A stretch of 64,000 nucleotides of DNA from assembly GCA_030429495.1 (NCBI GenBank), contig JAUIFH010000002.1:124001-188000 (forward strand), in the 5' to 3' direction. Source of the stretch: Alphaproteobacteria bacterium. GTDB taxonomy: Bacteria > Pseudomonadota > Alphaproteobacteria > Rhodobacterales > Rhodobacteraceae. The translations under genes and the position numbers were made by a program. This document shows, piece by piece, positions 1-64,000 of this stretch. Below the pieces are notes generated by a model. That model saw only the letters and a program-made list of their open reading frames with translations, was not told the origin of the DNA and made no database searches. Each line of letters opens with the position of its first letter. The stretch's first letter is position 1.

Positions 1-1
1 G

Positions 2-436
2 GCAGAGGATTTTCCCGCCGCGCGCCGCGCCCTCGGTGATCTGGCCGAAACCCATCCGACCGCCCGCAGCCTGACCATCATGGCTGCCATCGCACGGGGC
101 GAGGGCGAGGACGATGCGCTGGTGCGCGGCTGGCTGACGCGGGCGCTGACCGCGAGCCGTGGCAAGCAATGGGTTTGCGACAAATGCCATGCGGTCCATG
201 CCGATTGGGCGCCGGCCTGCGAGAATTGCGGCGGTTTCGACACGCTGAGCTGGCGCGAACCGCCGCAGAGCGCCACGCCGATGCCGAACGGGGCGGACAT
301 GCTGCCGCTGATCGTCGGCCATCCGGCCGAACCCGATGTGCCCGAGCCTGAATCCCTGCCTGCCGAGGCCGTCGAAGAACCCGTGAGCGAGGCCGTGATC
401 CTTGATGAGGAAGTCGGTCAAAAAGGCCGAAATTAG
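2..436 (+). CDS. hemY: HemY family protein, C-terminal part (5' end outside window)
   Basis: The reading frame is open from base 2 and stops at 434-436. It encodes the last 144 residues of a HemY-type protein, a tetratricopeptide-rich inner-membrane protein associated with haem biosynthesis genes in proteobacteria. The visible part has the end of a helical repeat region, then a compact Cys4 motif (WVCDKCH, followed by CENCGGFDTLSW). That motif is typical of HemY C-termini in Rhodobacterales and probably binds a metal. An acidic, Pro/Glu-rich tail follows. The tRNA-Thr gene starts 43 bp downstream on the same strand. The start codon and membrane segments lie outside the window. The family call rests on the Cys4 block and the general look of the C-terminus; the exact role of HemY is not settled for the family. 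Confidence 0.8.
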   Translation, partial: AEDFPAARRALGDLAETHPTARSLTIMAAIARGEGEDDALVRGWLTRALTASRGKQWVCDKCHAVHADWAPACENCGGFDTLSWREPPQSATPMPNGADMLPLIVGHPAEPDVPEPESLPAEAVEEPVSEAVILDEEVGQKGRN

Positions 437-479
437 GGCTACACACCCGCGCGCGATGATGCTATCAGCCCGCCACCAG

Positions 480-520
480 GCCGGTGTAGCTCAGCTGGTA
501 GAGCACGTCATTCGTAATGA
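480..520 (+). pseudogene. 5' part of host tRNA-Thr(CGU), interrupted by element
   Basis: Bases 480-520 give a normal tRNA 5' half. The acceptor strand is GCCGGTG, followed by the D arm, the 5' side of the anticodon stem CGTCA, the loop TTCGTAA with anticodon CGT, and TGA of the 3' side. After base 520 the sequence no longer fits a tRNA. The matching 3' part, ending in acceptor CACCGGC, discriminator A and CCA, lies at 14599-14645. The two parts join through a shared 12-bp sequence to give a complete tRNA-Thr(CGU). The gene is therefore split by the inserted element and should not give a functional tRNA here. Confidence 0.9.
509..520 (+). other. attL core
   Basis: The 12-bp sequence CATTCGTAATGA occurs here and again at 14599-14610 in the same orientation. 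Here it ends the 5' part of the host tRNA-Thr; at the other copy it starts the 3' part. It covers the anticodon loop and flanking stem bases. Flanking bases diverge at once on the element side, so only 12 bp are shared. Confidence 0.88.
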
Positions 521-564
521 GTGACGCCGTGCGCGATTATACCAACAACATCAAGTCGTTAGGT

Positions 565-600
565 GTTTTCGAGAATCCGGTTTTCGAGAATGTTTCGAGG
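565..600 (+). repeat. integrase arm-type repeats, left end
   Basis: GTTTTCGAGAAT occurs at 565-576 and 580-591, followed by a partial copy GTTTCGAGG at 592-600. The same motif is found twice at the other end of the element (14471-14493), beside the integrase gene. Repeats at both ends, 45-80 bp inside one core and 105-130 bp inside the other, are what arm-type binding sites of a tyrosine integrase look like. The role is inferred. Confidence 0.6.
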
Positions 601-779
601 ATTTGCAGGTGCGCGCCCATGAGCGACGCTATGTCATCGGGAAAATGGTTGATTCGGTGTTGGTTCGACTCACCAGCGCAGGCATAACGGGCCAAGCGCC
701 TGAAATCGAATCACTTTAAGTCATTGAGTCAAGACCTATTTTTTGATTCAATATCAGCAGCTTCGGAGGGACATGCGGG

Positions 780-1625
780 ATGACGATATGCGTGGCAGTA
801 AAGGTGCAGGACTGCATCGTATTCGCTGCCGACAGCACGTCTTCGCTTTCCGCAGTCGTGAACGGGCAACAGGTGACGATCAACACCTATGACCATGCCA
901 ACAAGCTCTACAATTTGAGAAAAGGCTTACCAATCGCGGCAATGGTGGCTGGTATCGGCAACTTCGGAGCCTCTTCAATCGCGACAGTCTCAAAGGACTT
1001 CCGTGCGCTCCTATCGACGGAGGGGAGCGAATATTACGTAAATCCGGAGAACTACACGATAGAAGAAGTCGTGCAGTCGGCGCGCAAGTACTTCTACGAA
1101 GATCGCTTTAAGGCCATCACACCCACGCCAACGGGGACTTTCCAATGTTGGATTGGCGGCTACTCCCACGGCCAAGACATCGGCGAGATTTGGCGCTTCC
1201 AAATCGACAACGGCGCGCTGGGCGACGCCGTCTGTGAGGCCGATACGACTGTCACCTCAACCATCTCGTGGGGCGGCGCGCCAGAAGCCATCAATCGCTT
1301 GGTCTTGGGATACAGCCAAGAACTCGGAAAGGCTCTCGTGGCGAATGGAATGGAACAAGCGAAGGTCCCGCAGGCCATACAGGAGATCGGCAGGCACACC
1401 CAAGCCAATCTGGTCAATCCTGCAATGCCGACCGCGGACGCTATCGACCTTGCGAGGTTCTTGGCTGAAACGACAAAGCAGTTTGTCCGTTTTTTACCCG
1501 GCAGCAACTCCGTCGGCGGCAACATCGACATCGCGACCATCACGAAGCACGAGAACTTCAAGTGGGTTGCTCGAAAGCACTTCTACTCACCCTCTTTGAA
1601 TCCATTGGAGACGGACCATGCCTGA
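780..1625 (+). CDS. proteasome-like Ntn hydrolase
   Basis: A 281-residue protein of the proteasome beta/HslV fold. It begins MTICVAVK, so removal of Met would expose Thr as N-terminal nucleophile. Counting that Thr as 1, the Asp of AAD falls exactly at 17, as in proteasome beta subunits. A Lys in HANKLYNL (about 41) is the probable counterpart of catalytic Lys33 after a short insertion. The AGIGNFG and SWGGAPEA segments fit the later conserved loops. The C-terminal region (GGNIDIATITK, FKWVARKHF) also resembles this superfamily. There is no propeptide. The start has a strong GGAGGG 9 bp upstream. It is not HslV: it is longer and there is no hslU nearby. A 57-residue ORF overlaps its 3' end. 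It lies at the element end as likely cargo; its substrate is unknown. Confidence 0.72.
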   Translation: MTICVAVKVQDCIVFAADSTSSLSAVVNGQQVTINTYDHANKLYNLRKGLPIAAMVAGIGNFGASSIATVSKDFRALLSTEGSEYYVNPENYTIEEVVQSARKYFYEDRFKAITPTPTGTFQCWIGGYSHGQDIGEIWRFQIDNGALGDAVCEADTTVTSTISWGGAPEAINRLVLGYSQELGKALVANGMEQAKVPQAIQEIGRHTQANLVNPAMPTADAIDLARFLAETTKQFVRFLPGSNSVGGNIDIATITKHENFKWVARKHFYSPSLNPLETDHA

Positions 1626-1791
1626 ACGTCTACCCATCGACCCTCAACCAAGACGTGACCTCGAACTCCCACCGCTGGTCAGCGCGCAACAAAAAGAAGG
1701 CGTCGCCTCAGCGAGAGAGCCGGAGCCGGTGAAAGGCGAGCCAAAGAATTTGTTTGCAGGCATGACCTTCGAAGGTGCGAACGGCTCCTAA
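1618..1791 (+). CDS. 57-residue protein overlapping the proteasome-like gene
   Basis: This short frame starts with ATG inside the last codons of the Ntn-hydrolase gene, overlapping it by 8 bp. GGAG lies 7 bp upstream of the ATG, so translational coupling is likely. The product is hydrophilic and Pro/Glu-rich, begins MPERLPIDPQPRRDLEL and ends in a small hydrophobic patch (NLFAGMTFEG). No domain is recognisable and it may be largely unfolded. The overlap and good ribosome site suggest it works with the hydrolase, for example as a partner, regulator or substrate, but this is inference. Confidence 0.6.
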   Translation: MPERLPIDPQPRRDLELPPLVSAQQKEGVASAREPEPVKGEPKNLFAGMTFEGANGS

Positions 1792-1822
1792 GGAACGCGC
1801 GGTGCGGGACGGTAGGAAGATG

Positions 1823-1898
1823 TGGTGCCTCAAGAGGGACTCGAACCCCCGACCTACTATTTACGAAACAGTTGCTCTACCAGCTGAGCTATTGAGGC
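1823..1898 (-). tRNA. tRNA-Thr(CGU), element-encoded
   Basis: The minus strand folds as a complete 76-nt tRNA. The acceptor pair is GCCTCAA/TTGAGGC, all seven pairs matched. The D arm is GCTC-AGCTGGTA-GAGC, the anticodon arm ACTGT-TTCGTAA-ATAGT with anticodon CGT, the variable loop AGGTC, the T arm GGGGG-TTCGAGT-CCCTC, then discriminator A and an encoded CCA. The anticodon equals that of the host tRNA-Thr destroyed by the insertion, but the acceptor and anticodon stems differ, so it is not a copy of that gene. It lies just downstream of the HNH gene. A 13-bp hairpin abuts its 5' end, which may help processing from a longer transcript. Confidence 0.93.
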
Positions 1899-1932
1899 GA
1901 CAGGCGCTCATTTAACGGCTGAGCGCCTGTCG
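1898..1932 (-). terminator. perfect 13-bp hairpin between HNH gene and tRNA
   Basis: CGACAGGCGCTCA (1898-1910) pairs fully with TGAGCGCCTGTCG (1920-1932) around a 9-nt loop. The stem lies between the HNH stop codon and the tRNA and shares the first base of the tRNA. No T-run follows on the minus strand, so an RNA-processing or RNA-stabilising role is as likely as termination. Confidence 0.5.
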
Positions 1933-1944
1933 CGCAAGGCAGAA

Positions 1945-2418
1945 TCAGAACGGGATTTCCTCGTCGCCATCACATGAGAAGACACCCACTTCCGCATCAC
2001 GGATGAAGAACCAGTCGCCGCGCTTACGGTTAAGTGACCGTGGGATAGCGCGCAGGTTCCACGGAACGTGCTGACCGCGCATGACTACCTCGCCGAACTT
2101 GTTCTGACCGAACAGTTGGACGAGGTGATCGACTTCATGTTCGATCCCCGTCACTTCCGTAAGGCTCTCCGCTTCTTCGTAGACGGCGAGGATCTGCCGC
2201 TTGTGCTCGTCGGTCAGCCAGCGCGGGACTGCCTTCGCACTGTCCGCCCGACGCATAGCCGTGTCGCACTTGCGCTTGGCCTTGTGGCGCGCGTAGTAGC
2301 GAGCGTCTTTGCTCAGCATGGCGAGATGCGCTTCGCGGCGCGCCTTGCGCAGCGCTTCATTTTCGGCCGTTTCGCGTTCGGCCTCAGCGGCTTCCGCCGC
2401 GATTTCCAGTGGAGTCAT
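1945..2418 (-). CDS. phage-type HNH endonuclease
   Basis: A 157-residue protein. An N-terminal charged helix (about residues 1-60) is followed by an HNH nuclease domain: EHEVDHLVQL (Asp97-His98), GQHVPWNL (His117, Asn121) and SLNRKR (Asn130, Lys132). This order is the phage HNH type often encoded next to terminases, where it acts with TerL in DNA packaging. The ATG at 2418 is preferred over an upstream one because GGAGG lies 7 bp before it. The gene is on the same strand as the terminase genes but separated from them by plus-strand cargo, which may have been inserted later. It could also be a stand-alone homing-type nuclease. Confidence 0.8.
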   Translation of the reverse strand: MTPLEIAAEAAEAERETAENEALRKARREAHLAMLSKDARYYARHKAKRKCDTAMRRADSAKAVPRWLTDEHKRQILAVYEEAESLTEVTGIEHEVDHLVQLFGQNKFGEVVMRGQHVPWNLRAIPRSLNRKRGDWFFIRDAEVGVFSCDGDEEIPF

Positions 2419-2778
2419 TGTCCACCTCCAGGTGGCTTGTGGATATGGAGGGAACACCGGCCACCAACGGCGCACGCCTCATTCGCCGCTGACGCGGCAG
2501 AATTCTGTGCATGTGTTGAACCGTTGATGATTGCGAGCAGAGGGCGCACCCATGTGACCGCAGGGCATTGGATACGCCGATTCGGCCTCCCGAGTCAACG
2601 CATAAGTATCTGAAACTGCTCGCGTTTAAACGTGCGCGTTTAAACGCCCAAGCCAGCGCGTCAGAGAGGCGGCTTGCGCTCGCTGCCCACAACGATGGGG
2701 CGTTGGTGGCAGTTGCCGAAGAGCGCCCGAAGACACTGCGGCGTTTGACGGAATCGCTGTGCCGTGCCTCTATGAGGC
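2419..2778. other. 360-bp divergent intergenic region
   Basis: The region lies between the HNH gene (minus) and the membrane protein gene (plus) and should hold their promoters. The only clear structure is the tandem CGTTTAAACG pair at 2623-2646. No reading frame has a convincing ribosome site or recognisable product. Confidence 0.5.
2623..2646. promoter_or_regulatory. tandem CGTTTAAACG palindromes (candidate operator)
   Basis: The 10-bp perfect palindrome CGTTTAAACG occurs at 2623-2632 and 2637-2646, 14 bp apart. A third copy lies at 7408-7417 inside the 223-residue protein gene. Two close copies in a divergent intergenic region are typical of a repressor operator. No repressor gene is identifiable, so the binding protein is unknown. 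Confidence 0.45.
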
Positions 2779-3192
2779 ATGACACTTCGAGACGTAGGCG
2801 AATGGTTCGGTGAAAAGTGGCAGGCGATGTGGGACGGGTTCCACATCGCCGCGACGCAGAGCTTTTGGGACTGGCCGCTGTGGTTGTCGATCCCGGTCGG
2901 CATCGGTGTGCCGTGGCTCATCCTTTGGCTGATCGCGAACCACATTCGGGAGACGCATGGGCAGAGAGCGAGCTTTTGGGGCAGCCTCGGCTTCACCGTC
3001 GGTGCCTTGCTGTGCGCCTATGTGACCTACGACCTCTGGTTCGGCGGGGCGATCTTCGATGAAGACCAGCGCGGACTGCGCTTGATGCAGATCGCCTACC
3101 CCATCATGACGACGATCTTCGGCTTCGCGGGGCTGATCGGGTTCGCTTCTCGCTGGCGTAGCCGAGCGGCTGACACCGATCAGGAGACGTAG
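2779..3192 (+). CDS. small membrane protein, element cargo
   Basis: A 137-residue protein with about three membrane segments: roughly residues 30-52 (WPLWLSIPVGIGVPWLILWLI), 66-90 and 105-122. A short amphipathic N-terminus precedes them and a charged C-terminus (SRWRSRAADTDQET) follows. No family is recognised. It is on the plus strand with the next gene, against the packaging genes. Possible roles include superinfection exclusion or an envelope-acting defence effector, but nothing in the sequence proves either. The start is uncertain because the ribosome site upstream of this ATG is poor. Confidence 0.5.
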   Translation: MTLRDVGEWFGEKWQAMWDGFHIAATQSFWDWPLWLSIPVGIGVPWLILWLIANHIRETHGQRASFWGSLGFTVGALLCAYVTYDLWFGGAIFDEDQRGLRLMQIAYPIMTTIFGFAGLIGFASRWRSRAADTDQET

Positions 3193-3225
3193 CAATCCGC
3201 TGTCGCAGCGCCTATCTTGCGCCGT

Positions 3226-3834
3226 ATGAGAACAGGCGCGATCCCCTTCCAGTTCGACCTGACCGACCTGTTAGCCAAGGCACGGCGGCAGTTCGCAGGC
3301 CGCGTTGGAGACGTGACCCTCAACTTGCCCTTCGTCAGCGTCGCCGTTAGCCCGAAGGATCGCGAGAAGCAGATCGCCCGTGAGATCGTCATCCGCCTGC
3401 GTGACAGGCGCGTGCTGTCCGCGTGGGAGTGCTGCGACGACTGCATAGACAACGCCCTCGCCTCGCTGCGCGAAATCAGGCAGACGCTCGTCGAGAAGCA
3501 GGTCGAACTGCCTGATGCGCAGGACGGACCGCTATACCTTCTGATTGACGCGATGCTCGTCGGTATCCGCCAGTTCATGACATACGAGGAACTGCTGCGC
3601 CGCAGTCCCGACGCTCGCCCGCATCCGCGCTTCGACAAGTATCGGTTGCCCGAGCATCGGCAAGGCTACTTCGACGGTCTCGAACTGCTGCGTGGACACC
3701 TCAGCCGTTGCCTTGGGCAGATCGCGGCGATTGCTGGGATGGAAGTGCCTGCGGACGGTCTTATCGCCAACTACCAAGGTCCGTGGGAGGAACAGGCATA
3801 CCTGCCATCGTCCCCGGTTGACCCACCCACCTGA
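3226..3834 (+). CDS. unknown element protein, 202 residues
   Basis: A soluble, mostly helical protein of about 202 residues with no recognised domain. A Cys-rich patch (AWECCDDCID) lies near residue 73, and a Tyr/His-containing segment (PEHRQGYFDGLELLRGHLSRCLG) lies in the C-terminal third. It follows the membrane protein gene by 33 bp, so the two are probably cotranscribed. An alternative TTG start lies 9 bp upstream at 3217; neither has a strong ribosome site. The function is unknown. Confidence 0.5.
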   Translation: MRTGAIPFQFDLTDLLAKARRQFAGRVGDVTLNLPFVSVAVSPKDREKQIAREIVIRLRDRRVLSAWECCDDCIDNALASLREIRQTLVEKQVELPDAQDGPLYLLIDAMLVGIRQFMTYEELLRRSPDARPHPRFDKYRLPEHRQGYFDGLELLRGHLSRCLGQIAAIAGMEVPADGLIANYQGPWEEQAYLPSSPVDPPT

Positions 3835-3876
3835 GCGGCACTTATGAAACATGCCTCTTGATCAACGGAGGCACCC

Positions 3877-4080
3877 ATGTTCATCAGACGCCCGCCCGCG
3901 CTCGAACCGCGCGACTTTCCCCTCGTCCTGCGCCGCGAATGGCGGATCGACTGCCCCGCCCGCCTCGGGAGGCAACGGGCGCTCGATTTCCTCGCCACAT
4001 GCGAACGGACGGCACGTCCGATCCCCTTCGACATGCGCCCGCGCGAAGCGCGGGCAGCACAGGCCATCGCGGCGGAATAG
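3877..4080 (+). CDS. small basic protein of unknown function, 67 residues
   Basis: The frame has a good ribosome site (GGAGG, 5 bp before the ATG) and encodes a basic, Arg-rich 67-residue protein beginning MFIRRPPALEPRDFPLVLR. It lies 42 bp after the preceding unknown gene on the same strand and is probably in one operon with it. It has no recognisable domain. The ribosome site is the main reason to accept it. Confidence 0.5.
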   Translation: MFIRRPPALEPRDFPLVLRREWRIDCPARLGRQRALDFLATCERTARPIPFDMRPREARAAQAIAAE

Positions 4081-4193
4081 GCGTCAGCATAGGGGCGAGC
4101 GGGCAGACACCGCCTGCTCGCCTCGCTCTGCGCGTCTCTCGTGGCGATCCGTAGGCAACGACGGGCGCAACAACAGCGAGATCGACGAGAGAC

Positions 4194-4904
4194 TCACCAG
4201 TATCCCCGCAATTTGCCGACCTCCATGCGCTGCGGCGCGAGATGCGTTTCGCCGATCAAGGCAAGGCACAGCGCGGAGAAACGGTCGGCATGGTGGCCGC
4301 GCCCGCCTGCCTTGAGCGTCAGGTTGCCCGCCGACGACTGCGCATATTCGACCGACTGAATCTCGTTCAGCAGTTCCTGCCGCTCCGGCAAGTCGTGGGC
4401 GATGATCAACTCGCCGGTCTCGAACTTGGTCGCCGCGTTCTCGAACAGCAGGGCCTTCGACACGGTGGCCGCATCGCCATTACGGCTGAACGATGACCCG
4501 GCTGTGATTGTCACCCCGAGCGCCTGCACCTTCGCCGCCGCGAACATCGACCGCAGGGGCGCGCCGAGCCCCGAGGCGTCGAAGATGAACCGCCAATTCT
4601 TCAACTGACCGAGACGGCCAACCACCCATTCGACCACATCTGTCGCCTCCGCGCAGCGCATGGTCTCCGTGAAGACGACCGAGTATTGCGGCGGCGTCAG
4701 AGCCTGCTCCCAGCCGCGACCCGTCAGGAATGGCCGCGACTCGGACTTGATGATGCAGAGCGCGGACGGATCGTCGCCACGTCCGCCCACATCCAGCCCG
4801 ACGGCAAACCTGCGCCAGCCTACACGGCGGTGTCCCGCCCCCGCAGGATCGGCATTAGTCGGCAGGACGAGCGCGCCGTGTTCGAGTTCGATCAGGTCAG
4901 ACAC
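4194..4904 (-). CDS. large terminase, nuclease part (separate gene)
   Basis: This 236-residue product is the C-terminal, RNase-H-like nuclease half of a phage large terminase. Candidate metal ligands are Asp in VGLDVGGRGDDPS (about residue 38), Asp in FIFDASGLG and Asp in HHADRFSALCLAL near the C-terminus. It starts with GTG inside the end of the ATPase gene, overlapping by 13 bp in another frame. AGGAG lies 8 bp before the GTG, so separate, coupled translation is likely. In most phages both parts are one protein; here they are two. A sequencing frameshift could also create this, but the ribosome site argues for a real split. Confidence 0.82.
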   Translation of the reverse strand: MSDLIELEHGALVLPTNADPAGAGHRRVGWRRFAVGLDVGGRGDDPSALCIIKSESRPFLTGRGWEQALTPPQYSVVFTETMRCAEATDVVEWVVGRLGQLKNWRFIFDASGLGAPLRSMFAAAKVQALGVTITAGSSFSRNGDAATVSKALLFENAATKFETGELIIAHDLPERQELLNEIQSVEYAQSSAGNLTLKAGGRGHHADRFSALCLALIGETHLAPQRMEVGKLRGYW

Positions 4905-5680
4905 AGTGCCTTCTCCTCATTCTGCATGGCGCGCTCCAAGGTGTTCCACGACAGCAGGCTCTCGCCCGCGCCGACCCACTCGCACAGGTGTTCGCGCCGG
5001 AACGTCGCGTCGGACATGGTGCGGCGGTCAAATTCGATCTGCGCGAGCCGGTCTTCCCGCGTCGTGTCCATCGACCGCGCCTTGATGCGGCGGACGTTGG
5101 CATCGGATTCCCACGTCTCGTAGAAGTAGCCGTTCCGCGTGCCGTTCGGGGTGGACAGCAGGAAGATGCGACCCGTGGAGCGACGCATCGGGAAGAATGC
5201 GGTCAGCGCCTCGTCGGGCTGGATGAAGCACGCCTCGTCCCCGATGATCAGATCGGCGGTCTCGCCCCGCGCGTTCTCGTTCGCGGGCAACACGGTGATA
5301 CGCCCGCCGTGGCGCGGATGCGCCTCAAGCTCCGTCATGGTTTGCCGCATGATCGGCGGGGGCGCGGGGTCGGTGTGCATGAAGGCGATGATGCGCCGGA
5401 ACAGCGTGATCGACTGGCGCATCGACGGCGCGGTCAGGATGACCTCTTGCCCGCGCGTATAGGCGTCGTAGGCGAGGCAGCCGCAGGTCGTGCTCTTGCC
5501 CGACTGCCGCCCGACGAGGCACAGCAGCATCCTGTCCGTCTCGCTCTTGCGCGGATCGGACCGCAACACCTGCTCCTGCCAAGGGTCAGGCTCGCCCACA
5601 GTCATTCGGAAACGGGTGATCGGATCAACCGCCGCTGCGATGCCGCCGAAGAAGCGCGTGACCTGCGGATCGAGCATCAT
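4892..5680 (-). CDS. large terminase, ATPase part
   Basis: A 262-residue product with the packaging-motor ATPase half of TerL. Walker A is GRQSGKST (residues 57-64), Walker B is DLIIGDEA, and the coupling motif is LLSTPNGTRNGYFYE. It ends shortly after the linker region (SLLSWNTLERAMQNEEK), where a normal TerL would run on into the nuclease domain. That domain is encoded by the next, overlapping gene. The ATG overlaps the TerS stop by 4 bp (ATGA), so TerS, ATPase and nuclease are translationally coupled. A second ATG follows directly. Confidence 0.88.
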   Translation of the reverse strand: MMLDPQVTRFFGGIAAAVDPITRFRMTVGEPDPWQEQVLRSDPRKSETDRMLLCLVGRQSGKSTTCGCLAYDAYTRGQEVILTAPSMRQSITLFRRIIAFMHTDPAPPPIMRQTMTELEAHPRHGGRITVLPANENARGETADLIIGDEACFIQPDEALTAFFPMRRSTGRIFLLSTPNGTRNGYFYETWESDANVRRIKARSMDTTREDRLAQIEFDRRTMSDATFRREHLCEWVGAGESLLSWNTLERAMQNEEKALCLT

Positions 5681-6240
5681 GCAATCGCCTGCGCCTTGAT
5701 GACCTGCAACCGCTGCATTTCCCGCAGGAAGTCGGCTTGTGCCTCCGGGTGCTGTTCGAGGACATGCAGGATGACCTCGCGGATTTGCAGCACGGCGGGC
5801 GAATTGTTGATGTCGATGGTCACGTCCACCTTCTTCGACACGAGGCCGAAGATGTTGGCCAGCGAGTTCAGCACCTTGTGCGTCTCGCGCAGCGTGCCAA
5901 GCTGCATCACTCGGTCCTCGTCGTCTTTCGCCTCCTCAAGGATGCGCTTCAACTCGCGCAACACCCATTTAAGGTCCGTCACCACATCGTCGCCCAGGTT
6001 CGTGACGACCGCCGCCGCGCGCTCCGTTTCGGCAAGGCGGGCGCGTTCGAGGTGTTGCGCGACGAGGCGCAGCTTCTCGTCCTCGGGGATCGCCATGAAC
6101 CACCTCTTGATCGAGATGTCCGCGATACCGATTTCCCGCGATGCCTTGTGGTAGTTCGTCGCGCCCGTCTGGATGTCCACGAGCAGTTTTTCCTGCTGCG
6201 GCTTGGTCAGCTTGGTAATGACCTTGTGGCGATTCCCCAT
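5677..6240 (-). CDS. terminase small subunit
   Basis: A 187-residue protein. An N-terminal helix-turn-helix (residues about 12-52, TKPQQEKLLVDIQTGATNYH through ISIKRWFM) would bind the packaging site. A long helical, coiled-coil-prone segment follows (about 60-130), then a short C-terminal region for oligomerisation and TerL contact. Position directly before the TerL genes, with a 4-bp overlap, supports the call. The start overlaps the preceding stop by one base (TGATG). TerS proteins are too diverse for a firm family assignment by eye. Confidence 0.75.
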   Translation of the reverse strand: MGNRHKVITKLTKPQQEKLLVDIQTGATNYHKASREIGIADISIKRWFMAIPEDEKLRLVAQHLERARLAETERAAAVVTNLGDDVVTDLKWVLRELKRILEEAKDDEDRVMQLGTLRETHKVLNSLANIFGLVSKKVDVTIDINNSPAVLQIREVILHVLEQHPEAQADFLREMQRLQVIKAQAIA

Positions 6241-6536
6241 CAGGCGACCTCCGCCATCCGCGTGCGGGCGAGCGTCAGAAACTCGCCCATGATCGGGCGC
6301 AGTGCGTTGCGCACCTTGCAGGCATCCGACTTCATGCAGGACCGCACGTCGAACAGGCGGTCAATCGCATCGTCGTCCGTGACGCCCTTGGTGAAGGCCG
6401 CGAGAGCGACGATCCGCGCGACGGTCTTCTGCGGCGTGGTCGGATTGCGCATGACGGTGGGCAGGATTTCCTCGACCGCCGACTGTGCCGCCGCCGATAG
6501 GCGACGGCGCAGCTGTTCTTCTTCCACCGGGGTCAT
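6240..6536 (-). CDS. unknown small protein in packaging operon
   Basis: A 98-residue, mainly helical protein beginning MTPVEEEQLRRRLSAAAQSA, with two Cys (SCMKSDACK) in the C-terminal half. No domain is recognised. It overlaps the upstream coiled-coil gene by 4 bp (ATGA) and the downstream TerS gene by 1 bp, so it belongs to the same coupled cassette and probably serves DNA packaging or regulation of the element. Confidence 0.65.
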   Translation of the reverse strand: MTPVEEEQLRRRLSAAAQSAVEEILPTVMRNPTTPQKTVARIVALAAFTKGVTDDDAIDRLFDVRSCMKSDACKVRNALRPIMGEFLTLARTRMAEVA

Positions 6537-6907
6537 GCAGCGTCACCACGGTCGATGCGGAGGGGCACGCCAGCCTCGTCCGCCTGCTTGCGCGCCTCGC
6601 GATACTTGCGCACATCGCGGGCATCGGCCTTCGACAGCACGATCTCGGTCGGCCTGCCCTTCGTGGCGATCTGGGCCGTCAGTTCCGCGACCTGTTGTTC
6701 GAGGGTCTTCGAGCCGTCCTTCGAGCGGTGCAGCTTGCCGAGCAGTTCGGCGTTCTTGTCCGCAAGGCCGTCCATGCGGTCGCCAATCGCCTTTTCGGCG
6801 GCGGCGAGGGTCTCGTTGACCTTGCCCATCACGGCCTCGGTCAGCTTCGGGGTGATCTTCTCGATGAACGCGGTCATCATTTCAGATTGCTTGTCGTCGT
6901 CAGCCAT
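6533..6907 (-). CDS. coiled-coil protein of packaging operon
   Basis: A 124-residue, charged, helical protein. Residues about 10-85 form a likely coiled coil (MTAFIEKITPKLTEAVMGK onward, DGSKTLEQQVAELTAQIA). A basic C-terminus (DARDVRKYREARKQADEAG) follows. It resembles small scaffold- or regulator-like phage proteins only in general character and no family is recognised. It is the first gene of the tightly coupled packaging cassette, 105 bp after the preceding gene. Confidence 0.6.
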   Translation of the reverse strand: MADDDKQSEMMTAFIEKITPKLTEAVMGKVNETLAAAEKAIGDRMDGLADKNAELLGKLHRSKDGSKTLEQQVAELTAQIATKGRPTEIVLSKADARDVRKYREARKQADEAGVPLRIDRGDAA

Positions 6908-7012
6908 GCGGCCCTCCTATCGTTGCACATGAAAACAGGCAGCGCCTGTTGCCGAGGTGCCGCCTGCTCCCTTGAACGATTGGAGTGCATGGCGTCACCA
7001 GCGCAGACGATA

Positions 7013-7684
7013 TTAAGTGGTTGGAATCGCGTCCAAAAGCACGGAAGCAGGTGCAGAATGGGGAGATTTAGGTACTAGCCGGTATCGCGGGCCGTCCTTC
7101 GTGGCGAGGCCGCGGGCAACCAAGGCGTCGAGGGTCTCACGGATCACAGCCGACGGCACGTCGAAGCCGACTTCCCGCGCGGTTTCGCGTCCGTTGCGCA
7201 GGGCTTCGAGGATCTGCTTCTCAACGTCGATCTTCGGTTGCTGCGGCTTTGGGGCGGGCTTCGGCTGCGGCGCAGGTTTCGGCAGCGCAGCCTCTGCCTG
7301 CGTGCGATGGGCGGCATGGCGTTCTTCGACCTGTCGCCGCGCGTCGTCGATATGGGCGGCCTGCCGCACCTTCTCGCCAGCCCACAATTGCCGCGCGATG
7401 CCATGCCCGTTTAAACGATACGGTATGGTTTCGTCGGGCGCTTCGATGTCGCGGCGACCTTCGAGAACGTCCACGATGCGCGACCGCAGGCGGTCGGGGT
7501 CCACGTCGGCGAAGAAACACCACACACGCCGCGCCATTGCCCAGTCATCGTTGCCGGTGGCCGTCAGGAACCGCATTGCGTGGTGCCGCTCGATGCTGGC
7601 ATCGGCGTCCGTCGCGCCTGCGAGAGACTTCGAGAACAGGTCCAAGACAGCCGAGCGGATGACGGCCTGAGCGAGGGCGCGCAT
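7013..7684 (-). CDS. unknown element protein with C-terminal winged-helix-like segment
   Basis: A 223-residue protein with three parts. Residues 1-85 are a helical domain (HHAMRFLTATGNDDWAMARR, CFFADVDPDRLRSRIVDVLEG). Residues about 115-155 are a Pro/Lys-rich linker (PKPAPQPKPAPKPQQPK). The C-terminal domain looks winged-helix-like (EKQILEALRNGRETAREVGF, VIRETLDALVARGLATKDGPRYRL). The last part suggests DNA binding. The gene starts 3 bp after the portal stop. It contains one copy of CGTTTAAACG at 7408-7417. The function is unknown. Confidence 0.6.
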   Translation of the reverse strand: MRALAQAVIRSAVLDLFSKSLAGATDADASIERHHAMRFLTATGNDDWAMARRVWCFFADVDPDRLRSRIVDVLEGRRDIEAPDETIPYRLNGHGIARQLWAGEKVRQAAHIDDARRQVEERHAAHRTQAEAALPKPAPQPKPAPKPQQPKIDVEKQILEALRNGRETAREVGFDVPSAVIRETLDALVARGLATKDGPRYRLVPKSPHSAPASVLLDAIPTT

Positions 7685-7687
7685 CCG

Positions 7688-9067
7688 CTACTCCTGCTGC
7701 GCTGGGAACCGCAGAATCGTATCCGATAGACCGCCGCCTTCCTCGTCGATGAGGTCCAGTTCGTCCTCCGTGCTGCGGTCGATCACCTCGCCCTTGCGCA
7801 GCGCGTCGATGAACGACTGCCGCGACAGCGCGCCCGCGTTGACGGCGGCGAGCAGACTCTTGACGAGGTTGTGGTCGATCTGGCTGGAGATCAGGTCACG
7901 GTTGAACTCAACGATGACTTCGCCGGGTTGCACCCAGTCAGCCGCCCACGACAGCAGCGTCCGCAGACCGGCCTCGAGCATCGTGATCGAGGACAGCAGC
8001 ATGGATGTGTCGTTCTGATACCGCATCGAGGCGGTCTCGGCAGTCTCTTGGCGACGCTGGCCGGACAGGATCATCGTCGCGCCGAGGGCGTTCATGCGGC
8101 TTTCCGTGTCTTGGATCGCCGTCCGCAGCGAGGCGTGGGCGTCCGAGGGCGCGGACAGATATTGCGCGGTCGCGCCTTGAGGCAGGAACCAGATCGTACC
8201 GGGGCCGATTGCGCGCGGCTTCTGGTCTTCGGTCAGGCTGCCGGTGACGACGGGCGTTGGCATCGACGACATCCAGAGGGCGTGGGCGAGTTCGGCGCTG
8301 TGCTGGAAATGCTGGATGTTGGTATCGACGAGGTCGAGAAGCGGCGGCTTCTCCGTGTCGGGCGACAGGTTGTAGGGCGAGAACACGATGGCCGGGATAT
8401 AAGCCAGTGGGGCACCTTTCACGGTCGGCAAGATGGGATCGTGGACTTCCGACTCGATGGCGTTGCCATCGGCCCCGCGCTTGATGTGGAAGCGGCGGAT
8501 GGTCAGGAGCGGGTCGAGTTCGAGGACAAGGTGCTGTTCCGTGCCGGTGTCTTCGAGGTCTTCGTTGAACTCGCACAGGCGGAGCATGGTCAGGCGTTTG
8601 ACGCCGCCCACGACGCCCATCTTCCAGTCGCGAATGTCCTCGGCGAGGAAGGTGGAGATGTGCGGCACAGACAGCGAGTCGAGCTGGCCTTCGTTGACCG
8701 GGAAGTCGAGCAGGGCGCAGACGCGACCAACCGTGACGATCTCGCGCAGCAGGAATTCCGAGAGCACCTCGATCGAGTTGCCGTCGTAGGAGGCGCGGCG
8801 CAGCATGGGTTCGAGCCGGGGCGGCACGGTAAAGGAGGGCGGCTTGCGGAAGCACAGACCGACGGCGGCGCGGGTCGTCGATTCCGCGACGGGATAGAAG
8901 GGCGCGCCGCGGACGTAATTCTCCCACTCGGCCGTCGTCAGGCCTTCGGGGCGGCGCAGGAACAGGGCGGCGTTCTCGCGCATGGCGTCCTGCCCGTCGA
9001 GGGCATAGCGGATGCGGTCGTACTGGGTGCGCCGACTTTGATAGGTGCGATGGGCGATGCGAGTCAT
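7688..9067 (-). CDS. phage portal protein (DUF4055-like)
   Basis: A 459-residue protein resembling the DUF4055 portal family. Features include an N-terminal helical region (YALDGQDAMRENAALFLRR), the stretch YVRGAPFYPVAESTTRAAVGL, a central beta-rich part and a C-terminal helical crown region (RQETAETASMRYQNDTSMLL) followed by the asymmetric EVIVEFNRDL segment. A portal forms the ring at the capsid vertex through which TerL drives DNA. The ATG at 9067 is chosen because GGAG lies 6 bp before it; an upstream ATG at 9118 lacks a ribosome site. No capsid gene follows, which is unusual. Confidence 0.8.
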   Translation of the reverse strand: MTRIAHRTYQSRRTQYDRIRYALDGQDAMRENAALFLRRPEGLTTAEWENYVRGAPFYPVAESTTRAAVGLCFRKPPSFTVPPRLEPMLRRASYDGNSIEVLSEFLLREIVTVGRVCALLDFPVNEGQLDSLSVPHISTFLAEDIRDWKMGVVGGVKRLTMLRLCEFNEDLEDTGTEQHLVLELDPLLTIRRFHIKRGADGNAIESEVHDPILPTVKGAPLAYIPAIVFSPYNLSPDTEKPPLLDLVDTNIQHFQHSAELAHALWMSSMPTPVVTGSLTEDQKPRAIGPGTIWFLPQGATAQYLSAPSDAHASLRTAIQDTESRMNALGATMILSGQRRQETAETASMRYQNDTSMLLSSITMLEAGLRTLLSWAADWVQPGEVIVEFNRDLISSQIDHNLVKSLLAAVNAGALSRQSFIDALRKGEVIDRSTEDELDLIDEEGGGLSDTILRFPAQQE

Positions 9068-9197
9068 CTCAGTCTCCGGGTTTGAAGCCCCATGTGGCCG
9101 GTCGGGCAACGACCACATGGGGCGGGGCCACGCGATCCGCCCACAGTGCTGACGCTACGCGATCCAGCGGTTTGGGCATCTTCGGCGCGGTTTGGGG

Positions 9198-9455
9198 TCA
9201 TTCGAGCAGCAGCGTCGTCGCGTGCATCCAGTAGACGTGGAACGTGCCGATGGGGGTGCGGAAGTTGAAACCGTCGTCCACACGCTCGATGCGCAGCGAC
9301 ACCGCCTCGTGTTCGACGGGCACTCCGGTCTTCGCGACGTACCGCAGGAGCGACAGAAGTTCGCTGCGCGGCATGTTGATGGGGAAAGCGGTGGATGAGG
9401 AACAGGTCACAGCGAGCAGTTCGCAGGAGTCGCCCTTGTCGGTGATGATGGTCAT
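9198..9455 (-). CDS. small unknown element protein, 85 residues
   Basis: An 85-residue, mixed alpha/beta-looking protein beginning MTIITDKGDSCELLAVTCSS and ending GTFHVYWMHATTLLLE. No domain is recognised. It is on the same strand as the portal gene, 130 bp upstream of it. The ribosome site is weak, so the gene is plausible rather than certain. Confidence 0.45.
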   Translation of the reverse strand: MTIITDKGDSCELLAVTCSSSTAFPINMPRSELLSLLRYVAKTGVPVEHEAVSLRIERVDDGFNFRTPIGTFHVYWMHATTLLLE

Positions 9456-10026
9456 GGTTGTTGCCCGATCAGATTGTGAGCGGGCCGGCCCCTACCAATG
9501 GATGAACGCGAGACCGGCCCAAGGAAGCGTTCGAGCGCATATTAGAACATTGTGGGAACATCCCGAACCGGGAAAGCAGGTGGAACATCAAGGAAAGCAG
9601 GTAGTTAGGCGAGGGCACAGCAAAACCGTCAGAGCGCGCGAGAGAGGCGGTGGACGGCATGTCGGGGGCATGGGTAGGGGCGCAGGCCGAGACGCTGCCT
9701 AGCGCGCCAGCAGATCGCGCCGAATGCGGCGGGTCAGGCGAACATGGTCGTGGCGATGCGTCGGGGCACGATAGAAGGTGTTGCCGACCTCCACCTTTTC
9801 GTCGCCTCTCGAAATGGTCTCGAAAAATGGGCGCAGAGCAGAGGGCGGGCGGGGCAAACACTTGTGCCGAAAGCGGATTTGCTCGTTGCCCGCATCATGA
9901 TTGATGATCTCGGCTGGAAACTATGTCAGCAATGTTGACGTTTTTGCCGGAGGACGGAGAGACGCGAGGGGTGTGGGTCGCGCAGATCGCCACGATCATC
10001 ATCCACGGTGTTGCAGAAATGTTCGA

Positions 10027-10262
10027 TGCCACAGATGCCACAGGCATGCCACAGCAAAATTATGCTGCAAAAACAATGCCTCGTGACCATCGTGACCATC
10101 GTGACCATGGTCACAACGTTACGCGCGTGGAACTGCCGTTCCCGAAGCCGCGCCTCCCTGCACAAGAAACGACTCGAACCATGCCACACATGCCACACAT
10201 GGTCACGAAGCCTTGAAAACATGGGATTTTTTCCCTGTGGCATGGCTGTGGCATCTGTGGCA
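10027..10262. repeat. iteron-like TGCCACA repeats, eight copies
   Basis: TGCCACA occurs on the plus strand at 10027, 10036, 10047, 10182 and 10191. Its reverse complement TGTGGCA occurs at 10236, 10247 and 10256. Spacing within clusters is 9-11 bp, close to one helical turn, and the outer clusters face each other. The array lies directly downstream of the primase-helicase gene. This is typical of iterons bound by a replication initiator; an operator array is the alternative. Confidence 0.65.
10082..10114 (+). repeat. tandem CGTGACCAT repeats and palindrome
   Basis: CGTGACCAT is repeated three times without gaps at 10082-10108. The last copy runs into the perfect palindrome GTGACCATGGTCAC (10101-10114). 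ATGGTCACG appears again at 10199-10207. The block sits between the two TGCCACA clusters and probably forms part of the same origin or control region. Confidence 0.6.
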
Positions 10263-10329
10263 TCCCACCAACGAAAATGGGCGATGCCTGCAAGACACCG
10301 CCCAACATCGCCATCACCAACGTCCGCTG

Positions 10330-12702
10330 CTACAGACGCTCATCCTTGATGAACCACCGCGTCGTGCCCTGATACCGTGATTTCTCGATGGTCAGTGCAA
10401 TCCGCCCGCCCTTGGCCGTATCGAAGTCGAACGGCACACCGAGGTTGTGGCGAAGCAAATCACCGACGACGCGCGCGGGATCCTTGAACCCGAAGTCGAT
10501 GTCCGCCTTGCCCGCGTTGACGAGAAGGACGACATCCGATGCCTTGTATGGCTTCGTCCAGTCCACATCGTTCTGCCAACCGTTATCCTCGTCGTAGTGC
10601 GACCCAGACGGATCGGATCGCCCGCGCTGCGCATTGAACATGGCGAGGACGAGTTCGCGCACCTGATCGCCTTCGGGATCATCGGGGCGTCGATCCTCGG
10701 GCGTTTCGAGGAAGCCCGTGACGCCGATGCTGTCGAACAAGCCCGACATGACCTTCGACCACGTTTCGTAGGACGCCTTGTGCCCGTCACCCTCGGGCAT
10801 ACCCTGATTGACCCAGTATTGGATGATCGTGCAGGCGGCCCGAACCTGCTCGGCCTGCTTCTCGCGCACCCACTCTTTCAGGTTGCGGATGCGGAATTGG
10901 GTGGCGGCCCGATCCTCGGGGTTCGCCATCTTCGCATCCATGCGGATGTCCACGGTGCGGCGGTAAAGCTCGCTCGACAACTGCGTGTTGTTGCCCGAGC
11001 CGACCCACTGCACCTGGACTGGCACGCGGCACATCTTGGAAACGCCGAGGATGCGGGCGGCGTAAACCTCAGCGGTCAGAGCCGAGGCGAGTTCGCCCGA
11101 GTCGAGGTAGTTCGCGTTGTCGAAGTAGATCACGCGGTCGCCCTCGATGAAGCAGGCGGTCAGCGTCTTCTTCATTTCCTCCTTCGCCGTGGGCGGGGTT
11201 TGCGCCTCGGGGAAATAGCCCAAGGTCGGGTAGAGGGACGTTTCGATGAACAGCGATGCGCCCGTGCCCGCGCGCGGCTTGTTGACGAAGTACATGGGGG
11301 TCGGGCCGAACATGTCGCGCATGTAGGGTTCGAGGACCATCGCGAGGGCGTGGACGCGATCCGACCGATCCTCGAAAGGAAACTGCCGAATAGGGGTCCA
11401 CAATTGCCGCAACGCCCAGCGGACATCTTGGCGTGTCGGTTCGTCGGGAACGTCCACATCGACTTCGAGGTCGATGAAGATGCCGGAAGCCTCGTCGAAG
11501 CCACGCCGCTTGAGGATACGCCCGTCCTTCGTGAACGTCGGGACGATGGACACACGGCGCAGTTCGGGCACCGTCACCTCGGCCCGCCGCGCGGACAGCA
11601 TGTCTTCCACGCAGCCGCTGGGCGCGGAGGTGCGTTTCCACTTGTCGCCGTCTTGGGCGAGCCACGAGGCGCAGCGGTTCAACTCGAACTTGAGGCCGGA
11701 GGCGTCGAGAACGCCGAGACGGCCACGGTCAACGCGGGCGAGGGTTTCGCCGTAGGCATAGACGCCGGGATCGTCGTCAACTTCGTATTCCGAGAGGGCG
11801 TGCCACGCCTGCTTCGCCACGTCGCGCACCACGCCGGAGAGGAACACGACAGGCCCGCTGCCTTCGGGGTTTTCCTTTGCCCACCCGAGCCAGACAGCGA
11901 TCTTGCGCATCCATTCGACGGGGATACCTAGCGACTTGGCAGTCGCCGGGATTCCGCGAAACTTGCGACCGTTCTCCTGCCGCTTGAGCGTGCGCTTCGC
12001 CTTGTCCACGCGCATGTCGATCTCGTTGTCGCCGACGACCAGACAGAATTGCCGCACGAAGACTTCGATCTGTTCCTGCTCGTAGCCCGCCCGCACCATG
12101 CAGCCGACGATCCCGAGCATGGCTTCATCGCGGCCACCTTGCGCGGGATAGAAGCGGGCGAGGGCGGACACACCGGCGATGAAGGCGCACGTCTTCACAA
12201 GCGCCTTGCCGTCGGTCTCCTTGATGGCGATATGCGTTTCGCCCGTCACGGCGTCGAAGTTCCATTCGAGCGTGTCACCGTCAGGGTGGACTGATGGCGG
12301 GATCATCGCGTGATACGGTTCGCCACCAGCGGACGTGCGCACTTGCAGGATCATGTTGCCGTGCGGCCCCGACAGCTTGGGCGCGCCCGGCTCGTCCTTC
12401 AGCTCGAAGTTGACGCCTTTCGCGATTTCGGCCGCGTAGACGAGGTGGGTGATCTCGTTCTTGCGGCCCCATCCGAACGTTGGGCCGTGGTCGTTGAACA
12501 GCAGGGGCGCGAGCATCCGCGATTCCGGCCAGTCGAAGTCGATGTCCACCTTCTTCTCGTCGATCATCAGGCCGACGTTGCAGCCGGAGAGGTCGTCGAG
12601 GTCATATTCCTTGGTGGCGTATCCGATCTGCTTCGGTTCCTTCGACCTCGGCTTGAGCGGGATCAGCTTGCCTTGCTGCGCGAGGCGTTCGAGTTCAGTC
12701 AT
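10330..12702 (-). CDS. phage primase-helicase (prim-pol plus NTPase)
   Basis: A 790-residue replication protein. The N-terminal part (about 1-200) resembles the bifunctional primase/polymerase domain, with VDIDFDWPE as the metal-binding acidic motif (Asp53, Asp55). The C-terminal half resembles a phage/plasmid helicase. PRAGTGAS (about 476-483) sits where Walker A is expected, but the Lys is replaced by Ala482. VIYFDN is the likely Walker B, and WVGSGNNTQLSSELYRR a sensor/arginine region. It probably initiates replication of the element at the adjacent repeat array. The ATG at 12702 is chosen because GGAG lies 7 bp upstream; the ATG at 12714 has none. The missing Lys suggests altered or lost ATP binding. 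Confidence 0.75.
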   Translation of the reverse strand: MTELERLAQQGKLIPLKPRSKEPKQIGYATKEYDLDDLSGCNVGLMIDEKKVDIDFDWPESRMLAPLLFNDHGPTFGWGRKNEITHLVYAAEIAKGVNFELKDEPGAPKLSGPHGNMILQVRTSAGGEPYHAMIPPSVHPDGDTLEWNFDAVTGETHIAIKETDGKALVKTCAFIAGVSALARFYPAQGGRDEAMLGIVGCMVRAGYEQEQIEVFVRQFCLVVGDNEIDMRVDKAKRTLKRQENGRKFRGIPATAKSLGIPVEWMRKIAVWLGWAKENPEGSGPVVFLSGVVRDVAKQAWHALSEYEVDDDPGVYAYGETLARVDRGRLGVLDASGLKFELNRCASWLAQDGDKWKRTSAPSGCVEDMLSARRAEVTVPELRRVSIVPTFTKDGRILKRRGFDEASGIFIDLEVDVDVPDEPTRQDVRWALRQLWTPIRQFPFEDRSDRVHALAMVLEPYMRDMFGPTPMYFVNKPRAGTGASLFIETSLYPTLGYFPEAQTPPTAKEEMKKTLTACFIEGDRVIYFDNANYLDSGELASALTAEVYAARILGVSKMCRVPVQVQWVGSGNNTQLSSELYRRTVDIRMDAKMANPEDRAATQFRIRNLKEWVREKQAEQVRAACTIIQYWVNQGMPEGDGHKASYETWSKVMSGLFDSIGVTGFLETPEDRRPDDPEGDQVRELVLAMFNAQRGRSDPSGSHYDEDNGWQNDVDWTKPYKASDVVLLVNAGKADIDFGFKDPARVVGDLLRHNLGVPFDFDTAKGGRIALTIEKSRYQGTTRWFIKDERL

Positions 12703-12851
12703 CTTTCTCTCCATTGTCGGAGAGCGACGGATGGGCTCCTAACATTCCGGTTGGGCGCTTACGGGCGAGCGACTATGATGGTGTCGCAATCGCTTGTGGT
12801 AGGGCGTTGTTTCCAGTCGGAATGTCGGGGCGGCCATCAGGTCGCCCCGTT

Positions 12852-13094
12852 TCACATTTCCGTCTTGCCCTGCACCCACGCATCCACGTCGGCGCGGCGA
12901 TAGCGAACCCAGCGATCCGTCGGCTGACAGAATCGCGGGCCACCGCCTTCCTTGCGCATCTGGTAGAGGCGTTCGGCAGAACACTTGAGATAGGCCGCGC
13001 ATTCCTGCGTGGTCATGAGTTCAGGCGGGTTCGCCCGAACAACGATTTCCATGATTTCGTCGAGTTTCGACTCGAGGGTCGAGAGGTCAGTCAT
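12852..13094 (-). CDS. excisionase-like helix-turn-helix protein
   Basis: An 80-residue protein. A short N-terminal helix is followed by a MerR/AlpA-type HTH (about residues 25-75): MTTQECAAYLKCSAERLYQMR, then a GGGPRF wing and VRYRRADVDAWV. This is the HTH_17 pattern of excisionases and AlpA-like activators in phages and satellites. It lies between the integrase and primase-helicase genes, as expected for a directionality factor or early regulator. The ATG at 13094 is preferred because the protein from there matches the usual length and domain boundaries. Confidence 0.75.
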   Translation of the reverse strand: MTDLSTLESKLDEIMEIVVRANPPELMTTQECAAYLKCSAERLYQMRKEGGGPRFCQPTDRWVRYRRADVDAWVQGKTEM

Positions 13095-13237
13095 GAGGCC
13101 ACCAATTTTGGGTTGGAGCCAGATGACCGGGGCGCGTCTTGACTGCTTCTGCCGCGGGCAACTCGCGGCGCAGGCGCCTTCGGCCTCACGCCCGTGCAAG
13201 GTTCTGTCCACGGGCGAGGAGGCGATGTGCTTCTAAT

Positions 13238-14461
13238 TTACGTTCCAGTTGGGCGCATTTCAACAACAGAAGAAGGTGTCGATTTGCACCGCGACATGAT
13301 GTAGGCGGAAACCTTGTTCGCCGCATCACGCTGCGAGGCGAGGTCGGGCACGCCGTAATGGCCGAGCATGGCGATCTCCTTGCCGGTGAGGTTTTGGCCG
13401 TTCAGCCAGCGTTGCAGGTGGTAAGGGATCACGACGGACATCGCGGCCTCGTTCCACAGATGGCGAACATCGCCGGGGGCAGTCAGGGGCAGGCGGTCGA
13501 GAACGTCGAGATGGCCGTGCTTGCCCTTGATGCGGCGGACGGACGGAAACACCCAATCGCTCGCGTGCATGTCGCGCAGTCGCTGGAACACGGACAGCGC
13601 ATAGTCGGAGATGGCGACGGTGCGACCGTTCTCGTCGCGCTTGAGGCGGGCGAACGTCACGGTGCCCTTTTCGAGATCGACCTGCGACCAAGTCAGTTCG
13701 CGCAGGACGTTCTCGCGGCAGCCCATGTGCCACCGCAATTCCCAGCAGGCGCGTTTGATCGGGTTGTCAATCGCCACGACTTCCTTCCAGCGGTCGGCCC
13801 AGTCGATGTCGCGGTCAACGTCACGCTTCGGCTGCTTCGTGATGTCGGTCAGCGTCGGGATCGGCAGGACGATGGCGTGGACCTTGCAGGCATGGCGCAG
13901 CGTCGCGCCGATCACGGCGTGGGCGCGGTAGGCGGCGTGCGGACGGTCTTTCTGCAAGGCGTTGAGGTGTTGGTTGACGTTGCGGGTCGGCAGCTTGTCG
14001 ATCTGCACATCTTCCCACGTGGCGAGGTGAAGGCGAAACGTTCGGCGGTATTCGTCGGCGGTGTCGGCCTGCATCCGGCTCTTGCCCGAGAAGCGCGGGC
14101 CGGTCTGATGCGACAGATAGGCGTCGAGCGCGTCGGCAAGGTTCGGCAGGGGCATTTCCTCCTCGACCGCCTTAACCGCCTTCTCTGCGCGGCTCATGAA
14201 GTCTCCGGCGTCCATCTCCGACTTGACCTCGGATGCGATCCGCCATGCCTCGTCACGCTTCATGTTCGGGAACTGCCCGATCTTCACCTGCCGCGACTTC
14301 TGCGCCGCGCCGTCCCACTTCGATGCGTACCACGTCTTCGTGCCGCCCGACGTGACGGACAGGCGCAGCCCGCGATAGGTCTTGTCCGAATACCACTCCA
14401 TCGCCGACAGCGGTTTGATCCGCTGGATCGCGCTGTCTGTGAAGGTCATCGTCGTCGCCAT
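13238..14461 (-). CDS. int: tyrosine integrase
   Basis: A 407-residue site-specific recombinase. Residues 1-90 are an arm-binding domain of the DUF4102 type (GLRLSVTSGGTKTWYASKWD). Residues 105-200 form the core-binding domain. The C-terminal catalytic domain has Arg249 (GCRENVL), His348-x-x-Arg351 (HLQR) and His368 (MLGH). The nucleophile is not at the usual place: no Tyr lies about 10 residues after His368, and the only downstream Tyr is Tyr388 (Tyr369 is adjacent to the His). AGGAG lies 6 bp before the ATG. The gene is next to attR, 137 bp from the core, with arm-type repeats between. It should integrate the element into tRNA-Thr. Confidence 0.88.
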   Translation of the reverse strand: MATTMTFTDSAIQRIKPLSAMEWYSDKTYRGLRLSVTSGGTKTWYASKWDGAAQKSRQVKIGQFPNMKRDEAWRIASEVKSEMDAGDFMSRAEKAVKAVEEEMPLPNLADALDAYLSHQTGPRFSGKSRMQADTADEYRRTFRLHLATWEDVQIDKLPTRNVNQHLNALQKDRPHAAYRAHAVIGATLRHACKVHAIVLPIPTLTDITKQPKRDVDRDIDWADRWKEVVAIDNPIKRACWELRWHMGCRENVLRELTWSQVDLEKGTVTFARLKRDENGRTVAISDYALSVFQRLRDMHASDWVFPSVRRIKGKHGHLDVLDRLPLTAPGDVRHLWNEAAMSVVIPYHLQRWLNGQNLTGKEIAMLGHYGVPDLASQRDAANKVSAYIMSRCKSTPSSVVEMRPTGT

Positions 14462-14470
14462 GTGTCGCTC

Positions 14471-14493
14471 CTGTTTTCGAGAATTTTCGAGAA
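14471..14493 (-). repeat. integrase arm-type repeats, right end
   Basis: GTTTTCGAGAAT (14471-14482) is followed directly by TTTTCGAGAACA (14483-14493). Both match the repeats at 565-600. They lie immediately upstream of the integrase start, so integrase binding here could also repress its own promoter. Confidence 0.6.
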
Positions 14494-14598
14494 CACGTTA
14501 CGATGCACTTGGGCGGACGCCAACCGAAGTTCAAGGTAAGTCACTGATTTTGTTATGAGTTTGGACGGACATCATATGCAGTTGGACGAGGCCGAGCG

Positions 14599-14610
14599 CA
14601 TTCGTAATGA
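14599..14610 (+). other. attR core
   Basis: Second copy of CATTCGTAATGA. It begins the 3' part of the split host tRNA-Thr. The element side (GAGCG before it) does not match the tRNA 5' half, so the tRNA is not restored at this junction. Confidence 0.88.
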
Positions 14611-14645
14611 TGGGGTCGGGGGTTCGAGTCCCTTCACCGGCACCA
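14599..14645 (+). pseudogene. 3' part of host tRNA-Thr(CGU)
   Basis: From the core onward, the sequence gives the 3' side of the anticodon arm (TGATG), variable loop, T arm (GGGGG-TTCGAGT-CCCTT), acceptor CACCGGC, discriminator A and CCA (14643-14645). CACCGGC pairs fully with GCCGGTG at 480-486, which proves the two parts came from one gene. Confidence 0.9.
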
Positions 14646-14795
14646 TATCCCCTCAGAACTTCCGCGTTATCGCATGGCCGACTTTGGGCCAGGCGATCGC
14701 AGGAGGCGCGCCCTCCGGGCCTTTGCGCGACCCGGTGACGGCCCATGCAGTATCGCAATTCCAATACACCGCGGGCTTGCCGATGCCGGAAGGCG

Positions 14796-17249
<2,454 letters not shown>

Positions 17250-17382
17250 TTAGTTGCCCCATTTTATAGTCTCCCGGCGGGGGTTTGTCACGCCGATGAC
17301 ACAACATTTGGTGGGCAGACACCATCGCCGGCCGCATCGGGCCGGCGACGGTTTTTACGGCTGCCTTCGGGGGCGGCGCGGG

Positions 17383-18648
17383 TCAGGCCGCCTTGCGCCG
17401 ACGGGGCCGGCGGCGTTTGCCAACAGCGGCGCCTTCGGGCTTTCCGCCGGCGGCCGGCTTGAAGCCGCGGCGCCGCGACGGGCCGGGCCGTGCAGCGGAC
17501 CGCCCGGCACCGACGCCGGTCGGCCGGGTGCCACTCGCGACCGGGATCTCGATCTTCATCAGCTTCTCGATCTGGCGCAGCAGATCGGCCTCGTCAGGCG
17601 CGCAGAACGCGATCGCCTCGCCCTCACGCCCGGCCCGCGCGGTGCGGCCGATGCGGTGGACATAGTTGTCGGGCACTTCCGGCAGATCGTAGTTGATCAC
17701 ATAGGCGACGCCCGGAATGTCGATCCCGCGCGCAGCAACGTCGGTCGCCACCAGCACTTTCACGCTGCCTTCGCGGAATGCCTTGATCGCGCGGTCGCGC
17801 TGACCCTGGCTCTTGTTGCCGTGGATCGAGGCGGCGTTGAAACCGTCCGCGACCAGACCGGTCATCAGCTTCTCCGCCCCGTGCTTGGTGCGCGAAAAGA
17901 CCAGCGTCAGCGCGCTGAGGTCGGCGCCGAGAATCTCGCGCAGCCGGTCGGGCTTCGCCGCCTTGTCGAGGAAGTGGACCGACTGAGTGACCTTGTCGGC
18001 GGCCTTGCCCGGAGGCGCCACCTGCACTCGCTGCGGGTTCGTCAGATAGGCGGCGCTCAACTCCTCCATCTGCTTCGGCATCGTGGCCGAAAACAGCATC
18101 GTCTGGCGCGGCGTGCCAAGGCGCGGCGCGATCTTGCGCAGCGCGTGGATGAAGCCGAGGTCGAGCATCTGATCCGCTTCGTCGAGGACGAGGTGACGCA
18201 CGGTGCCAAGGTCGACGGCGCGACGCTCCATCAGGTCGATAAGCCGGCCCGGGGTCGCAACCAGAATGTCGGTGCCGCGCGAAAGGAAGGCGATCTGCTT
18301 GCCGATGGACTGGCCGCCGACCACGGTTGAAACGTGGATGCGCGTCTTGCCGGTTAGGGTCCGCAGGTTCTCGGCGATCTGGTTCACCAGTTCCCGGGTC
18401 GGCGCGAGGATCAGCGCCTTGGCGGTTTTCGGTGCGGGCTTGCCTGGCGTGGCGAGCAGGTGGTTGACCAGCGGCAGGCCGAAGGCCAGCGTCTTGCCGG
18501 TGCCGGTCTGCGCAAGGCCGAGGATGTCATGACCATCCATGGCAAGCGGGATCGCCCGGCTCTGGATCGGGGTCGGCTGGGAAAGACCGGCGCGCTGAAG
18601 TGCCTCGTTAAGGGCCGGCGCAAGGCCGAGCATGTCGAAATCGAACAA
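17383..18648 (-). CDS. DEAD-box ATP-dependent RNA helicase (RhlE type)
   Basis: A 421-residue helicase with Q motif (QPTPIQSRAIP), motif I AQTGTGKT, motif II LDEADQMLD, motif III SAT and motif VI HRIGRTARAGR. An Arg/Lys-rich tail (RRRPRRRKAA) ends the protein, as in RhlE-type helicases that act on ribosome assembly or mRNA decay. A TTG at 18648 is chosen as start because AAAGGA lies 7 bp before it and the product then begins MFDFDMLGLAPAL; the next ATG is at 18633. The frame is open further upstream but without family similarity. Confidence 0.93.
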   Translation of the reverse strand: MFDFDMLGLAPALNEALQRAGLSQPTPIQSRAIPLAMDGHDILGLAQTGTGKTLAFGLPLVNHLLATPGKPAPKTAKALILAPTRELVNQIAENLRTLTGKTRIHVSTVVGGQSIGKQIAFLSRGTDILVATPGRLIDLMERRAVDLGTVRHLVLDEADQMLDLGFIHALRKIAPRLGTPRQTMLFSATMPKQMEELSAAYLTNPQRVQVAPPGKAADKVTQSVHFLDKAAKPDRLREILGADLSALTLVFSRTKHGAEKLMTGLVADGFNAASIHGNKSQGQRDRAIKAFREGSVKVLVATDVAARGIDIPGVAYVINYDLPEVPDNYVHRIGRTARAGREGEAIAFCAPDEADLLRQIEKLMKIEIPVASGTRPTGVGAGRSAARPGPSRRRGFKPAAGGKPEGAAVGKRRRPRRRKAA

Positions 18649-18939
18649 AGTGTATCCTTTCGCCGCGCGTATCTGCCGATGGGGCCGCGCGGTGTGTTGC
18701 ATGGCCGCGCGGGATGCGCGGCACACGAGGGTGCTGCAGGACCTCGGGACAGGAGAGCGTCTCTCGCCCCGTCCGGTCTTGCGTATCGAACCCTGCGTGA
18801 TGGGGAACTGGTGTTGAATGTGTCGCTGATGCACCGCCTTGTCGCGGTGCGGCTGTCTCACGCGGCAGCGCAGCATCGGGTTGCACATGGGCCTTTGGCG
18901 CGGCGGTGTCAAGCGGTTCCGTAACTGCCGCGCGTTGCG

Positions 18940-19566
18940 TCACATCTTCAGCACGCCGATGATCAGGCCCACCGCGATCAGCATCACGCCGGCACTGACA
19001 TTGATCCGCCAGAGCGCGCGCGGCGATTTCAGAAGGCCGCGCGCCTCGCTGACAAGAAGCGCGAGGAAGAGGTTGCCGACCAGCGGTACCAGCATGGATG
19101 CGGCGACGATTGCCGCGATATCCGGCCCGGTGATGTGCCGGAGGTCGAAGAAGCCCGGCAACACGCCCATGTAGAAAAGGACGGCTTTCGGATTGCCCAG
19201 GATCGCCGCGATCCCGGCCATGAAGCCCGCCCAACGCCCCGGCCGGGTAAGGCGGCTGTCGGTCGAGACCGGCTGGCCGGCGTGGCGGATGAGAAGGCCG
19301 CCCATGACGATGAAGACCGCCGCCGCGACATAGCGCATGACCGTCATGAACGCGTCGAACTGGTCGACGATCCAGGCAAGCCCGAAGATCGCGACAAGCG
19401 GCCAGAGCAGGTCGCCGATCGTCACGCCGACCGCCAGAGGCCAGGCGCTGGCGAAGCCGCCCGTCAGGGCGCGCGCTGTGATCGCGACCCAGACCGGGCC
19501 GGGGGTGAGCCACAGAAGGCCGACCGCGCCGGCATAGAGAAGAAGGGAAATGAGCGTCACGGTCAT
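18940..19566 (-). CDS. LysE family amino-acid exporter
   Basis: A 208-residue membrane protein with about six hydrophobic segments and the LysE/RhtB signature near the N-terminus (LLWLTPGPVWVAITARALTGG). NPKAVLFYMGVLPGF in the middle is also typical. It would export amino acids or similar metabolites across the inner membrane. The substrate cannot be read from the sequence. It is a single gene between the helicase and VOC genes. Confidence 0.9.
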   Translation of the reverse strand: MTVTLISLLLYAGAVGLLWLTPGPVWVAITARALTGGFASAWPLAVGVTIGDLLWPLVAIFGLAWIVDQFDAFMTVMRYVAAAVFIVMGGLLIRHAGQPVSTDSRLTRPGRWAGFMAGIAAILGNPKAVLFYMGVLPGFFDLRHITGPDIAAIVAASMLVPLVGNLFLALLVSEARGLLKSPRALWRINVSAGVMLIAVGLIIGVLKM

Positions 19567-19627
19567 GATGGTGGTCGGCGCGCTGTAGATACGGTGTTAC
19601 TACGATGTCGTTACGCTGGCTGTACGC

Positions 19628-20068
19628 TTACCCGACGTCCGCCACACGCGAAATATTCAGCGATCCGTCCGGTTCGAGCGGCCAGAAAGGGTTCATCGCG
19701 ACCTCCCAGACATGGCCGTCGGGATCAGCGTAGTAGCCGGAATAACCGCCCCAGAAGACCTTCTCCGGCCGCTTCATCGGCTCCGCCCCGGCGGCCACCG
19801 CGGCGCCCCAGGCGGCATCGACCTCGGCCTCCGTCGGGAAGTTCTGGGCAAGCGTCATCGCCCCGGTCCCCAGCATCGTGCCCGGCCGTCCCTGATCGGC
19901 GGCGAGGTCGGATTTTCCGAACAATCCCAGCACCATACCATTTATCTGATAGAAGACGACGGCCTCCTCCGCCTGCGTCGGAACCCAGCTGAGCGCCTCG
20001 TAGAAGGCACGTGACCGGGCAAGATCGCCGACACCGAGAGTGATAAGGGTGACGCGTTGCGGTGTCAT
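19628..20068 (-). CDS. VOC (glyoxalase/bleomycin-resistance fold) protein
   Basis: A 146-residue protein of the vicinal-oxygen-chelate fold with two beta-alpha-beta-beta-beta modules: RVTLITLGVGDLARSRAFYE at the N-terminus and GYSGYYADPDGHVWEVAMNP in the C-terminal half. The conserved Asp-Pro-Asp-Gly-His and Glu of the second module are present. The substrate is unknown. Its start overlaps the recF stop by 4 bp, so it is cotranscribed with recF. Confidence 0.88.
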   Translation of the reverse strand: MTPQRVTLITLGVGDLARSRAFYEALSWVPTQAEEAVVFYQINGMVLGLFGKSDLAADQGRPGTMLGTGAMTLAQNFPTEAEVDAAWGAAVAAGAEPMKRPEKVFWGGYSGYYADPDGHVWEVAMNPFWPLEPDGSLNISRVADVG

Positions 20069-21192
20069 GTCCCGGTCCTTTCCGTTACGAGCGATAGTCC
20101 CTCATCGTCTCTGACTTCGAAGTGCTGCGCGCGCGACCCGAGCGTGTCGAACAGCTCCGCCCCCGTTCCCGTCATGAACGCCTGCGCACCAAGCGCGCAG
20201 ATTTCATCATAGAGCGCCCCCCGACGCCCCTCATCAAGATGCGCCGCGACCTCGTCGAGCAGCAGGACCGGCGGCGCCCCGAAATCCTCGGCCAGCGCAC
20301 GCGCCCCAGCCAGGACGAGCGAGATCAGCAGCGCCTTCTGCTCCCCGGTCGATGCCTGCGCCGCCGGAACGCCCTTGGCGGCATAGACCGCGCCGAGGTC
20401 GGCGCGATGCGGGCCGACGAGGGTCCGGCCGGCGGCCATGTCCCGTGCACGACCCGCCGCGAGGGCATCGCCAAGTTCTTCCGCTGACGTCGGAAAATCC
20501 TCTTCCTCCGGCCCAAGCAGCGTCAGTTCCGCCGCCGGGAAGACCGTTCCGGCTTCGCCCTGCGCGCTGACGACACGCGCGATCGTTGTTGCCCGGTTCG
20601 CCTGGATCAACGCGCCGGCCTCCGCCATCTGCACCTCGAGCGCGCCGTACCAGCCGGGATCGCGCACGTCGTCCTTCAGAAGCCGGTTGCGCTCCCGCAT
20701 CGCCTTCTCGTAGGTCAGCGCAGCTTCGGCATGGCCCGGCTCAAACGACAGGACCATGCGGTCGAGAAACCGGCGCCGCCCGTCGGCGCCCTCGATCCAC
20801 AGCCGATCCATCGCCGGCACCAACCACTGCATACGGGCGATGCGCCCGAGCGCTGCCTGCGATGCAGGTTTGCCGTCGATCTCGACGCTACGGCTCATGC
20901 CCGGCTCGGCGAAGGTCGCGACCTCATGGTTCTGGTGCAGGCTGACAAGTTCGGCTTTCAGCTTCCAGCCAAGCGCCTCCGGCCGCCGCGCGATCTCGTC
21001 CGGTCCGGCGCGGCGCAGTCCGCGGCCGGGCGACAGAAGCGAGACCGCTTCAAGGATATTGGTCTTGCCCGCCCCGTTCGGCCCATAGATCGCGACGGGC
21101 CGGCCGTCGAAGGCCAGTTCCGTCCGCCGATGCGACCGGAAATGCGACAGGAGAAGCGATGTGACGGCAAGGGTCCGCACTCCGGCCGGCAC
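20065..21192 (-). CDS. recF: DNA replication and repair protein RecF
   Basis: A 375-residue SMC-like ATPase with Walker A YGPNGAGKTN (residues 36-45), signature region STGEQKALL and Walker B LLLDEVAAHLDE. RecF loads RecA at single-strand gaps with RecO and RecR. The start is a GTG; a second GTG 12 bp downstream is possible. The gene follows dnaN by 48 bp, in the widespread dnaA-dnaN-recF order. Confidence 0.97.
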   Translation of the reverse strand: MPAGVRTLAVTSLLLSHFRSHRRTELAFDGRPVAIYGPNGAGKTNILEAVSLLSPGRGLRRAGPDEIARRPEALGWKLKAELVSLHQNHEVATFAEPGMSRSVEIDGKPASQAALGRIARMQWLVPAMDRLWIEGADGRRRFLDRMVLSFEPGHAEAALTYEKAMRERNRLLKDDVRDPGWYGALEVQMAEAGALIQANRATTIARVVSAQGEAGTVFPAAELTLLGPEEEDFPTSAEELGDALAAGRARDMAAGRTLVGPHRADLGAVYAAKGVPAAQASTGEQKALLISLVLAGARALAEDFGAPPVLLLDEVAAHLDEGRRGALYDEICALGAQAFMTGTGAELFDTLGSRAQHFEVRDDEGLSLVTERTGT

Positions 21193-21216
21193 CTTCCACT
21201 TGGGTCAAATATCCCC

Positions 21217-21231
21217 GCCGGAGGCTCCGGC
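21217..21231. terminator. short hairpin between dnaN and recF
   Basis: GCCGGAGGCTCCGGC is a perfect 7-bp inverted repeat with one unpaired base. It lies just downstream of the dnaN stop and before recF. There is no T-run on either strand, so it may only attenuate or stabilise mRNA. Confidence 0.3.
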
Positions 21232-21240
21232 GAAGCCGGA

Positions 21241-22359
21241 TCAGACGCGCATCGGCATGACGACGTAGACCGCCGACGTGTCGTTGCCCTCGCGCATCAG
21301 CGTCGGATCGCCCGAGGAGTTGAACAGAAACACCGCGTTTTCACGATCCACCTGGCTGGCGATTTCCAGAAGGTACTTGGCGTTGAACCCGATCTCCAGC
21401 CGTTCGTCGCCATAGGCGACGGCTAGTTCCTCCTCGGCCGCGCCTGCATCGGGCGCGTTGACCGACAGGACCAGCCGGTCCTCGTCAAGCTGCAGCTTCA
21501 CCGCGCGCGAACGCTCGGACGAAACCGTCGCGACGCGGTCCACGGCCTTCGCGAACTCGGCCGCATCGACTTCCAGCCTGCGGGTATTCGCCGCCGGGAT
21601 GACGCGGGTATAGTCCGGGAAAGTCCCGTCGATCACCTTGGAGGTAAGCGTGATCGCCGGTGTCGCAAAGCGCACCTTCGTCTCGGAAACCGAGACGGCG
21701 ATCTGCATCTCGTCATCATCCAGAAGCTTGCGCAATTCACCCACCGTCTTGCGCGGCACGATCACGCCGGGCATCTCGGCGGCACCCGCGGGCAGGGCCG
21801 CGTCGATGCGGGCCAGACGATGACCGTCGGTCGCCACGCAGCGAAGAACCTGGCCGTCCTCACCTTGCGAGACATGCATGTAGACGCCGTTGAGGTAGTA
21901 GCGGGTTTCCTCGGTCGAGATCGCGAATTTCGACTTGTCGAACAGTCGGCGCAGCACCGCCGCGGGGGCCGAGAAATTCGCTGTGTATTCCGACGAGGCC
22001 ATCACCGGAAAGTCCTCTTTCGGCAGCGTGGCGAGCGAGAACATGGATCGCCCCGTCTCGACCGTCAGCCGGCCCGACGCCGCATCGTCGGTCAGTTGCA
22101 CCAATGCCCCGTCCGGCAGCTTGCGAACGATTTCGTGCAGAGTCACCGCAGACACGGTGGTAGCGCCGGCGCGCTCGACCTGCGCGGATGCCTTGTCGAC
22201 AACTTCGATGTCAAGATCGGTGGCGCGGAAGCTGACCGTGTCGCCCTCGGCCTCGATCAGCACATTGGCGAGGATCGGGATCGTGTTGCGCCGCTCCACG
22301 ACCGATTGCGCCTGGCCCACCGCCTTCAGAAGCGTTGCGCGCTCGATGCTGATCTTCAT
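21241..22359 (-). CDS. dnaN: DNA polymerase III sliding clamp (beta)
   Basis: A 372-residue beta clamp, full length, with three repeated clamp domains. The start MKISIERATLLKAVGQAQSV and the end YVVMPMRV are characteristic. It forms the ring that tethers polymerase III. ATG 22359 is chosen over an upstream ATG (22416) because the family begins MKIS and GAGGGG lies upstream of it. It follows dnaA by 114 bp. Confidence 0.98.
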   Translation of the reverse strand: MKISIERATLLKAVGQAQSVVERRNTIPILANVLIEAEGDTVSFRATDLDIEVVDKASAQVERAGATTVSAVTLHEIVRKLPDGALVQLTDDAASGRLTVETGRSMFSLATLPKEDFPVMASSEYTANFSAPAAVLRRLFDKSKFAISTEETRYYLNGVYMHVSQGEDGQVLRCVATDGHRLARIDAALPAGAAEMPGVIVPRKTVGELRKLLDDDEMQIAVSVSETKVRFATPAITLTSKVIDGTFPDYTRVIPAANTRRLEVDAAEFAKAVDRVATVSSERSRAVKLQLDEDRLVLSVNAPDAGAAEEELAVAYGDERLEIGFNAKYLLEIASQVDRENAVFLFNSSGDPTLMREGNDTSAVYVVMPMRV

Positions 22360-22473
22360 GTCTGTCCCCTCAGGTCGCCGGGAGGGGAAAGGTAACAACT
22401 TTCCCCCGAGGCTCAAGAATTTTCGGGAATGTCCAATGGAATGGACAGGGGGTCAAGGCCGGTTCGTGCGGGC

Positions 22474-23832
22474 CTAACCTTCGAGGAGGCGGCGCAACAG
22501 GTCGATATCCTCGGCCAGCTGGCCGTCGGTCGCCTTCAGCTCCTCGACCTTGCGGATACCGTGCATGATCGTGGTGTGGTCGCGCCCGCCGAAGCGACGG
22601 CCGATATCCGGCAATGACCGCGTGGTCAGCGTCTTGGCGAGGTACATCGCCACCTGCCGTGGCCGGGCGATGGTTCGGACCCGCTTTGGCCCGATCATGT
22701 CCGACAGGCGGATGTTGTAGTGCTCGGCCACCTTGCGCTGAATCTCTTCGATCGTGACCTTGCGGTCGGAGGCGCGCAGCACATCGGCCAGGCAATCCTG
22801 CGCCAGTTCAAGCGTGATCTCGCGTCCGACGAGCGAGGCGAAAGCGAAGAGGCGGGTCAGCGCGCCCTCGAGGACGCGGACATTCGTCGTGATCCGGTGG
22901 GCGAGGAATTCCAGAACGCCGTTGGCAAGCTTCAGATCGGAATACTTGCCGCGATAGTATTCGGCCTTCTGCTGCAGGATGCCGAGGCGCAATTCGTAGT
23001 CGGTAGGATGCAGGTCGACGACAAGGCCGCACTGCAGGCGGCTCTTGATCCGTTCCTCCAGATCCTTGATTTCACCCGGTGCCCGGTCGGCAGAGATGAC
23101 GATTTGCTTGTTCTGATCGACGAGCGCGTTGAACGTGTGGAAGAACTCCTCCTGCGTCGAATCCTTGCCCGCGATGAACTGCACGTCATCGACCATAAGG
23201 ACATCGACCGAGCGGAACATCTCCTTGAAGCCCATGATCTCCTTTTCGCGGAGCGCCTGGACGAAGCGATACATGAACTGCTCGGCCGAAAGGTAGAGAA
23301 CGCGCAAATGCGGCTGACGGGTCTGAAGCTCATGTGCGATGGCGTGCATCAGGTGCGTCTTGCCGAGGCCGACGCCGCCGTAGAGGAACAGCGGGTTGAA
23401 ATCGACGCGGCCGCCCTCGGCGACCCTGCGCGCCGCCGCATGAGCCAGTTCATTGGGCTTGCCGACGACGAAACTGTCGAAGGTGAAGCGGGAATCGAGG
23501 GGGGCGCCGGGAAGATCGTCGTTCGCGCTGGCAGCGGCTTGCGCCGGCCTGGTCCACTGCGGGGCAGGGCGTGCTTTCGGCGCGCCTTTGGTTGTCGCGA
23601 CGTGAAGTTCCACGCGCTCCACATGCTCGCCGGCCTTTTCGAGGTAGAGGCGAATCTGCTCGGCGAAGTTGCGCGACACCCAGTCGCGCATGAACTTGGT
23701 GGGCACCTCGAATGAGGCCGTGCCGTCCGCCAGACGCACCAGTTTCAGGGGTTCGATCCAAGAGGTGAAGTTGTTCTTGCCGACGGCCTTGCGAAGTTCA
23801 TCGCGCACTTGCCCCCAAGATTCGTCTGTCAT
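22474..23832 (-). CDS. dnaA: chromosomal replication initiator DnaA
   Basis: A 452-residue DnaA. Domain I is at residues 1-80. A Pro/Ala-rich linker follows, then the AAA+ domain with Walker A GGVGLGKT (152-159), Walker B DVLMVDDVQF and a sensor region. Domain IV ends with the DNA-binding signature FGGRDHTTIMHGIRKVEEL. It opens the chromosome origin. dnaN and recF follow on the same strand. No cluster of DnaA boxes was seen around it, so oriC is probably elsewhere. Confidence 0.98.
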   Translation of the reverse strand: MTDESWGQVRDELRKAVGKNNFTSWIEPLKLVRLADGTASFEVPTKFMRDWVSRNFAEQIRLYLEKAGEHVERVELHVATTKGAPKARPAPQWTRPAQAAASANDDLPGAPLDSRFTFDSFVVGKPNELAHAAARRVAEGGRVDFNPLFLYGGVGLGKTHLMHAIAHELQTRQPHLRVLYLSAEQFMYRFVQALREKEIMGFKEMFRSVDVLMVDDVQFIAGKDSTQEEFFHTFNALVDQNKQIVISADRAPGEIKDLEERIKSRLQCGLVVDLHPTDYELRLGILQQKAEYYRGKYSDLKLANGVLEFLAHRITTNVRVLEGALTRLFAFASLVGREITLELAQDCLADVLRASDRKVTIEEIQRKVAEHYNIRLSDMIGPKRVRTIARPRQVAMYLAKTLTTRSLPDIGRRFGGRDHTTIMHGIRKVEELKATDGQLAEDIDLLRRLLEG

Positions 23833-24303
23833 TTTTGTTTACCCGGTCTTTCATCACTGTCCCGAACGCGGACCTCGCCCACGGCCGCAATTGGTGGCGA
23901 TACAGACCGTCGGCACTCATCAGCAGACAGACAGAACACGGAACGGCAGCTCCGGCTCTGTCCGCTTCCACTGGAAGCGCGGGTACTTTGGACACGGCAG
24001 CGATCAAGCCAATGGAAAGCCCCCATAGCTCAACCTCGCCCGAAGCGCCGGCACGGATGCAGACGCCCGAGATAAACCAGCCGCGCCGCCTATGTCGGCG
24101 CAGCAAATGGTCCGGCAGTTACAGCATCTGCCCGAACCAGCGGTTACCGCATGTCCCCCCAGGACGATGTGAATCGCAAGCTGACGCTAGCAAGGGCCGG
24201 GAAGAGCCCGCAATAGAACTTCGCGCTTGACTCATCCTTTGTCGCAGCGAATCCGACGGCCTGTGCAAATCGGGCACAGATTGATCACGAACGTCCCAAA
24301 ATG
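23833..24303. other. 471-bp intergenic region between dnaA and rpsT
   Basis: The region holds the dnaA promoter and leader on the minus strand. No reading frame is convincing. No DnaA box (TTATCCACA or close variant) and no AT-rich stretch were seen, so it does not look like an origin. Confidence 0.5.
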
Positions 24304-24334
24304 CAAAAAAGGCGCAACCGAGGTTGCGCCTTCC
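24304..24334 (-). terminator. intrinsic terminator of rpsT
   Basis: On the minus strand, GGCGCAACC pairs with GGTTGCGCC around a two-base loop and is followed by TTTTTT. It lies 23 bp after the rpsT stop and is a classic rho-independent terminator. Confidence 0.93.
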
Positions 24335-24356
24335 GATAGTACTGCTGGCCGCTCGA

Positions 24357-24623
24357 TCAGGCGGTCAGGGCCTTCACACGGGACGTGAGGCGCGACATCT
24401 TGCGCGCTGCGGTGTTCTTGTGGAGCACGCCTTTGGTGACGCCGCGGGCCAGTTCCGGCTGGGCTTCACGCAGGGCGGCTGCTGCCGATTCCTGGTTTCC
24501 GGAGGCGATCGCCTCTTCGACCTTGCGAAGATAGGTGCGAATCCGCGAACGACGGGCTTTGTTGATATCCTGACGACGCTCGGCCTGGCGGGCGCGTTTC
24601 TTGGACTGGGGCGTATTGGCCAT
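24357..24623 (-). CDS. rpsT: 30S ribosomal protein S20
   Basis: An 88-residue, Lys/Arg-rich helical protein starting [18 protein letters not shown] with the S20 pattern [14 protein letters not shown] near the end. It binds 16S rRNA early in 30S assembly. It is followed by a strong terminator and is transcribed toward dnaA. It is a single gene. Confidence 0.97.
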
Positions 24624-24773
24624 ATGTGGTTTCCCAACTTCCGGGTTTGTTTCGATACCTAAGCGCGAAAAAACCCGGGTTCCCAGTGAACCGGTCGATT
24701 CTAGCCTGAGCGGGCTCCACGCGCATGTGACCGCGCCCCCTTAAGGGAAAACGCTGGCAAAGGAAAGAGGTTT

Positions 24774-25550
24774 TCAGCGGTCGCGGAACTGCGGCTGGCG
24801 CTTTTCGAGGAACGCGCTCATGCCTTCCTTCTGATCCTCGGTCGCGAAGAGCGCGTGGAAAAGCCGGCGTTCGAACAGAATGCCCTCGCGCAGGGTCGTC
24901 TCGTAGCTGCGGTTCACGGCTTCCTTCACCGCCATCGCCGTGAGAGCCGATTTCTCGGCGATCTTGCGTGCCGCCGCCATCGCCTCGGGGATCAGCTTGT
25001 TGGCAGGGACCACACGGCTGACAAGGCCCGCGCGCTCGGCTTCCGCAGCGTCCATGAAGCGCCCGGTCAGGTGCATGTCCATCGACTTCGACTTGCCGAC
25101 GAAGCGGGTCAGGCGCTGCGTGCCGCCGATGCCGGCCACGACACCGAGGTTGATCTCGGGCTGGCCGAACTTCGCTGTATCGGCGGCGATGATGAAGTCG
25201 CACATCATCGCCAGTTCGCAGCCGCCACCAAGCGCATAGCCAGCGACCGCCGCGATGATCGGCTTGCGGCATTTCAGGATCGGGTCGGTGCTGCCACCAA
25301 AGAGGTCGGACGTGAAGACGTCGACAAAACTCTTCTCTGCCATCTCCTTGATGTCGGCGCCGGCGGCAAAGGCCTTTTCCGACCCCGTCAGGACGATGCA
25401 GCGCACCTTGTCATTGGCATCCGCCGCGTTCAGCGCGTCGCCCAGCTCTTCAACAAGCTTTGAGTTCAGCGCATTCAGCGCGTCGGCCCGGTTCAGCCGG
25501 ATCAGTGCGACGTAGTCTTCGATCTCGACGATCAAGGTCTCGTAGGCCAT
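24774..25550 (-). CDS. enoyl-CoA hydratase
   Basis: A 258-residue crotonase-fold enzyme. The oxyanion-hole segments [11 protein letters not shown] and [12 protein letters not shown] are present, and so are both catalytic glutamates, Glu112 (GGGCE) and Glu132 (GQPE). It would hydrate trans-2-enoyl-CoA in fatty-acid or amino-acid breakdown. Length and motifs match short-chain enoyl-CoA hydratases. It is a single gene between rpsT and mutM. Confidence 0.93.
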
Positions 25551-25612
25551 GGAAGCGGTGCCTTTCTGATGGTGCGGGGCCGAGTCCTACCAGTCCGACC
25601 GGAGGGATCAAG

Positions 25613-26464
25613 TCATCTTTGGCATCTCGGGCAGAAGAAAGTGGAGCGCCCGGACTGTACGATTCGCGCGACCGTGCCGTCGCAGCCTGACGTGGCGCAT
25701 GGCCTACCTTCGCGGTCATATGCGCGGAACGCGTGCTGGAAGTAGCCAAGCTCCCCGTCGGTCTGCCGGTAGTCGCGCAGGGACGATCCGCCCGCCTCGA
25801 TCGCCTCGCCAAGAACGTCCCGGATGATCGGGACCAATCCGGCGACCCGCGCCGTCGCGATCCGGCCTGCCTTGCGGCGGGGGTCGATTCCGGCCCGGTG
25901 CAGAACTTCGCAGACATAGATATTACCCAGCCCGGCCACGATCTTCTGATCGAGAAGGGCGGTCTTGACCGGCGCGTTGCGCCTCCGCAGCCGGTCGACG
26001 AGATAGTCCTCGTTGAACGCGTTGCCGAGCGGCTCCGGCCCGATGTCGCGGAGGAGCCAGTGCTCCTCCGCCCGCGCCGTTTCCATCAGGTCCATGGCGC
26101 CGAAGCGGCGGGCATCGTTGAAGGTGACGCGGGCGCCGCCTTCCATCTCGAACACGACATGATCGTGTTTCGATGGGGCGGGATGTTCGTGATGGAATTG
26201 GCCCACGACCCGGCCAGAGATCAGGATCCGCCCCGACATGCCGAGATGGATGAGCAGCGTCTCGCCGCTGGAAAGGTCGGCGAGGATGTATTTCGACCGC
26301 CGCCGCAGGGATGTGACCCGCGCACCGGTCAGCCTGTCCGCCATCCGTTCCGGCAGCGGAAAGCGCAGATCCGGCCGCCGGATATCGGCGGCGGCGATCA
26401 CCTGACCCTCCATCACCGGCAGCAGGCCCCGGCGCACGGTTTCGACCTCGGGCAGTTCGGGCAT
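25613..26464 (-). CDS. mutM: formamidopyrimidine-DNA glycosylase
   Basis: A 283-residue Fpg/MutM. It starts [14 protein letters not shown], giving catalytic Pro2 and Glu3 after Met removal. The [22 protein letters not shown] block (catalytic Lys) follows, then the H2TH region and a C-terminal Cys4 zinc finger ([14 protein letters not shown]). It removes 8-oxoguanine and ring-opened purines. It is divergent from ubiE with 86 bp between the starts. Confidence 0.97.
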
Positions 26465-26550
26465 CGTCCCATCCGGTGCGTGAACGCCGCATTGTCTCTG
26501 CGGCCAAGGCTTCTATAAGGAAGACGAGTTCCACCGGACGGCAAGGGCCA

Positions 26551-27303
26551 ATGACCGAAAGCGATACCCGCACGACCCATTTCGGGTTCCGGAGCGTCCC
26601 CGAGGGCGAAAAGGCCGGCATGGTCCACGGTGTCTTCACCCGCGTGGCCAACAAGTACGACGTCATGAACGATGTGATGTCGGTCGGTATCCACCGGCTC
26701 TGGAAGGACGCAATGATGGACTGGCTGGCACCCCGGCCGGGTCAGCGGTTGCTCGACGTCGCCGGCGGCACCGGAGACATCGCCTTCCGGTTCCTGAAAC
26801 GCGCTCCGGGTGCGACGGCAACCGTTCTCGACATGACCGAGTCGATGCTGATCGAGGGCCAGAAGCGGGCCGAGGCGGAAAACCTCGCCGACAGCCTCGA
26901 CTGGATCGTCGGCGACGCGATGGCTCTGCCGTTCGAGGCGAACACCTTCGATACCTACACGATCAGCTTCGGTATCCGGAACGTGACCCGCATCCCCGAC
27001 GCTTTGGCCGAGGCCTACCGGGTGCTGAAACCCGGCGGGCGGCTGATGGTGCTGGAGTTCAGCCAGTTGCCCAACCCGGCGATGCAATGGGCGTACGACC
27101 GCTATTCCTTCAACGTCATCCCGGTGATGGGCCAGATCGTCGCGAATGACCGCGACAGCTACCAGTATCTTGTCGAGTCGATCCGCAAGTTTCCCGATCA
27201 GGACAGCTTTGCCACGATGATCCGCGCGGCCGGGTTCGATCAGGTGAAATACCGCAATCTCACGATGGGCGTCGCGGCGCTCCATTCCGGCTGGAAGATC
27301 TGA
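26551..27303 (+). CDS. ubiE: ubiquinone biosynthesis C-methyltransferase UbiE
   Basis: A 250-residue class I SAM methyltransferase with [15 protein letters not shown] (SAM-binding), [15 protein letters not shown] and the UbiE signatures [17 protein letters not shown] and [14 protein letters not shown]. It C-methylates the ubiquinone (and possibly menaquinone) precursor. The ATG at 26551 fits the family start ([13 protein letters not shown]). ubiB starts one base after its stop. Confidence 0.97.
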
Positions 27304-27304
27304 C

Positions 27305-28834
27305 TTGCGCGGACCCCATAATATCTGGCGACTGATCCGCACCGGCGCGACGTTCGAGCGCACGGGCGCCATGAAGGTCGCACTCGAGGCGATGGAGGCG
27401 CCGCCTCGGCTGCGCCTTCTCGCCCGCGTGCTCGGCTGGCCGTTCAAGTGGCTGGGCTACAGGGGCGACCCGGCACTGCCGCCGGTAACACGCGCGCTGA
27501 CGGCGCTTGGCCCCGCCTACATCAAGTTCGGGCAGATGCTCTCGACGCGGCCGGATGTGGTCGGCCAGGAACTTGCCGACCAGCTTCGCGTTTTGCAGGA
27601 CAAGCTTCCGCCGTTCCCGACCGAGACCGCCAAGGCCACGGTGGCCTCGGAACTCGGGATTCCGGTCGACGCGCTCTTCTCTGAGTTCTCCGAACCTGTC
27701 GCCGCGGCCTCTATCGCGCAGGTCCACCGCGCGCGGGTCGCGGATACGGGTACGGACGTGGCCGTGAAAGTGCTGCGTCCGGGGATCGAGCGTGCGTTTC
27801 GCCGCGACGTCGACGCGTTCCATTTCGCCGCCGGCCTGATCGAGGCGCTGCTTCCCGGGACCCGCCGGCTGCGCCCGACCGACGTGATCCATCACTTCGA
27901 GGGCGTCGTGATGGGCGAACTGGATCTGCGGCTCGAAAGTTCCGCCGCGTCGGAGTTCCGCGCCAATACCCAGAAGGACGAAGGATTCCAGGTGCCGGAG
28001 CCGCTCTGGAACCTGTCCTCGCGCCGGATGATGACGCTGGGCTGGGCAGAGGGTATCCCCCTTGGCGATGTCGACGCGATCCGCGCGGCCGGCCACGATT
28101 GCGTGGCGCTGTCGGAGCGGGTGCTTCAGCTGTTCCTCAGCCATGCGCTGCGCGACGGTTATTTCCACGCCGACATGCACCAAGGCAACATGAAGGTCGC
28201 GGCCAACGGCGATATAATCGCCTACGACTTCGGCATCATGGGCCAGATCGACGAATATACCCGGCGTGTCTATGCCGAGATCCTGATCGGCTTCATCCGC
28301 AGGGACTATCGCCGGGTGGCCGAAGTGCATTTTGAAGCCGGCTATGTTCCCCGTGACCGTGACATCGACGAATTCGCCCGTGCCCTTCGGGCAGTGGGTG
28401 AGCCGATCTTCGGCATGGATGCGAGCCATATCTCCATGGCGCGGCTGCTGGCCTATCTGTTCGAGGTGACCGAACGGTTCGGGATGCAGACCCGGACCGA
28501 GCTGATTCTGCTTCAGCGTACGATGGTCGTGGTCGAGGGTGTCGCCCGATCGCTCAATCCCAATATCAACATCTGGCAGGCCGCGCGGCCGATTGTGGAG
28601 CGCTACATCACCGAGAATATCGGGCCGCGGGCATTGCTGCGGGACCTGGCGCGCACGGTGCGCGTCGTCGGGCGGTTCGGGCCGCGCCTGCCGCAGTTGG
28701 CGGAGGCGCTGCTGATCCGTCAGACGGAACCCGCCCCGCCGCCGCCGCGCCGTTCCTCCCTTCCGACGCTTCTGCTGCTGGCGCTGGGCATCGCTGCAGG
28801 TGTCGCCGGTACCCTTGCTGCAATGCTGCACTGA
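27305..28834 (+). CDS. ubiB: ubiquinone biosynthesis protein kinase-like UbiB
   Basis: A 509-residue UbiB/ADCK protein. It has the KxGQ motif (IKFGQMLSTRPD), the Ala-rich loop AAASIAQVHRA, the VAVKVLRPG lysine, HADMHQGNM and DFGIMG. Two hydrophobic C-terminal segments (ending TLLLLALGIAAGVAGTLAAM) anchor it in the membrane. It is needed for ubiquinone synthesis, probably as an atypical ATPase that extracts lipid precursors. The start is TTG, with GGAAG 7 bp upstream, directly after ubiE. Confidence 0.96.
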   Translation: MRGPHNIWRLIRTGATFERTGAMKVALEAMEAPPRLRLLARVLGWPFKWLGYRGDPALPPVTRALTALGPAYIKFGQMLSTRPDVVGQELADQLRVLQDKLPPFPTETAKATVASELGIPVDALFSEFSEPVAAASIAQVHRARVADTGTDVAVKVLRPGIERAFRRDVDAFHFAAGLIEALLPGTRRLRPTDVIHHFEGVVMGELDLRLESSAASEFRANTQKDEGFQVPEPLWNLSSRRMMTLGWAEGIPLGDVDAIRAAGHDCVALSERVLQLFLSHALRDGYFHADMHQGNMKVAANGDIIAYDFGIMGQIDEYTRRVYAEILIGFIRRDYRRVAEVHFEAGYVPRDRDIDEFARALRAVGEPIFGMDASHISMARLLAYLFEVTERFGMQTRTELILLQRTMVVVEGVARSLNPNINIWQAARPIVERYITENIGPRALLRDLARTVRVVGRFGPRLPQLAEALLIRQTEPAPPPPRRSSLPTLLLLALGIAAGVAGTLAAMLH

Positions 28835-28842
28835 CGCTTGGG

Positions 28843-29517
28843 TCATGGCGAGGCCGGCTGTTTCAATGCCCTGACTTCGTCGGGGGTGACGGTCCCGCCG
28901 CCATTCAGAACGATACGCGTTCCGTCGGCCCCGTTGCGAACCTCGGTCACCTTCCCGTAGCTTTCGACGGCCGTCGTCCCGGCCAGCTTCCCCTCGACGT
29001 AGCTTTCCAGCCGGAAGGAATAGAGGCCTTCCGGCAGTGGCGCATTGCCGGAATCCGTTCCGGCCCAGATCAGCGGGTCATCGGATACCGGGACCTGCGT
29101 CCGCGTCACTTCGCGCCCGCCGGAATCGAACGCGACGAGGACCGCCGCATCGGCATCCGCCGACGGCGTGGGATAGAGCGTGAGTGGTACGCCCTCGAAA
29201 CGGGCCGGCGCGGCGGTCCTGGCCTCCATCCCGACCCAGCCGGCCATCTGGGCCATGCCTGACAACCCCATCTGCGCCGACAGCGCCGACAGAAGCGTGT
29301 TCGTCTTCACCTGCTGCTCTACACCGGAAAAGGTTGCAAGCTGCTGTGCGAATTCCGTGCTTTCCATCGGGTTGAGCGGGTCCTGGTTCTGGATCTGCGT
29401 CGTCAGCATCCGGAGGAATGTCTGGAAATCGCTGCTGACGGCTGTGCTGCCCTGGCCTTGCTGTTTCGCGCTTGCTGCCGGGGTCTGGCCGGTGGCGGGG
29501 GTTGCGGATACATCCAT
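28843..29517 (-). CDS. flgD: flagellar hook-capping protein FlgD
   Basis: A 224-residue FlgD. The N-terminal conserved block (DFQTFLRMLTTQIQNQDPLNPMESTEFAQQLA, about residues 29-60) is followed by FSGVEQQVKTNTLL. The C-terminal beta domains include YSFRLESYVEGKL. It forms the scaffold cap for hook subunit FlgE polymerisation. It lies 12 bp downstream of fliK on the same strand. Confidence 0.95.
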   Translation of the reverse strand: MDVSATPATGQTPAASAKQQGQGSTAVSSDFQTFLRMLTTQIQNQDPLNPMESTEFAQQLATFSGVEQQVKTNTLLSALSAQMGLSGMAQMAGWVGMEARTAAPARFEGVPLTLYPTPSADADAAVLVAFDSGGREVTRTQVPVSDDPLIWAGTDSGNAPLPEGLYSFRLESYVEGKLAGTTAVESYGKVTEVRNGADGTRIVLNGGGTVTPDEVRALKQPASP

Positions 29518-29529
29518 TCGGTCTTCCTT

Positions 29530-31191
29530 TCACAACCTGATATCGAGGCCATCGGTACCGTCCGGTGCCGATCCTGCGGCCAGCGCCCGGACGTTGGATT
29601 CGGTCAACATCTCTTCGTGCCCGGACGAGTCCGGCATATTGTCGAATGTATCGGGCTGCCCACCCTGTCCGCCCCCGGCAAACGTGAAGGTGAGCTGCCC
29701 GAATCCGAGATCACGAAAGTCCTGGGCGAGCGAGTCGATGTTCCGGCGGAGGAGTTCGAGCGTTTCCGGCCGATCGGCTTGCACGACCATCGCCAGTGTT
29801 CCGTCTTGCGTGGACAGCGACATCCGCACCCGTCCGAGCTCCTCGGGCGAAAGCGTCACCTCGACGGGTCGGTCAGGGAACTGCGCCGCAGTTTCCGCGA
29901 GGCGCTGGCCAAGGCCGGGCGGCAACCCTCCGGCCATGGTCGGAGGCGTCGAATCTCGCATGGCGCGCCCGGTTGAGCCTGCCTCGGGCGCGGAGCCGGG
30001 CGTGGTTTCCGGTTTTTCACCGAAATCGACCGCAATGGGGGCATCCTTGTCGGCATTTTCCGACCAATCCGCCAGCCTTTCGACCGGCCGGCGGGGCGTG
30101 GTGTCGGAACGAACATCCGCCGTGGCGGTCGCTGGCCATTCCGCGGCATCGCCTTCAGCGCCTGCAGGCAAGGTTTCTCGCATCGGAACAGGCAGGTCGT
30201 GCGCCGGGGGGACGGCTTTCATACCTTCACTTGCACCGGGGGGCGTGGCAGCGGCGGGCTGCGCCCTCTCCGCAGCCGGCCTCGCACCGTCCGGCCGAGA
30301 TACGTAATCAGTACCGGCATCGTTCGGCTGGCCGCGTCGTTCAGGCATCGCGGCGCGGGCGGTATGATCTGTCGGTTCGCCAGCGTCCGGCGGGGCTGCT
30401 GCTCCCACGCCAGCGCCTTCCGGGCCGAGCCGTCGCGTTCCATCCGGTGCGGCCGCGCGTGTGTCGGTCGCGGCACTGTTCACCGGGTCGTCGGCCACCC
30501 CCAGTATCAGCGCGCTGGCTGCTGCCCGGTTATTCGGAATCGGTGTTGGGTCGGCACTCCGCATCGGCGCATGGTCCGGCGCGGTAGTACCGACAGGACG
30601 CCGATCAGTCGGGAGTGCGGGGTTTACCGTCCCTGCGGCGTCAGCGGTCCGCCTGGCTATCGGTAGTTCCTCGGCAAGGCCAATGCCTGGTATCGGCTGA
30701 TCCGGCCCCGGAATCGGCGTTGGCGCGCCCCCCGAGTCGGTCCGAACACCGGACCCGTCCTGTGTAAGGGCGGTGTCGGTGGGGTTCTTCGCTGAAAGAC
30801 CGGGCAGCGGCGGAATCGGAGCCAGATGAACAGGCGCAGCCCCGGCCTGCACGACGTCTTGTGCGATCTCACCCTCTGCGTCCGGTTCCGTGGCTCGTTC
30901 CGGCGCAAGCCCCGGGCCGCTCTCTCGCGCGGGTACCCCGGGTGGCGTTCCGTCGAACGGCAGCGGCGAGGGCCAGGATAGGGCGTTGCAGCGCGAGTGA
31001 TCGGCAAGCGCTTTGTCGGCGGCGGGCGCGACCGCCCGGAAGAGCAGGTCCTGCGCCGAAGCAGCGCCCCCTTCCGCACCGAAAACCGCGAGGAACGCCA
31101 CGATTGTTCCATCCACACCGTCGGGCGATGTGACCTCGCCGGGGGGCGGGTTCTTCACCCTTGCGGGATTGATGAGGGGAATGATGTCCAT
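29530..31191 (-). CDS. fliK: flagellar hook-length control protein FliK
   Basis: A 553-residue protein with a long low-complexity Pro/Ala/Gly/Asp-rich N-terminal region and a conserved C-terminal FliK domain: FPDRPVEVTLSPEELGRVRMSL and LRRNIDSLAQDFRDLGFGQLTFTF. It measures the hook and switches export specificity. ATG 31191 is taken as start; a GTG at 31227 is in frame but has no ribosome site. Its neighbour flgD is in the same operon. Confidence 0.9.
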   Translation of the reverse strand: MDIIPLINPARVKNPPPGEVTSPDGVDGTIVAFLAVFGAEGGAASAQDLLFRAVAPAADKALADHSRCNALSWPSPLPFDGTPPGVPARESGPGLAPERATEPDAEGEIAQDVVQAGAAPVHLAPIPPLPGLSAKNPTDTALTQDGSGVRTDSGGAPTPIPGPDQPIPGIGLAEELPIARRTADAAGTVNPALPTDRRPVGTTAPDHAPMRSADPTPIPNNRAAASALILGVADDPVNSAATDTRAAAPDGTRRLGPEGAGVGAAAPPDAGEPTDHTARAAMPERRGQPNDAGTDYVSRPDGARPAAERAQPAAATPPGASEGMKAVPPAHDLPVPMRETLPAGAEGDAAEWPATATADVRSDTTPRRPVERLADWSENADKDAPIAVDFGEKPETTPGSAPEAGSTGRAMRDSTPPTMAGGLPPGLGQRLAETAAQFPDRPVEVTLSPEELGRVRMSLSTQDGTLAMVVQADRPETLELLRRNIDSLAQDFRDLGFGQLTFTFAGGGQGGQPDTFDNMPDSSGHEEMLTESNVRALAAGSAPDGTDGLDIRL

Positions 31192-31298
31192 GGTCCACGA
31201 CTTCTGCCGGTTCCGGGCCACGATCACAGACCAGGGTTACCGCTTCTTTACCGCGATTCGCCGATACTGCCCGAATTGTCCGCAATTGGAGTCATCGC

Positions 31299-31580
31299 AT
31301 GAACGAGATTGCCGCCGCTGGCGCCGCCAGACTGCCCACCCCGCGCGAAACGGCGCTTCGATCGGCGGCCGAGTCGCTCGAAGCCCAGTTCCTCGAAGAG
31401 ATGCTGAAACCCGCTGGCCTCGCCGCGGCACGCGACGGTTTCGGTGGCGGCATTGGCGAGGAGCAATTCGCCTCGTTCATGCGGCACGAACAGGCGGTGT
31501 CGATGGCCCGTGCCGGCGGTATCGGGCTTGCCGAAAGCATCTTCGAAGCTCTGAACAGGAGGGCTGGCGATGTCGGGTGA
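31299..31580 (+). CDS. flgJ: rod-binding protein, FlgJ N-terminal type
   Basis: A 93-residue protein matching only the N-terminal rod-binding domain of FlgJ (SAAESLEAQFLEEMLKPAGLA, GIGEEQFASFMRHEQAVSMAR). It lacks the muramidase domain, as in many alphaproteobacteria. It helps assemble the flagellar rod. It overlaps the next gene by 11 bp. Confidence 0.85.
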   Translation: MNEIAAAGAARLPTPRETALRSAAESLEAQFLEEMLKPAGLAAARDGFGGGIGEEQFASFMRHEQAVSMARAGGIGLAESIFEALNRRAGDVG

Positions 31581-31917
31581 CGTCGGTGCTTTCGACGCGC
31601 TGCTATCGAACCTGACGAGTCAACGGCAGGCGATTCGGGACGGCGACCTGACGGCCCTCGCGCCTCTCGGTGCGCGCGCGGCGGACCTGGCAGACATAGT
31701 GGCTTCCGCCCCAAGCGCGAACGACGACCACGCAGCGCTGAAGCGGGAGGCGGAGCGGCTCCGCCAGCTGCTTGGGGCGGTACTGCAGGGGGTTCGCTCT
31801 GCCCGGCGCCGCGTACAGGCAGTCCGCGCCGCCGGGACCCGGTTTGAGACCTATGACAGCCACGGTCATGCCCGCGCAGTCATCCTTGATAGCGGGAAGG
31901 TGGAGCGTCAGGTCTGA
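31570..31917 (+). CDS. flagellar FlgN-type chaperone
   Basis: A 115-residue, mainly helical protein. Its central helix (LKREAERLRQLLGAVLQGVRSARRRVQAVR) resembles FlgN-family export chaperones for the hook-filament junction proteins. It overlaps flgJ and precedes the flagellin start, as in rhodobacterial flagellar clusters. The family match by eye is moderate. Confidence 0.65.
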   Translation: MSGDVGAFDALLSNLTSQRQAIRDGDLTALAPLGARAADLADIVASAPSANDDHAALKREAERLRQLLGAVLQGVRSARRRVQAVRAAGTRFETYDSHGHARAVILDSGKVERQV

Positions 31918-32050
31918 CTGGTTCTTGTGGAACATAAAATTGTTCGCATTCAGTAGCTTGCTTTAGCGAACTCTTAGAGTCTCTGCGCCAGGGTCGGTCC
32001 TGCATCTGCAATCGGATGGCGCGGCCCGTCGATCCCGAAAGCCGCATCGG

Positions 32051-33529
32051 TCAGAACGCCACAGGCGCCGCGATGAGCGGCATTTGCAGTCCGGCGCGAA
32101 GCGCCGATCCAGTGAAGGACGAAAGTATGTCAAGCATCTTGACCAATTCCAGCTCGATGGTGGCGTTGCAGACGCTTCGCGGCATCAACGCCAACCTGTC
32201 GAAAACCCAGGACGAAATCTCAACCGGCAAATCCGTTGCCTCAGCCAAAGACAACGCGACCGTCTGAATCACCTTAGCGTTCGAGGAATAGGCGCGCTGC
32301 GTCTGGATGAGCGCCGTCAGTTCCGCGGCTACGTCAGTGGCGGAGCCTTCGCGCGCGTAACCGACGACTGATCCGGTCGGCCCGTCGCCGGCGTCCCAGA
32401 GGAAGAAGGATCCTGAATCAGGTGAAACCTGGAATGTCTGGTTGTTGAGCGCGACGAGGCCGTTCGGGTTCGGCACGTCGACGACGGGGATCTGGTAGAT
32501 CCGGCGTGTGAAGCCCGTATCGTAGGTCGCCGTCACATAGCCGTTCTCATCGACCTCGACCGTCGTGAGGTTGCCCACCGGGGAGCCGTCCTTGGTGATC
32601 GAGGTCGGCGCGAAACTGTCCGACAGCTGGGTCAGCCCATTCGGGTCGCCCAGTTTGCCGATCGTCATCGTGATCGGGCCGCCCGCGACCGTCAGCGCCA
32701 GGGTTCCCGCCACCGGATCGTATGCGCCGCCCGACACGGTCGTGACGGCGGCGAGTGTCCCGCCATTGGCGCGGGTGTCGTCGAAGGCGAGCGTGTACTC
32801 CCCTATCAAAGCGCCGTTCTGCGCGGAATCGCGAACCTGCATGGTCCAGGTGTTCGATGACCCCGACGCCGGCACCGTCGGCGTGAACGTGATGTCCAGA
32901 GTGTCCGAGGTGCCGAGATTGCCGAAATACTCGACGGAGAGAGGCAGCGCCGATCCGCTGGCACCCGCTTCGGTTGCCGTCGCAGGAAGGTTGACGCCGA
33001 GATTCATCGCCGTCGTCGGGTCGCCGGCGGTCTGGTTGGCGTTGATGACAACTGGCTGCAGTCCGGCGATGGTGTCACGCGGCAGAACCGGAATCGAGCC
33101 ATCGGCATTCGCGGGCCAGCCGAGCAGTACAAGCCCGGATTCGGTCCGCAGGACGCCGTCGGCATCGGGTCGGAATGCGCCGGTTGTCGTCATCATCAGG
33201 GGTTGCGCGCCGCCGGAAAAGGAATTCAGCGATACCGCAGAGGTGACCGGCAGCATGCCGCGCCCCGAGACGGCGAGGTCGAGCGCGTTCGACGTGGCGA
33301 CGAGCGCGCCATGTTCGTCGATCAGCCGCGTGGTTGCCGCCCTGACCCCGCCGGCGGAATAGGTGCCGGCGCCGCGCGCCTGATTGATCACGAAGTTTTC
33401 GAAATCCGTCGAGGCGCGCTTGTAGCCGTAGGTGCCGGAATTCGCGATATTGTCAGAGATCGTCGCGAGCCGCGTCGCATTGGCGCTGAGGCCGGCAACT
33501 CCGGCATTGAGCGAGGACGAAATGGACAT
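32051..33529 (-). CDS. flgE: flagellar hook protein FlgE with replaced 3' end
   Basis: The first 423 residues are a normal FlgE. The N-terminal D0 region is MSISSSLNAGVAGLSANATRL, followed by SDNIANSGTYGYKRAST, a hook core and a C-terminal AELTALIQTQRAYSSNAKVIQT. After that, about 70 further residues (VALSLAEATDLPVEISSWVF onward) come from reading the antisense of the flagellin 5' end and its leader. The last dozen or so natural residues are therefore lost and a foreign tail added. FlgE C-termini pack in the hook core, so this protein is unlikely to polymerise normally. flgK and flgL, expected to follow flgE, are absent. Confidence 0.88.
   Translation of the reverse strand: MSISSSLNAGVAGLSANATRLATISDNIANSGTYGYKRASTDFENFVINQARGAGTYSAGGVRAATTRLIDEHGALVATSNALDLAVSGRGMLPVTSAVSLNSFSGGAQPLMMTTTGAFRPDADGVLRTESGLVLLGWPANADGSIPVLPRDTIAGLQPVVINANQTAGDPTTAMNLGVNLPATATEAGASGSALPLSVEYFGNLGTSDTLDITFTPTVPASGSSNTWTMQVRDSAQNGALIGEYTLAFDDTRANGGTLAAVTTVSGGAYDPVAGTLALTVAGGPITMTIGKLGDPNGLTQLSDSFAPTSITKDGSPVGNLTTVEVDENGYVTATYDTGFTRRIYQIPVVDVPNPNGLVALNNQTFQVSPDSGSFFLWDAGDGPTGSVVGYAREGSATDVAAELTALIQTQRAYSSNAKVIQTVALSLAEATDLPVEISSWVFDRLALMPRSVCNATIELELVKMLDILSSFTGSALRAGLQMPLIAAPVAF
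32127..32267 (+). pseudogene. fliC: flagellin, first 46 codons only
   Basis: The start MSSILTNSSSMVALQTLRG and INANLSKTQDEISTGKSVASAKDNATV are the conserved N-terminus of flagellin. A good AGGA lies upstream of the ATG. After Val46 the frame meets TGA. From there the sequence is the 3' part of flgE on the other strand, not flagellin. The other 200 or more residues are missing. The truncation is due to a rearrangement whose junction is near 32255-32268. A filament cannot be made from this copy. Confidence 0.9.
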
Positions 33530-33620
33530 GAGTGCCGCCTTTCTGCTGCTGTGCCCGTCTTGAGGCCACAATGCGCGCGGCGGCTTAACATCGGCCTAAC
33601 GATCGAAGCGTCCAGGGAAG

Positions 33621-34472
33621 TCAGCGTCCGGAGCGCAGGAGAATCACCTCCAGCCGGTTGTTGCGGGGCGCCATCGGGTTGCGAAGCACGGGCTTCCGAT
33701 CGGCAAATCCCGTCACGCGCTGCATCCTCGCAGCCGGCACGCCCGCGCCCTCCAGCATGGTTCGGACACGCATTGCGCGCGCGGTGGACAGATCCCACGA
33801 GGGGTTGTCGCGCAGGACTTCAGGCAATGCGCGGATGTGACCGTTGACGGCGACGCCGTTCTCAACGATCGCGAAGACGCGGGCGAGGACTGCGACCAGT
33901 TCCGTCAGGATTGCGGCAGGTGCATCGCTGTCGCCGGAAAACAAGGGGTCATCGTCCAGATCGAAGATTTCGACGATCAGCCCCTCATCGGTGACCCGGG
34001 TCACGATGTGGCGCGCGACCCGCTCGCTGACCATGCTTTCGCCGCCGACCCCCATCAGCGCCTCTTCGATGCGGCGGACCTCTTCCGTGAAGGCGGCGGC
34101 GTCCCTTGCGGCATCCTCGGTGTCCGTCCCCGTCTGCCCCAGGGCCTGACGCTCCTCGGATGGCCGCAAGCTCGACGCGCCGGTGCCGTTCTGGGCGATC
34201 TGGTCCTCGGAAAAGACACTGTCGCCGCCGAACGATCCGTCACCACCGCCCGAGACGCGGGACAGCGGGATCGCTGGACTGAAATAGTCCGCTATGCCCT
34301 TTCTCTGCTTTTCCGTCGTTGCGTTCAGCAGCCACATCAGCATGAAGAAGGCCATCATCGCCGTCACGAAGTCGGCATAGGCGACTTTCCAGGCGCCGCC
34401 GTGATGCCCGCCGCCGCCCATGACCTTCTTGCGCTTGATGATGACCGGCGCGGCATTTGACTGCCTGGCCAT
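33621..34472 (-). CDS. motB: flagellar motor stator protein MotB
   Basis: A 283-residue MotB. A short cytoplasmic N-terminus, then one membrane segment starting at AYADFVTAMMAFFMLMWLL with the ion-binding Asp34. A plug/linker region and a C-terminal OmpA-like peptidoglycan-binding domain (INGHIRAL-type VNGHIRALPEVL, DLSTARAMRVRTMLEGAGV, PMAPRNNRLEVILL) follow. It anchors the stator in the cell wall. No motA is next to it. It is upstream of flgE on the same strand. Confidence 0.93.
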   Translation of the reverse strand: MARQSNAAPVIIKRKKVMGGGGHHGGAWKVAYADFVTAMMAFFMLMWLLNATTEKQRKGIADYFSPAIPLSRVSGGGDGSFGGDSVFSEDQIAQNGTGASSLRPSEERQALGQTGTDTEDAARDAAAFTEEVRRIEEALMGVGGESMVSERVARHIVTRVTDEGLIVEIFDLDDDPLFSGDSDAPAAILTELVAVLARVFAIVENGVAVNGHIRALPEVLRDNPSWDLSTARAMRVRTMLEGAGVPAARMQRVTGFADRKPVLRNPMAPRNNRLEVILLRSGR

Positions 34473-34553
34473 CCCACCAACCTTTCCGTTCACCCGGAAC
34501 CGGAACTAGCATGCGGGATTTAACGCATTCCTAATCCGTATCCGTGGGGCGCG

Positions 34554-35396
34554 TTAGCTCAGGAAGGGCGCATCCGTCATCGTGGCGGGGACCGGCGCGC
34601 CGAGGCGTTTCAGGATCGTGGGCGCGAGCTGTGTCTGGCGAAGGATCATTTCCGGCTCGGGCCCCACTGCCGAGCCGAAATAATAGAGCGCGAAATCCTG
34701 CTGATCCTCGCCTCGCCCGCCGTGATGGCCGCGGTCGCTCTGGCCGTGATCGGCGGTGACGATGATCTCGTAACCCATCTGCCGCCAGCGGGTGATGAAC
34801 GGGGCAAGCATCTCGTCGGCCTTGAAACAGGCGAGGTCCATCTCCCTGCAATCGTGGCGGAACCGGTGCCCCATGCTGTCCAGCGTACATGTATGCAGCA
34901 TCCCGTATTGCAGCCCGAACCGGTCGCAAAGGCTGGTCAGCGTCGCGAAAAGGTCGAGGTCGCAGGGCGTCATCTGGTTGTCGTGGCCGTAGCCGGTCAT
35001 CGTGTGGAAGCGGCCGTGGTTGATCGTGCTGCTGTCCTGTTCGTCGTATTCGATGTCGCGGACAGGATCGAAGGGCGCGCGGTTGAAGAATTCCGACCAG
35101 AAGGAATGCGCCACGGCGCCGGTGACGCCACCCGCCTCGCGGACCTGTCGGAAGATGTCGGGCAGGCCGACGCGGAAGACGTTATCGTTGCCCGTGCAGC
35201 CGTGTTCCTGCGGGCTCACGCCGGTATGGATCGAGGCATAGCACGAGGCCGATGTGGACGGCAGGACAGAGCGCATCCTCCAGACCCGCGCATGGCCGCT
35301 GTCGACCCAGCCTTCGAGATTGCCGAAGAGACCCCGCCAATTCCGCCACGGCACACCGTCGAGGATGATCAGGAGGAGCTTGGAATTCAGCGGCAT
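34554..35396 (-). CDS. alkaline-phosphatase-fold phosphodiesterase
   Basis: A 280-residue protein of the type I phosphodiesterase/nucleotide pyrophosphatase family. It has LLLIILDGVPW (metal Asp), STSASCYASIHTGVSPQEHGC (nucleophile region) and IIVTADHGQSDRGHHGG (metal Asp/His). It should cleave phosphate ester or diester bonds; the substrate is unknown. ATG 35396 is chosen because GGGAG lies upstream of it, at good distance. It has no signal peptide. Confidence 0.85.
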   Translation of the reverse strand: MPLNSKLLLIILDGVPWRNWRGLFGNLEGWVDSGHARVWRMRSVLPSTSASCYASIHTGVSPQEHGCTGNDNVFRVGLPDIFRQVREAGGVTGAVAHSFWSEFFNRAPFDPVRDIEYDEQDSSTINHGRFHTMTGYGHDNQMTPCDLDLFATLTSLCDRFGLQYGMLHTCTLDSMGHRFRHDCREMDLACFKADEMLAPFITRWRQMGYEIIVTADHGQSDRGHHGGRGEDQQDFALYYFGSAVGPEPEMILRQTQLAPTILKRLGAPVPATMTDAPFLS

Positions 35397-35554
35397 CGGT
35401 ATCTCCCGTCCGGCGGTGTCTGGATGCAGCCCGACATCGCGCCGTCGTCGCGAAGAGGGGCCTGCAGCCGAATCGGTAGCCGTGCACCGGGCGGCAGACA
35501 ACAGGGAATTCGCGCCAGGGACGCCGGATCAAGACCGGCGGTGCTTTGCGCTGC

Positions 35555-36091
35555 TCAGTTCTCGCAGCGTTTCGCCGCCTGATCGAGCGCCGCACTGATC
35601 CCGATGAGCGAGAACGTGTCCCGCGTCCTGGTGCCGCGGCTCGACTGTGCGGACACGACCGCCGAGGCGCCGGCTTTCAGGGCAGCGACGATCTTCGCAT
35701 CCTCTTCAGGCGATCCGGACCAGGCCCATTCCGGGCTGTCGGGATTGGTCGCGAGCGCGAATTCCGTGCCGCCGATGTCCAGATCGACGGTTGAGCCTTC
35801 CTTGAACGGATAGCCGCCGGTGAAGGACACTTCGCCTGTAGCACCACCGGGCCGGAACGTCACGAAAAGCAGGATGTCGCCACGGCGTACGGACACAGCC
35901 TGTCCGTCGCGGGTGTTGACGGTCTCGGTCGGCGCCGAGACGCTCCAGCATTCCTTGGGGTCGCCGTCGACGAAGACGCTCCACGCTGTTTCGGCCGCGA
36001 CGCGGTTGGTGGAGACCTGAGCATCCGCCCCCGGCGCCAAGGCCAGCGTCAGAAGAACCGCGCCCGCGGCGCGCTGCATCGGTGATGTCAT
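35555..36091 (-). CDS. IalB family periplasmic protein
   Basis: A 178-residue protein with a signal peptide (about 1-24, AAGAVLLTLALAPGADA) followed by an IalB (invasion-associated locus B) domain: WSVFVDGDPKECWSVSAP, FVTFRPGGATGEVSFTGGYPF, VVSAQSSRGTRTRDTFSL and a C-terminal Cys. IalB proteins are small secreted proteins of alphaproteobacteria with no known enzymatic role. The ATG at 36091 has GGAGG 9 bp upstream. Confidence 0.87.
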   Translation of the reverse strand: MTSPMQRAAGAVLLTLALAPGADAQVSTNRVAAETAWSVFVDGDPKECWSVSAPTETVNTRDGQAVSVRRGDILLFVTFRPGGATGEVSFTGGYPFKEGSTVDLDIGGTEFALATNPDSPEWAWSGSPEEDAKIVAALKAGASAVVSAQSSRGTRTRDTFSLIGISAALDQAAKRCEN

Positions 36092-36256
36092 CAGTCTGCA
36101 GCCTCCAGCTGTCTCTGCCTCTGCGTAGCCCGCCGCCCGGATTGTCTGGGCGTTTTTGATTGGCGGGCCGCCGTCCAACTCGATATGGACGTCTTATCTC
36201 AAATTTCTCGTGCGGGGAAAGCCCCGGCGGCAGAAAATCGCGCAAGGGTGAACGAC

Positions 36257-37249
36257 ATGGCGGCCGTATCGATGATCGAACTCTGGCGCGGTGGTATTCT
36301 CGAAAGCGTCCATGCCGGCCACGCGGTCATCTGCGACGATACTGGCGCGATCGTCGAGGCATGGGGCGACCCCGATGCGGTGATCTTCCCGCGGTCGTCT
36401 TGCAAGATGGTCCAGGCCCTGCCGCTTCTCGAAAGCGGCGCTGCAGAAGCGTACGGCCTGTCCGAGGCACAGCTCGCTCTTGCCTGTGCCAGCCACAACG
36501 GTGCGGTCATTCATACCGAACCGGTCGCGCGCTGGCTTGGAAGTCTGGGGCTTGGAGAGGCGGACCTGCGCTGCGGCCCGCAGATGCCCGACGACCGCGA
36601 CGCCCGCAAGGCGCTGATCTGCTCGGACACCGAGCCCTGCCAGCTTCACAACAACTGTTCGGGCAAACATGCCGGGTTCCTGACCCTGTCGCAGCATCTG
36701 AAAGCCGGTCCCGAATACGTAGAGCCAGATCATCCGGTACAGCGGGCCGTCCGAAGCGCCTTCGAGGAGGTGACGGGGATGGTGTCGCCCGGCTATGGGA
36801 TCGATGGCTGCTCTGCCCCGAATTTCGCCACGACGGTGCATGGGCTTGCCCGCGCGATGGCGTTCTTCGCGGCAGCCGATCCCGACGGCTCGGCACGCGA
36901 CCGGGCCGCTGCACGGCTGGTCCGCGCCATGGTGGCCTACCCGGAACTTGTCGCCGGCGAAGGCCGCGCCTGCACGAACCTGATGCGGGCGATGGGGGGC
37001 AAGGTGGCGGTGAAGACGGGGGCAGAGGCCGTGTTCGTCGCGATCCTGCCGGACTTGCGGCGCGGCATCGCGCTCAAGATCATGGATGGCGGAACGCGCG
37101 GGTCCGAGGCGGCGATCACAGCGCTTCTGGTGCGGGCGGGCGCACTCGACCCCGCCGATCCGGTCGTCGCGCGCTATCTCACCGGTCCGATCACCAGCCG
37201 CCGCGGCTTCGTCGCGGGAGAGATGCGGACGGCCGGCGGTTTTATCTGA
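36257..37249 (+). CDS. L-asparaginase, rhizobial type II family
   Basis: A 330-residue protein of the asparaginase II family found in rhizobia: VIFPRSSCKMVQALPLLESG, ACASHNGAVIHT, NNCSGKHAGFL and GYGIDGCSAPNF. SSCK and the Cys-containing motifs are its conserved catalytic/zinc region. It would hydrolyse asparagine to aspartate and ammonia. It is unrelated to E. coli AnsB. The ATG at 36257 has AAGGG upstream. Confidence 0.9.
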   Translation: MAAVSMIELWRGGILESVHAGHAVICDDTGAIVEAWGDPDAVIFPRSSCKMVQALPLLESGAAEAYGLSEAQLALACASHNGAVIHTEPVARWLGSLGLGEADLRCGPQMPDDRDARKALICSDTEPCQLHNNCSGKHAGFLTLSQHLKAGPEYVEPDHPVQRAVRSAFEEVTGMVSPGYGIDGCSAPNFATTVHGLARAMAFFAAADPDGSARDRAAARLVRAMVAYPELVAGEGRACTNLMRAMGGKVAVKTGAEAVFVAILPDLRRGIALKIMDGGTRGSEAAITALLVRAGALDPADPVVARYLTGPITSRRGFVAGEMRTAGGFI

Positions 37250-37267
37250 CCGCCAGCCGCGCATGGA

Positions 37268-37582
37268 TCATACGTCAAAGGTTTCGGCGACTTCGACCGT
37301 CCCGCTGCCATCGGCAACCAGCGGACAGCCCTTCGCCATCTCGACCGCCGCGTCGAGGTCCTTTGCCCTGACGATCGAATAGCCCGATATCGGGTTGGCG
37401 CCGCCGTTTGACGTCACGCCCTTGGCCGAGACGGTGTGGGATTGCCCCACGGGCTTTCCGCCGTCAACCACAGCAGCGCCGAGATTGCCGAACCAGGCGG
37501 TCCAAGCCGCCATGGCCTTTGCGCCGTCTTCCGGTGTCTCCGGTTTGCCGCCGCCGTGATAGGCGAATACGAACTCTGGCAT
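37268..37582 (-). CDS. YCII-related protein
   Basis: A 104-residue YCII/DGPF-type protein (MPEFVFAYHGGGKP, GYSIVRAKDLDAAVEMAKGCP). These are small ferredoxin-like-fold proteins of unclear function, often found with ArsR and SRPBCC genes. That is the arrangement here: it is the last gene of an ArsR-SRPBCC-YCII operon. Confidence 0.85.
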   Translation of the reverse strand: MPEFVFAYHGGGKPETPEDGAKAMAAWTAWFGNLGAAVVDGGKPVGQSHTVSAKGVTSNGGANPISGYSIVRAKDLDAAVEMAKGCPLVADGSGTVEVAETFDV

Positions 37583-37600
37583 TTGTATTTCCTCCTTGTT

Positions 37601-38038
37601 TCAGGCCGGTGTGAACAGGCGTTCCAGCCTGCCGAGAACCGAGGTCCAGCCCTGGCTGTGACGCTGTGCGATGTCGTCGTCGGCCAAGTCCCTGTGGTCG
37701 AGCGTGAAGCGGGTGCGCCCGCCCTCAAGTTCCGTGAGCGTGATCGTGACATGGCTTTCGGCGCCCCGACGGTCCGCGTCGTCATGCCAGGCCCAGGTAA
37801 AGCCGACCGAGGTCTTGGGCCGGACATGCGTAACATGCCCCGAGACCTTGAAGCGCGTTCCGTCGGGGCTGATCATGGTCGAGAACCACGGGCCGGTTTC
37901 GGTGAAGTCAAGCGCGTGTTCTGGGATGGTGAAGCCGTCATGGCCCCACCATTGAAGCAGCCCGTCCGTTGTCGTGACGAACTCCCACAGATCGGCAAGC
38001 GACACGTCGAGATCGCGTTCCAGCCGGACATCCGACAT
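37601..38038 (-). CDS. SRPBCC (AHSA1-like) protein
   Basis: A 145-residue lipid/ligand-binding-fold protein (RDLDVSLADLWEFVTTTDGL, HVTITLTELEGGRTRFTL, GWTSVLGRLERLF). Its start codon shares one base with the ArsR stop codon (TGATG), so the two are coupled. The ligand is unknown. Confidence 0.88.
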   Translation of the reverse strand: MSDVRLERDLDVSLADLWEFVTTTDGLLQWWGHDGFTIPEHALDFTETGPWFSTMISPDGTRFKVSGHVTHVRPKTSVGFTWAWHDDADRRGAESHVTITLTELEGGRTRFTLDHRDLADDDIAQRHSQGWTSVLGRLERLFTPA

Positions 38039-38367
38039 CAGCGGCCCTCCTTCTTGCGGTTCTTGATGGCTGCTTCCAGCCGGTTCAGGCTTCCTTCCCA
38101 GAACGCGCGATGCGCGATCACCCAGGATGAGATTGCGGCGAGCGGTTCCGGCGCGACGGAGTAGATCCGACGCTGGCCGTCGATGCGCTGGGTCACGACG
38201 CCCGCTTCGCGGAGGACTTTCAGGTGTCGGGATATGGCCGGCGCGGTAATGTCGGCCACATCGCACAACTCGCCTGCCGACTGCTCTCCGGCGTCAAGAA
38301 GCCGCGTCACGATCGCGAAGCGCGTTTCGTCGGACAGGGCGGCGAAGAGGGAATGTAGTGGCTGCAT
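38038..38367 (-). CDS. ArsR family transcriptional regulator
   Basis: A 109-residue winged-helix regulator with the ArsR pattern LSDETRFAIVTRLLDAGEQSAGEL, ISRHLKVLREAGVVTQRIDGQRRIYSV. It lacks the Cys-rich metal site of classical ArsR, so a non-metal signal is likely. It is the first gene of an operon with SRPBCC and YCII genes and probably represses them. Confidence 0.93.
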   Translation of the reverse strand: MQPLHSLFAALSDETRFAIVTRLLDAGEQSAGELCDVADITAPAISRHLKVLREAGVVTQRIDGQRRIYSVAPEPLAAISSWVIAHRAFWEGSLNRLEAAIKNRKKEGR

Positions 38368-38487
38368 GGGTCGACTATTTCTGATTCCGTTAATTAACGC
38401 AACAGTTAAATAAAAGTATGCAAAACAGACATCGCCGAGGCGATCATAACCTGTTGGCGCGTAGCGGGAGCGAACCGCCGACCCGGT

Positions 38488-39360
38488 TCAGGAGAAATCG
38501 TTAACGGAGTAGCCTTGGATATAAAGCAGCGCCGTCAGGTCGCCGTGGTTGATGCGGATGTCGCATTCCGCCGCGACCGAGGGCTTGGCGTGAAGCGCGA
38601 CCCCGGCGCCTGCGAGGTGTAGCATCCCAAGGTCGTTGGCCCCGTCGCCAACCGCCATGACGGCATCGTGGCCGATACCAAGCCTTGCGGATATCTCCTC
38701 CAAAGCCGCGACCTTCGCCGCGCGGCCGAGAATCGGGCGGGCCACATCGCCGGTCAGTTCTCCGTTCGCGGCGAGAAGAGTATTCGCGCGGTTCTCGTCG
38801 AAGCCGAGATGCGCGGCAACGGCTTCGGTAAAGGCGGTGAACCCGCCTGAGACGAGCGCCGCATAACCGCCATTCGCCTTCATCGTCGCGATCAGTTCGC
38901 GCCCGCCCGGCGTGAAGGTGATGCGATCTTTGAGGACCTGCCCGATCACCCTCTCGGGCAGTCCTTTCAGCAGGCCGACCCGCTCGATCAGCGCGCCTTC
39001 GAAATCCAGTTCGCCGTTCATCGCCCGCGCGGTGATCTCGGCCACCCGGGGGCCGACGCCGGCCATGTCGGCAAGCTCGTCGATGCATTCCTGACCGATC
39101 ATGGTCGAATCCATGTCCGCAAGAAGCATCCGCTTTCTCCGGCCTTCGGCTTTCTGAACGACAAGGTCGTATCCCAGCGCCTGAAGGTTTTCCCACGCCT
39201 CCCAGCGGTTCTCCGGCATCCGGTCGACCGTGAACTCGGCGGCGATGCCGGGGTTGAGCCACTGTGCCTCGCCGCCGCCCCAGGCATCGCGAAGGGATTC
39301 AACCGCAACCCGGTCAAGATCGGCGCGGACGGGGCTGGCGAGGAGGGTTGCGACGTGCAT
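38488..39360 (-). CDS. serB: phosphoserine phosphatase
   Basis: A 290-residue HAD-family phosphatase. Motif I LLADMDSTMIG has nucleophile Asp82 and Asp84. VSGGFTAF is motif II, and AVGDGANDLGML motif IV. It makes serine from phosphoserine, the last step of serine synthesis. It is divergent from serC-serA with a 158-bp shared upstream region. Confidence 0.97.
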   Translation of the reverse strand: MHVATLLASPVRADLDRVAVESLRDAWGGGEAQWLNPGIAAEFTVDRMPENRWEAWENLQALGYDLVVQKAEGRRKRMLLADMDSTMIGQECIDELADMAGVGPRVAEITARAMNGELDFEGALIERVGLLKGLPERVIGQVLKDRITFTPGGRELIATMKANGGYAALVSGGFTAFTEAVAAHLGFDENRANTLLAANGELTGDVARPILGRAAKVAALEEISARLGIGHDAVMAVGDGANDLGMLHLAGAGVALHAKPSVAAECDIRINHGDLTALLYIQGYSVNDFS

Positions 39361-39439
39361 CACGATGTTTCCGATAGTGGAAGAGGGGTGTCGTTTTTCG
39401 TGGTCCAAGCGGCGCTTTAGATCACTTTTCCGGCTTGTG

Positions 39440-39518
39440 CCAGTCAAAGGACCTCTCTATCTCCGGCGGTGGGACACCCCTCCCCAACGAGGGGCGTATA
39501 TCTGGAAGGATACCAGCA
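39440..39518 (+). ncRNA. probable serC leader RNA motif
   Basis: Directly upstream of serC there is a compact, structured leader. CCCCTC pairs with GAGGGG (about 39475-39495) and GGTGGG can pair with CACCCC. A conserved serC leader motif occurs in this position in alphaproteobacteria and is thought to control serC-serA expression. The identity is by position and hairpin pattern only. Confidence 0.5.
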
Positions 39519-40673
39519 ATGGTCAAGACGACTCCGGCCGCGCGGCCGGCCAATCCGCGCTTCTCTTCGGGTCCGTGCACGAAGATTCCCGGCTTCTCCC
39601 TCGATATGCTTGCCGACGCGCCTTTGGGCCGCTCGCACCGCGCTGCGGTGGGTAAGGCGAAGCTGGCAGAAGCAATTGACCTCACCCGCGAGATTCTGGG
39701 CGTACCGGCGGATTACCGCATCGGCATCGTGCCCGCCTCCGACACCGGAGCCGTCGAAATGGCGCTCTGGTCACTTCTCGGTGCCCGCCCGGTAGAGATG
39801 CTGGCCTGGGAGTCGTTCGGTGAAGGCTGGGTGACGGACGTGGTCAAGCAACTGAAGCTGGATGCGACCGTGAAGAAGGCGCCCTATGGCGAGATCGTGG
39901 ATTTCGCGACCGTCGATTTCGACCGCGACGTGGTCTTCACATGGAATGGCACGACCTCGGGCGTGCGGCTGCCGAACGGCGACGCGATCCCGGCGAACCG
40001 CGCCGGCCTCACGATCTGCGACGCGACCAGTGCAGCCTTCGCGATGGACCTGCCGTGGGACAAACTCGATGTCGTGACCTTCTCCTGGCAGAAGGTTCTC
40101 GGCGGCGAGGGCGGGCATGGCGTCCTGATCCTCAGTCCCCGCGCTGTCGAGCGTCTGGAAAGCTACACACCCGCCTGGCCGATGCCGAAGATCTTCCGCA
40201 TGACCAAGGGCGGCAAGCTCGTCGAAGGCATCTTCAAGGGTGAGACGATCAACACGCCGTCGATGCTCTGCGTCGAGGACTACCTCGTCGCCCTGAACTG
40301 GGCGAAACGGATCGGCGGGCTGAAGGGCCTGATCGCCCGGGCCAATGCGAACGCCAAGACAGTCGCCGACTTCATCGCGGACAAGGACTGGATCGCCAAT
40401 CTCGCGGTCGATCCGGCGACGGCTTCGACGACGAGCGTCTGCCTCAAGTTCACCGACGACCGGATCAAGGATGGCGCGGCCTTTGCCAAAGCGGTGGCGA
40501 AGCGTCTGGAAAAGGAAGGCGTCGCTCTGGACGCCGGCGCCTATCGCGACGCGCCGGCGGGCCTGCGCATCTGGTGCGGCTCCACGGTCGAGACATCCGA
40601 TGTCGCGGCATTGATGCCTTGGATCGAATATGCGTTCAACGCCGAGATCGAAGCGCAGGCGGTGGCGGCCTGA
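39519..40673 (+). CDS. serC: phosphoserine aminotransferase
   Basis: A 384-residue PLP enzyme of the SerC family. It begins [20 protein letters not shown] and has [17 protein letters not shown] with the PLP Lys192, and [14 protein letters not shown]. It converts 3-phosphohydroxypyruvate to phosphoserine. The ATG at 39519 has AAGGA 9 bp upstream. serA follows 53 bp downstream. Confidence 0.97.
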
Positions 40674-40726
40674 CCGGCCGCCCCTTGCTTTCCCCGAACA
40701 CTCTGAAAATCAAGGAGCCTGTTGAA

Positions 40727-42322
40727 ATGGCACCCAAAGTTCTCGTGTCCGACAAGCTGTCGGAAACCGCCGTCCAGATCTTCCGCGACCGCGGCGTCGA
40801 TGTGGACTACCTGCCGGACCTCGGCAAGGACAAGGACAAGTTGCTCGAACTGATCGGCCAGTATGACGGCCTTGCAATCCGTTCGGCGACCAAGGTCACC
40901 GAGAAGGTTCTGGAAAAGGCCGCGAGCCTCAAGGTCATCGGCCGCGCTGGCATCGGCGTCGACAACGTCGACATTCCGGCGGCGTCGAAGAAGGGCGTGA
41001 TCGTCATGAATACGCCTTTCGGCAACTCCGTCACCACCGCCGAACATGCCATCGCGATGATGTTCGCGGTTGCGCGGCAACTGCCTGAGGCCTCGGAATC
41101 CACCCATGCCGGGAAGTGGGAGAAGAACCGCTTCATGGGCGTCGAGCTTTTCAACAAGACGCTGGGCGTCATCGGCGCAGGCAATATCGGTGGCATCGTC
41201 TGCGACCGGGCGCTGGGGCTGCACATGAAGGTCGTGGCCTACGATCCGTTCCTTTCCGAAGAACGCGCCAAGCAGATGGGCGTGACCAAGGTGGAACTGG
41301 ACGAGCTTCTGGCGCGGGCCGATTTCATCACGCTGCACGTGCCCCTGACCGACAAGACCCGCAATGTCCTGTCGAAGGAAAACCTTGCGAAGACGAAGAA
41401 GGGCGTGCGCATCATCAACTGCGCCCGCGGCGGTCTGGTCGATGAGGCAGCACTCGCCGAGGCGCTGAAATCTGGCCACGTCGCCGGCGCGGCCTTCGAT
41501 GTGTTCGAAAAGGAACCGGCGACGGAATCGCCGCTGTTTCATCTGCCCAATGTCGTCGTGACGCCGCATCTGGGCGCGTCCACGTCCGAGGCGCAGGAGA
41601 ACGTTGCGATTCAGGTGGCCGAGCAGATGTCGGACTACCTGCTGACCGGCGCAGTACAGAACGCGCTCAACATGCCGTCCGTGACCGCCGAGGAAGCCGC
41701 CGTCATGGGGCCGTGGCTACAGCTTGCCCAGCATCTTGGCGCCTTCGCCGGCCAGATGACGGAAGAGCCGGTCAAGGCGATCAACATCCTCTATGACGGC
41801 AATGTCAGCCACATGAACCTCGACGCACTGAACTGCGGTGCGATTGCGGGGATCATGAAAGCCACGAACCCCGACGTGAACATGGTCTCGGCCCCCGTCG
41901 TGGCGCGCGAACGCGGCATCCAGATCTCGACGACCCGACAGGAGAAGGGCGGCGTCTTCGACGGCTACATGAAGCTGACCGTCGTGACGGAAAGGCGTGA
42001 GCGTTCTATCGCCGGGACGGTGTTCTCCGATGGCAAGCCGCGCTTCATCCAGATCAAGGGGATCAATATCGACGCCGAGATCGGGGCGCACATGCTCTAC
42101 ACGACGAACGAGGACGTGCCGGGCATCATCGGCACGCTCGGCCAGACGATGGGCGAGAACGGCGTGAACATCGCCAACTTTACCCTCGGCCGTTCCTCGC
42201 GCGGCAAGGACGCCATCGCGCTTCTCTATGTCGACGATCCGATCCCGCAGCCGGTGATCGACAAGCTGATGGCAACGGGCCTGTTCCAGCAGGTCAAGCC
42301 GCTGGTCTTCGACGTCGCCTGA
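40727..42322 (+). CDS. serA: D-3-phosphoglycerate dehydrogenase
   Basis: A 531-residue SerA of the long form. The NAD-binding fold has LGVIGAGNIG, catalytic Arg in INCARGG, Glu in DVFEKEPA and His in TPHLGAST. An intervening domain and a C-terminal ACT domain (LYTTNEDVPGIIGTLGQTMG) that senses serine follow. It commits 3-phosphoglycerate to serine. AAGGAG lies 10 bp before the ATG. It is cotranscribed with serC. Confidence 0.98.
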   Translation: MAPKVLVSDKLSETAVQIFRDRGVDVDYLPDLGKDKDKLLELIGQYDGLAIRSATKVTEKVLEKAASLKVIGRAGIGVDNVDIPAASKKGVIVMNTPFGNSVTTAEHAIAMMFAVARQLPEASESTHAGKWEKNRFMGVELFNKTLGVIGAGNIGGIVCDRALGLHMKVVAYDPFLSEERAKQMGVTKVELDELLARADFITLHVPLTDKTRNVLSKENLAKTKKGVRIINCARGGLVDEAALAEALKSGHVAGAAFDVFEKEPATESPLFHLPNVVVTPHLGASTSEAQENVAIQVAEQMSDYLLTGAVQNALNMPSVTAEEAAVMGPWLQLAQHLGAFAGQMTEEPVKAINILYDGNVSHMNLDALNCGAIAGIMKATNPDVNMVSAPVVARERGIQISTTRQEKGGVFDGYMKLTVVTERRERSIAGTVFSDGKPRFIQIKGINIDAEIGAHMLYTTNEDVPGIIGTLGQTMGENGVNIANFTLGRSSRGKDAIALLYVDDPIPQPVIDKLMATGLFQQVKPLVFDVA

Positions 42323-42328
42323 CCCAGG

Positions 42329-42352
42329 TCGCGCGCGGTCTGGCCGCGCGCG
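42329..42352. terminator. stem-loop after serA
   Basis: TCGCGCGCGG (42329-42338) pairs with CCGCGCGCGA (42343-42352) around a 4-nt loop, 6 bp after the serA stop. There is no clear T-run, so it may be a weak terminator or an mRNA 3'-end stabiliser. Confidence 0.45.
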
Positions 42353-42392
42353 ATCCGAAAACGACCACGCCGGTGTCGCGCAGATCAAAGCG

Positions 42393-42443
42393 GCGCCGGC
42401 GCAACCGGCGCATCGCTTTTCCGGTTCCCGGACCGGAAAAGGA
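42393..42443 (+). promoter_or_regulatory. leader hairpins masking a ribosome site
   Basis: GCGCCGG (42393-42399) pairs with CCGGCGC (42405-42411). CTTTTCCGGT (42416-42425) pairs perfectly with ACCGGAAAAG (42432-42441). The second stem covers most of the ribosome site AAAAGGA (42437-42443) of the cupin gene at 42452. This arrangement could regulate translation. Confidence 0.5.
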
Positions 42444-42451
42444 CGCCTGCG

Positions 42452-43060
42452 ATGAACCCGCCCGAATTCGACACGCTGTTGTCCGCGCTGGCCGCCATCT
42501 ATTCGCGCGAGGACCGGGAAGCGGCTGCGCGCACCGCGAATGCGCTGCTGACTACTGCCGCGCCTGCCCCCTTCAACGTGCAGCAACCCTGCGCCCTTGA
42601 CGGTCTGATGCGCGATCTGCTTTCGACCTCTCCACTTCCCGCCGCGCAGGCCATTCTCGGCGCGCAGCACCTCTTGCCCTGGGGCACCAACCCCGTCGCC
42701 GACCGGATGAGCCAGTCCGCCGCCGCGATCTGCGCCGTGACGACGCTGATGGGCCCCGACGGTCCGATCCCGGCCTCCGATCTGCGCCTTGGCCTCTTTT
42801 ACCAGCGCCCGAACAGTTACTATGCGTTGCACAATCACGATGCAGATGAGACCTATGTCATCCTCGCCGGGGCGGCGTTCTGGACAGCGGGTGAGGATCG
42901 CCGGATTCGCCTGCCGGGCGACATGATCCATCACCCCAGCCTCATGCCCCATGCCTTCCGCACCGGCGAGGAGGGCGTTCTGGCGTTATGGCGGTGGAGC
43001 GGCGACGTGAACACGCATTCCTATGCGTTCCTCGACGACCCGGAGGCACTGATCGCCTGA
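42452..43060 (+). CDS. DMSP-lyase-family cupin
   Basis: A 202-residue protein with an N-terminal helical part and a cupin core: ALHNHDADETYVILAGAAFW (metal His, His, Glu, Tyr) and LPGDMIHHPSLMPHAFRT (His). This pattern is that of DddL/DddQ-type cupin dimethylsulfoniopropionate lyases, which release dimethyl sulfide and acrylate. Actual DMSP cleavage cannot be read from sequence, since family members with other substrates exist. It is preceded by a hairpin that covers its ribosome site. No other DMSP genes are near. Confidence 0.7.
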   Translation: MNPPEFDTLLSALAAIYSREDREAAARTANALLTTAAPAPFNVQQPCALDGLMRDLLSTSPLPAAQAILGAQHLLPWGTNPVADRMSQSAAAICAVTTLMGPDGPIPASDLRLGLFYQRPNSYYALHNHDADETYVILAGAAFWTAGEDRRIRLPGDMIHHPSLMPHAFRTGEEGVLALWRWSGDVNTHSYAFLDDPEALIA

Positions 43061-43136
43061 CCGGCACCGATTGCATCCGGGCGCGGCGCGGGGATAGTCT
43101 GCGCGCCGGGGCAGGGCGGAATTGAACGGGCAGGAA

Positions 43137-43886
43137 ATGCGGACCTACGCAATCGGCGACATTCACGGCCATCTCGACAAGCTTGAGGAGGCACACGGAC
43201 GGATCGCTGAGGATCGCGCGCGGACCGGCGATGCCGATGCACCGGTGGTTCATGTTGGCGATCTGGTGGACCGGGGGCCCGACAGCCGGGGCGTCATCGA
43301 CTTCTTGATCCAGGGGCACGACGCTGACGCGCCCTGGGTCACGCTCAAGGGCAATCACGATCGCATGTTCGCCGATTTCATGGGCGACCCCGACAGCCAC
43401 GATCCGGGCTTGCGGGCCAGCCTTCACTGGATCGACCCCCTGCTCGGCGGCGACAAGACGCTTGCGTCCTACGAAGTGGCCGGCGCGGGGGAACGGTTTC
43501 TTTCCGACCTCCACGCCGATGCGGTGGAACGGGTGCCTGCAGAGCATCTGGCATTCGTGCGCGGTCTGCCGACTTCCTACCGCAGGGGCGGGATCATTTT
43601 CGTTCATGCCGGACTCCGGCCGGGCGTCACGCTTGAGGATCAGCGCGAGGACGATCTTCTCTGGATTCGCCGGGAGTTTCTTGAAGACACGCGCGACCAC
43701 GGCGCGCTGATTGTGCATGGTCACACACCGGTCGACGCGGTGACGCATTACGGGAACCGGGTGAATATCGACACCGGGGCAGGCTATGGCCGTGCGCTGA
43801 CGACGGTCGTGATCGAGGAAGGTCGGGTCTTCCTTCTTGACGGGTCCGGGCGCAAGGAAATCCGACCGGCCGGGGCCCATGCCTGA
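43137..43886 (+). CDS. serine/threonine-type metallophosphatase
   Basis: A 249-residue metallophosphoesterase of the PPP/ApaH group: YAIGDIHGHLDKL, VVHVGDLVDRGPDS, LKGNHDRM, VHAGLRPGV and VHGHTPV. All metal-binding His/Asp/Asn are present. It could dephosphorylate proteins or act on dinucleoside polyphosphates. The ATG at 43137 is preferred; a TTG at 43122 is in frame. Confidence 0.88.
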   Translation: MRTYAIGDIHGHLDKLEEAHGRIAEDRARTGDADAPVVHVGDLVDRGPDSRGVIDFLIQGHDADAPWVTLKGNHDRMFADFMGDPDSHDPGLRASLHWIDPLLGGDKTLASYEVAGAGERFLSDLHADAVERVPAEHLAFVRGLPTSYRRGGIIFVHAGLRPGVTLEDQREDDLLWIRREFLEDTRDHGALIVHGHTPVDAVTHYGNRVNIDTGAGYGRALTTVVIEEGRVFLLDGSGRKEIRPAGAHA

Positions 43887-43946
43887 CCCGCGGATCACAT
43901 GCGGGGCATGGCCGTTGGCCTTCCGTCCTGCCCCCGTGTCGCCGGA

Positions 43947-44783
43947 ATGAAGGCACGCCGGTTTTTCGCGCCGATGACCGCATTCAGCCGGCCGCGGCTT
44001 GTGCGGTACGAGATCGCCGACACGTGCTGGACATTGCCGGATATGACGATCGCGATCCTCTCCGATCTTCACATCTGCCGCCCCTGGACGCCGCTTTCGG
44101 CGCTGCGCCGGATCGTTGTGGTCACGAACCGTCTTGGTGCCGATCTCATCCTTATCCCGGGCGATTTCCTTGCCGATGGAAACCTCGCCGCACGCGGCGA
44201 ACCTGCCTCTGCGATCGTCGCGGAATTGACCGGGTTGTCTGCGCCCCTTGGTGTCGTCGCCGTGCTGGGCAACCACGATTGGTGGGACTGTCACCTCGCG
44301 CGGGAAACCCGCTTTGCCAGAAATTCTGTCGCCGAGGCTCTGGCGCAAAGCCCGGTCACGCTCCTTTCCAACAGCGCCATGAGGCTCGACCATGGCGGCG
44401 GCGATTTCTGGCTGGCAGGCATCGACAGCCAACGCGCGCTGAAGCGCCGGAACCATCGCGGGTTTCACGACCCGGATGCCGCTTTTGCCGAGGTGCCCAA
44501 GGGCGCGCCCGCGATCCTGATGGCGCATGAGCCGGACTATTTCGCGGAAGGGGACCGGCGCGCCTTTCTGCAGGTGTCCGGCCACACCCATGGCGGTCAG
44601 GCAAACTTTCTCGGCTGGCGGCCGCTGACCCCCTCCGCACACGGATCGCGCTATGCATGGGGCCATATCCGCGAGGGCGGCAGGCATCTGATCGTCTCGG
44701 GCGGAATCGGTTACTCGGGTCTGCCGCTTCGAATCCTCCAGCCGCCCGAAATCACACTGGTCACGCTGCGGCGCGGCGTTTAG
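43947..44783 (+). CDS. calcineurin-like metallophosphoesterase
   Basis: A 278-residue phosphoesterase with IAILSDLHICR, LIPGDFLAD, VLGNHDWW, LMAHEPD and VSGHTHGGQ, the full calcineurin-type metal set. It resembles YkuE-like enzymes that act on lipid or diester phosphates. The start is uncertain: upstream ATG codons at 43899 and 43974 are in frame. It follows another phosphoesterase gene by 60 bp but is only distantly similar to it. Confidence 0.85.
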   Translation: MKARRFFAPMTAFSRPRLVRYEIADTCWTLPDMTIAILSDLHICRPWTPLSALRRIVVVTNRLGADLILIPGDFLADGNLAARGEPASAIVAELTGLSAPLGVVAVLGNHDWWDCHLARETRFARNSVAEALAQSPVTLLSNSAMRLDHGGGDFWLAGIDSQRALKRRNHRGFHDPDAAFAEVPKGAPAILMAHEPDYFAEGDRRAFLQVSGHTHGGQANFLGWRPLTPSAHGSRYAWGHIREGGRHLIVSGGIGYSGLPLRILQPPEITLVTLRRGV

Positions 44784-44815
44784 GCTGTGCCTAGTTTTTC
44801 ACACTGGGGGATTAA

Positions 44816-45994
44816 ATGAGCGACGATATCGTGATTCTCTCCGGCGCGCGCACCGCGATCGGGACATTCGGCGGCTCTCTTGCCGGGTTCGCGCCGATCG
44901 AGACGGCGACCATCGCGTCCAAGGCCGCGCTTGAGCGTTCCGGCGTGGATGGAGCCCAGATCGGCCATGTCGCGTTCGGCCATGTCATCAACACCGAACC
45001 GCGCGACATGTATCTGAGCCGGGTCGCCGCGATGCAGGCGGGCGTTCCGAACGAAACGCCGGCGATGAACGTGAACCGGCTGTGCGGCTCGGGTGTTCAG
45101 GCCATCGTCTCCTGTGTCCAGTCGCTCGCGCTCGGTGATGCCGATTTCGCGCTGGCCGGCGGTGCGGAAAGCATGAGCCGCTCGCCCTATGCCCTGCAAA
45201 CCGCCCGCTGGGGCCAAAAGATGGGTGACACCCGCGCGCTCGACATGATGACGGGCGCGCTTTCCTGCCCGTTCGGCACCGGGCACATGGGCGTCACGGC
45301 CGAAAACGTTGCCTCTGAGCATGACATCACCCGCGACGCGCAGGATGCCTTCGCGCTCGAAAGCCAGAACCGCGCGGCGAAAGCGATCGCGGATGGCCGC
45401 TTCAAGGACCAGATCGTCCCGGTCGAGATCCAGTCCCGCAAGGGCACGATTGTCTTCGACACCGACGAACATCCGAAGGCGACGACGCCGGAGGCGCTTG
45501 CCGGTCTGAAGACGGTGTTCAAGAAGGACGGCACGGTGACGGCAGGCAATGCGAGCGGCATCAATGACGGCGCAGCGGCCATCGTCCTCGCCCGTGCCGA
45601 CGCGGCGGCGAAGGCGGGCCTGAAACCGCGCGCGCGGATCATTGGCTATGCCCATGCCGGCGTGCGCCCCGAAGTCATGGGGATCGGTCCGGTCCCCGCG
45701 GTGCAGAACCTGCTGAAGCGCACCGGCCTTTCGGTCGAGGATTTCGATGTGATCGAATCGAACGAGGCCTTCGCGGCGCAGGCGCTCGCGGTGACGAAGG
45801 GGCTTGGCCTCGATGCGGCCAAGGTGAACCCGAACGGCGGCGCCGTCGCCCTTGGTCATCCGATCGGGGCGACCGGCGCGATCATCACGATCAAGGCGCT
45901 CCACGAGCTTGAGCGGATCAATGGCAAGAAGGCGCTGATCACCATGTGCATCGGCGGCGGGCAGGGTATCGCACTCGCCATCGAGCGGATCTGA
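44816..45994 (+). CDS. acetyl-CoA acetyltransferase (thiolase)
   Basis: A 392-residue thiolase with Cys90 (NRLCGSG), NEAFAAQALA, His in GGAVALGHPIGATGA and the C-terminal Cys in MCIGGGQGIA. It would condense or cleave acyl-CoAs, in polyhydroxybutyrate or fatty-acid metabolism. No phaB is adjacent, so the exact pathway is open. Confidence 0.95.
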   Translation: MSDDIVILSGARTAIGTFGGSLAGFAPIETATIASKAALERSGVDGAQIGHVAFGHVINTEPRDMYLSRVAAMQAGVPNETPAMNVNRLCGSGVQAIVSCVQSLALGDADFALAGGAESMSRSPYALQTARWGQKMGDTRALDMMTGALSCPFGTGHMGVTAENVASEHDITRDAQDAFALESQNRAAKAIADGRFKDQIVPVEIQSRKGTIVFDTDEHPKATTPEALAGLKTVFKKDGTVTAGNASGINDGAAAIVLARADAAAKAGLKPRARIIGYAHAGVRPEVMGIGPVPAVQNLLKRTGLSVEDFDVIESNEAFAAQALAVTKGLGLDAAKVNPNGGAVALGHPIGATGAIITIKALHELERINGKKALITMCIGGGQGIALAIERI

Positions 45995-46004
45995 CACGCG
46001 AAAG

Positions 46005-46025
46005 GCCGGGGGCGACGCCCCCGGC
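46005..46025. terminator. stem-loop between convergent thiolase and pbpC
   Basis: GCCGGGGGC (46005-46013) pairs with GCCCCCGGC (46017-46025) around a 3-nt loop. It lies between two convergent genes and could end both transcripts, although no T-run follows. Confidence 0.5.
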
Positions 46026-46047
46026 GATACCCGGCAAACCGGGAAGA

Positions 46048-48072
46048 TCAGGGGCGGAGAGTCACCGAAGACGTGGCGCTCCGCCCTTTCGCATCAATGA
46101 CCGACAGCGTCAGGTAGCCCTTCGAGGGTGTCGGTAGGGCCGCCTCCCGCGCACGCCCCGCGACACTCACCGGCGTGCCGTTGGCGAGCCAGGTGAAGGG
46201 CGGGGTGCCGCCCCGGACTTTGACAACCAGCGCGCCTGTGGTTTCGACCTCTGCCCCATCGGGCGGGAAGGCGACCTCTGGCCCGTCCGGCGCGGCGGCA
46301 AAAAGCGCGTCGCGCGGGCGGAAGCGTTGCAGGGGTTGCGGCAGCCGCGCATTGGAAAGGATGAGCGTCGCCGGAGGTGGCGACGGCAGCGGCTCCAGCG
46401 TCGGGCCAAGCCGCGCGAAGGTCTCGAAGAGAACCGGCGCCGCAAGGTCGCCACCGAAGGCGCCGGGCACGGACGCACCGTCCGCCCGCCCCATCCAGAC
46501 GCCGACGACATGGCGGCCATCAAAGCCGACAGCCCATGCGTCGCGATGGCCGTAGCTTGTGCCGGTCTTGTAGGCGAGCCGGTCGGCCGGCGCATTCGGG
46601 GGCGGCGGAAGGCCGGCGAGTATGTCGGCGGTAAGCCATGCGGCCTCGGGCCGGAACAGGCGCGGGCCCGGCGGCTGGGAGGCGCCGCGAAGCGGCGAGA
46701 GGCGAACGGGTTCACCAAGCCGGGCGAGTGCCGCATAGCTTTGCACGAGGTCTTCCAGCGTGATGCCGGCACCACCCAGCGCCACGGCAAGGCCGGGCTG
46801 CCCGCCGGGGATCACGATGTCCGCCCCGGCGCGGCGCAGCGTTGCCGTCAGGCGCGCCGGTCCCAATGCCTCGGTCAGGCTCACGACCGGGATGTTCAGC
46901 GAAAGGTGTAGTGCTTCGCGCATCGTGACCGTGCCACGGAAGCTGCGGTCGAAATTCTGCGGCGCGTAGGTGCCGAAGGCGGTCGGCCGGTCCTCGATCA
47001 GGGTTTCGGGATGGGCCAGCCCCTCGTCGAAGGCAAGCGCGTAGACGAACGGTTTCAGGGTCGAGCCGGGCGAACGCAGCGCGCGCGTCATGTCGATGAA
47101 GCCGGCGCGCCGGTCATCGGTCCAGTCCGGCGAGCCGACGGAGGCGAGGATCTCACCCGTCCGGTGGTCGGCGACGAGGATCGCGAGAGAGAGCCGCGCG
47201 GGGGCGGAGCGGGCGGCCAGCGCCTCAAGTCGCCGTTGCAGGCGGGCGTCGATGGTCGTCTCGACGCGCTGCCCGCCACCAGACGCCCCGCGCAGCCGCT
47301 GGGCAAGGTGCGGGCTGAGCGCCGGGAAGTCGCGGCGCGCGGTCGGGACCGGCTCGGTCAGGGCCGCGCGCCGGCGGTCATCGGTCAGAAAGCCCTCGGT
47401 GACGAGCCGCGCCAGAACGCGCGACCGCGCCTCGGCTGCGACCGAAGGGAAGCGGTCGGGGCGGCGTGTCTCGGGCGACTGCGGCAGTGCCACAAGCAGG
47501 GCGGCCTCCGCCGGCGTCAGGCGGCGCGGCTCCTTGCCGAGATAGGCGAGAGAGGCAGCGCGAACCCCTTCGAGGTTGCCGCCATAGGGTGCCAGACGCA
47601 GGTAGAGGGCGAGGATCTCGTCCTTGGAAAGACGTCGTTCCAGCGCCAGCGCCACACGTATCTGGCGCAGCTTGCCGCCGAGCCGTCCGGTGCCGCTGTT
47701 CTCAAGCAGACGCGCGACCTGCATCGTCAGGGTGGAACCTCCCGACACGATCTTGCCGTTCAGAACAGCCTGAATGCCGGCCCGGATCAGCGCGCGCGGA
47801 TCGACGCCGGAATGGGAACGGAACCGCTTGTCCTCATAACCGATCAGCATTTCCACGAAGGCCGGATCGACCGCGCCGGGATCAAGCCGCCAACGTCCGT
47901 CCGCGACGGTGAAGGCGCGCAGTAACGTCCCGTCGCGCGCGACCACTTCAGCCCCCGTTTCGATCGCAAGCGGCGGCAGCTCCGTCCGCGCGACCCAGAG
48001 GTCCGTCGCGTCGCGCGCCAGCGCCGCCGCGAAAAGCGCGGCGGCGAGGATCAGGGGCGCGTGGCGACGCAT
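46048..48072 (-). CDS. pbpC: penicillin-binding protein 1C
   Basis: A 674-residue class A PBP. A signal anchor lies near the N-terminus. The glycosyltransferase domain has MLIGYEDKRFRSHSGVDPRA and GGSTLTMQVARLL. The transpeptidase domain has SPGSTLKPFVY (SxxK), SLN and YKTGTSYGHRD (KTG). A C-terminal BiPBP_C-like beta domain follows. It lies 4 bp after the alpha-2-macroglobulin gene, the usual PbpC-YfhM pair for envelope repair and defence. Confidence 0.96.
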   Translation of the reverse strand: MRRHAPLILAAALFAAALARDATDLWVARTELPPLAIETGAEVVARDGTLLRAFTVADGRWRLDPGAVDPAFVEMLIGYEDKRFRSHSGVDPRALIRAGIQAVLNGKIVSGGSTLTMQVARLLENSGTGRLGGKLRQIRVALALERRLSKDEILALYLRLAPYGGNLEGVRAASLAYLGKEPRRLTPAEAALLVALPQSPETRRPDRFPSVAAEARSRVLARLVTEGFLTDDRRRAALTEPVPTARRDFPALSPHLAQRLRGASGGGQRVETTIDARLQRRLEALAARSAPARLSLAILVADHRTGEILASVGSPDWTDDRRAGFIDMTRALRSPGSTLKPFVYALAFDEGLAHPETLIEDRPTAFGTYAPQNFDRSFRGTVTMREALHLSLNIPVVSLTEALGPARLTATLRRAGADIVIPGGQPGLAVALGGAGITLEDLVQSYAALARLGEPVRLSPLRGASQPPGPRLFRPEAAWLTADILAGLPPPPNAPADRLAYKTGTSYGHRDAWAVGFDGRHVVGVWMGRADGASVPGAFGGDLAAPVLFETFARLGPTLEPLPSPPPATLILSNARLPQPLQRFRPRDALFAAAPDGPEVAFPPDGAEVETTGALVVKVRGGTPPFTWLANGTPVSVAGRAREAALPTPSKGYLTLSVIDAKGRSATSSVTLRP

Positions 48073-48076
48073 CGGG

Positions 48077-51000
48077 TTACTCCGTCACCGTGACCCATCC
48101 TATCGCCGTGCGGGCGCGGTAATCGGGGCGATACATATCCTCAACGCTTGCCGCCGGCTGGCGGAACGTGCCGGGCGAAATCGCTCGGACGATATAAGCG
48201 AGGCGGAACGGCGCGTCGGAGGTCCAGTCGACAGCGGCGAGGAACCGGTCCTGCCGGAACTCCGTCATCCGGGTTTCGGCTGTGTCGAGCCAGGACAGCG
48301 CAGCGATATCGCCGGCGCGGATCAGGCTCGGGTTGTCGATCTCGAACCCGGCGGGCAGCGGGTCGTTCACGATCAGTCGTGCCTCGCCGTTGCCGTGCGG
48401 CGCGACCTCGATCACGGCGACAAGCCGTGTGCCCTGCTTCACCGTCGCGATGTCGGCCACCTCGCCCTCCGGCGTGTAGTAGCTTCGCGTGATGGTATAG
48501 CCCTTTCCGCTGGCGGGTTCCGGTTCCGTCGGGATGCCGAACGTCGTGAGTGTGACGGTCGTGTCCCGGCCCGTTCCGTTGGTGATGATCTGCGGTTCGG
48601 TGGCGTCCGCGTCGAGCACGCGGACGAGCGGACCGCTTACCGGCGTGCCATTCACGCTGAAGCCCTCCGCCCCCGGCCGGTCGATCAGCGCGTGGGTGGC
48701 GAGCAGCGCCCATGTCGCCTCCTGCGTCGAAAGCCGCTGACCCGCCATCGCGGTGGCGACGGAATCGCCCAGCTTTGCAGGGTCGATGGCGTTTGAGCCA
48801 GCTTCGGAGGCGAGCGCGAGAAGCGCTGTCGCATCCCGCAGGTTGGTGCCGTAATCGGCCCGCCAGATCTGCGCCTCGGTCACGCCGCGCGCGGCGAGAA
48901 GCCGGGCGGCCTGCGCGAACATCGCATCCGCCCGGCGCTGATCGCCGTAAGAGGCGAGCGCCGCGCCAAGCTGGGCTGAAGCGATCGGCGTGTCGAACGC
49001 CTCTGCCTTCACATCCGCGTAGTAGCGCAGGTCGCCCACTGCCGCCGCGCCTTCGCGGGCCAGCACCATAAGCGCATAGGCATAGGCGCCGCCCCCTTCG
49101 TCGAAATCGGGCGCGTAGTTGATCTGGTTGCGCAGGTTGTCCATCGCGTTGCGGAAGGCGGTGTCGGCCACATCGTAGCCCTGCGCCCGAGCGCGGCTGA
49201 GGAAGTCGGTGACATAGGCGTCGAGCCACAGATCGCCGGTATCGGGATACCAAAGGCCGAACGCGCCGTTCGAGGACTGGTTCAGCAGGATCTCCGCGAT
49301 GCTTTCGTCCACCCGCTTGCGGATATCCGCAGCCGTGCCGGTTCCCATCGCACTGGCGACCTCCTCGAAATAGAGAAGCGGCAGTGCCTTCGAGGTGAGC
49401 TGCTCGGTGCAGCCATAGGGATAGGCGTCGAGCGTGGAGAGAAGCCCCGGCGCATCGAAGCGCGCGAGCGGCCCGGCGGCGAGCGTCGCGCGACCCGAGC
49501 CGGGCAGGAGCCCCGCGAAGGCGTTCCCGTCGAGGATGAAGCTCGACCCGGCGGCAAGCTCGAACCGGCTTTGGCGTGCGATCTCCGGATCGTTCGCTTG
49601 CACCGGCACGGACAGTTCCTTGATGAGCTGCTTGCCGTCCGGCGTCGTCAGCGCGACGCGGAGCTTGCCGAGGCCATCCGCCTCTCCGGCGGTTACGGGG
49701 ACGGTGAATTCCGCCTTGCCGTTTTCGGCCAGATCGAGGCCCGAGGGCGCCGCGCCAAGTGCGAGCGCCTCGCCGCTCACGTCGAGGCCCATGCGGCCGG
49801 CGGGGCCGGTCGCATGAACGATCTCCAGCAGCAGTCGGCTTTCATCACCGGGCGCGAGGAAGCGCGGGACCGAGGCCGTCACGACCACCGGGTCGCGCAC
49901 CAGAACCTCTGCCTCCGCCTGCCCCACGGCCTTGCCGGACCAGACGACGGCCATCAGTTTCACCGTGCCGTTGAAGCCCGGCAACTGGAACTCGGTCCGG
50001 GCGTAGCCGTCCGCGCCGACGGTCAGAGGGCCGGAGAAGTAGGCGACAAGTTCTTCCGTCGGCGGCGGAGCCTGTGTCTTAAGCCCCTGCGCAGCGTCAC
50101 CGCCCGAGCGGATCGCACCGAGTGTTCCGGTCCGCCCGTCGATCAACCGCCCATAAAGGTCGCGGATGCCGACGCCGAGCTTGCGCTGTCCGAAATAGTG
50201 CCCCTCGGGATCGGGGGGGTCGAAACCGGTCAGGTTGAGGATGCCAACATCGACGGCGGCGATGGTTGCATAGACCTGTGCGCCTTCCGTCGCGTCGACT
50301 TTCAGCGCCACCGGCAGCGGTCCGCGCGGGTCGGCTTCGGCGGCGACCTCGAACAGCGCGGAGAGTTTCCGCGCCCCGGGATCGACCTGCGCGTAGGACA
50401 GGCCAAGCGCCCGCACCGGCACCCGGCCCGCATCCTCCGCGAGCGGCCGGACGACGGATGCCGTCACGTAGGCGCCCGCACCCCAGTCATCGGTCACGGG
50501 CAGGTCGATGACGGTTTCGCCCGCCGTGACGGGAACCGCCTTCATGTCGATCAGCCTGTTGGACAGGACCGTCACCAGCGCGATCCCGTCCGCGCGCGGC
50601 TCGATCTTCAGTCGCGCCGTGTCGCCGGGCCGGTAGGCTTCCTTGTCGAGCGCCACGGTCAAGGTGTCCGGCGTCTCGGCGGCGTCGGCGGGCACGTACC
50701 AGCCGGCGTAAAACTCCGTGGACGTCGCGGTGTAGGCGCCGTCCGTCGTCTCGACGACGAGTTCGTAATTGCCCCAGCTCACCGGCGCGGTGATCTGCGC
50801 CGCGCTGTCCGGGGCAAGTGCAAGGTCGCCCTCTGCAACCCGGCTCCGGGTCGTCGTGACCTCCCAGTTCCAGTTTCCGTAGAGCGAATACCACTGATAG
50901 TGGGTCTCGACCCGGTTCAGCGTCCAGTGAACTGTCCGGGAGGCGCGCGCCTCATCCGGGCCGACCGCGATCACGTCGAAGCGCGCTTCCGCGCCCTCGG

Positions 51001-53515
51001 GCACAGTGCCGCCTTCGAAGACCGGCTTGATGCCAATGACGGCGGCATCCGGAAGGATGCGCCGGGTGATGTCACGCTCGACCGGACGGCCGGAGCCTTC
51101 CTTGACGCGCACCGAGACACGCGCCTCCAGCGGACGGTTCGCGGCCTCGCCGAGATCGGGGAAGGAAACCGGCAGCGTGGCATCGCCGTTCGCATCGGTC
51201 GCCCCGGCCCCGCCCAGCGCGTCGCGGAACGGCGAGAACGGTTCATCATGCTTGCCGAAGACATAGCCGGGATAGGTATCGATTGCGCTAAGCGCGGTGA
51301 TGCGGATATCGCCCTCCACATCAAGACCCGTGCCCGGCGCACCGAAAAGATAGCGCGCTGAGATCGCTAGCGGCACGGTGTCCGACAGGCGGACCGGCCC
51401 TTCGGGAAGCGACAGGGTGAAGTCGATGCGCTCCGGCAGGAAATCCTCCACCAGGAAGCTCTGCGCGGCAAGGATGGTTTCGTCCTCGACGAAGCTTTCC
51501 ATCCGCCAGGTGCCGCGCGGGGCGTTTCCGGCAAGCGGCATCGTGGCGACAAATCCGCCCGCGCCGGCATCGGTCAGAAGTGCGCGGGAATATTCCACGC
51601 CATCCGGCCGCATCAGCCGCACCGTCAGCGGAAGACCTGCCAGCGCGTCCATTTTCGGATCGCGGGCGAGCAGGGTCGCATTCACGGTCTCGCCAGCCCG
51701 GTAGGCGCCGCGATCGGTCGACAGGAAGACGTCGATCGGCGGCGCCGCCTCGCGCCCCGCGACGCCGCGGTCGGAGAGGTCGAATTCCGCCTCGGTCAGC
51801 GAAAGGAAGGCCATGTCCTCGCCCTTCTCGACCATGACGAGTGCGGGTGCGGCGCCGCCGGTTCCTGCGGTCAGGCCGGAATCGAACCGGGCATAGCCGT
51901 CGGCATCGGTCGTGGCGGTCCCGATCACCGCATTGGCGCGTGACACGAGCGTAGCGGTCACGCCTTCGCCGGCGGTGGCATCCGACAAGGCGCGGACGAA
52001 GACATGGAGGCCATCGGCCGCCTCCATCGCCGTCAGGCCGAGATCGGAGATCACGAACCACTGCGTCGCCGGCGGATTGTCATAGGGATCGCGCCCGGGG
52101 ACTGCCGCCTGCAGCGCGTAGATGCCCGGGCCGAGATCGGCCATCACCCCGTCAAGAGGCAGGAGCGTTGTAACGTCCCGGTTCACCTCCATCGCCACGT
52201 CGCCGGTGCCGGTCCAGACTTCGTCGGCCACGTCGCGGCGCAGGTTCTCGGACGACCAGTAGTCGAGCGGGCGCCCGAACAGGTCGTTCTGCATCGCGCG
52301 GATGAGGTTGCGGTCCGACAGGCGCAGCAGCGACAGCTTCAGCGTATCGGCGTTCACCGTCTCCACCGGGATGCCGGACTGGCCGACCTTCGGCAGGACA
52401 TAGGCACGGCCGGGGAAGCGGACGGCGGGTGTCCGGTCGCGGACATAGAGGTTGAGCGAGACATCCTTCGCGAGCACTTCACCCGAGGCCGAGGGTAGCC
52501 CCTCGCGGAAGGTCAGGGCCACGCGCTGCCCGTGTTCGACACCGCTGACGCAGATCTGCCGCCCCGACGCGTCGACGGCCAGCCCGGAGGTCGGCAACTT
52601 GACGAACGGCGTGTAGTCCGTGCCCGCGCGGATCAGGTCTTCGGTGAAGACGGCGCAGATGCGCGGCGCGGCGTTGTCGCTTTCAACCTGAGTTTCGGCA
52701 ATGCGGAACCCGTATTTGCCGATCGCATCCTCAAGCGCCGCAGCGGTATCGTCGCGCGGCTGTAGCGATTGGGCGAGCCTCAGCGCGGGGATCATGTCGC
52801 GGCCCCGCCCGAGGCGTTCGAACGAGGCGGCGAGCGTGGCAAGCGCGGTGGCCCTCAGCCCCGGCGCATCGGCCCGCAGATAGGCATTGACCGACGCCCG
52901 CCCGGCACGTTCGGCAAGCCGCCGTTTCTGGCCGCTGTCATCGGTTCTAATGTTGAGGAGTGCATCGCCGTAGTCGGCCCAGTCTCCGGCATCGTCCGTA
53001 AGCGCGGCGAGTACGCCCGAAAGCTCGACTGCCGCCGGCCAGTTCCCGGTCGCGCGCGCGGCATCGGCCGGCCCCCGGATTTCTTCGGCGGTCGCTTCGC
53101 CCGCCACATGCTGCCGCCCAAGATCAGCCGCCTGGCTGAGGGCCGCGTCAAAATCCGCATCGCGCAGGAACCCAAGTTCACCGGCACGAGCCGCCGCCCG
53201 CCCTACGGCGTCGGCATTGCTGCCATAAACCCAGCCCGACACCGCACCGGCATAAGGTTCCCGGCGGCTGGTTTCGGATTTCAGGAAGCACGAACCCGAC
53301 CGCGTGTTGAACGTGAAGGCGTTGCACGCCGTGTCCGTCACGCAGGCCGCGCGGCAGGCTGCGAAGTCGACATCGAAGATGGACCGCAGATCGGAGCCGT
53401 AGAAATCGACGTCGTTGATCAGAACCGCCCGACGCTCGGGAATGTAGTCGCGTGCGCCGACTTGGCCAGCCAGAAGAAGGCCGGCGGAAAATACTGCGGT
53501 GAAAAACGCGCGCAT
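48077..53515 (-). CDS. bacterial alpha-2-macroglobulin (YfhM type) with PAN domain
   Basis: An 1812-residue secreted macroglobulin. A signal peptide (about 1-22) is followed by a PAN/Apple-like domain (about 25-100) with paired Cys. Several macroglobulin-type beta domains follow, then the thioester motif CTEQ (Cys1369-Gln1372) in a helical thioester domain and C-terminal domains. It would trap and inactivate foreign proteases in the periplasm. There is no lipobox, unlike E. coli YfhM, which is a lipoprotein. pbpC follows with a 4-bp gap. Confidence 0.93.
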   Translation of the reverse strand: MRAFFTAVFSAGLLLAGQVGARDYIPERRAVLINDVDFYGSDLRSIFDVDFAACRAACVTDTACNAFTFNTRSGSCFLKSETSRREPYAGAVSGWVYGSNADAVGRAAARAGELGFLRDADFDAALSQAADLGRQHVAGEATAEEIRGPADAARATGNWPAAVELSGVLAALTDDAGDWADYGDALLNIRTDDSGQKRRLAERAGRASVNAYLRADAPGLRATALATLAASFERLGRGRDMIPALRLAQSLQPRDDTAAALEDAIGKYGFRIAETQVESDNAAPRICAVFTEDLIRAGTDYTPFVKLPTSGLAVDASGRQICVSGVEHGQRVALTFREGLPSASGEVLAKDVSLNLYVRDRTPAVRFPGRAYVLPKVGQSGIPVETVNADTLKLSLLRLSDRNLIRAMQNDLFGRPLDYWSSENLRRDVADEVWTGTGDVAMEVNRDVTTLLPLDGVMADLGPGIYALQAAVPGRDPYDNPPATQWFVISDLGLTAMEAADGLHVFVRALSDATAGEGVTATLVSRANAVIGTATTDADGYARFDSGLTAGTGGAAPALVMVEKGEDMAFLSLTEAEFDLSDRGVAGREAAPPIDVFLSTDRGAYRAGETVNATLLARDPKMDALAGLPLTVRLMRPDGVEYSRALLTDAGAGGFVATMPLAGNAPRGTWRMESFVEDETILAAQSFLVEDFLPERIDFTLSLPEGPVRLSDTVPLAISARYLFGAPGTGLDVEGDIRITALSAIDTYPGYVFGKHDEPFSPFRDALGGAGATDANGDATLPVSFPDLGEAANRPLEARVSVRVKEGSGRPVERDITRRILPDAAVIGIKPVFEGGTVPEGAEARFDVIAVGPDEARASRTVHWTLNRVETHYQWYSLYGNWNWEVTTTRSRVAEGDLALAPDSAAQITAPVSWGNYELVVETTDGAYTATSTEFYAGWYVPADAAETPDTLTVALDKEAYRPGDTARLKIEPRADGIALVTVLSNRLIDMKAVPVTAGETVIDLPVTDDWGAGAYVTASVVRPLAEDAGRVPVRALGLSYAQVDPGARKLSALFEVAAEADPRGPLPVALKVDATEGAQVYATIAAVDVGILNLTGFDPPDPEGHYFGQRKLGVGIRDLYGRLIDGRTGTLGAIRSGGDAAQGLKTQAPPPTEELVAYFSGPLTVGADGYARTEFQLPGFNGTVKLMAVVWSGKAVGQAEAEVLVRDPVVVTASVPRFLAPGDESRLLLEIVHATGPAGRMGLDVSGEALALGAAPSGLDLAENGKAEFTVPVTAGEADGLGKLRVALTTPDGKQLIKELSVPVQANDPEIARQSRFELAAGSSFILDGNAFAGLLPGSGRATLAAGPLARFDAPGLLSTLDAYPYGCTEQLTSKALPLLYFEEVASAMGTGTAADIRKRVDESIAEILLNQSSNGAFGLWYPDTGDLWLDAYVTDFLSRARAQGYDVADTAFRNAMDNLRNQINYAPDFDEGGGAYAYALMVLAREGAAAVGDLRYYADVKAEAFDTPIASAQLGAALASYGDQRRADAMFAQAARLLAARGVTEAQIWRADYGTNLRDATALLALASEAGSNAIDPAKLGDSVATAMAGQRLSTQEATWALLATHALIDRPGAEGFSVNGTPVSGPLVRVLDADATEPQIITNGTGRDTTVTLTTFGIPTEPEPASGKGYTITRSYYTPEGEVADIATVKQGTRLVAVIEVAPHGNGEARLIVNDPLPAGFEIDNPSLIRAGDIAALSWLDTAETRMTEFRQDRFLAAVDWTSDAPFRLAYIVRAISPGTFRQPAASVEDMYRPDYRARTAIGWVTVTE

Positions 53516-53675
53516 CGAAATCTCCCATGCTGGAATCGTAGGGATGCTGACATGCCGGGTGGGCGGGATGCAAGACGACTACAGCCGGAAGCAGACAGTT
53601 TAAGTCTTCGTTCATGCCGTTCTGTGAAGGTCGGCGGGCGCGCCCGAAGCGCGCAGAACGGGCCGGAGGCGGGAT

Positions 53676-55883
53676 GTGAGCATAGCCGAGAAACTCGCGA
53701 AGGAGCGGCGGGCACGTCTTGCCGCAGAACGGCTACTTGAACAGAAGAAACGTGAACTGTTCGCCGCCAATTCGCAGCTTTCCCGCCATGCGCGCGACTT
53801 GTCGGACCAGATTGTCGAGCAGCGCCACGGACTCGAGCTCGCGCGGCACGAGGCCGAATCGCTGAAGGGCCAGAATTCGCAGGCCATGTGCGATCTGGCG
53901 CGTGCCAATTCGGCCATTGAGGTCGCCGAGCGGCGGCTGTGGGAGGCGATCGAAACGATCGAGGACGGTTTCGCGGTTTTTGACAGCGACATGCGCCTTG
54001 TTACCGCGAACCGTGCCTGGGTGGCGCTGTCAGGTGGCGATGCCGGCATCCTTCCCGGCGCCAGCTACGACGACATGATCCTTGCCCTCGGCGGTGTCGT
54101 GGACCTGGCCGGGGGCGACATTCACGACTGGCGTCAGGAAATGACCGAGCGTATCGCACGCGCGGTGATCGAACCGAAGGTCGTTCCCCTCACCGATGGC
54201 CGCCACATCCGCCTCGTCTGCAGGCACGATGCCGGCGGTGGCCTTGTGGCCATGGCGCAGGATATTTCCGATGCCGTCGCGCGCGAGGCGGAGCTTGACG
54301 AGGCGCGCGCCCGGGCCGAGGCCGCAAACCGCGCGAAGTCCGCCTTCCTCGCGAATATGAGCCATGAGATCCGCACGCCGATGAACGGTGTCGTCGGCAT
54401 GGCGGATCTGTTGTGTGAAACCGAATTGAGCGAGGATCAGCGACTGTTCGCGGAAACGATCAAGTCCTCGGGCGAGGCGCTGCTGGCGATCATTAACGAT
54501 GTGCTCGACTACTCGAAGATCGAGGCCGAGAAACTCAAGCTCTATCCTGAACCCTTTGATCTTGAGCGCTGCCTGCACGAGGTGGTCCTGCTGCTCCAGC
54601 CGTCGGCGCGTGACAAGGGGCTGAAGCTTCTCATCGATTTCGACCTGTTCCTGCCGACGCGATTTGTCGGCGATCCCGGACGAATCCGGCAGATCCTCAC
54701 GAACCTGCTTGGTAACGCCGTCAAATTCACCTCCGAAGGTCATGTCCTGGCGCGAGTCGTCGGGATCGAGCTTCCGGACGGCCGGTTCGACCTGCATGTC
54801 ACCGTGGAGGATACCGGTATCGGCATCGCGGCCGATTTCGTCGACCATGTCTTCGGCGAGTTCAATCAGGTGGAGGACCAGTCAAACCGCAAGTTCGAGG
54901 GGACGGGGCTTGGCCTCGCGATCACCCGGCAACTGGTGGACCTGATGGGCGGAACGATCTGGGTGGACAGCGAACCGGGGCAGGGATCGTGCTTTGGCTT
55001 CCGTGTCGCGCTCGCCGCGGCCGAGCCGCTTCGCGTGATCGACCGGCCGGAGGGTCCGATCCTCCTGAAGCGGGCGCTGATCGTTGATGACGTGCAGATC
55101 AACCGCGTGATCCTCGAACGCCAGCTGGAGACCTACGGACTTGAGGTCACGCAATGCCGGGATGCCGCAGAGGCGTTGCAGTCGGTGCGAGCGGGCGGCA
55201 TGTTCGACGTCATCCTGACCGATCATGACATGCCGGGAATGACGGGGCCTGATTTTGCCGCGACGCTGCGGAAGGCCGGCGTCAGCGCGCCGATCCTGCT
55301 TCTGTCCTCGCATACCGACGCTGCCGAAGGCGCGGTTCCCGGTATCACGAGCGTTCTGCAGAAGCCGGTCCTGCGCTCACAATTGTTTCGCGTCCTGCAG
55401 GATCTCTCCTACCCGTCCGCCGTCCATGGATTGCACCCCGCCTGTGATACATCGCAGGCCGGACACCCAGCCGACCCGCGTCCGATGCGCGTCCTTGCCG
55501 CCGAAGACAACCGGACGAACCAGCTTGTCTTTCGCAAGATGATCGGCGGCCTCGACATCGACCTGCAATTCGCCGGCAACGGCCGGGAGGCGGTGGACCT
55601 GTGGCGCAGCTTCCGGCCGGACCTCATCTTCATGGATATCTCGATGCCAGAGATGGACGGCCGCGCGGCTGCCCGCGCGATCCGCGCGATCGAGGACGAA
55701 CGGGGCCTTCCCCGCGTGCCGATCGTCGCGCTGACCGCCCACGCGATGGACGGAGACAGCGATTCAATCCTTGCCTCGGGGATCGACCACTACCTGACCA
55801 AGCCGCTGCGCAAGGCCGAGATCGTCGAAAGGATCGCATATCACCGGCCGGCCGATTGCCGTGTGCCGTCCGATCCGGCCTGA
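53676..55883 (+). CDS. hybrid histidine kinase with two receiver domains
   Basis: A 735-residue sensor. An N-terminal coiled coil (about 1-90) is followed by a PAS-like domain (about 90-205). The HisKA domain has His230 (MSHEIRTPMNG). The HATPase domain has NLLGNAVKFTSEG, DTGIGI and GTGLGLAI. Two receiver domains follow, with phospho-Asp in VILTDHDMPGM and LIFMDISMPEMDG. No membrane segment is present, so it is cytoplasmic. The start is GTG with GGAGG 6 bp upstream. Target and signal are unknown. Confidence 0.93.
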   Translation: MSIAEKLAKERRARLAAERLLEQKKRELFAANSQLSRHARDLSDQIVEQRHGLELARHEAESLKGQNSQAMCDLARANSAIEVAERRLWEAIETIEDGFAVFDSDMRLVTANRAWVALSGGDAGILPGASYDDMILALGGVVDLAGGDIHDWRQEMTERIARAVIEPKVVPLTDGRHIRLVCRHDAGGGLVAMAQDISDAVAREAELDEARARAEAANRAKSAFLANMSHEIRTPMNGVVGMADLLCETELSEDQRLFAETIKSSGEALLAIINDVLDYSKIEAEKLKLYPEPFDLERCLHEVVLLLQPSARDKGLKLLIDFDLFLPTRFVGDPGRIRQILTNLLGNAVKFTSEGHVLARVVGIELPDGRFDLHVTVEDTGIGIAADFVDHVFGEFNQVEDQSNRKFEGTGLGLAITRQLVDLMGGTIWVDSEPGQGSCFGFRVALAAAEPLRVIDRPEGPILLKRALIVDDVQINRVILERQLETYGLEVTQCRDAAEALQSVRAGGMFDVILTDHDMPGMTGPDFAATLRKAGVSAPILLLSSHTDAAEGAVPGITSVLQKPVLRSQLFRVLQDLSYPSAVHGLHPACDTSQAGHPADPRPMRVLAAEDNRTNQLVFRKMIGGLDIDLQFAGNGREAVDLWRSFRPDLIFMDISMPEMDGRAAARAIRAIEDERGLPRVPIVALTAHAMDGDSDSILASGIDHYLTKPLRKAEIVERIAYHRPADCRVPSDPA

Positions 55884-55912
55884 CCGCGGCGGGTTGCGCC
55901 GGTCAGGGGCGG

Positions 55913-57958
<2,046 letters not shown>

Positions 57959-58020
57959 GGCTCGCGGTTCTTGTTGGCTCGATGGGCCGACAGTTTCATA
58001 GCCGGCGGGCGGGGGCAAGC

Positions 58021-58314
58021 TCAGTAGCCGAAGAAGAAGCCTTGATTGCGGATCAGCGCGTTCTGAAGGACGTAGACGATGATCAGCACGACGAGCGGCG
58101 CAAGGTCGAGTCCGGGCGTGCGCGGCAGGAACCGGCGGACGGGCGCGTAGATCGGCTCAAGTAGTTGCGAGAGGCCGTACCAGATCTGCGAGACGATCGG
58201 CTGACGGATGTTCAGCACCTGGAAGCTGATCAGCCACGACATGATGAAATGCGCGAGGATGAAGAACTGCAGGATCCTGAGACAGATCGTCAGCACGTCG
58301 TAGATAATGCCCAT
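58021..58314 (-). CDS. YggT family membrane protein
   Basis: A 97-residue YggT protein with two membrane segments (LTICLRILQFFILAHFIMSWL and LDLAPLVVLIIVYVLQNALI) and the YggT middle (GLSQLLEPIYAPVRRFLP). Its role is unclear; relatives are tied to osmotic tolerance or cytochrome assembly. It is a single gene after recQ. Confidence 0.93.
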   Translation of the reverse strand: MGIIYDVLTICLRILQFFILAHFIMSWLISFQVLNIRQPIVSQIWYGLSQLLEPIYAPVRRFLPRTPGLDLAPLVVLIIVYVLQNALIRNQGFFFGY

Positions 58315-58449
58315 GGTCCGGTTCCCTTGCCTTTGACGCAGAATTAGTCGCCGCAGACGCGCTCCGCAACCGTCTTACGCAACGTCGCTGGTTGACGCCT
58401 CGATGCCGGCCCGTCACGTCCTTTCTTGCAGCCGAGACAGGACGCCCCG

Positions 58450-58980
58450 ATGTATCCCTTCGTTCGCATGGCGAAAGAAATCTGGAAGAACCGCCACGCC
58501 GCGCCGCTCGCGATCACCGAGGCGCATGTCTCCCACCATATCTGCTGGCCGTGGGACCTCGACATGTGGGTCGAGATGAATAACGGGCGGACGCTCACGC
58601 TCTACGATCTCGGACGCATTCCGCTGGCGATGCGGACAGGGCTTGGCGATCTGATCCGCAAGTACCGCTGGGGGATCACGGTTGCAGGAAATTCCGTGCG
58701 CTACCGGCGGCGCGTGCGGATGTTTGACCGGCTGGAAATCATCAGCCGCTGCGTCGGCTGGGATGATCGTTTCATCTACATGGAGCAGAGCATGTGGCGG
58801 GCAGGCGACTGCACGAGCCACATGTTGCTGCGGTCCGCTGTCACCGGGAAATCGGGGATCGTCCCGACGGCCGAGGTTCTGGCGGCACTTGGCCAGCCGG
58901 CCGAAAGCCCGGAACTGCCCGGCTGGGTGCGTGCCTGGATTGCGGCCGATGCCGAACGGCCCTGGCCGCCGCAACGCTGA
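58450..58980 (+). CDS. acyl-CoA thioesterase (4HBT fold)
   Basis: A 176-residue hot-dog-fold protein: DLDMWVEMNNGRTLTLYDLGR matches the 4HBT active-site region, and RYRRRVRMFDRLEIISR the long strand. It would hydrolyse acyl-CoA thioesters. The ATG at 58450 has AGGA 9 bp upstream. Confidence 0.85.
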   Translation: MYPFVRMAKEIWKNRHAAPLAITEAHVSHHICWPWDLDMWVEMNNGRTLTLYDLGRIPLAMRTGLGDLIRKYRWGITVAGNSVRYRRRVRMFDRLEIISRCVGWDDRFIYMEQSMWRAGDCTSHMLLRSAVTGKSGIVPTAEVLAALGQPAESPELPGWVRAWIAADAERPWPPQR

Positions 58981-59090
58981 CCCGGCGAAAATCGGGCCCG
59001 GAACCGGCGCGCTGTCCCGCCCCCTCGCTCCGCCGCTTGCACCAAACCCGCTTTTCAGGCTTCATCGCGTCAACAGGCGAGAGGCAGGTC

Positions 59091-60458
59091 ATGACGGTAT
59101 CGGCGAAGAAGCGCATCTGGGGCTGGTGGTTCTTCGACTGGGCAAGCCAGCCTTACAATACCCTGCTGCTGACTTTCTGCTTCGGACCCTATTTCGCGGA
59201 AGTCGCGCGGGCCTACTTCGTCGAGCAGGGGCAATCGGTGGAGCTGTCGCAGGCCAGTTCGCAGGCCTACTGGACCGGTGCGCAGACGATCACCGGCCTG
59301 ATCATCGCCGTCCTCGCCCCGGTACTCGGCGTGATCGCCGACGGGCGCGGCCGCAAGATGCCATGGATATGGGCATTCTCGTGCATGTACGTGACCGGCG
59401 CGGCGATCCTGTGGTGGACGATGCCCGAGATGTCGACCCTTTTCTGGGCCGCCTTCTGGTTCTCGTTCGGGTTCATCGGGATGGAACTGGCGACCAACTT
59501 CACCAATGCGCTGATGCCCTCGCTCACCACGCAGGAGGATATGGGCCGGGTGTCGGGCACCGGCTTCGCCTTCGGCTATCTTGGCGGCGTGATCGCGCTG
59601 TTCATCTTCCTTCTGTTCTTCGCCGAGGATGCGAAGACCGGAAAGACGCTGATCGGCCTCTCGCCGGCCTTCGGACTTGACCCGGGGACGCGGGAGGGGA
59701 CGCGGTCGGTCGGGCCGTTCACGGCAATCTGGTACGTCGTCTTCATGGTGCCCTTCTTCCTCTGGGTGCGGGAGCCGCTGACGACCGGCGGCCGGCGCGT
59801 GGGCGAGAGCCTTGCCGCGCTCGGGACCGCGATCAAGGCGCTGAAACAGAGGCCAAGCCTTCTGGCCTTCCTGCTGGCCTCGATGTTCTATCGCGACGCG
59901 CTGAACGCGACCTATGCGCTGGGCGGCGCCTTCGCGTCGAATGTGATGGGCTGGACCGTGATCCAGAGCGGTACGTTCGGCATCATCGCGGCGATCGCGG
60001 CAACGCTTGCCTCCTGGGCGGGCGGCAAGCTCGATTCCTCGATCGGGCCGAAGCCGGTGATCGTCTGGGCCGTCGTCGTTCTGACTGCTACTATCGTCGT
60101 CATGATGAACCTGACGCCCACCAGCCTCTTCGGCGTTGGACTGGCCGAGGGATCGGCGGTCCCCGATATCGTATTCTACGGCTGTGGCGTGGTGATCGGC
60201 GCTGCCGGCGGCATCGCGCAGGCGGCGAGCCGCACGCTCATGGTGTTTCACACGACGGACAAGGATGCGGCAGGCGATTTCGGCTTCTACGGCCTGTCGG
60301 GCAAGGCGACGGCCTTTCTCGCACCGGCGCTGATCACGGTCGCGACGATGATGCTCGGCAGCGCCCGCCTTGGCATTGCGCCGTTGATCGGCCTCTTCCT
60401 GGTCGGGCTTGTCCTGCTCGCCTGGGTGAACCCGAACGGAGAAAGGAGGACGCCGTGA
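59091..60458 (+). CDS. UMF1-type MFS transporter
   Basis: A 455-residue transporter with about twelve membrane segments. The start (WGWWFFDWASQPYNTLLLTFCFGPYF) and VIADGRGRKMPWIWAF are typical of the UMF1/Atg22-like family. The substrate is unknown, with amino acids or peptides possible. Its stop overlaps the GTG start of mepA (GTGA). Confidence 0.9.
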   Translation: MTVSAKKRIWGWWFFDWASQPYNTLLLTFCFGPYFAEVARAYFVEQGQSVELSQASSQAYWTGAQTITGLIIAVLAPVLGVIADGRGRKMPWIWAFSCMYVTGAAILWWTMPEMSTLFWAAFWFSFGFIGMELATNFTNALMPSLTTQEDMGRVSGTGFAFGYLGGVIALFIFLLFFAEDAKTGKTLIGLSPAFGLDPGTREGTRSVGPFTAIWYVVFMVPFFLWVREPLTTGGRRVGESLAALGTAIKALKQRPSLLAFLLASMFYRDALNATYALGGAFASNVMGWTVIQSGTFGIIAAIAATLASWAGGKLDSSIGPKPVIVWAVVVLTATIVVMMNLTPTSLFGVGLAEGSAVPDIVFYGCGVVIGAAGGIAQAASRTLMVFHTTDKDAAGDFGFYGLSGKATAFLAPALITVATMMLGSARLGIAPLIGLFLVGLVLLAWVNPNGERRTP

Positions 60459-61345
60459 GAAGACTTCTCGCGATCATTCTGTCTGCATCCATTCTGGCCG
60501 CCGCGCCGGTTTCGGCCGAACCGCGCGCCAACCAGCTTTTCGGCGCCAAGCGGTCGGCCTCGGCCCAGAAGCCGCACGCCATAGGCACATATGCCAAGGG
60601 CTGCGGCGCCGGCTTCGTGCAACTGCCGGAAAACGGCCCGACCTGGCAGGCGATGCGGCTTAGCCGCAACCGCAACTGGGGGCACCCGGAACTGGTGCAG
60701 TTCGTTGCCGATCTTTCCGCGACGGCGCGGAAGCTCGGTTGGGCAGGTCTCTATATCGGCGACATGAGCCAGCCGCGCGGTGGGCCGATGACTTCGGGCC
60801 ATTCGAGCCATCAAATCGGCCTTGATGCCGATATCTGGATGCTGCCGCCGACGCGGTTGAACCTCAGCCGGGCAGAGCGGGAGAGCATCAGCTCAATCTC
60901 GGTTCGGACGAACGACCAGAAACGCGTGAACGGCAACTGGACGGCTACTCATCACAAACTTCTGCAAGCGGCGGCGTCCGATCCGCGGGTGGACCGGATT
61001 TTCGTCGCGGCGGCGGTGAAGATAGAGATGTGCAAGTCGGCGCGGGCATCCGACAAGAAGTGGCTTCAGAAGATCCGTCCGATCTATGGCCACAACACGC
61101 ATTTCCACGTGCGGCTGAAATGCCCATCCGGGTCATCGCTCTGCAAGACGCAGACGCCGACGGTCGGTGAGCTGTCGAAGGGCGGCAATGGCTGCGACGA
61201 AACGCTTAAATGGTGGGTCACGGACTACCTGAACCCACCGAAGACCACGACGAAGAAGCCGAAGGAGCCACGCAAGCGGGGTGCCCGCGACTACGTCATG
61301 GCAGACCTGCCGAGGCAATGCGCTTCCGTTCTCGCCTCGGACTAG
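60455..61345 (+). CDS. mepA: penicillin-insensitive murein endopeptidase
   Basis: A 296-residue periplasmic LAS-type metallopeptidase. A signal peptide (1-22) is followed by the catalytic domain with His116, His119 and Asp126 (GHSSHQIGLDADIW), and THFHVRL near the end. These match the metal-binding residues of E. coli MepA. It cuts D-Ala-mDAP cross-links in peptidoglycan. The start is GTG, overlapping the MFS stop by 4 bp. Confidence 0.95.
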   Translation: MRRLLAIILSASILAAAPVSAEPRANQLFGAKRSASAQKPHAIGTYAKGCGAGFVQLPENGPTWQAMRLSRNRNWGHPELVQFVADLSATARKLGWAGLYIGDMSQPRGGPMTSGHSSHQIGLDADIWMLPPTRLNLSRAERESISSISVRTNDQKRVNGNWTATHHKLLQAAASDPRVDRIFVAAAVKIEMCKSARASDKKWLQKIRPIYGHNTHFHVRLKCPSGSSLCKTQTPTVGELSKGGNGCDETLKWWVTDYLNPPKTTTKKPKEPRKRGARDYVMADLPRQCASVLASD

Positions 61346-62208
61346 GCGTGGCGCTCGCGCTGGCGCTGACTGGCGCCTCGGCGCCGGCGCCTAAGGCTGT
61401 GCTCACCGGCAGTTACGAATGGGATGCGCCGGGGGACCGCTTTGGTGGCTTTTCCGGTATTGATATCGCGGAGGACGGAACGACGTTTGTCGCCATCTCG
61501 GACTCCGCTGCCATCTTCAGCGGCCGGCTGACGCGCGACGATACGGGTGCGGTCGTTGCAGTCGAAGCCAATGCGCCGGTCTTTCCCTTGTCGCATCATG
61601 GGCTGCCGCTGACGGAACCGATGGACGACGCCGAGGGGTTGGCGCTGGGCCCGGACGGAACGATCTACATCTCCTTCGAGACGGAGGACAGGATCGCGCA
61701 ATATGCCGATGGTGGGGCAACCTGGGTAACGGAGTTCTGGCCTCCCCGATTTCGGACCTTCGCCCTGAATGCGGGGATCGAGGCGCTGGCGATCGACGGG
61801 AGCGGCGCGCTTTACGCCATGCCGGAGCGCGATGGCCCGCCCGGCAGTCCGATCCCGGTTTTTCGTCTGATCGACGGTACGATGGAGCAGCCCTTCACAC
61901 TGCCCCGCAGCGGAGACTGGTCGCAGGTGGGCGCGGATTTCGGGCCGGACGGGCGGCTCTTTCTTCTCGAACGCGATTTCTGGCCGCTTATCGGTTTCAT
62001 GAGCCGTGTTCGCCGGATTACCATCGAGGCCGATAGCGTCGTAGCGGACGAAGTCCTGCTGGAGACGAGCGCGGGGGTCCACGACAACCTCGAAGGCATC
62101 GCTGTCTGGCGGGATGGGGCAGGCGATACCCACCTCACCATGATCTCGGACGACAACTTTCTGCCCGTGCAGCGCACCGAGATCGTGGACTACCGGGTTG
62201 TCGAATGA
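61318..62208 (+). CDS. phytase-like esterase domain protein
   Basis: A 296-residue protein with a signal peptide (about 1-23) and a beta-propeller of the esterase-like-activity-of-phytase family: GGFSGIDIAEDGTTFVAISDS, EGLALGPDGTIYISFE, EALAIDGSGALYAMPE, HDNLEGIAVWRDG. It is probably periplasmic. The start overlaps the end of mepA by 28 bp. The substrate is unknown. Confidence 0.85.
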   Translation: MRFRSRLGLGVALALALTGASAPAPKAVLTGSYEWDAPGDRFGGFSGIDIAEDGTTFVAISDSAAIFSGRLTRDDTGAVVAVEANAPVFPLSHHGLPLTEPMDDAEGLALGPDGTIYISFETEDRIAQYADGGATWVTEFWPPRFRTFALNAGIEALAIDGSGALYAMPERDGPPGSPIPVFRLIDGTMEQPFTLPRSGDWSQVGADFGPDGRLFLLERDFWPLIGFMSRVRRITIEADSVVADEVLLETSAGVHDNLEGIAVWRDGAGDTHLTMISDDNFLPVQRTEIVDYRVVE

Positions 62209-62244
62209 CTTGACCCAAACAGACCGAGGGCGTAGATGCCGCCC

Positions 62245-62260
62245 GTTCCCGATCGGGAAC
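62245..62260. promoter_or_regulatory. 16-bp palindrome upstream of the VUT transporter gene
   Basis: GTTCCCGATCGGGAAC is a perfect inverted repeat 36 bp before the ATG of the transporter gene. It could bind a dimeric regulator. No T-run follows, so it is not an intrinsic terminator. Confidence 0.4.
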
Positions 62261-62295
62261 CAAGTCTCCGCGACCTTGTCAAAACGGAAAGATCA

Positions 62296-62919
62296 ATGAC
62301 CCGCTCACTCGTTCCTGGCATTCTTGCCATGGCCGCCATCGTCGTGGCCTCCAACATCCTCGTGCAGTTCCTGTTCGGCCAATGGCTGACCTGGGGCGCC
62401 TTCACCTATCCCCTCGCCTTCCTCGTCACCGACGTGATGAACCGCGTTTACGGCCCTGCCGCCGCGCGCCGTGTCGTCCTCGCGGGGTTCATCGTGGGTC
62501 TTGTCTGTTCCTTCATCGGGACGCGGATCATGGGGGAATTCGGCCCGCTCGTGACGTTGCGCATCGCGGCGGGGTCGGGACTCGCGTTCCTGACGGCGCA
62601 GTTACTTGATGTCGCGATCTTCGACCGGCTGCGCGCCGCGTCATGGTGGAAGGCGCCGCTTGTCTCGACGCTGTTCGGTTCGGCCGTCGATACTGCGATC
62701 TTCTTCACCGTCGCCTTCGCCGGCGTGCTGAGTTTCCTCGAACCGGGCAAGGACGTGAGTTGGGCGGGCGAGATGCTGCCGCTGCTGGGGCATGGACCCG
62801 TCGTACCGCTCTGGGTATCGCTCGCCACGGCGGACTGGATTGTGAAACTATCGCTCGCAATTGTGGCGCTTGTCCCATTCCGGGCGATTGTTACAAGACT
62901 GACAGCAAAAGTTGCGTAA
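62296..62919 (+). CDS. queuosine precursor transporter (VUT/YhhQ family)
   Basis: A 207-residue membrane protein of the VUT_1 family with about six segments: AAIVVASNILVQFLF, FTYPLAFLVTDVMNRVYG, AFLTAQLLDVAIFDRL and STLFGSAVDTAIFFTVAFAG. These are typical of YhhQ-like importers of queuosine precursors. GGAAAG lies 6 bp before the ATG. Confidence 0.88.
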   Translation: MTRSLVPGILAMAAIVVASNILVQFLFGQWLTWGAFTYPLAFLVTDVMNRVYGPAAARRVVLAGFIVGLVCSFIGTRIMGEFGPLVTLRIAAGSGLAFLTAQLLDVAIFDRLRAASWWKAPLVSTLFGSAVDTAIFFTVAFAGVLSFLEPGKDVSWAGEMLPLLGHGPVVPLWVSLATADWIVKLSLAIVALVPFRAIVTRLTAKVA

Positions 62920-62952
62920 AAACGTTTGACAGACACAATATCTGTGGCAACC

Positions 62953-62961
62953 TGTGGATAA
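62953..62961 (-). promoter_or_regulatory. DnaA-box match
   Basis: TGTGGATAA is the reverse complement of the consensus DnaA box TTATCCACA. It is the only perfect match noticed in the window. It lies upstream of the structured RNA and may link its expression to DnaA; a chance match is possible. Confidence 0.35.
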
Positions 62962-62989
62962 CGGCAACGCAGAGAAAGGAGGTGATCCA

Positions 62990-63046
62990 GTGTCTAGAGT
63001 GATATTGGAGAGAGGTGTCGGGACAGTCAGGGGGGCGTGGGCCTAA
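62990..63046 (+). CDS. 18-residue mini-ORF
   Basis: A GTG start follows AAAGGAGGTGATCC with a 4-nt spacing, one of the strongest possible ribosome sites. The product is MSRVILERGVGTVRGAWA. Its codons 9-18 overlap the 5' arms of the stems described for the RNA, so translation and folding exclude each other. It could be a leader peptide or a genuine small protein. Confidence 0.55.
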   Translation: MSRVILERGVGTVRGAWA

Positions 63047-63128
63047 GGGTAGCATCTTGGGCTTTGAACCCTGACTGGGCCTAGTCGAGCTTCGACACCC
63101 TAACTGGCCCATCTCCGTAGATCTCGGA

Positions 63129-63158
63129 GGGCCGCTCCAAACCGGAGCGGCCCTTTCC
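63129..63158 (+). terminator. intrinsic terminator of small RNA
   Basis: GGGCCGCTCC (63129-63138) pairs with GGAGCGGCCC (63144-63153) around a 5-nt loop and is followed by TTT. This is a strong GC-rich stem with a short T-run, typical for GC-rich genomes. Confidence 0.85.
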
Positions 63159-63272
63159 GTTTGCGCGTCGCGGTTTCGGTGTGTGTCATACAGCCGGCGG
63201 CGGGCCTGCATTTAGGCTGCCGGCGGGGGCCGCCCGATTGCCTTGCGGGGCGGCTTCGGCGACAACGGGGAC

Positions 63273-63692
63273 ATGCTGCGTATCACTGACGATATTGCCA
63301 TCGCTGACTGGGAACTGACCGAGAGCTTTTCGCGGTCGTCCGGGCCTGGTGGCCAGAACGTCAACAAGGTGGAGACGGCGGTGGAACTGCGGTTCGAGGC
63401 GGCGCGAAGCCCGAACCTGCCGGAACCGGTCAAGAAGCGATTGAAACGGCTGGCCGGACGGCGCTGGACGCTCGACGGTGCCATCGTGATCCGCGCGGAA
63501 GAGACGCGCAGCCAGCTTCGGAACCGCGAACTCGCCCGGGAGCGGCTGGCGGAAATGATCCGCGCCGCGCTGGTCGCGCCGAAGCGGCGCATCGCGACGA
63601 AACCGACGCTGGGAAGCAAGCGGCGGCGGCTTGCCGCGAAGACGGCGCGGGGCCAGGTCAAGGCCCTGCGCGGCAAGGTCGAGGAAGACTGA
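63273..63692 (+). CDS. arfB: peptidyl-tRNA hydrolase ArfB
   Basis: A 139-residue ribosome-rescue hydrolase. The GGQ motif is Gly26-Gly27-Gln28 (SSGPGGQNVNK), followed by VETAVELRF. The C-terminal basic tail (KPTLGSKRRRLAAKTARGQVKALR) would enter the mRNA channel. It frees stalled ribosomes. A TTG at 63243 is in frame, but the ATG at 63273 fits the family start. Confidence 0.93.
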   Translation: MLRITDDIAIADWELTESFSRSSGPGGQNVNKVETAVELRFEAARSPNLPEPVKKRLKRLAGRRWTLDGAIVIRAEETRSQLRNRELARERLAEMIRAALVAPKRRIATKPTLGSKRRRLAAKTARGQVKALRGKVEED

Positions 63693-63796
63693 CCGCCCGG
63701 CGCCGCGGATTGCGAAAATCGCCGTGGCAAAGGGTTGCGGATCGGCGCGATTGCGCCGACAACCATAGTAAGCGCGCCGAGGGACACCACGCGAAC

Positions 63797-64000
63797 ATGC
63801 TGAAGAAAGCCGTCATGCTCGTTTCGGGCAATGCCTTCGGGTCGGCGCTGCTTCTTGCGCGGAATCTGATCGTCGCTCGGCTTATCAGCCCCGAGGACTA
63901 CGGCATCGCGGCGACTTTCGCGATCTCGATGTCTCTGGTCGAGATGCTCTCCTATCTCGGGCTGAATCAGATGATCGTTGTCGACAAGAACGGCGACGAT
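63797..64000 (+). CDS. polysaccharide flippase, N-terminal part
   Basis: The frame is open to the end of the window (68 residues). KKAVMLVSGNAFGSALLLARNLIVARLISPEDYGIAATFAIS is the N-terminus of an oligosaccharide flippase (Wzx/MATE-like polysaccharide transport family). It would move lipid-linked sugar units across the inner membrane. The rest is outside the window. Confidence 0.85.
   Translation, partial: MLKKAVMLVSGNAFGSALLLARNLIVARLISPEDYGIAATFAISMSLVEMLSYLGLNQMIVVDKNGDD

Follow-up and report, generated by a model that had tools for sequence, protein, structure and literature searches.

The closest described relatives of the hydrolase considered here are the PMI proteins (Proteasome homolog with Multiple Insertions; Fuchs, Alva and Lupas, 2021; PMC8665760). 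In the available part of that account, about 700 PMI homologs are catalogued (nr90 counts, Table 1) without a functional lead; they occur across phyla, with PMI-4 in phages. PMI-2 to PMI-6 carry an insertion between H3 and H4, and PMI-3 and PMI-4 carry a further one after H1/H2. The same part reports no genomic contexts suggestive of function for PMI homologs, and neither a coupled small partner nor a satellite cargo position of PMI genes was found in it. It also describes the phage proteasome homolog (PPH), which has about 140 residues and no H2. We found no description of a small partner or of PMI genes as cargo in the searchable open-access literature, and the available parts of PMC9519451 and PMC9122126 do not mention 'proteasome'.

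Type II toxin–antitoxin systems (Panacea, HigBA, VapBC) are, as is the pair described below, made up of two adjacent or overlapping genes that behave as interchangeable cargo; they differ in that the larger protein of our pair is a proteasome-type hydrolase. The gene order of most type II modules is the reverse of enzyme-then-small. In the Pup-proteasome gene cluster, a disordered protein of about 60 residues is encoded next to a proteasome subunit, and the cluster resembles our pair, in which a small and probably disordered protein is coded beside a proteasome-type gene. Pup-like tagging was considered and rejected, as a GG[EQ] C-terminus was present in 0 of 84 ORFs taken as partners.

The window, the whole stretch of 64,000 nucleotides that was analyzed, is situated in a 3.83-Mb genome. 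It contains an integrated element that appears phage-like from its terminase, portal, primase and integrase genes, that may be a phage satellite as suggested earlier, and that extends from a 12-nt core, CATTCGTAATGA, at 509 through a second copy at 14599. The features of the element are as follows.

480–520, plus strand: left attachment site and 5' half of the split host tRNA-Thr(CGT); the core, at 509–520, is shared with 14599
780–1625, plus strand: proteasome-like Thr hydrolase, short form, 281 aa (from fold, catalytic residues and homology to the long form)
1607–1610, plus strand: ribosome-binding site GGAG for the small ORF, within the hydrolase gene (from the sequence)
1618–1791, plus strand: small partner, 57 aa (from Rhodobacterales conservation, pairing counts and pN<pS)
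1823–1898, minus strand: element-borne tRNA-Thr(CGT) (near-identical copies in related elements)
1945–2475, minus strand: endonuclease VII-like protein, element backbone (PHROG 1035, E 5e-6; counterpart beside the tRNA in the related element L173)
4194–5680, minus strand: terminase large subunit in two ORFs, 4194–4904 and 4892–5680 (PHROGs; Pfam for the second ORF)
7688–9118, minus strand: portal protein (PHROG 145, E 5.6e-93)
10330–12714, minus strand: primase/polymerase-type replication protein (PHROG 19930, E 8.6e-16; the stronger matches lack a named function)
12852–13211, minus strand: excisionase-like HTH protein (HTH_17; TIGR01764 below cut-off)
13238–14461, minus strand: tyrosine integrase (Pfam PF00589 and PF13356)
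14599–14645, plus strand: right attachment site and 3' half of the host tRNA-Thr (second copy of the core at 14599)

The joined flanks of the element fold as an intact tRNA-Thr(CGT), and neither attL nor attR alone gives one; the split of the host gene falls in the anticodon loop. Rather than restoring the host tRNA at one junction, the element carries its own intact tRNA-Thr(CGT), which is the probable replacement for the split gene. The best match of the endonuclease VII-like protein is PHROG 26577, of unknown function. The two terminase ORFs, corresponding to the ATPase part and the C-terminal part, overlap by 13 nt, which may reflect a natural split or a frameshift.

Both ORFs of the pair start with ATG and overlap by 8 nt (1618–1625), and the GGAG lies 7 nt upstream of the ATG of the 57-aa ORF. 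The layout given in the preliminary description, a 281-residue ORF overlapped by a 57-residue ORF with a ribosome site, was thus correct in its coordinates. The small protein had also been called Pro/Glu-rich, and a count gave nine Pro and seven Glu; judged from this composition, it is probably disordered. A promoter scan upstream of the pair returned none, at a chance expectation of 0.7. The hydrolase had a non-significant match to the Pfam Proteasome family (E 0.21) and matched PHROG 5990 (427 positions, function unknown) with E 2.8e-12, and a PDB sequence search with it gave nothing useful. PADLOC recognized neither the pair nor the hydrolase; its one stray match was BrxL (E 0.006), for the protein of a Porphyromonas phage.

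The proteasome beta (Ntn) fold that had been suggested from the sequence was then evaluated by structure prediction, the check named for it. An AF2 model of the short form, built from an alignment of 24 sequences, had a pLDDT of 89.4 and a pTM of 0.86, with residues 274–281 as the sole segment below a pLDDT of 50. The top Foldseek matches were 20S proteasome beta subunits (E 2.5e-9). The best VIA-align score was a Z of 20.5, for Anbu over 205 residues; mammalian beta subunits reached about 19.5, and all 1000 chains looked at had a Z of at least 8. The relatives fall into two types, short (~280 aa) and long (~430 aa). A model of the long form (434 aa; alignment of 23 sequences) reached a pLDDT of 86.6 and a Z of 17.5 to proteasome beta and Anbu, and the short and long profiles aligned almost end to end (hhalign E 4.6e-32). 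From these models we are confident that the window protein adopts the proteasome beta fold.

The catalytic residues suggested earlier were found in place. Thr2 follows Met directly, and VIA-align places it (model residue 2) on Thr1 (chain residue 1), in agreement with the proposed Met-Thr start and lack of a propeptide. Asp17 is present and the counterpart of Lys33 is aligned; numbered from Met rather than from Thr, they are Asp18 and Lys42. To the relatives we applied an automatic rule that accepts Thr or Ser right after a Met, Leu, Val or Ile codon able to serve as a start. By this rule, 83 of 85 full-length relatives have the nucleophile behind a possible start codon and Asp 16 residues further on; of the two misses, L033 has both residues by eye and the N-terminus of L015 lies in another frame. 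The Lys motif was detected in 79 of the 83 rule-passing relatives, Lys was visible by eye in L054, L022 and L045, and L056 is an outlier. Among 69 relatives with a Met start placed by the rule, 66 have Thr2 and three have Ser2; in 15 rows without such a start, whose start codons were not individually checked, Thr stands at the matching place in 14, L015 excepted. A propeptide is required in none of the rows. The conserved tail at the hydrolase C-terminus, W.xRKHYF...LN, was detected in 78 of 90 loci, and a partner ORF is present in 75 of the 78 loci with the tail vs 8 of the 12 without it (fragments included). The end of the tail is of low confidence in the isolated AF2 model; we speculate that the tail may be a candidate binding site.

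Anbu, the best structural match, and HslV, which shares the fold and Thr1/Asp17/Lys33 with the window protein, were compared through two host proteins that we take, from their sequences, to be Anbu and HslV. The host has an Anbu-like gene besides the window hydrolase; the hhalign match to its product is limited to residues 1–69 (E 4e-4, probability 35%). The possibility that the window protein is itself HslV was rejected, as hhalign against the host HslV-like protein gave a probability of 0.3% and no meaningful match. HslU was not found among the window proteins scanned, and no accessory ATPase was seen among the element proteins scanned.

In common with PMI proteins as described in the available part of PMC8665760, the window protein has the proteasome core fold, Thr1/Asp17/Lys33, no propeptide and an H3–H4 insertion. 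Read from element order, helices 182–207 of the short-form model, inserted between 169–176 and 218–237, form the H3/H4 insertion, and helices 102–219 and 292–366 of the long-form model form the insertions after H1/H2 and between H3/H4. The predicted short form therefore fits PMI-2 and the long form PMI-3/PMI-4, with the subfamily inferred because the published PMI sequences could not be compared. PPH, as far as that source covers it, is likewise a phage-borne proteasome relative and differs in size (~140 residues vs 281 aa) and in lacking H2, where the window protein has both helices 67–79 and 94–112. The hydrolase thus very likely belongs to a family already known by sequence, the PMI homologs. 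The module had been proposed as undescribed: this does not hold for the protein family, which fits the PMI proteins of PMC8665760, and does hold, as far as searched, for the near-universal small partner and the life as cargo.

To score the pairing, 153 candidate hydrolase ORFs of at least 100 aa were reduced to 92 non-redundant ones at 85% identity (loci L001–L150), of which 91 had the at least 150 nt of downstream sequence required, L063 having none. The 'any' rule took a same-strand ORF of 35–130 aa whose start lay from −30 to +40 relative to the hydrolase stop; the strict rule added an ATG and a Shine-Dalgarno match of at least 4 nt. The control comprised 291 other large ORFs from the same loci. 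Small ORFs followed 81 (any) and 66 (strict) of the 91 hydrolases vs 115 and 41 of the 291 controls (Fisher p 2.5e-25). In L122, scored as strict, and in the first half of L025, the 'partner' proved to be the C-terminal portion of the hydrolase itself, frameshifted. When these two, the further N-terminal fragments L017 and the first half of L059, and the outlier L056 were left out, 77 (any) and 65 (strict) of 86 loci were paired (odds ratio 19, p 1.2e-26). The 65 strict partners have a median length of 57 aa; 23 of them run across the stop of the hydrolase, and for 41 the start is no more than 25 nt from it.

Nine of the 86 loci were scored as partnerless. By eye, the partner of L115 is just under the length limit and those of L060 and L040 lie further downstream; L038, L057 and L058 have a longer downstream frame, and L031, L034 and L037 are doubtful. 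Where no separate ORF was present, the idea that the partner had fused to the hydrolase was not supported. A later set of 19 hydrolases, less than 85% identical to the first set and with no influence on the rule, included 18 with enough sequence; all 18 had a small ORF of any start type and 14 had a strict one. Within the Rhodobacterales, a small ORF follows the hydrolase in 7 of 7 loci (the window, L001, L002, L003, L004, L009 and L012, with L009 covering the hydrolase end only), and six share the identical 8-nt overlap; in L004, the hydrolase frame extends past the conserved start. Conservation of the small ORF beside homologues, on which the preliminary description depended, was therefore borne out, and the pairing is near-universal.

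The partners are under purifying selection: pN was below pS in 126 of 128 partner pairs (15/15, 55/55, 21/21, 14/15, 14/15, 3/3, 3/3 and 1/1 in the eight groups), values that give directions and not rates because pS is near saturation in many pairs and the pairs are non-independent. The group motifs include ELREWQ..FNP..FSW, KQSF..QPKSVKDFF..NFF, MSLQQVV.NAYKALAAA.F and GFFNIP; that of the window clade is DP.PR.D.ELPP...N.L.G..F, with PP invariant among nine relatives. There is no cross-clade resemblance between partner families. On a quick tree of 84 hydrolases, with long branches flagged and weak support for GFFNIP, the partner groups required 8 changes, the minimum possible, vs 31 when shuffled. 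The labels comprised nine groups, with 46 rows labelled by eye and 38 unlabelled; the four large non-window groups were labelled by partner sequence, and some small groups also by origin. Downstream of the small ORF, a terminator-like site was present in 45 of 77 loci, vs 84 of 492 random windows. Pairing, selection, tree and terminators together suggest that enzyme and partner are bicistronic and descend together.

The pair lies between the left core and the element tRNA, at the far end from the integrase, which agrees with the cargo position at the element end proposed for it. Its GC content is 55.7%, compared with 63.1% in the remainder of the element and 65.5% in the host, and 0 of 240 host windows were as low. 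Two congeneric genomes (G012 and G016) have related elements in the same tRNA gene, L173 and L174, whose element tRNAs are 99% and 95% identical to that of the window; neither genome gave a hydrolase match. L173, from G012, is cut by a contig end; between its left junction and the tRNA lie a resolvase and a fragment that matches HSDR_N weakly, below the cut-off (E 0.03). L174, from G016, is a more distant element in reversed order, with the tRNA at the right junction; its tRNA–junction interval holds a SocA/Panacea antitoxin gene (PF13274, E 1.5e-19) followed by a 244-aa ORF. From these differing occupants we conclude that the tRNA–junction stretch is a variable cargo slot and that another of its occupants is an antitoxin-type pair. 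The hydrolase pair itself is mobile. The 244-aa neighbour of the Panacea gene (L174:9973–11296), which has no Pfam or PADLOC match, is a candidate toxin.

Elsewhere, similar two-gene pairs occur in phages, phage satellites and plasmids from widely differing bacteria. The distribution is rare and patchy: with the window's genome counted each time, the hydrolase was detected in 5 of 101 relatives, at the level of the phylum in 10 of 398 genomes and at that of the class in 11 of 289. The long form is present in 13 phage records, nine of them streptococcal, of which seven are satellites; a viral scan with L039 found no relative. Of five streptococcal satellite records that were opened, four have the hydrolase as their final or penultimate annotated gene; in Javan421, it is gene 20 of 27, followed by an unannotated 55-aa partner ORF. 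The integrase stands at the opposite end in the two satellites opened whole. A gene pair of about 121 and 98 aa precedes the hydrolase in all five satellites, and in Javan103 this pair is a Gp49-type toxin and an HTH protein. One version of the hydrolase occurs in 9 of 5426 E. coli genomes (at least 80% of the query covered), and a partial distant match in 22 of 5426. Five plasmid records carry the hydrolase. The three opened are all from Rhizobium, and one plasmid copy is frameshifted. On these Rhizobium plasmids (L068, L069, L070 and L168), the long form is separated by ~1.4 kb from two genes annotated as multiubiquitin (E2) and ThiF (E1) (Pfam run for one), with a ClpP-like gene further on in L168.

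In the Acidobacteriota (L005, L006, L007 and L010), the hydrolase is followed by an 81–96 aa ORF without a significant Pfam match and then by a PIN-type gene (PIN tested in L006 only, E 5.7e-5). This gene order suggests that protease and toxin–antitoxin may form one three-gene unit. The neighbours of 19 mostly chromosomal loci were mostly housekeeping genes among the best 25 of 81 Pfam families listed. PADLOC matched 43 families among these 71 neighbours, none in more than three members, with no control set alongside; on this basis, defence-island enrichment was not seen around the 19 loci. Some single matches were strong, among them one to a type IV restriction enzyme (E 1.2e-53). In several loci (L013/L160, L014/L157, L015, L069, L119 and L122; sequencing error is possible), the hydrolase copy is interrupted or broken into at least two frames, as expected for an accessory gene that is sometimes costly.

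The most likely reading of these data is that the protease is regulated in trans by a partner of its own and that the two travel as cargo for defence or addiction. Put in full, the pair would be a mobile two-protein proteolytic module, with the small protein as cognate regulator and a probable role as defence or addiction cargo; we hold this tentatively, at somewhat less than an even chance. It draws support from fold, catalytic residues, pairing, partner selection, co-inheritance and cargo position, and the roles in regulation and defence are what we infer from them. Low GC, the variable interval, occurrence in satellites and prophages and the PIN-type neighbours in Acidobacteriota count for cargo; the dissimilarity of partner families across clades, housekeeping neighbours, the PADLOC results and the reversed type II gene order count against the reading as a whole. 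The hydrolase, having no propeptide, would be active once Met is removed, and the small partner would be made by coupled translation at a matched level. The partner would then bind the hydrolase via its short conserved motif, although one binding mode shared by all clades is a guess because the partner families differ across them. Most likely, binding would restrain the hydrolase, with the partner serving as a propeptide or inhibitor in trans, and an event such as phage infection would remove or displace the partner and free the enzyme. The module would ride in the variable cargo slot, its benefit probably being defence or addiction.

The small protein might instead be an adaptor or activator that docks on the hydrolase and either opens it or delivers selected (phage) proteins, in place of the missing AAA+ unfoldase. 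The lack of an accessory ATPase among the element proteins scanned speaks for this, as do the short aromatic/proline motifs near the N-terminus of several partner groups (LREWQ..FNP..FSW, KDFF..NFF and GFFNIP) and the hydrophobic C-terminus of some, which would suit docking. On its own, however, an adaptor leaves the fast change in partner sequence unexplained, and we consider it unlikely. That the small protein is a substrate, trimmed or ligated by the hydrolase into an active peptide, by analogy with connectase and its target, would suit a small ORF directly behind a protease-fold gene, and connectase shows that the proteasome fold can be a ligase (PMC8665760, available part). The partners are Lys/Glu-rich, however, and neither an exporter gene nor a common cleavage site was noticed in passing, in an unsystematic look; we hold this role to be quite improbable. 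It is also distinctly unlikely that a real module serves the element itself, in lysogeny control or stress response, and not defence. In E. coli prophages, the hydrolase neighbours Q in one case (L163) and in another comes immediately after a gene for a repressor-like HTH protein (L164), as such a role would lead one to expect, but pairs also occur among chromosomal genes and on plasmids, where a role in the prophage cycle is hardly possible. A chance ORF in GC-rich DNA, for which the strict ORFs behind control genes might speak, has virtually no probability left, being refuted by the control comparison, the later set and pN<pS in conserved sequence families.

Extended beyond this locus, the reading of a protease under its own regulator would cast PMI homologs, as Thr proteases lacking a propeptide, in the role of effector within a proteolytic immunity or addiction module that is mobile and widespread; the other half, a small disordered protein that evolves fast, would restrain them and be titrated by phage factors. 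This is possible, with the balance of probability tilted against it. If the immunity reading is true, bacteria have a proteasome-based immune module, and the fast change of the partner reflects an arms race. Partner, co-inheritance and cargo position give the ~700 PMI homologs counted in the available part of PMC8665760 a functional lead and open the question of their role to a direct test with a single two-gene construct plus a Thr mutant. In both E. coli genomes that were opened, the partner ORFs of L163 and L164 (49 and 34 aa) lack a RefSeq annotation, so that the partner has been easily missed. A separate minor observation concerns the distant alphaproteobacterial long forms L041, L042, L044, L045 and L047, which have no RKHYF tail and are followed by larger ORFs of 90–110 aa, possibly marking a separate subfamily.
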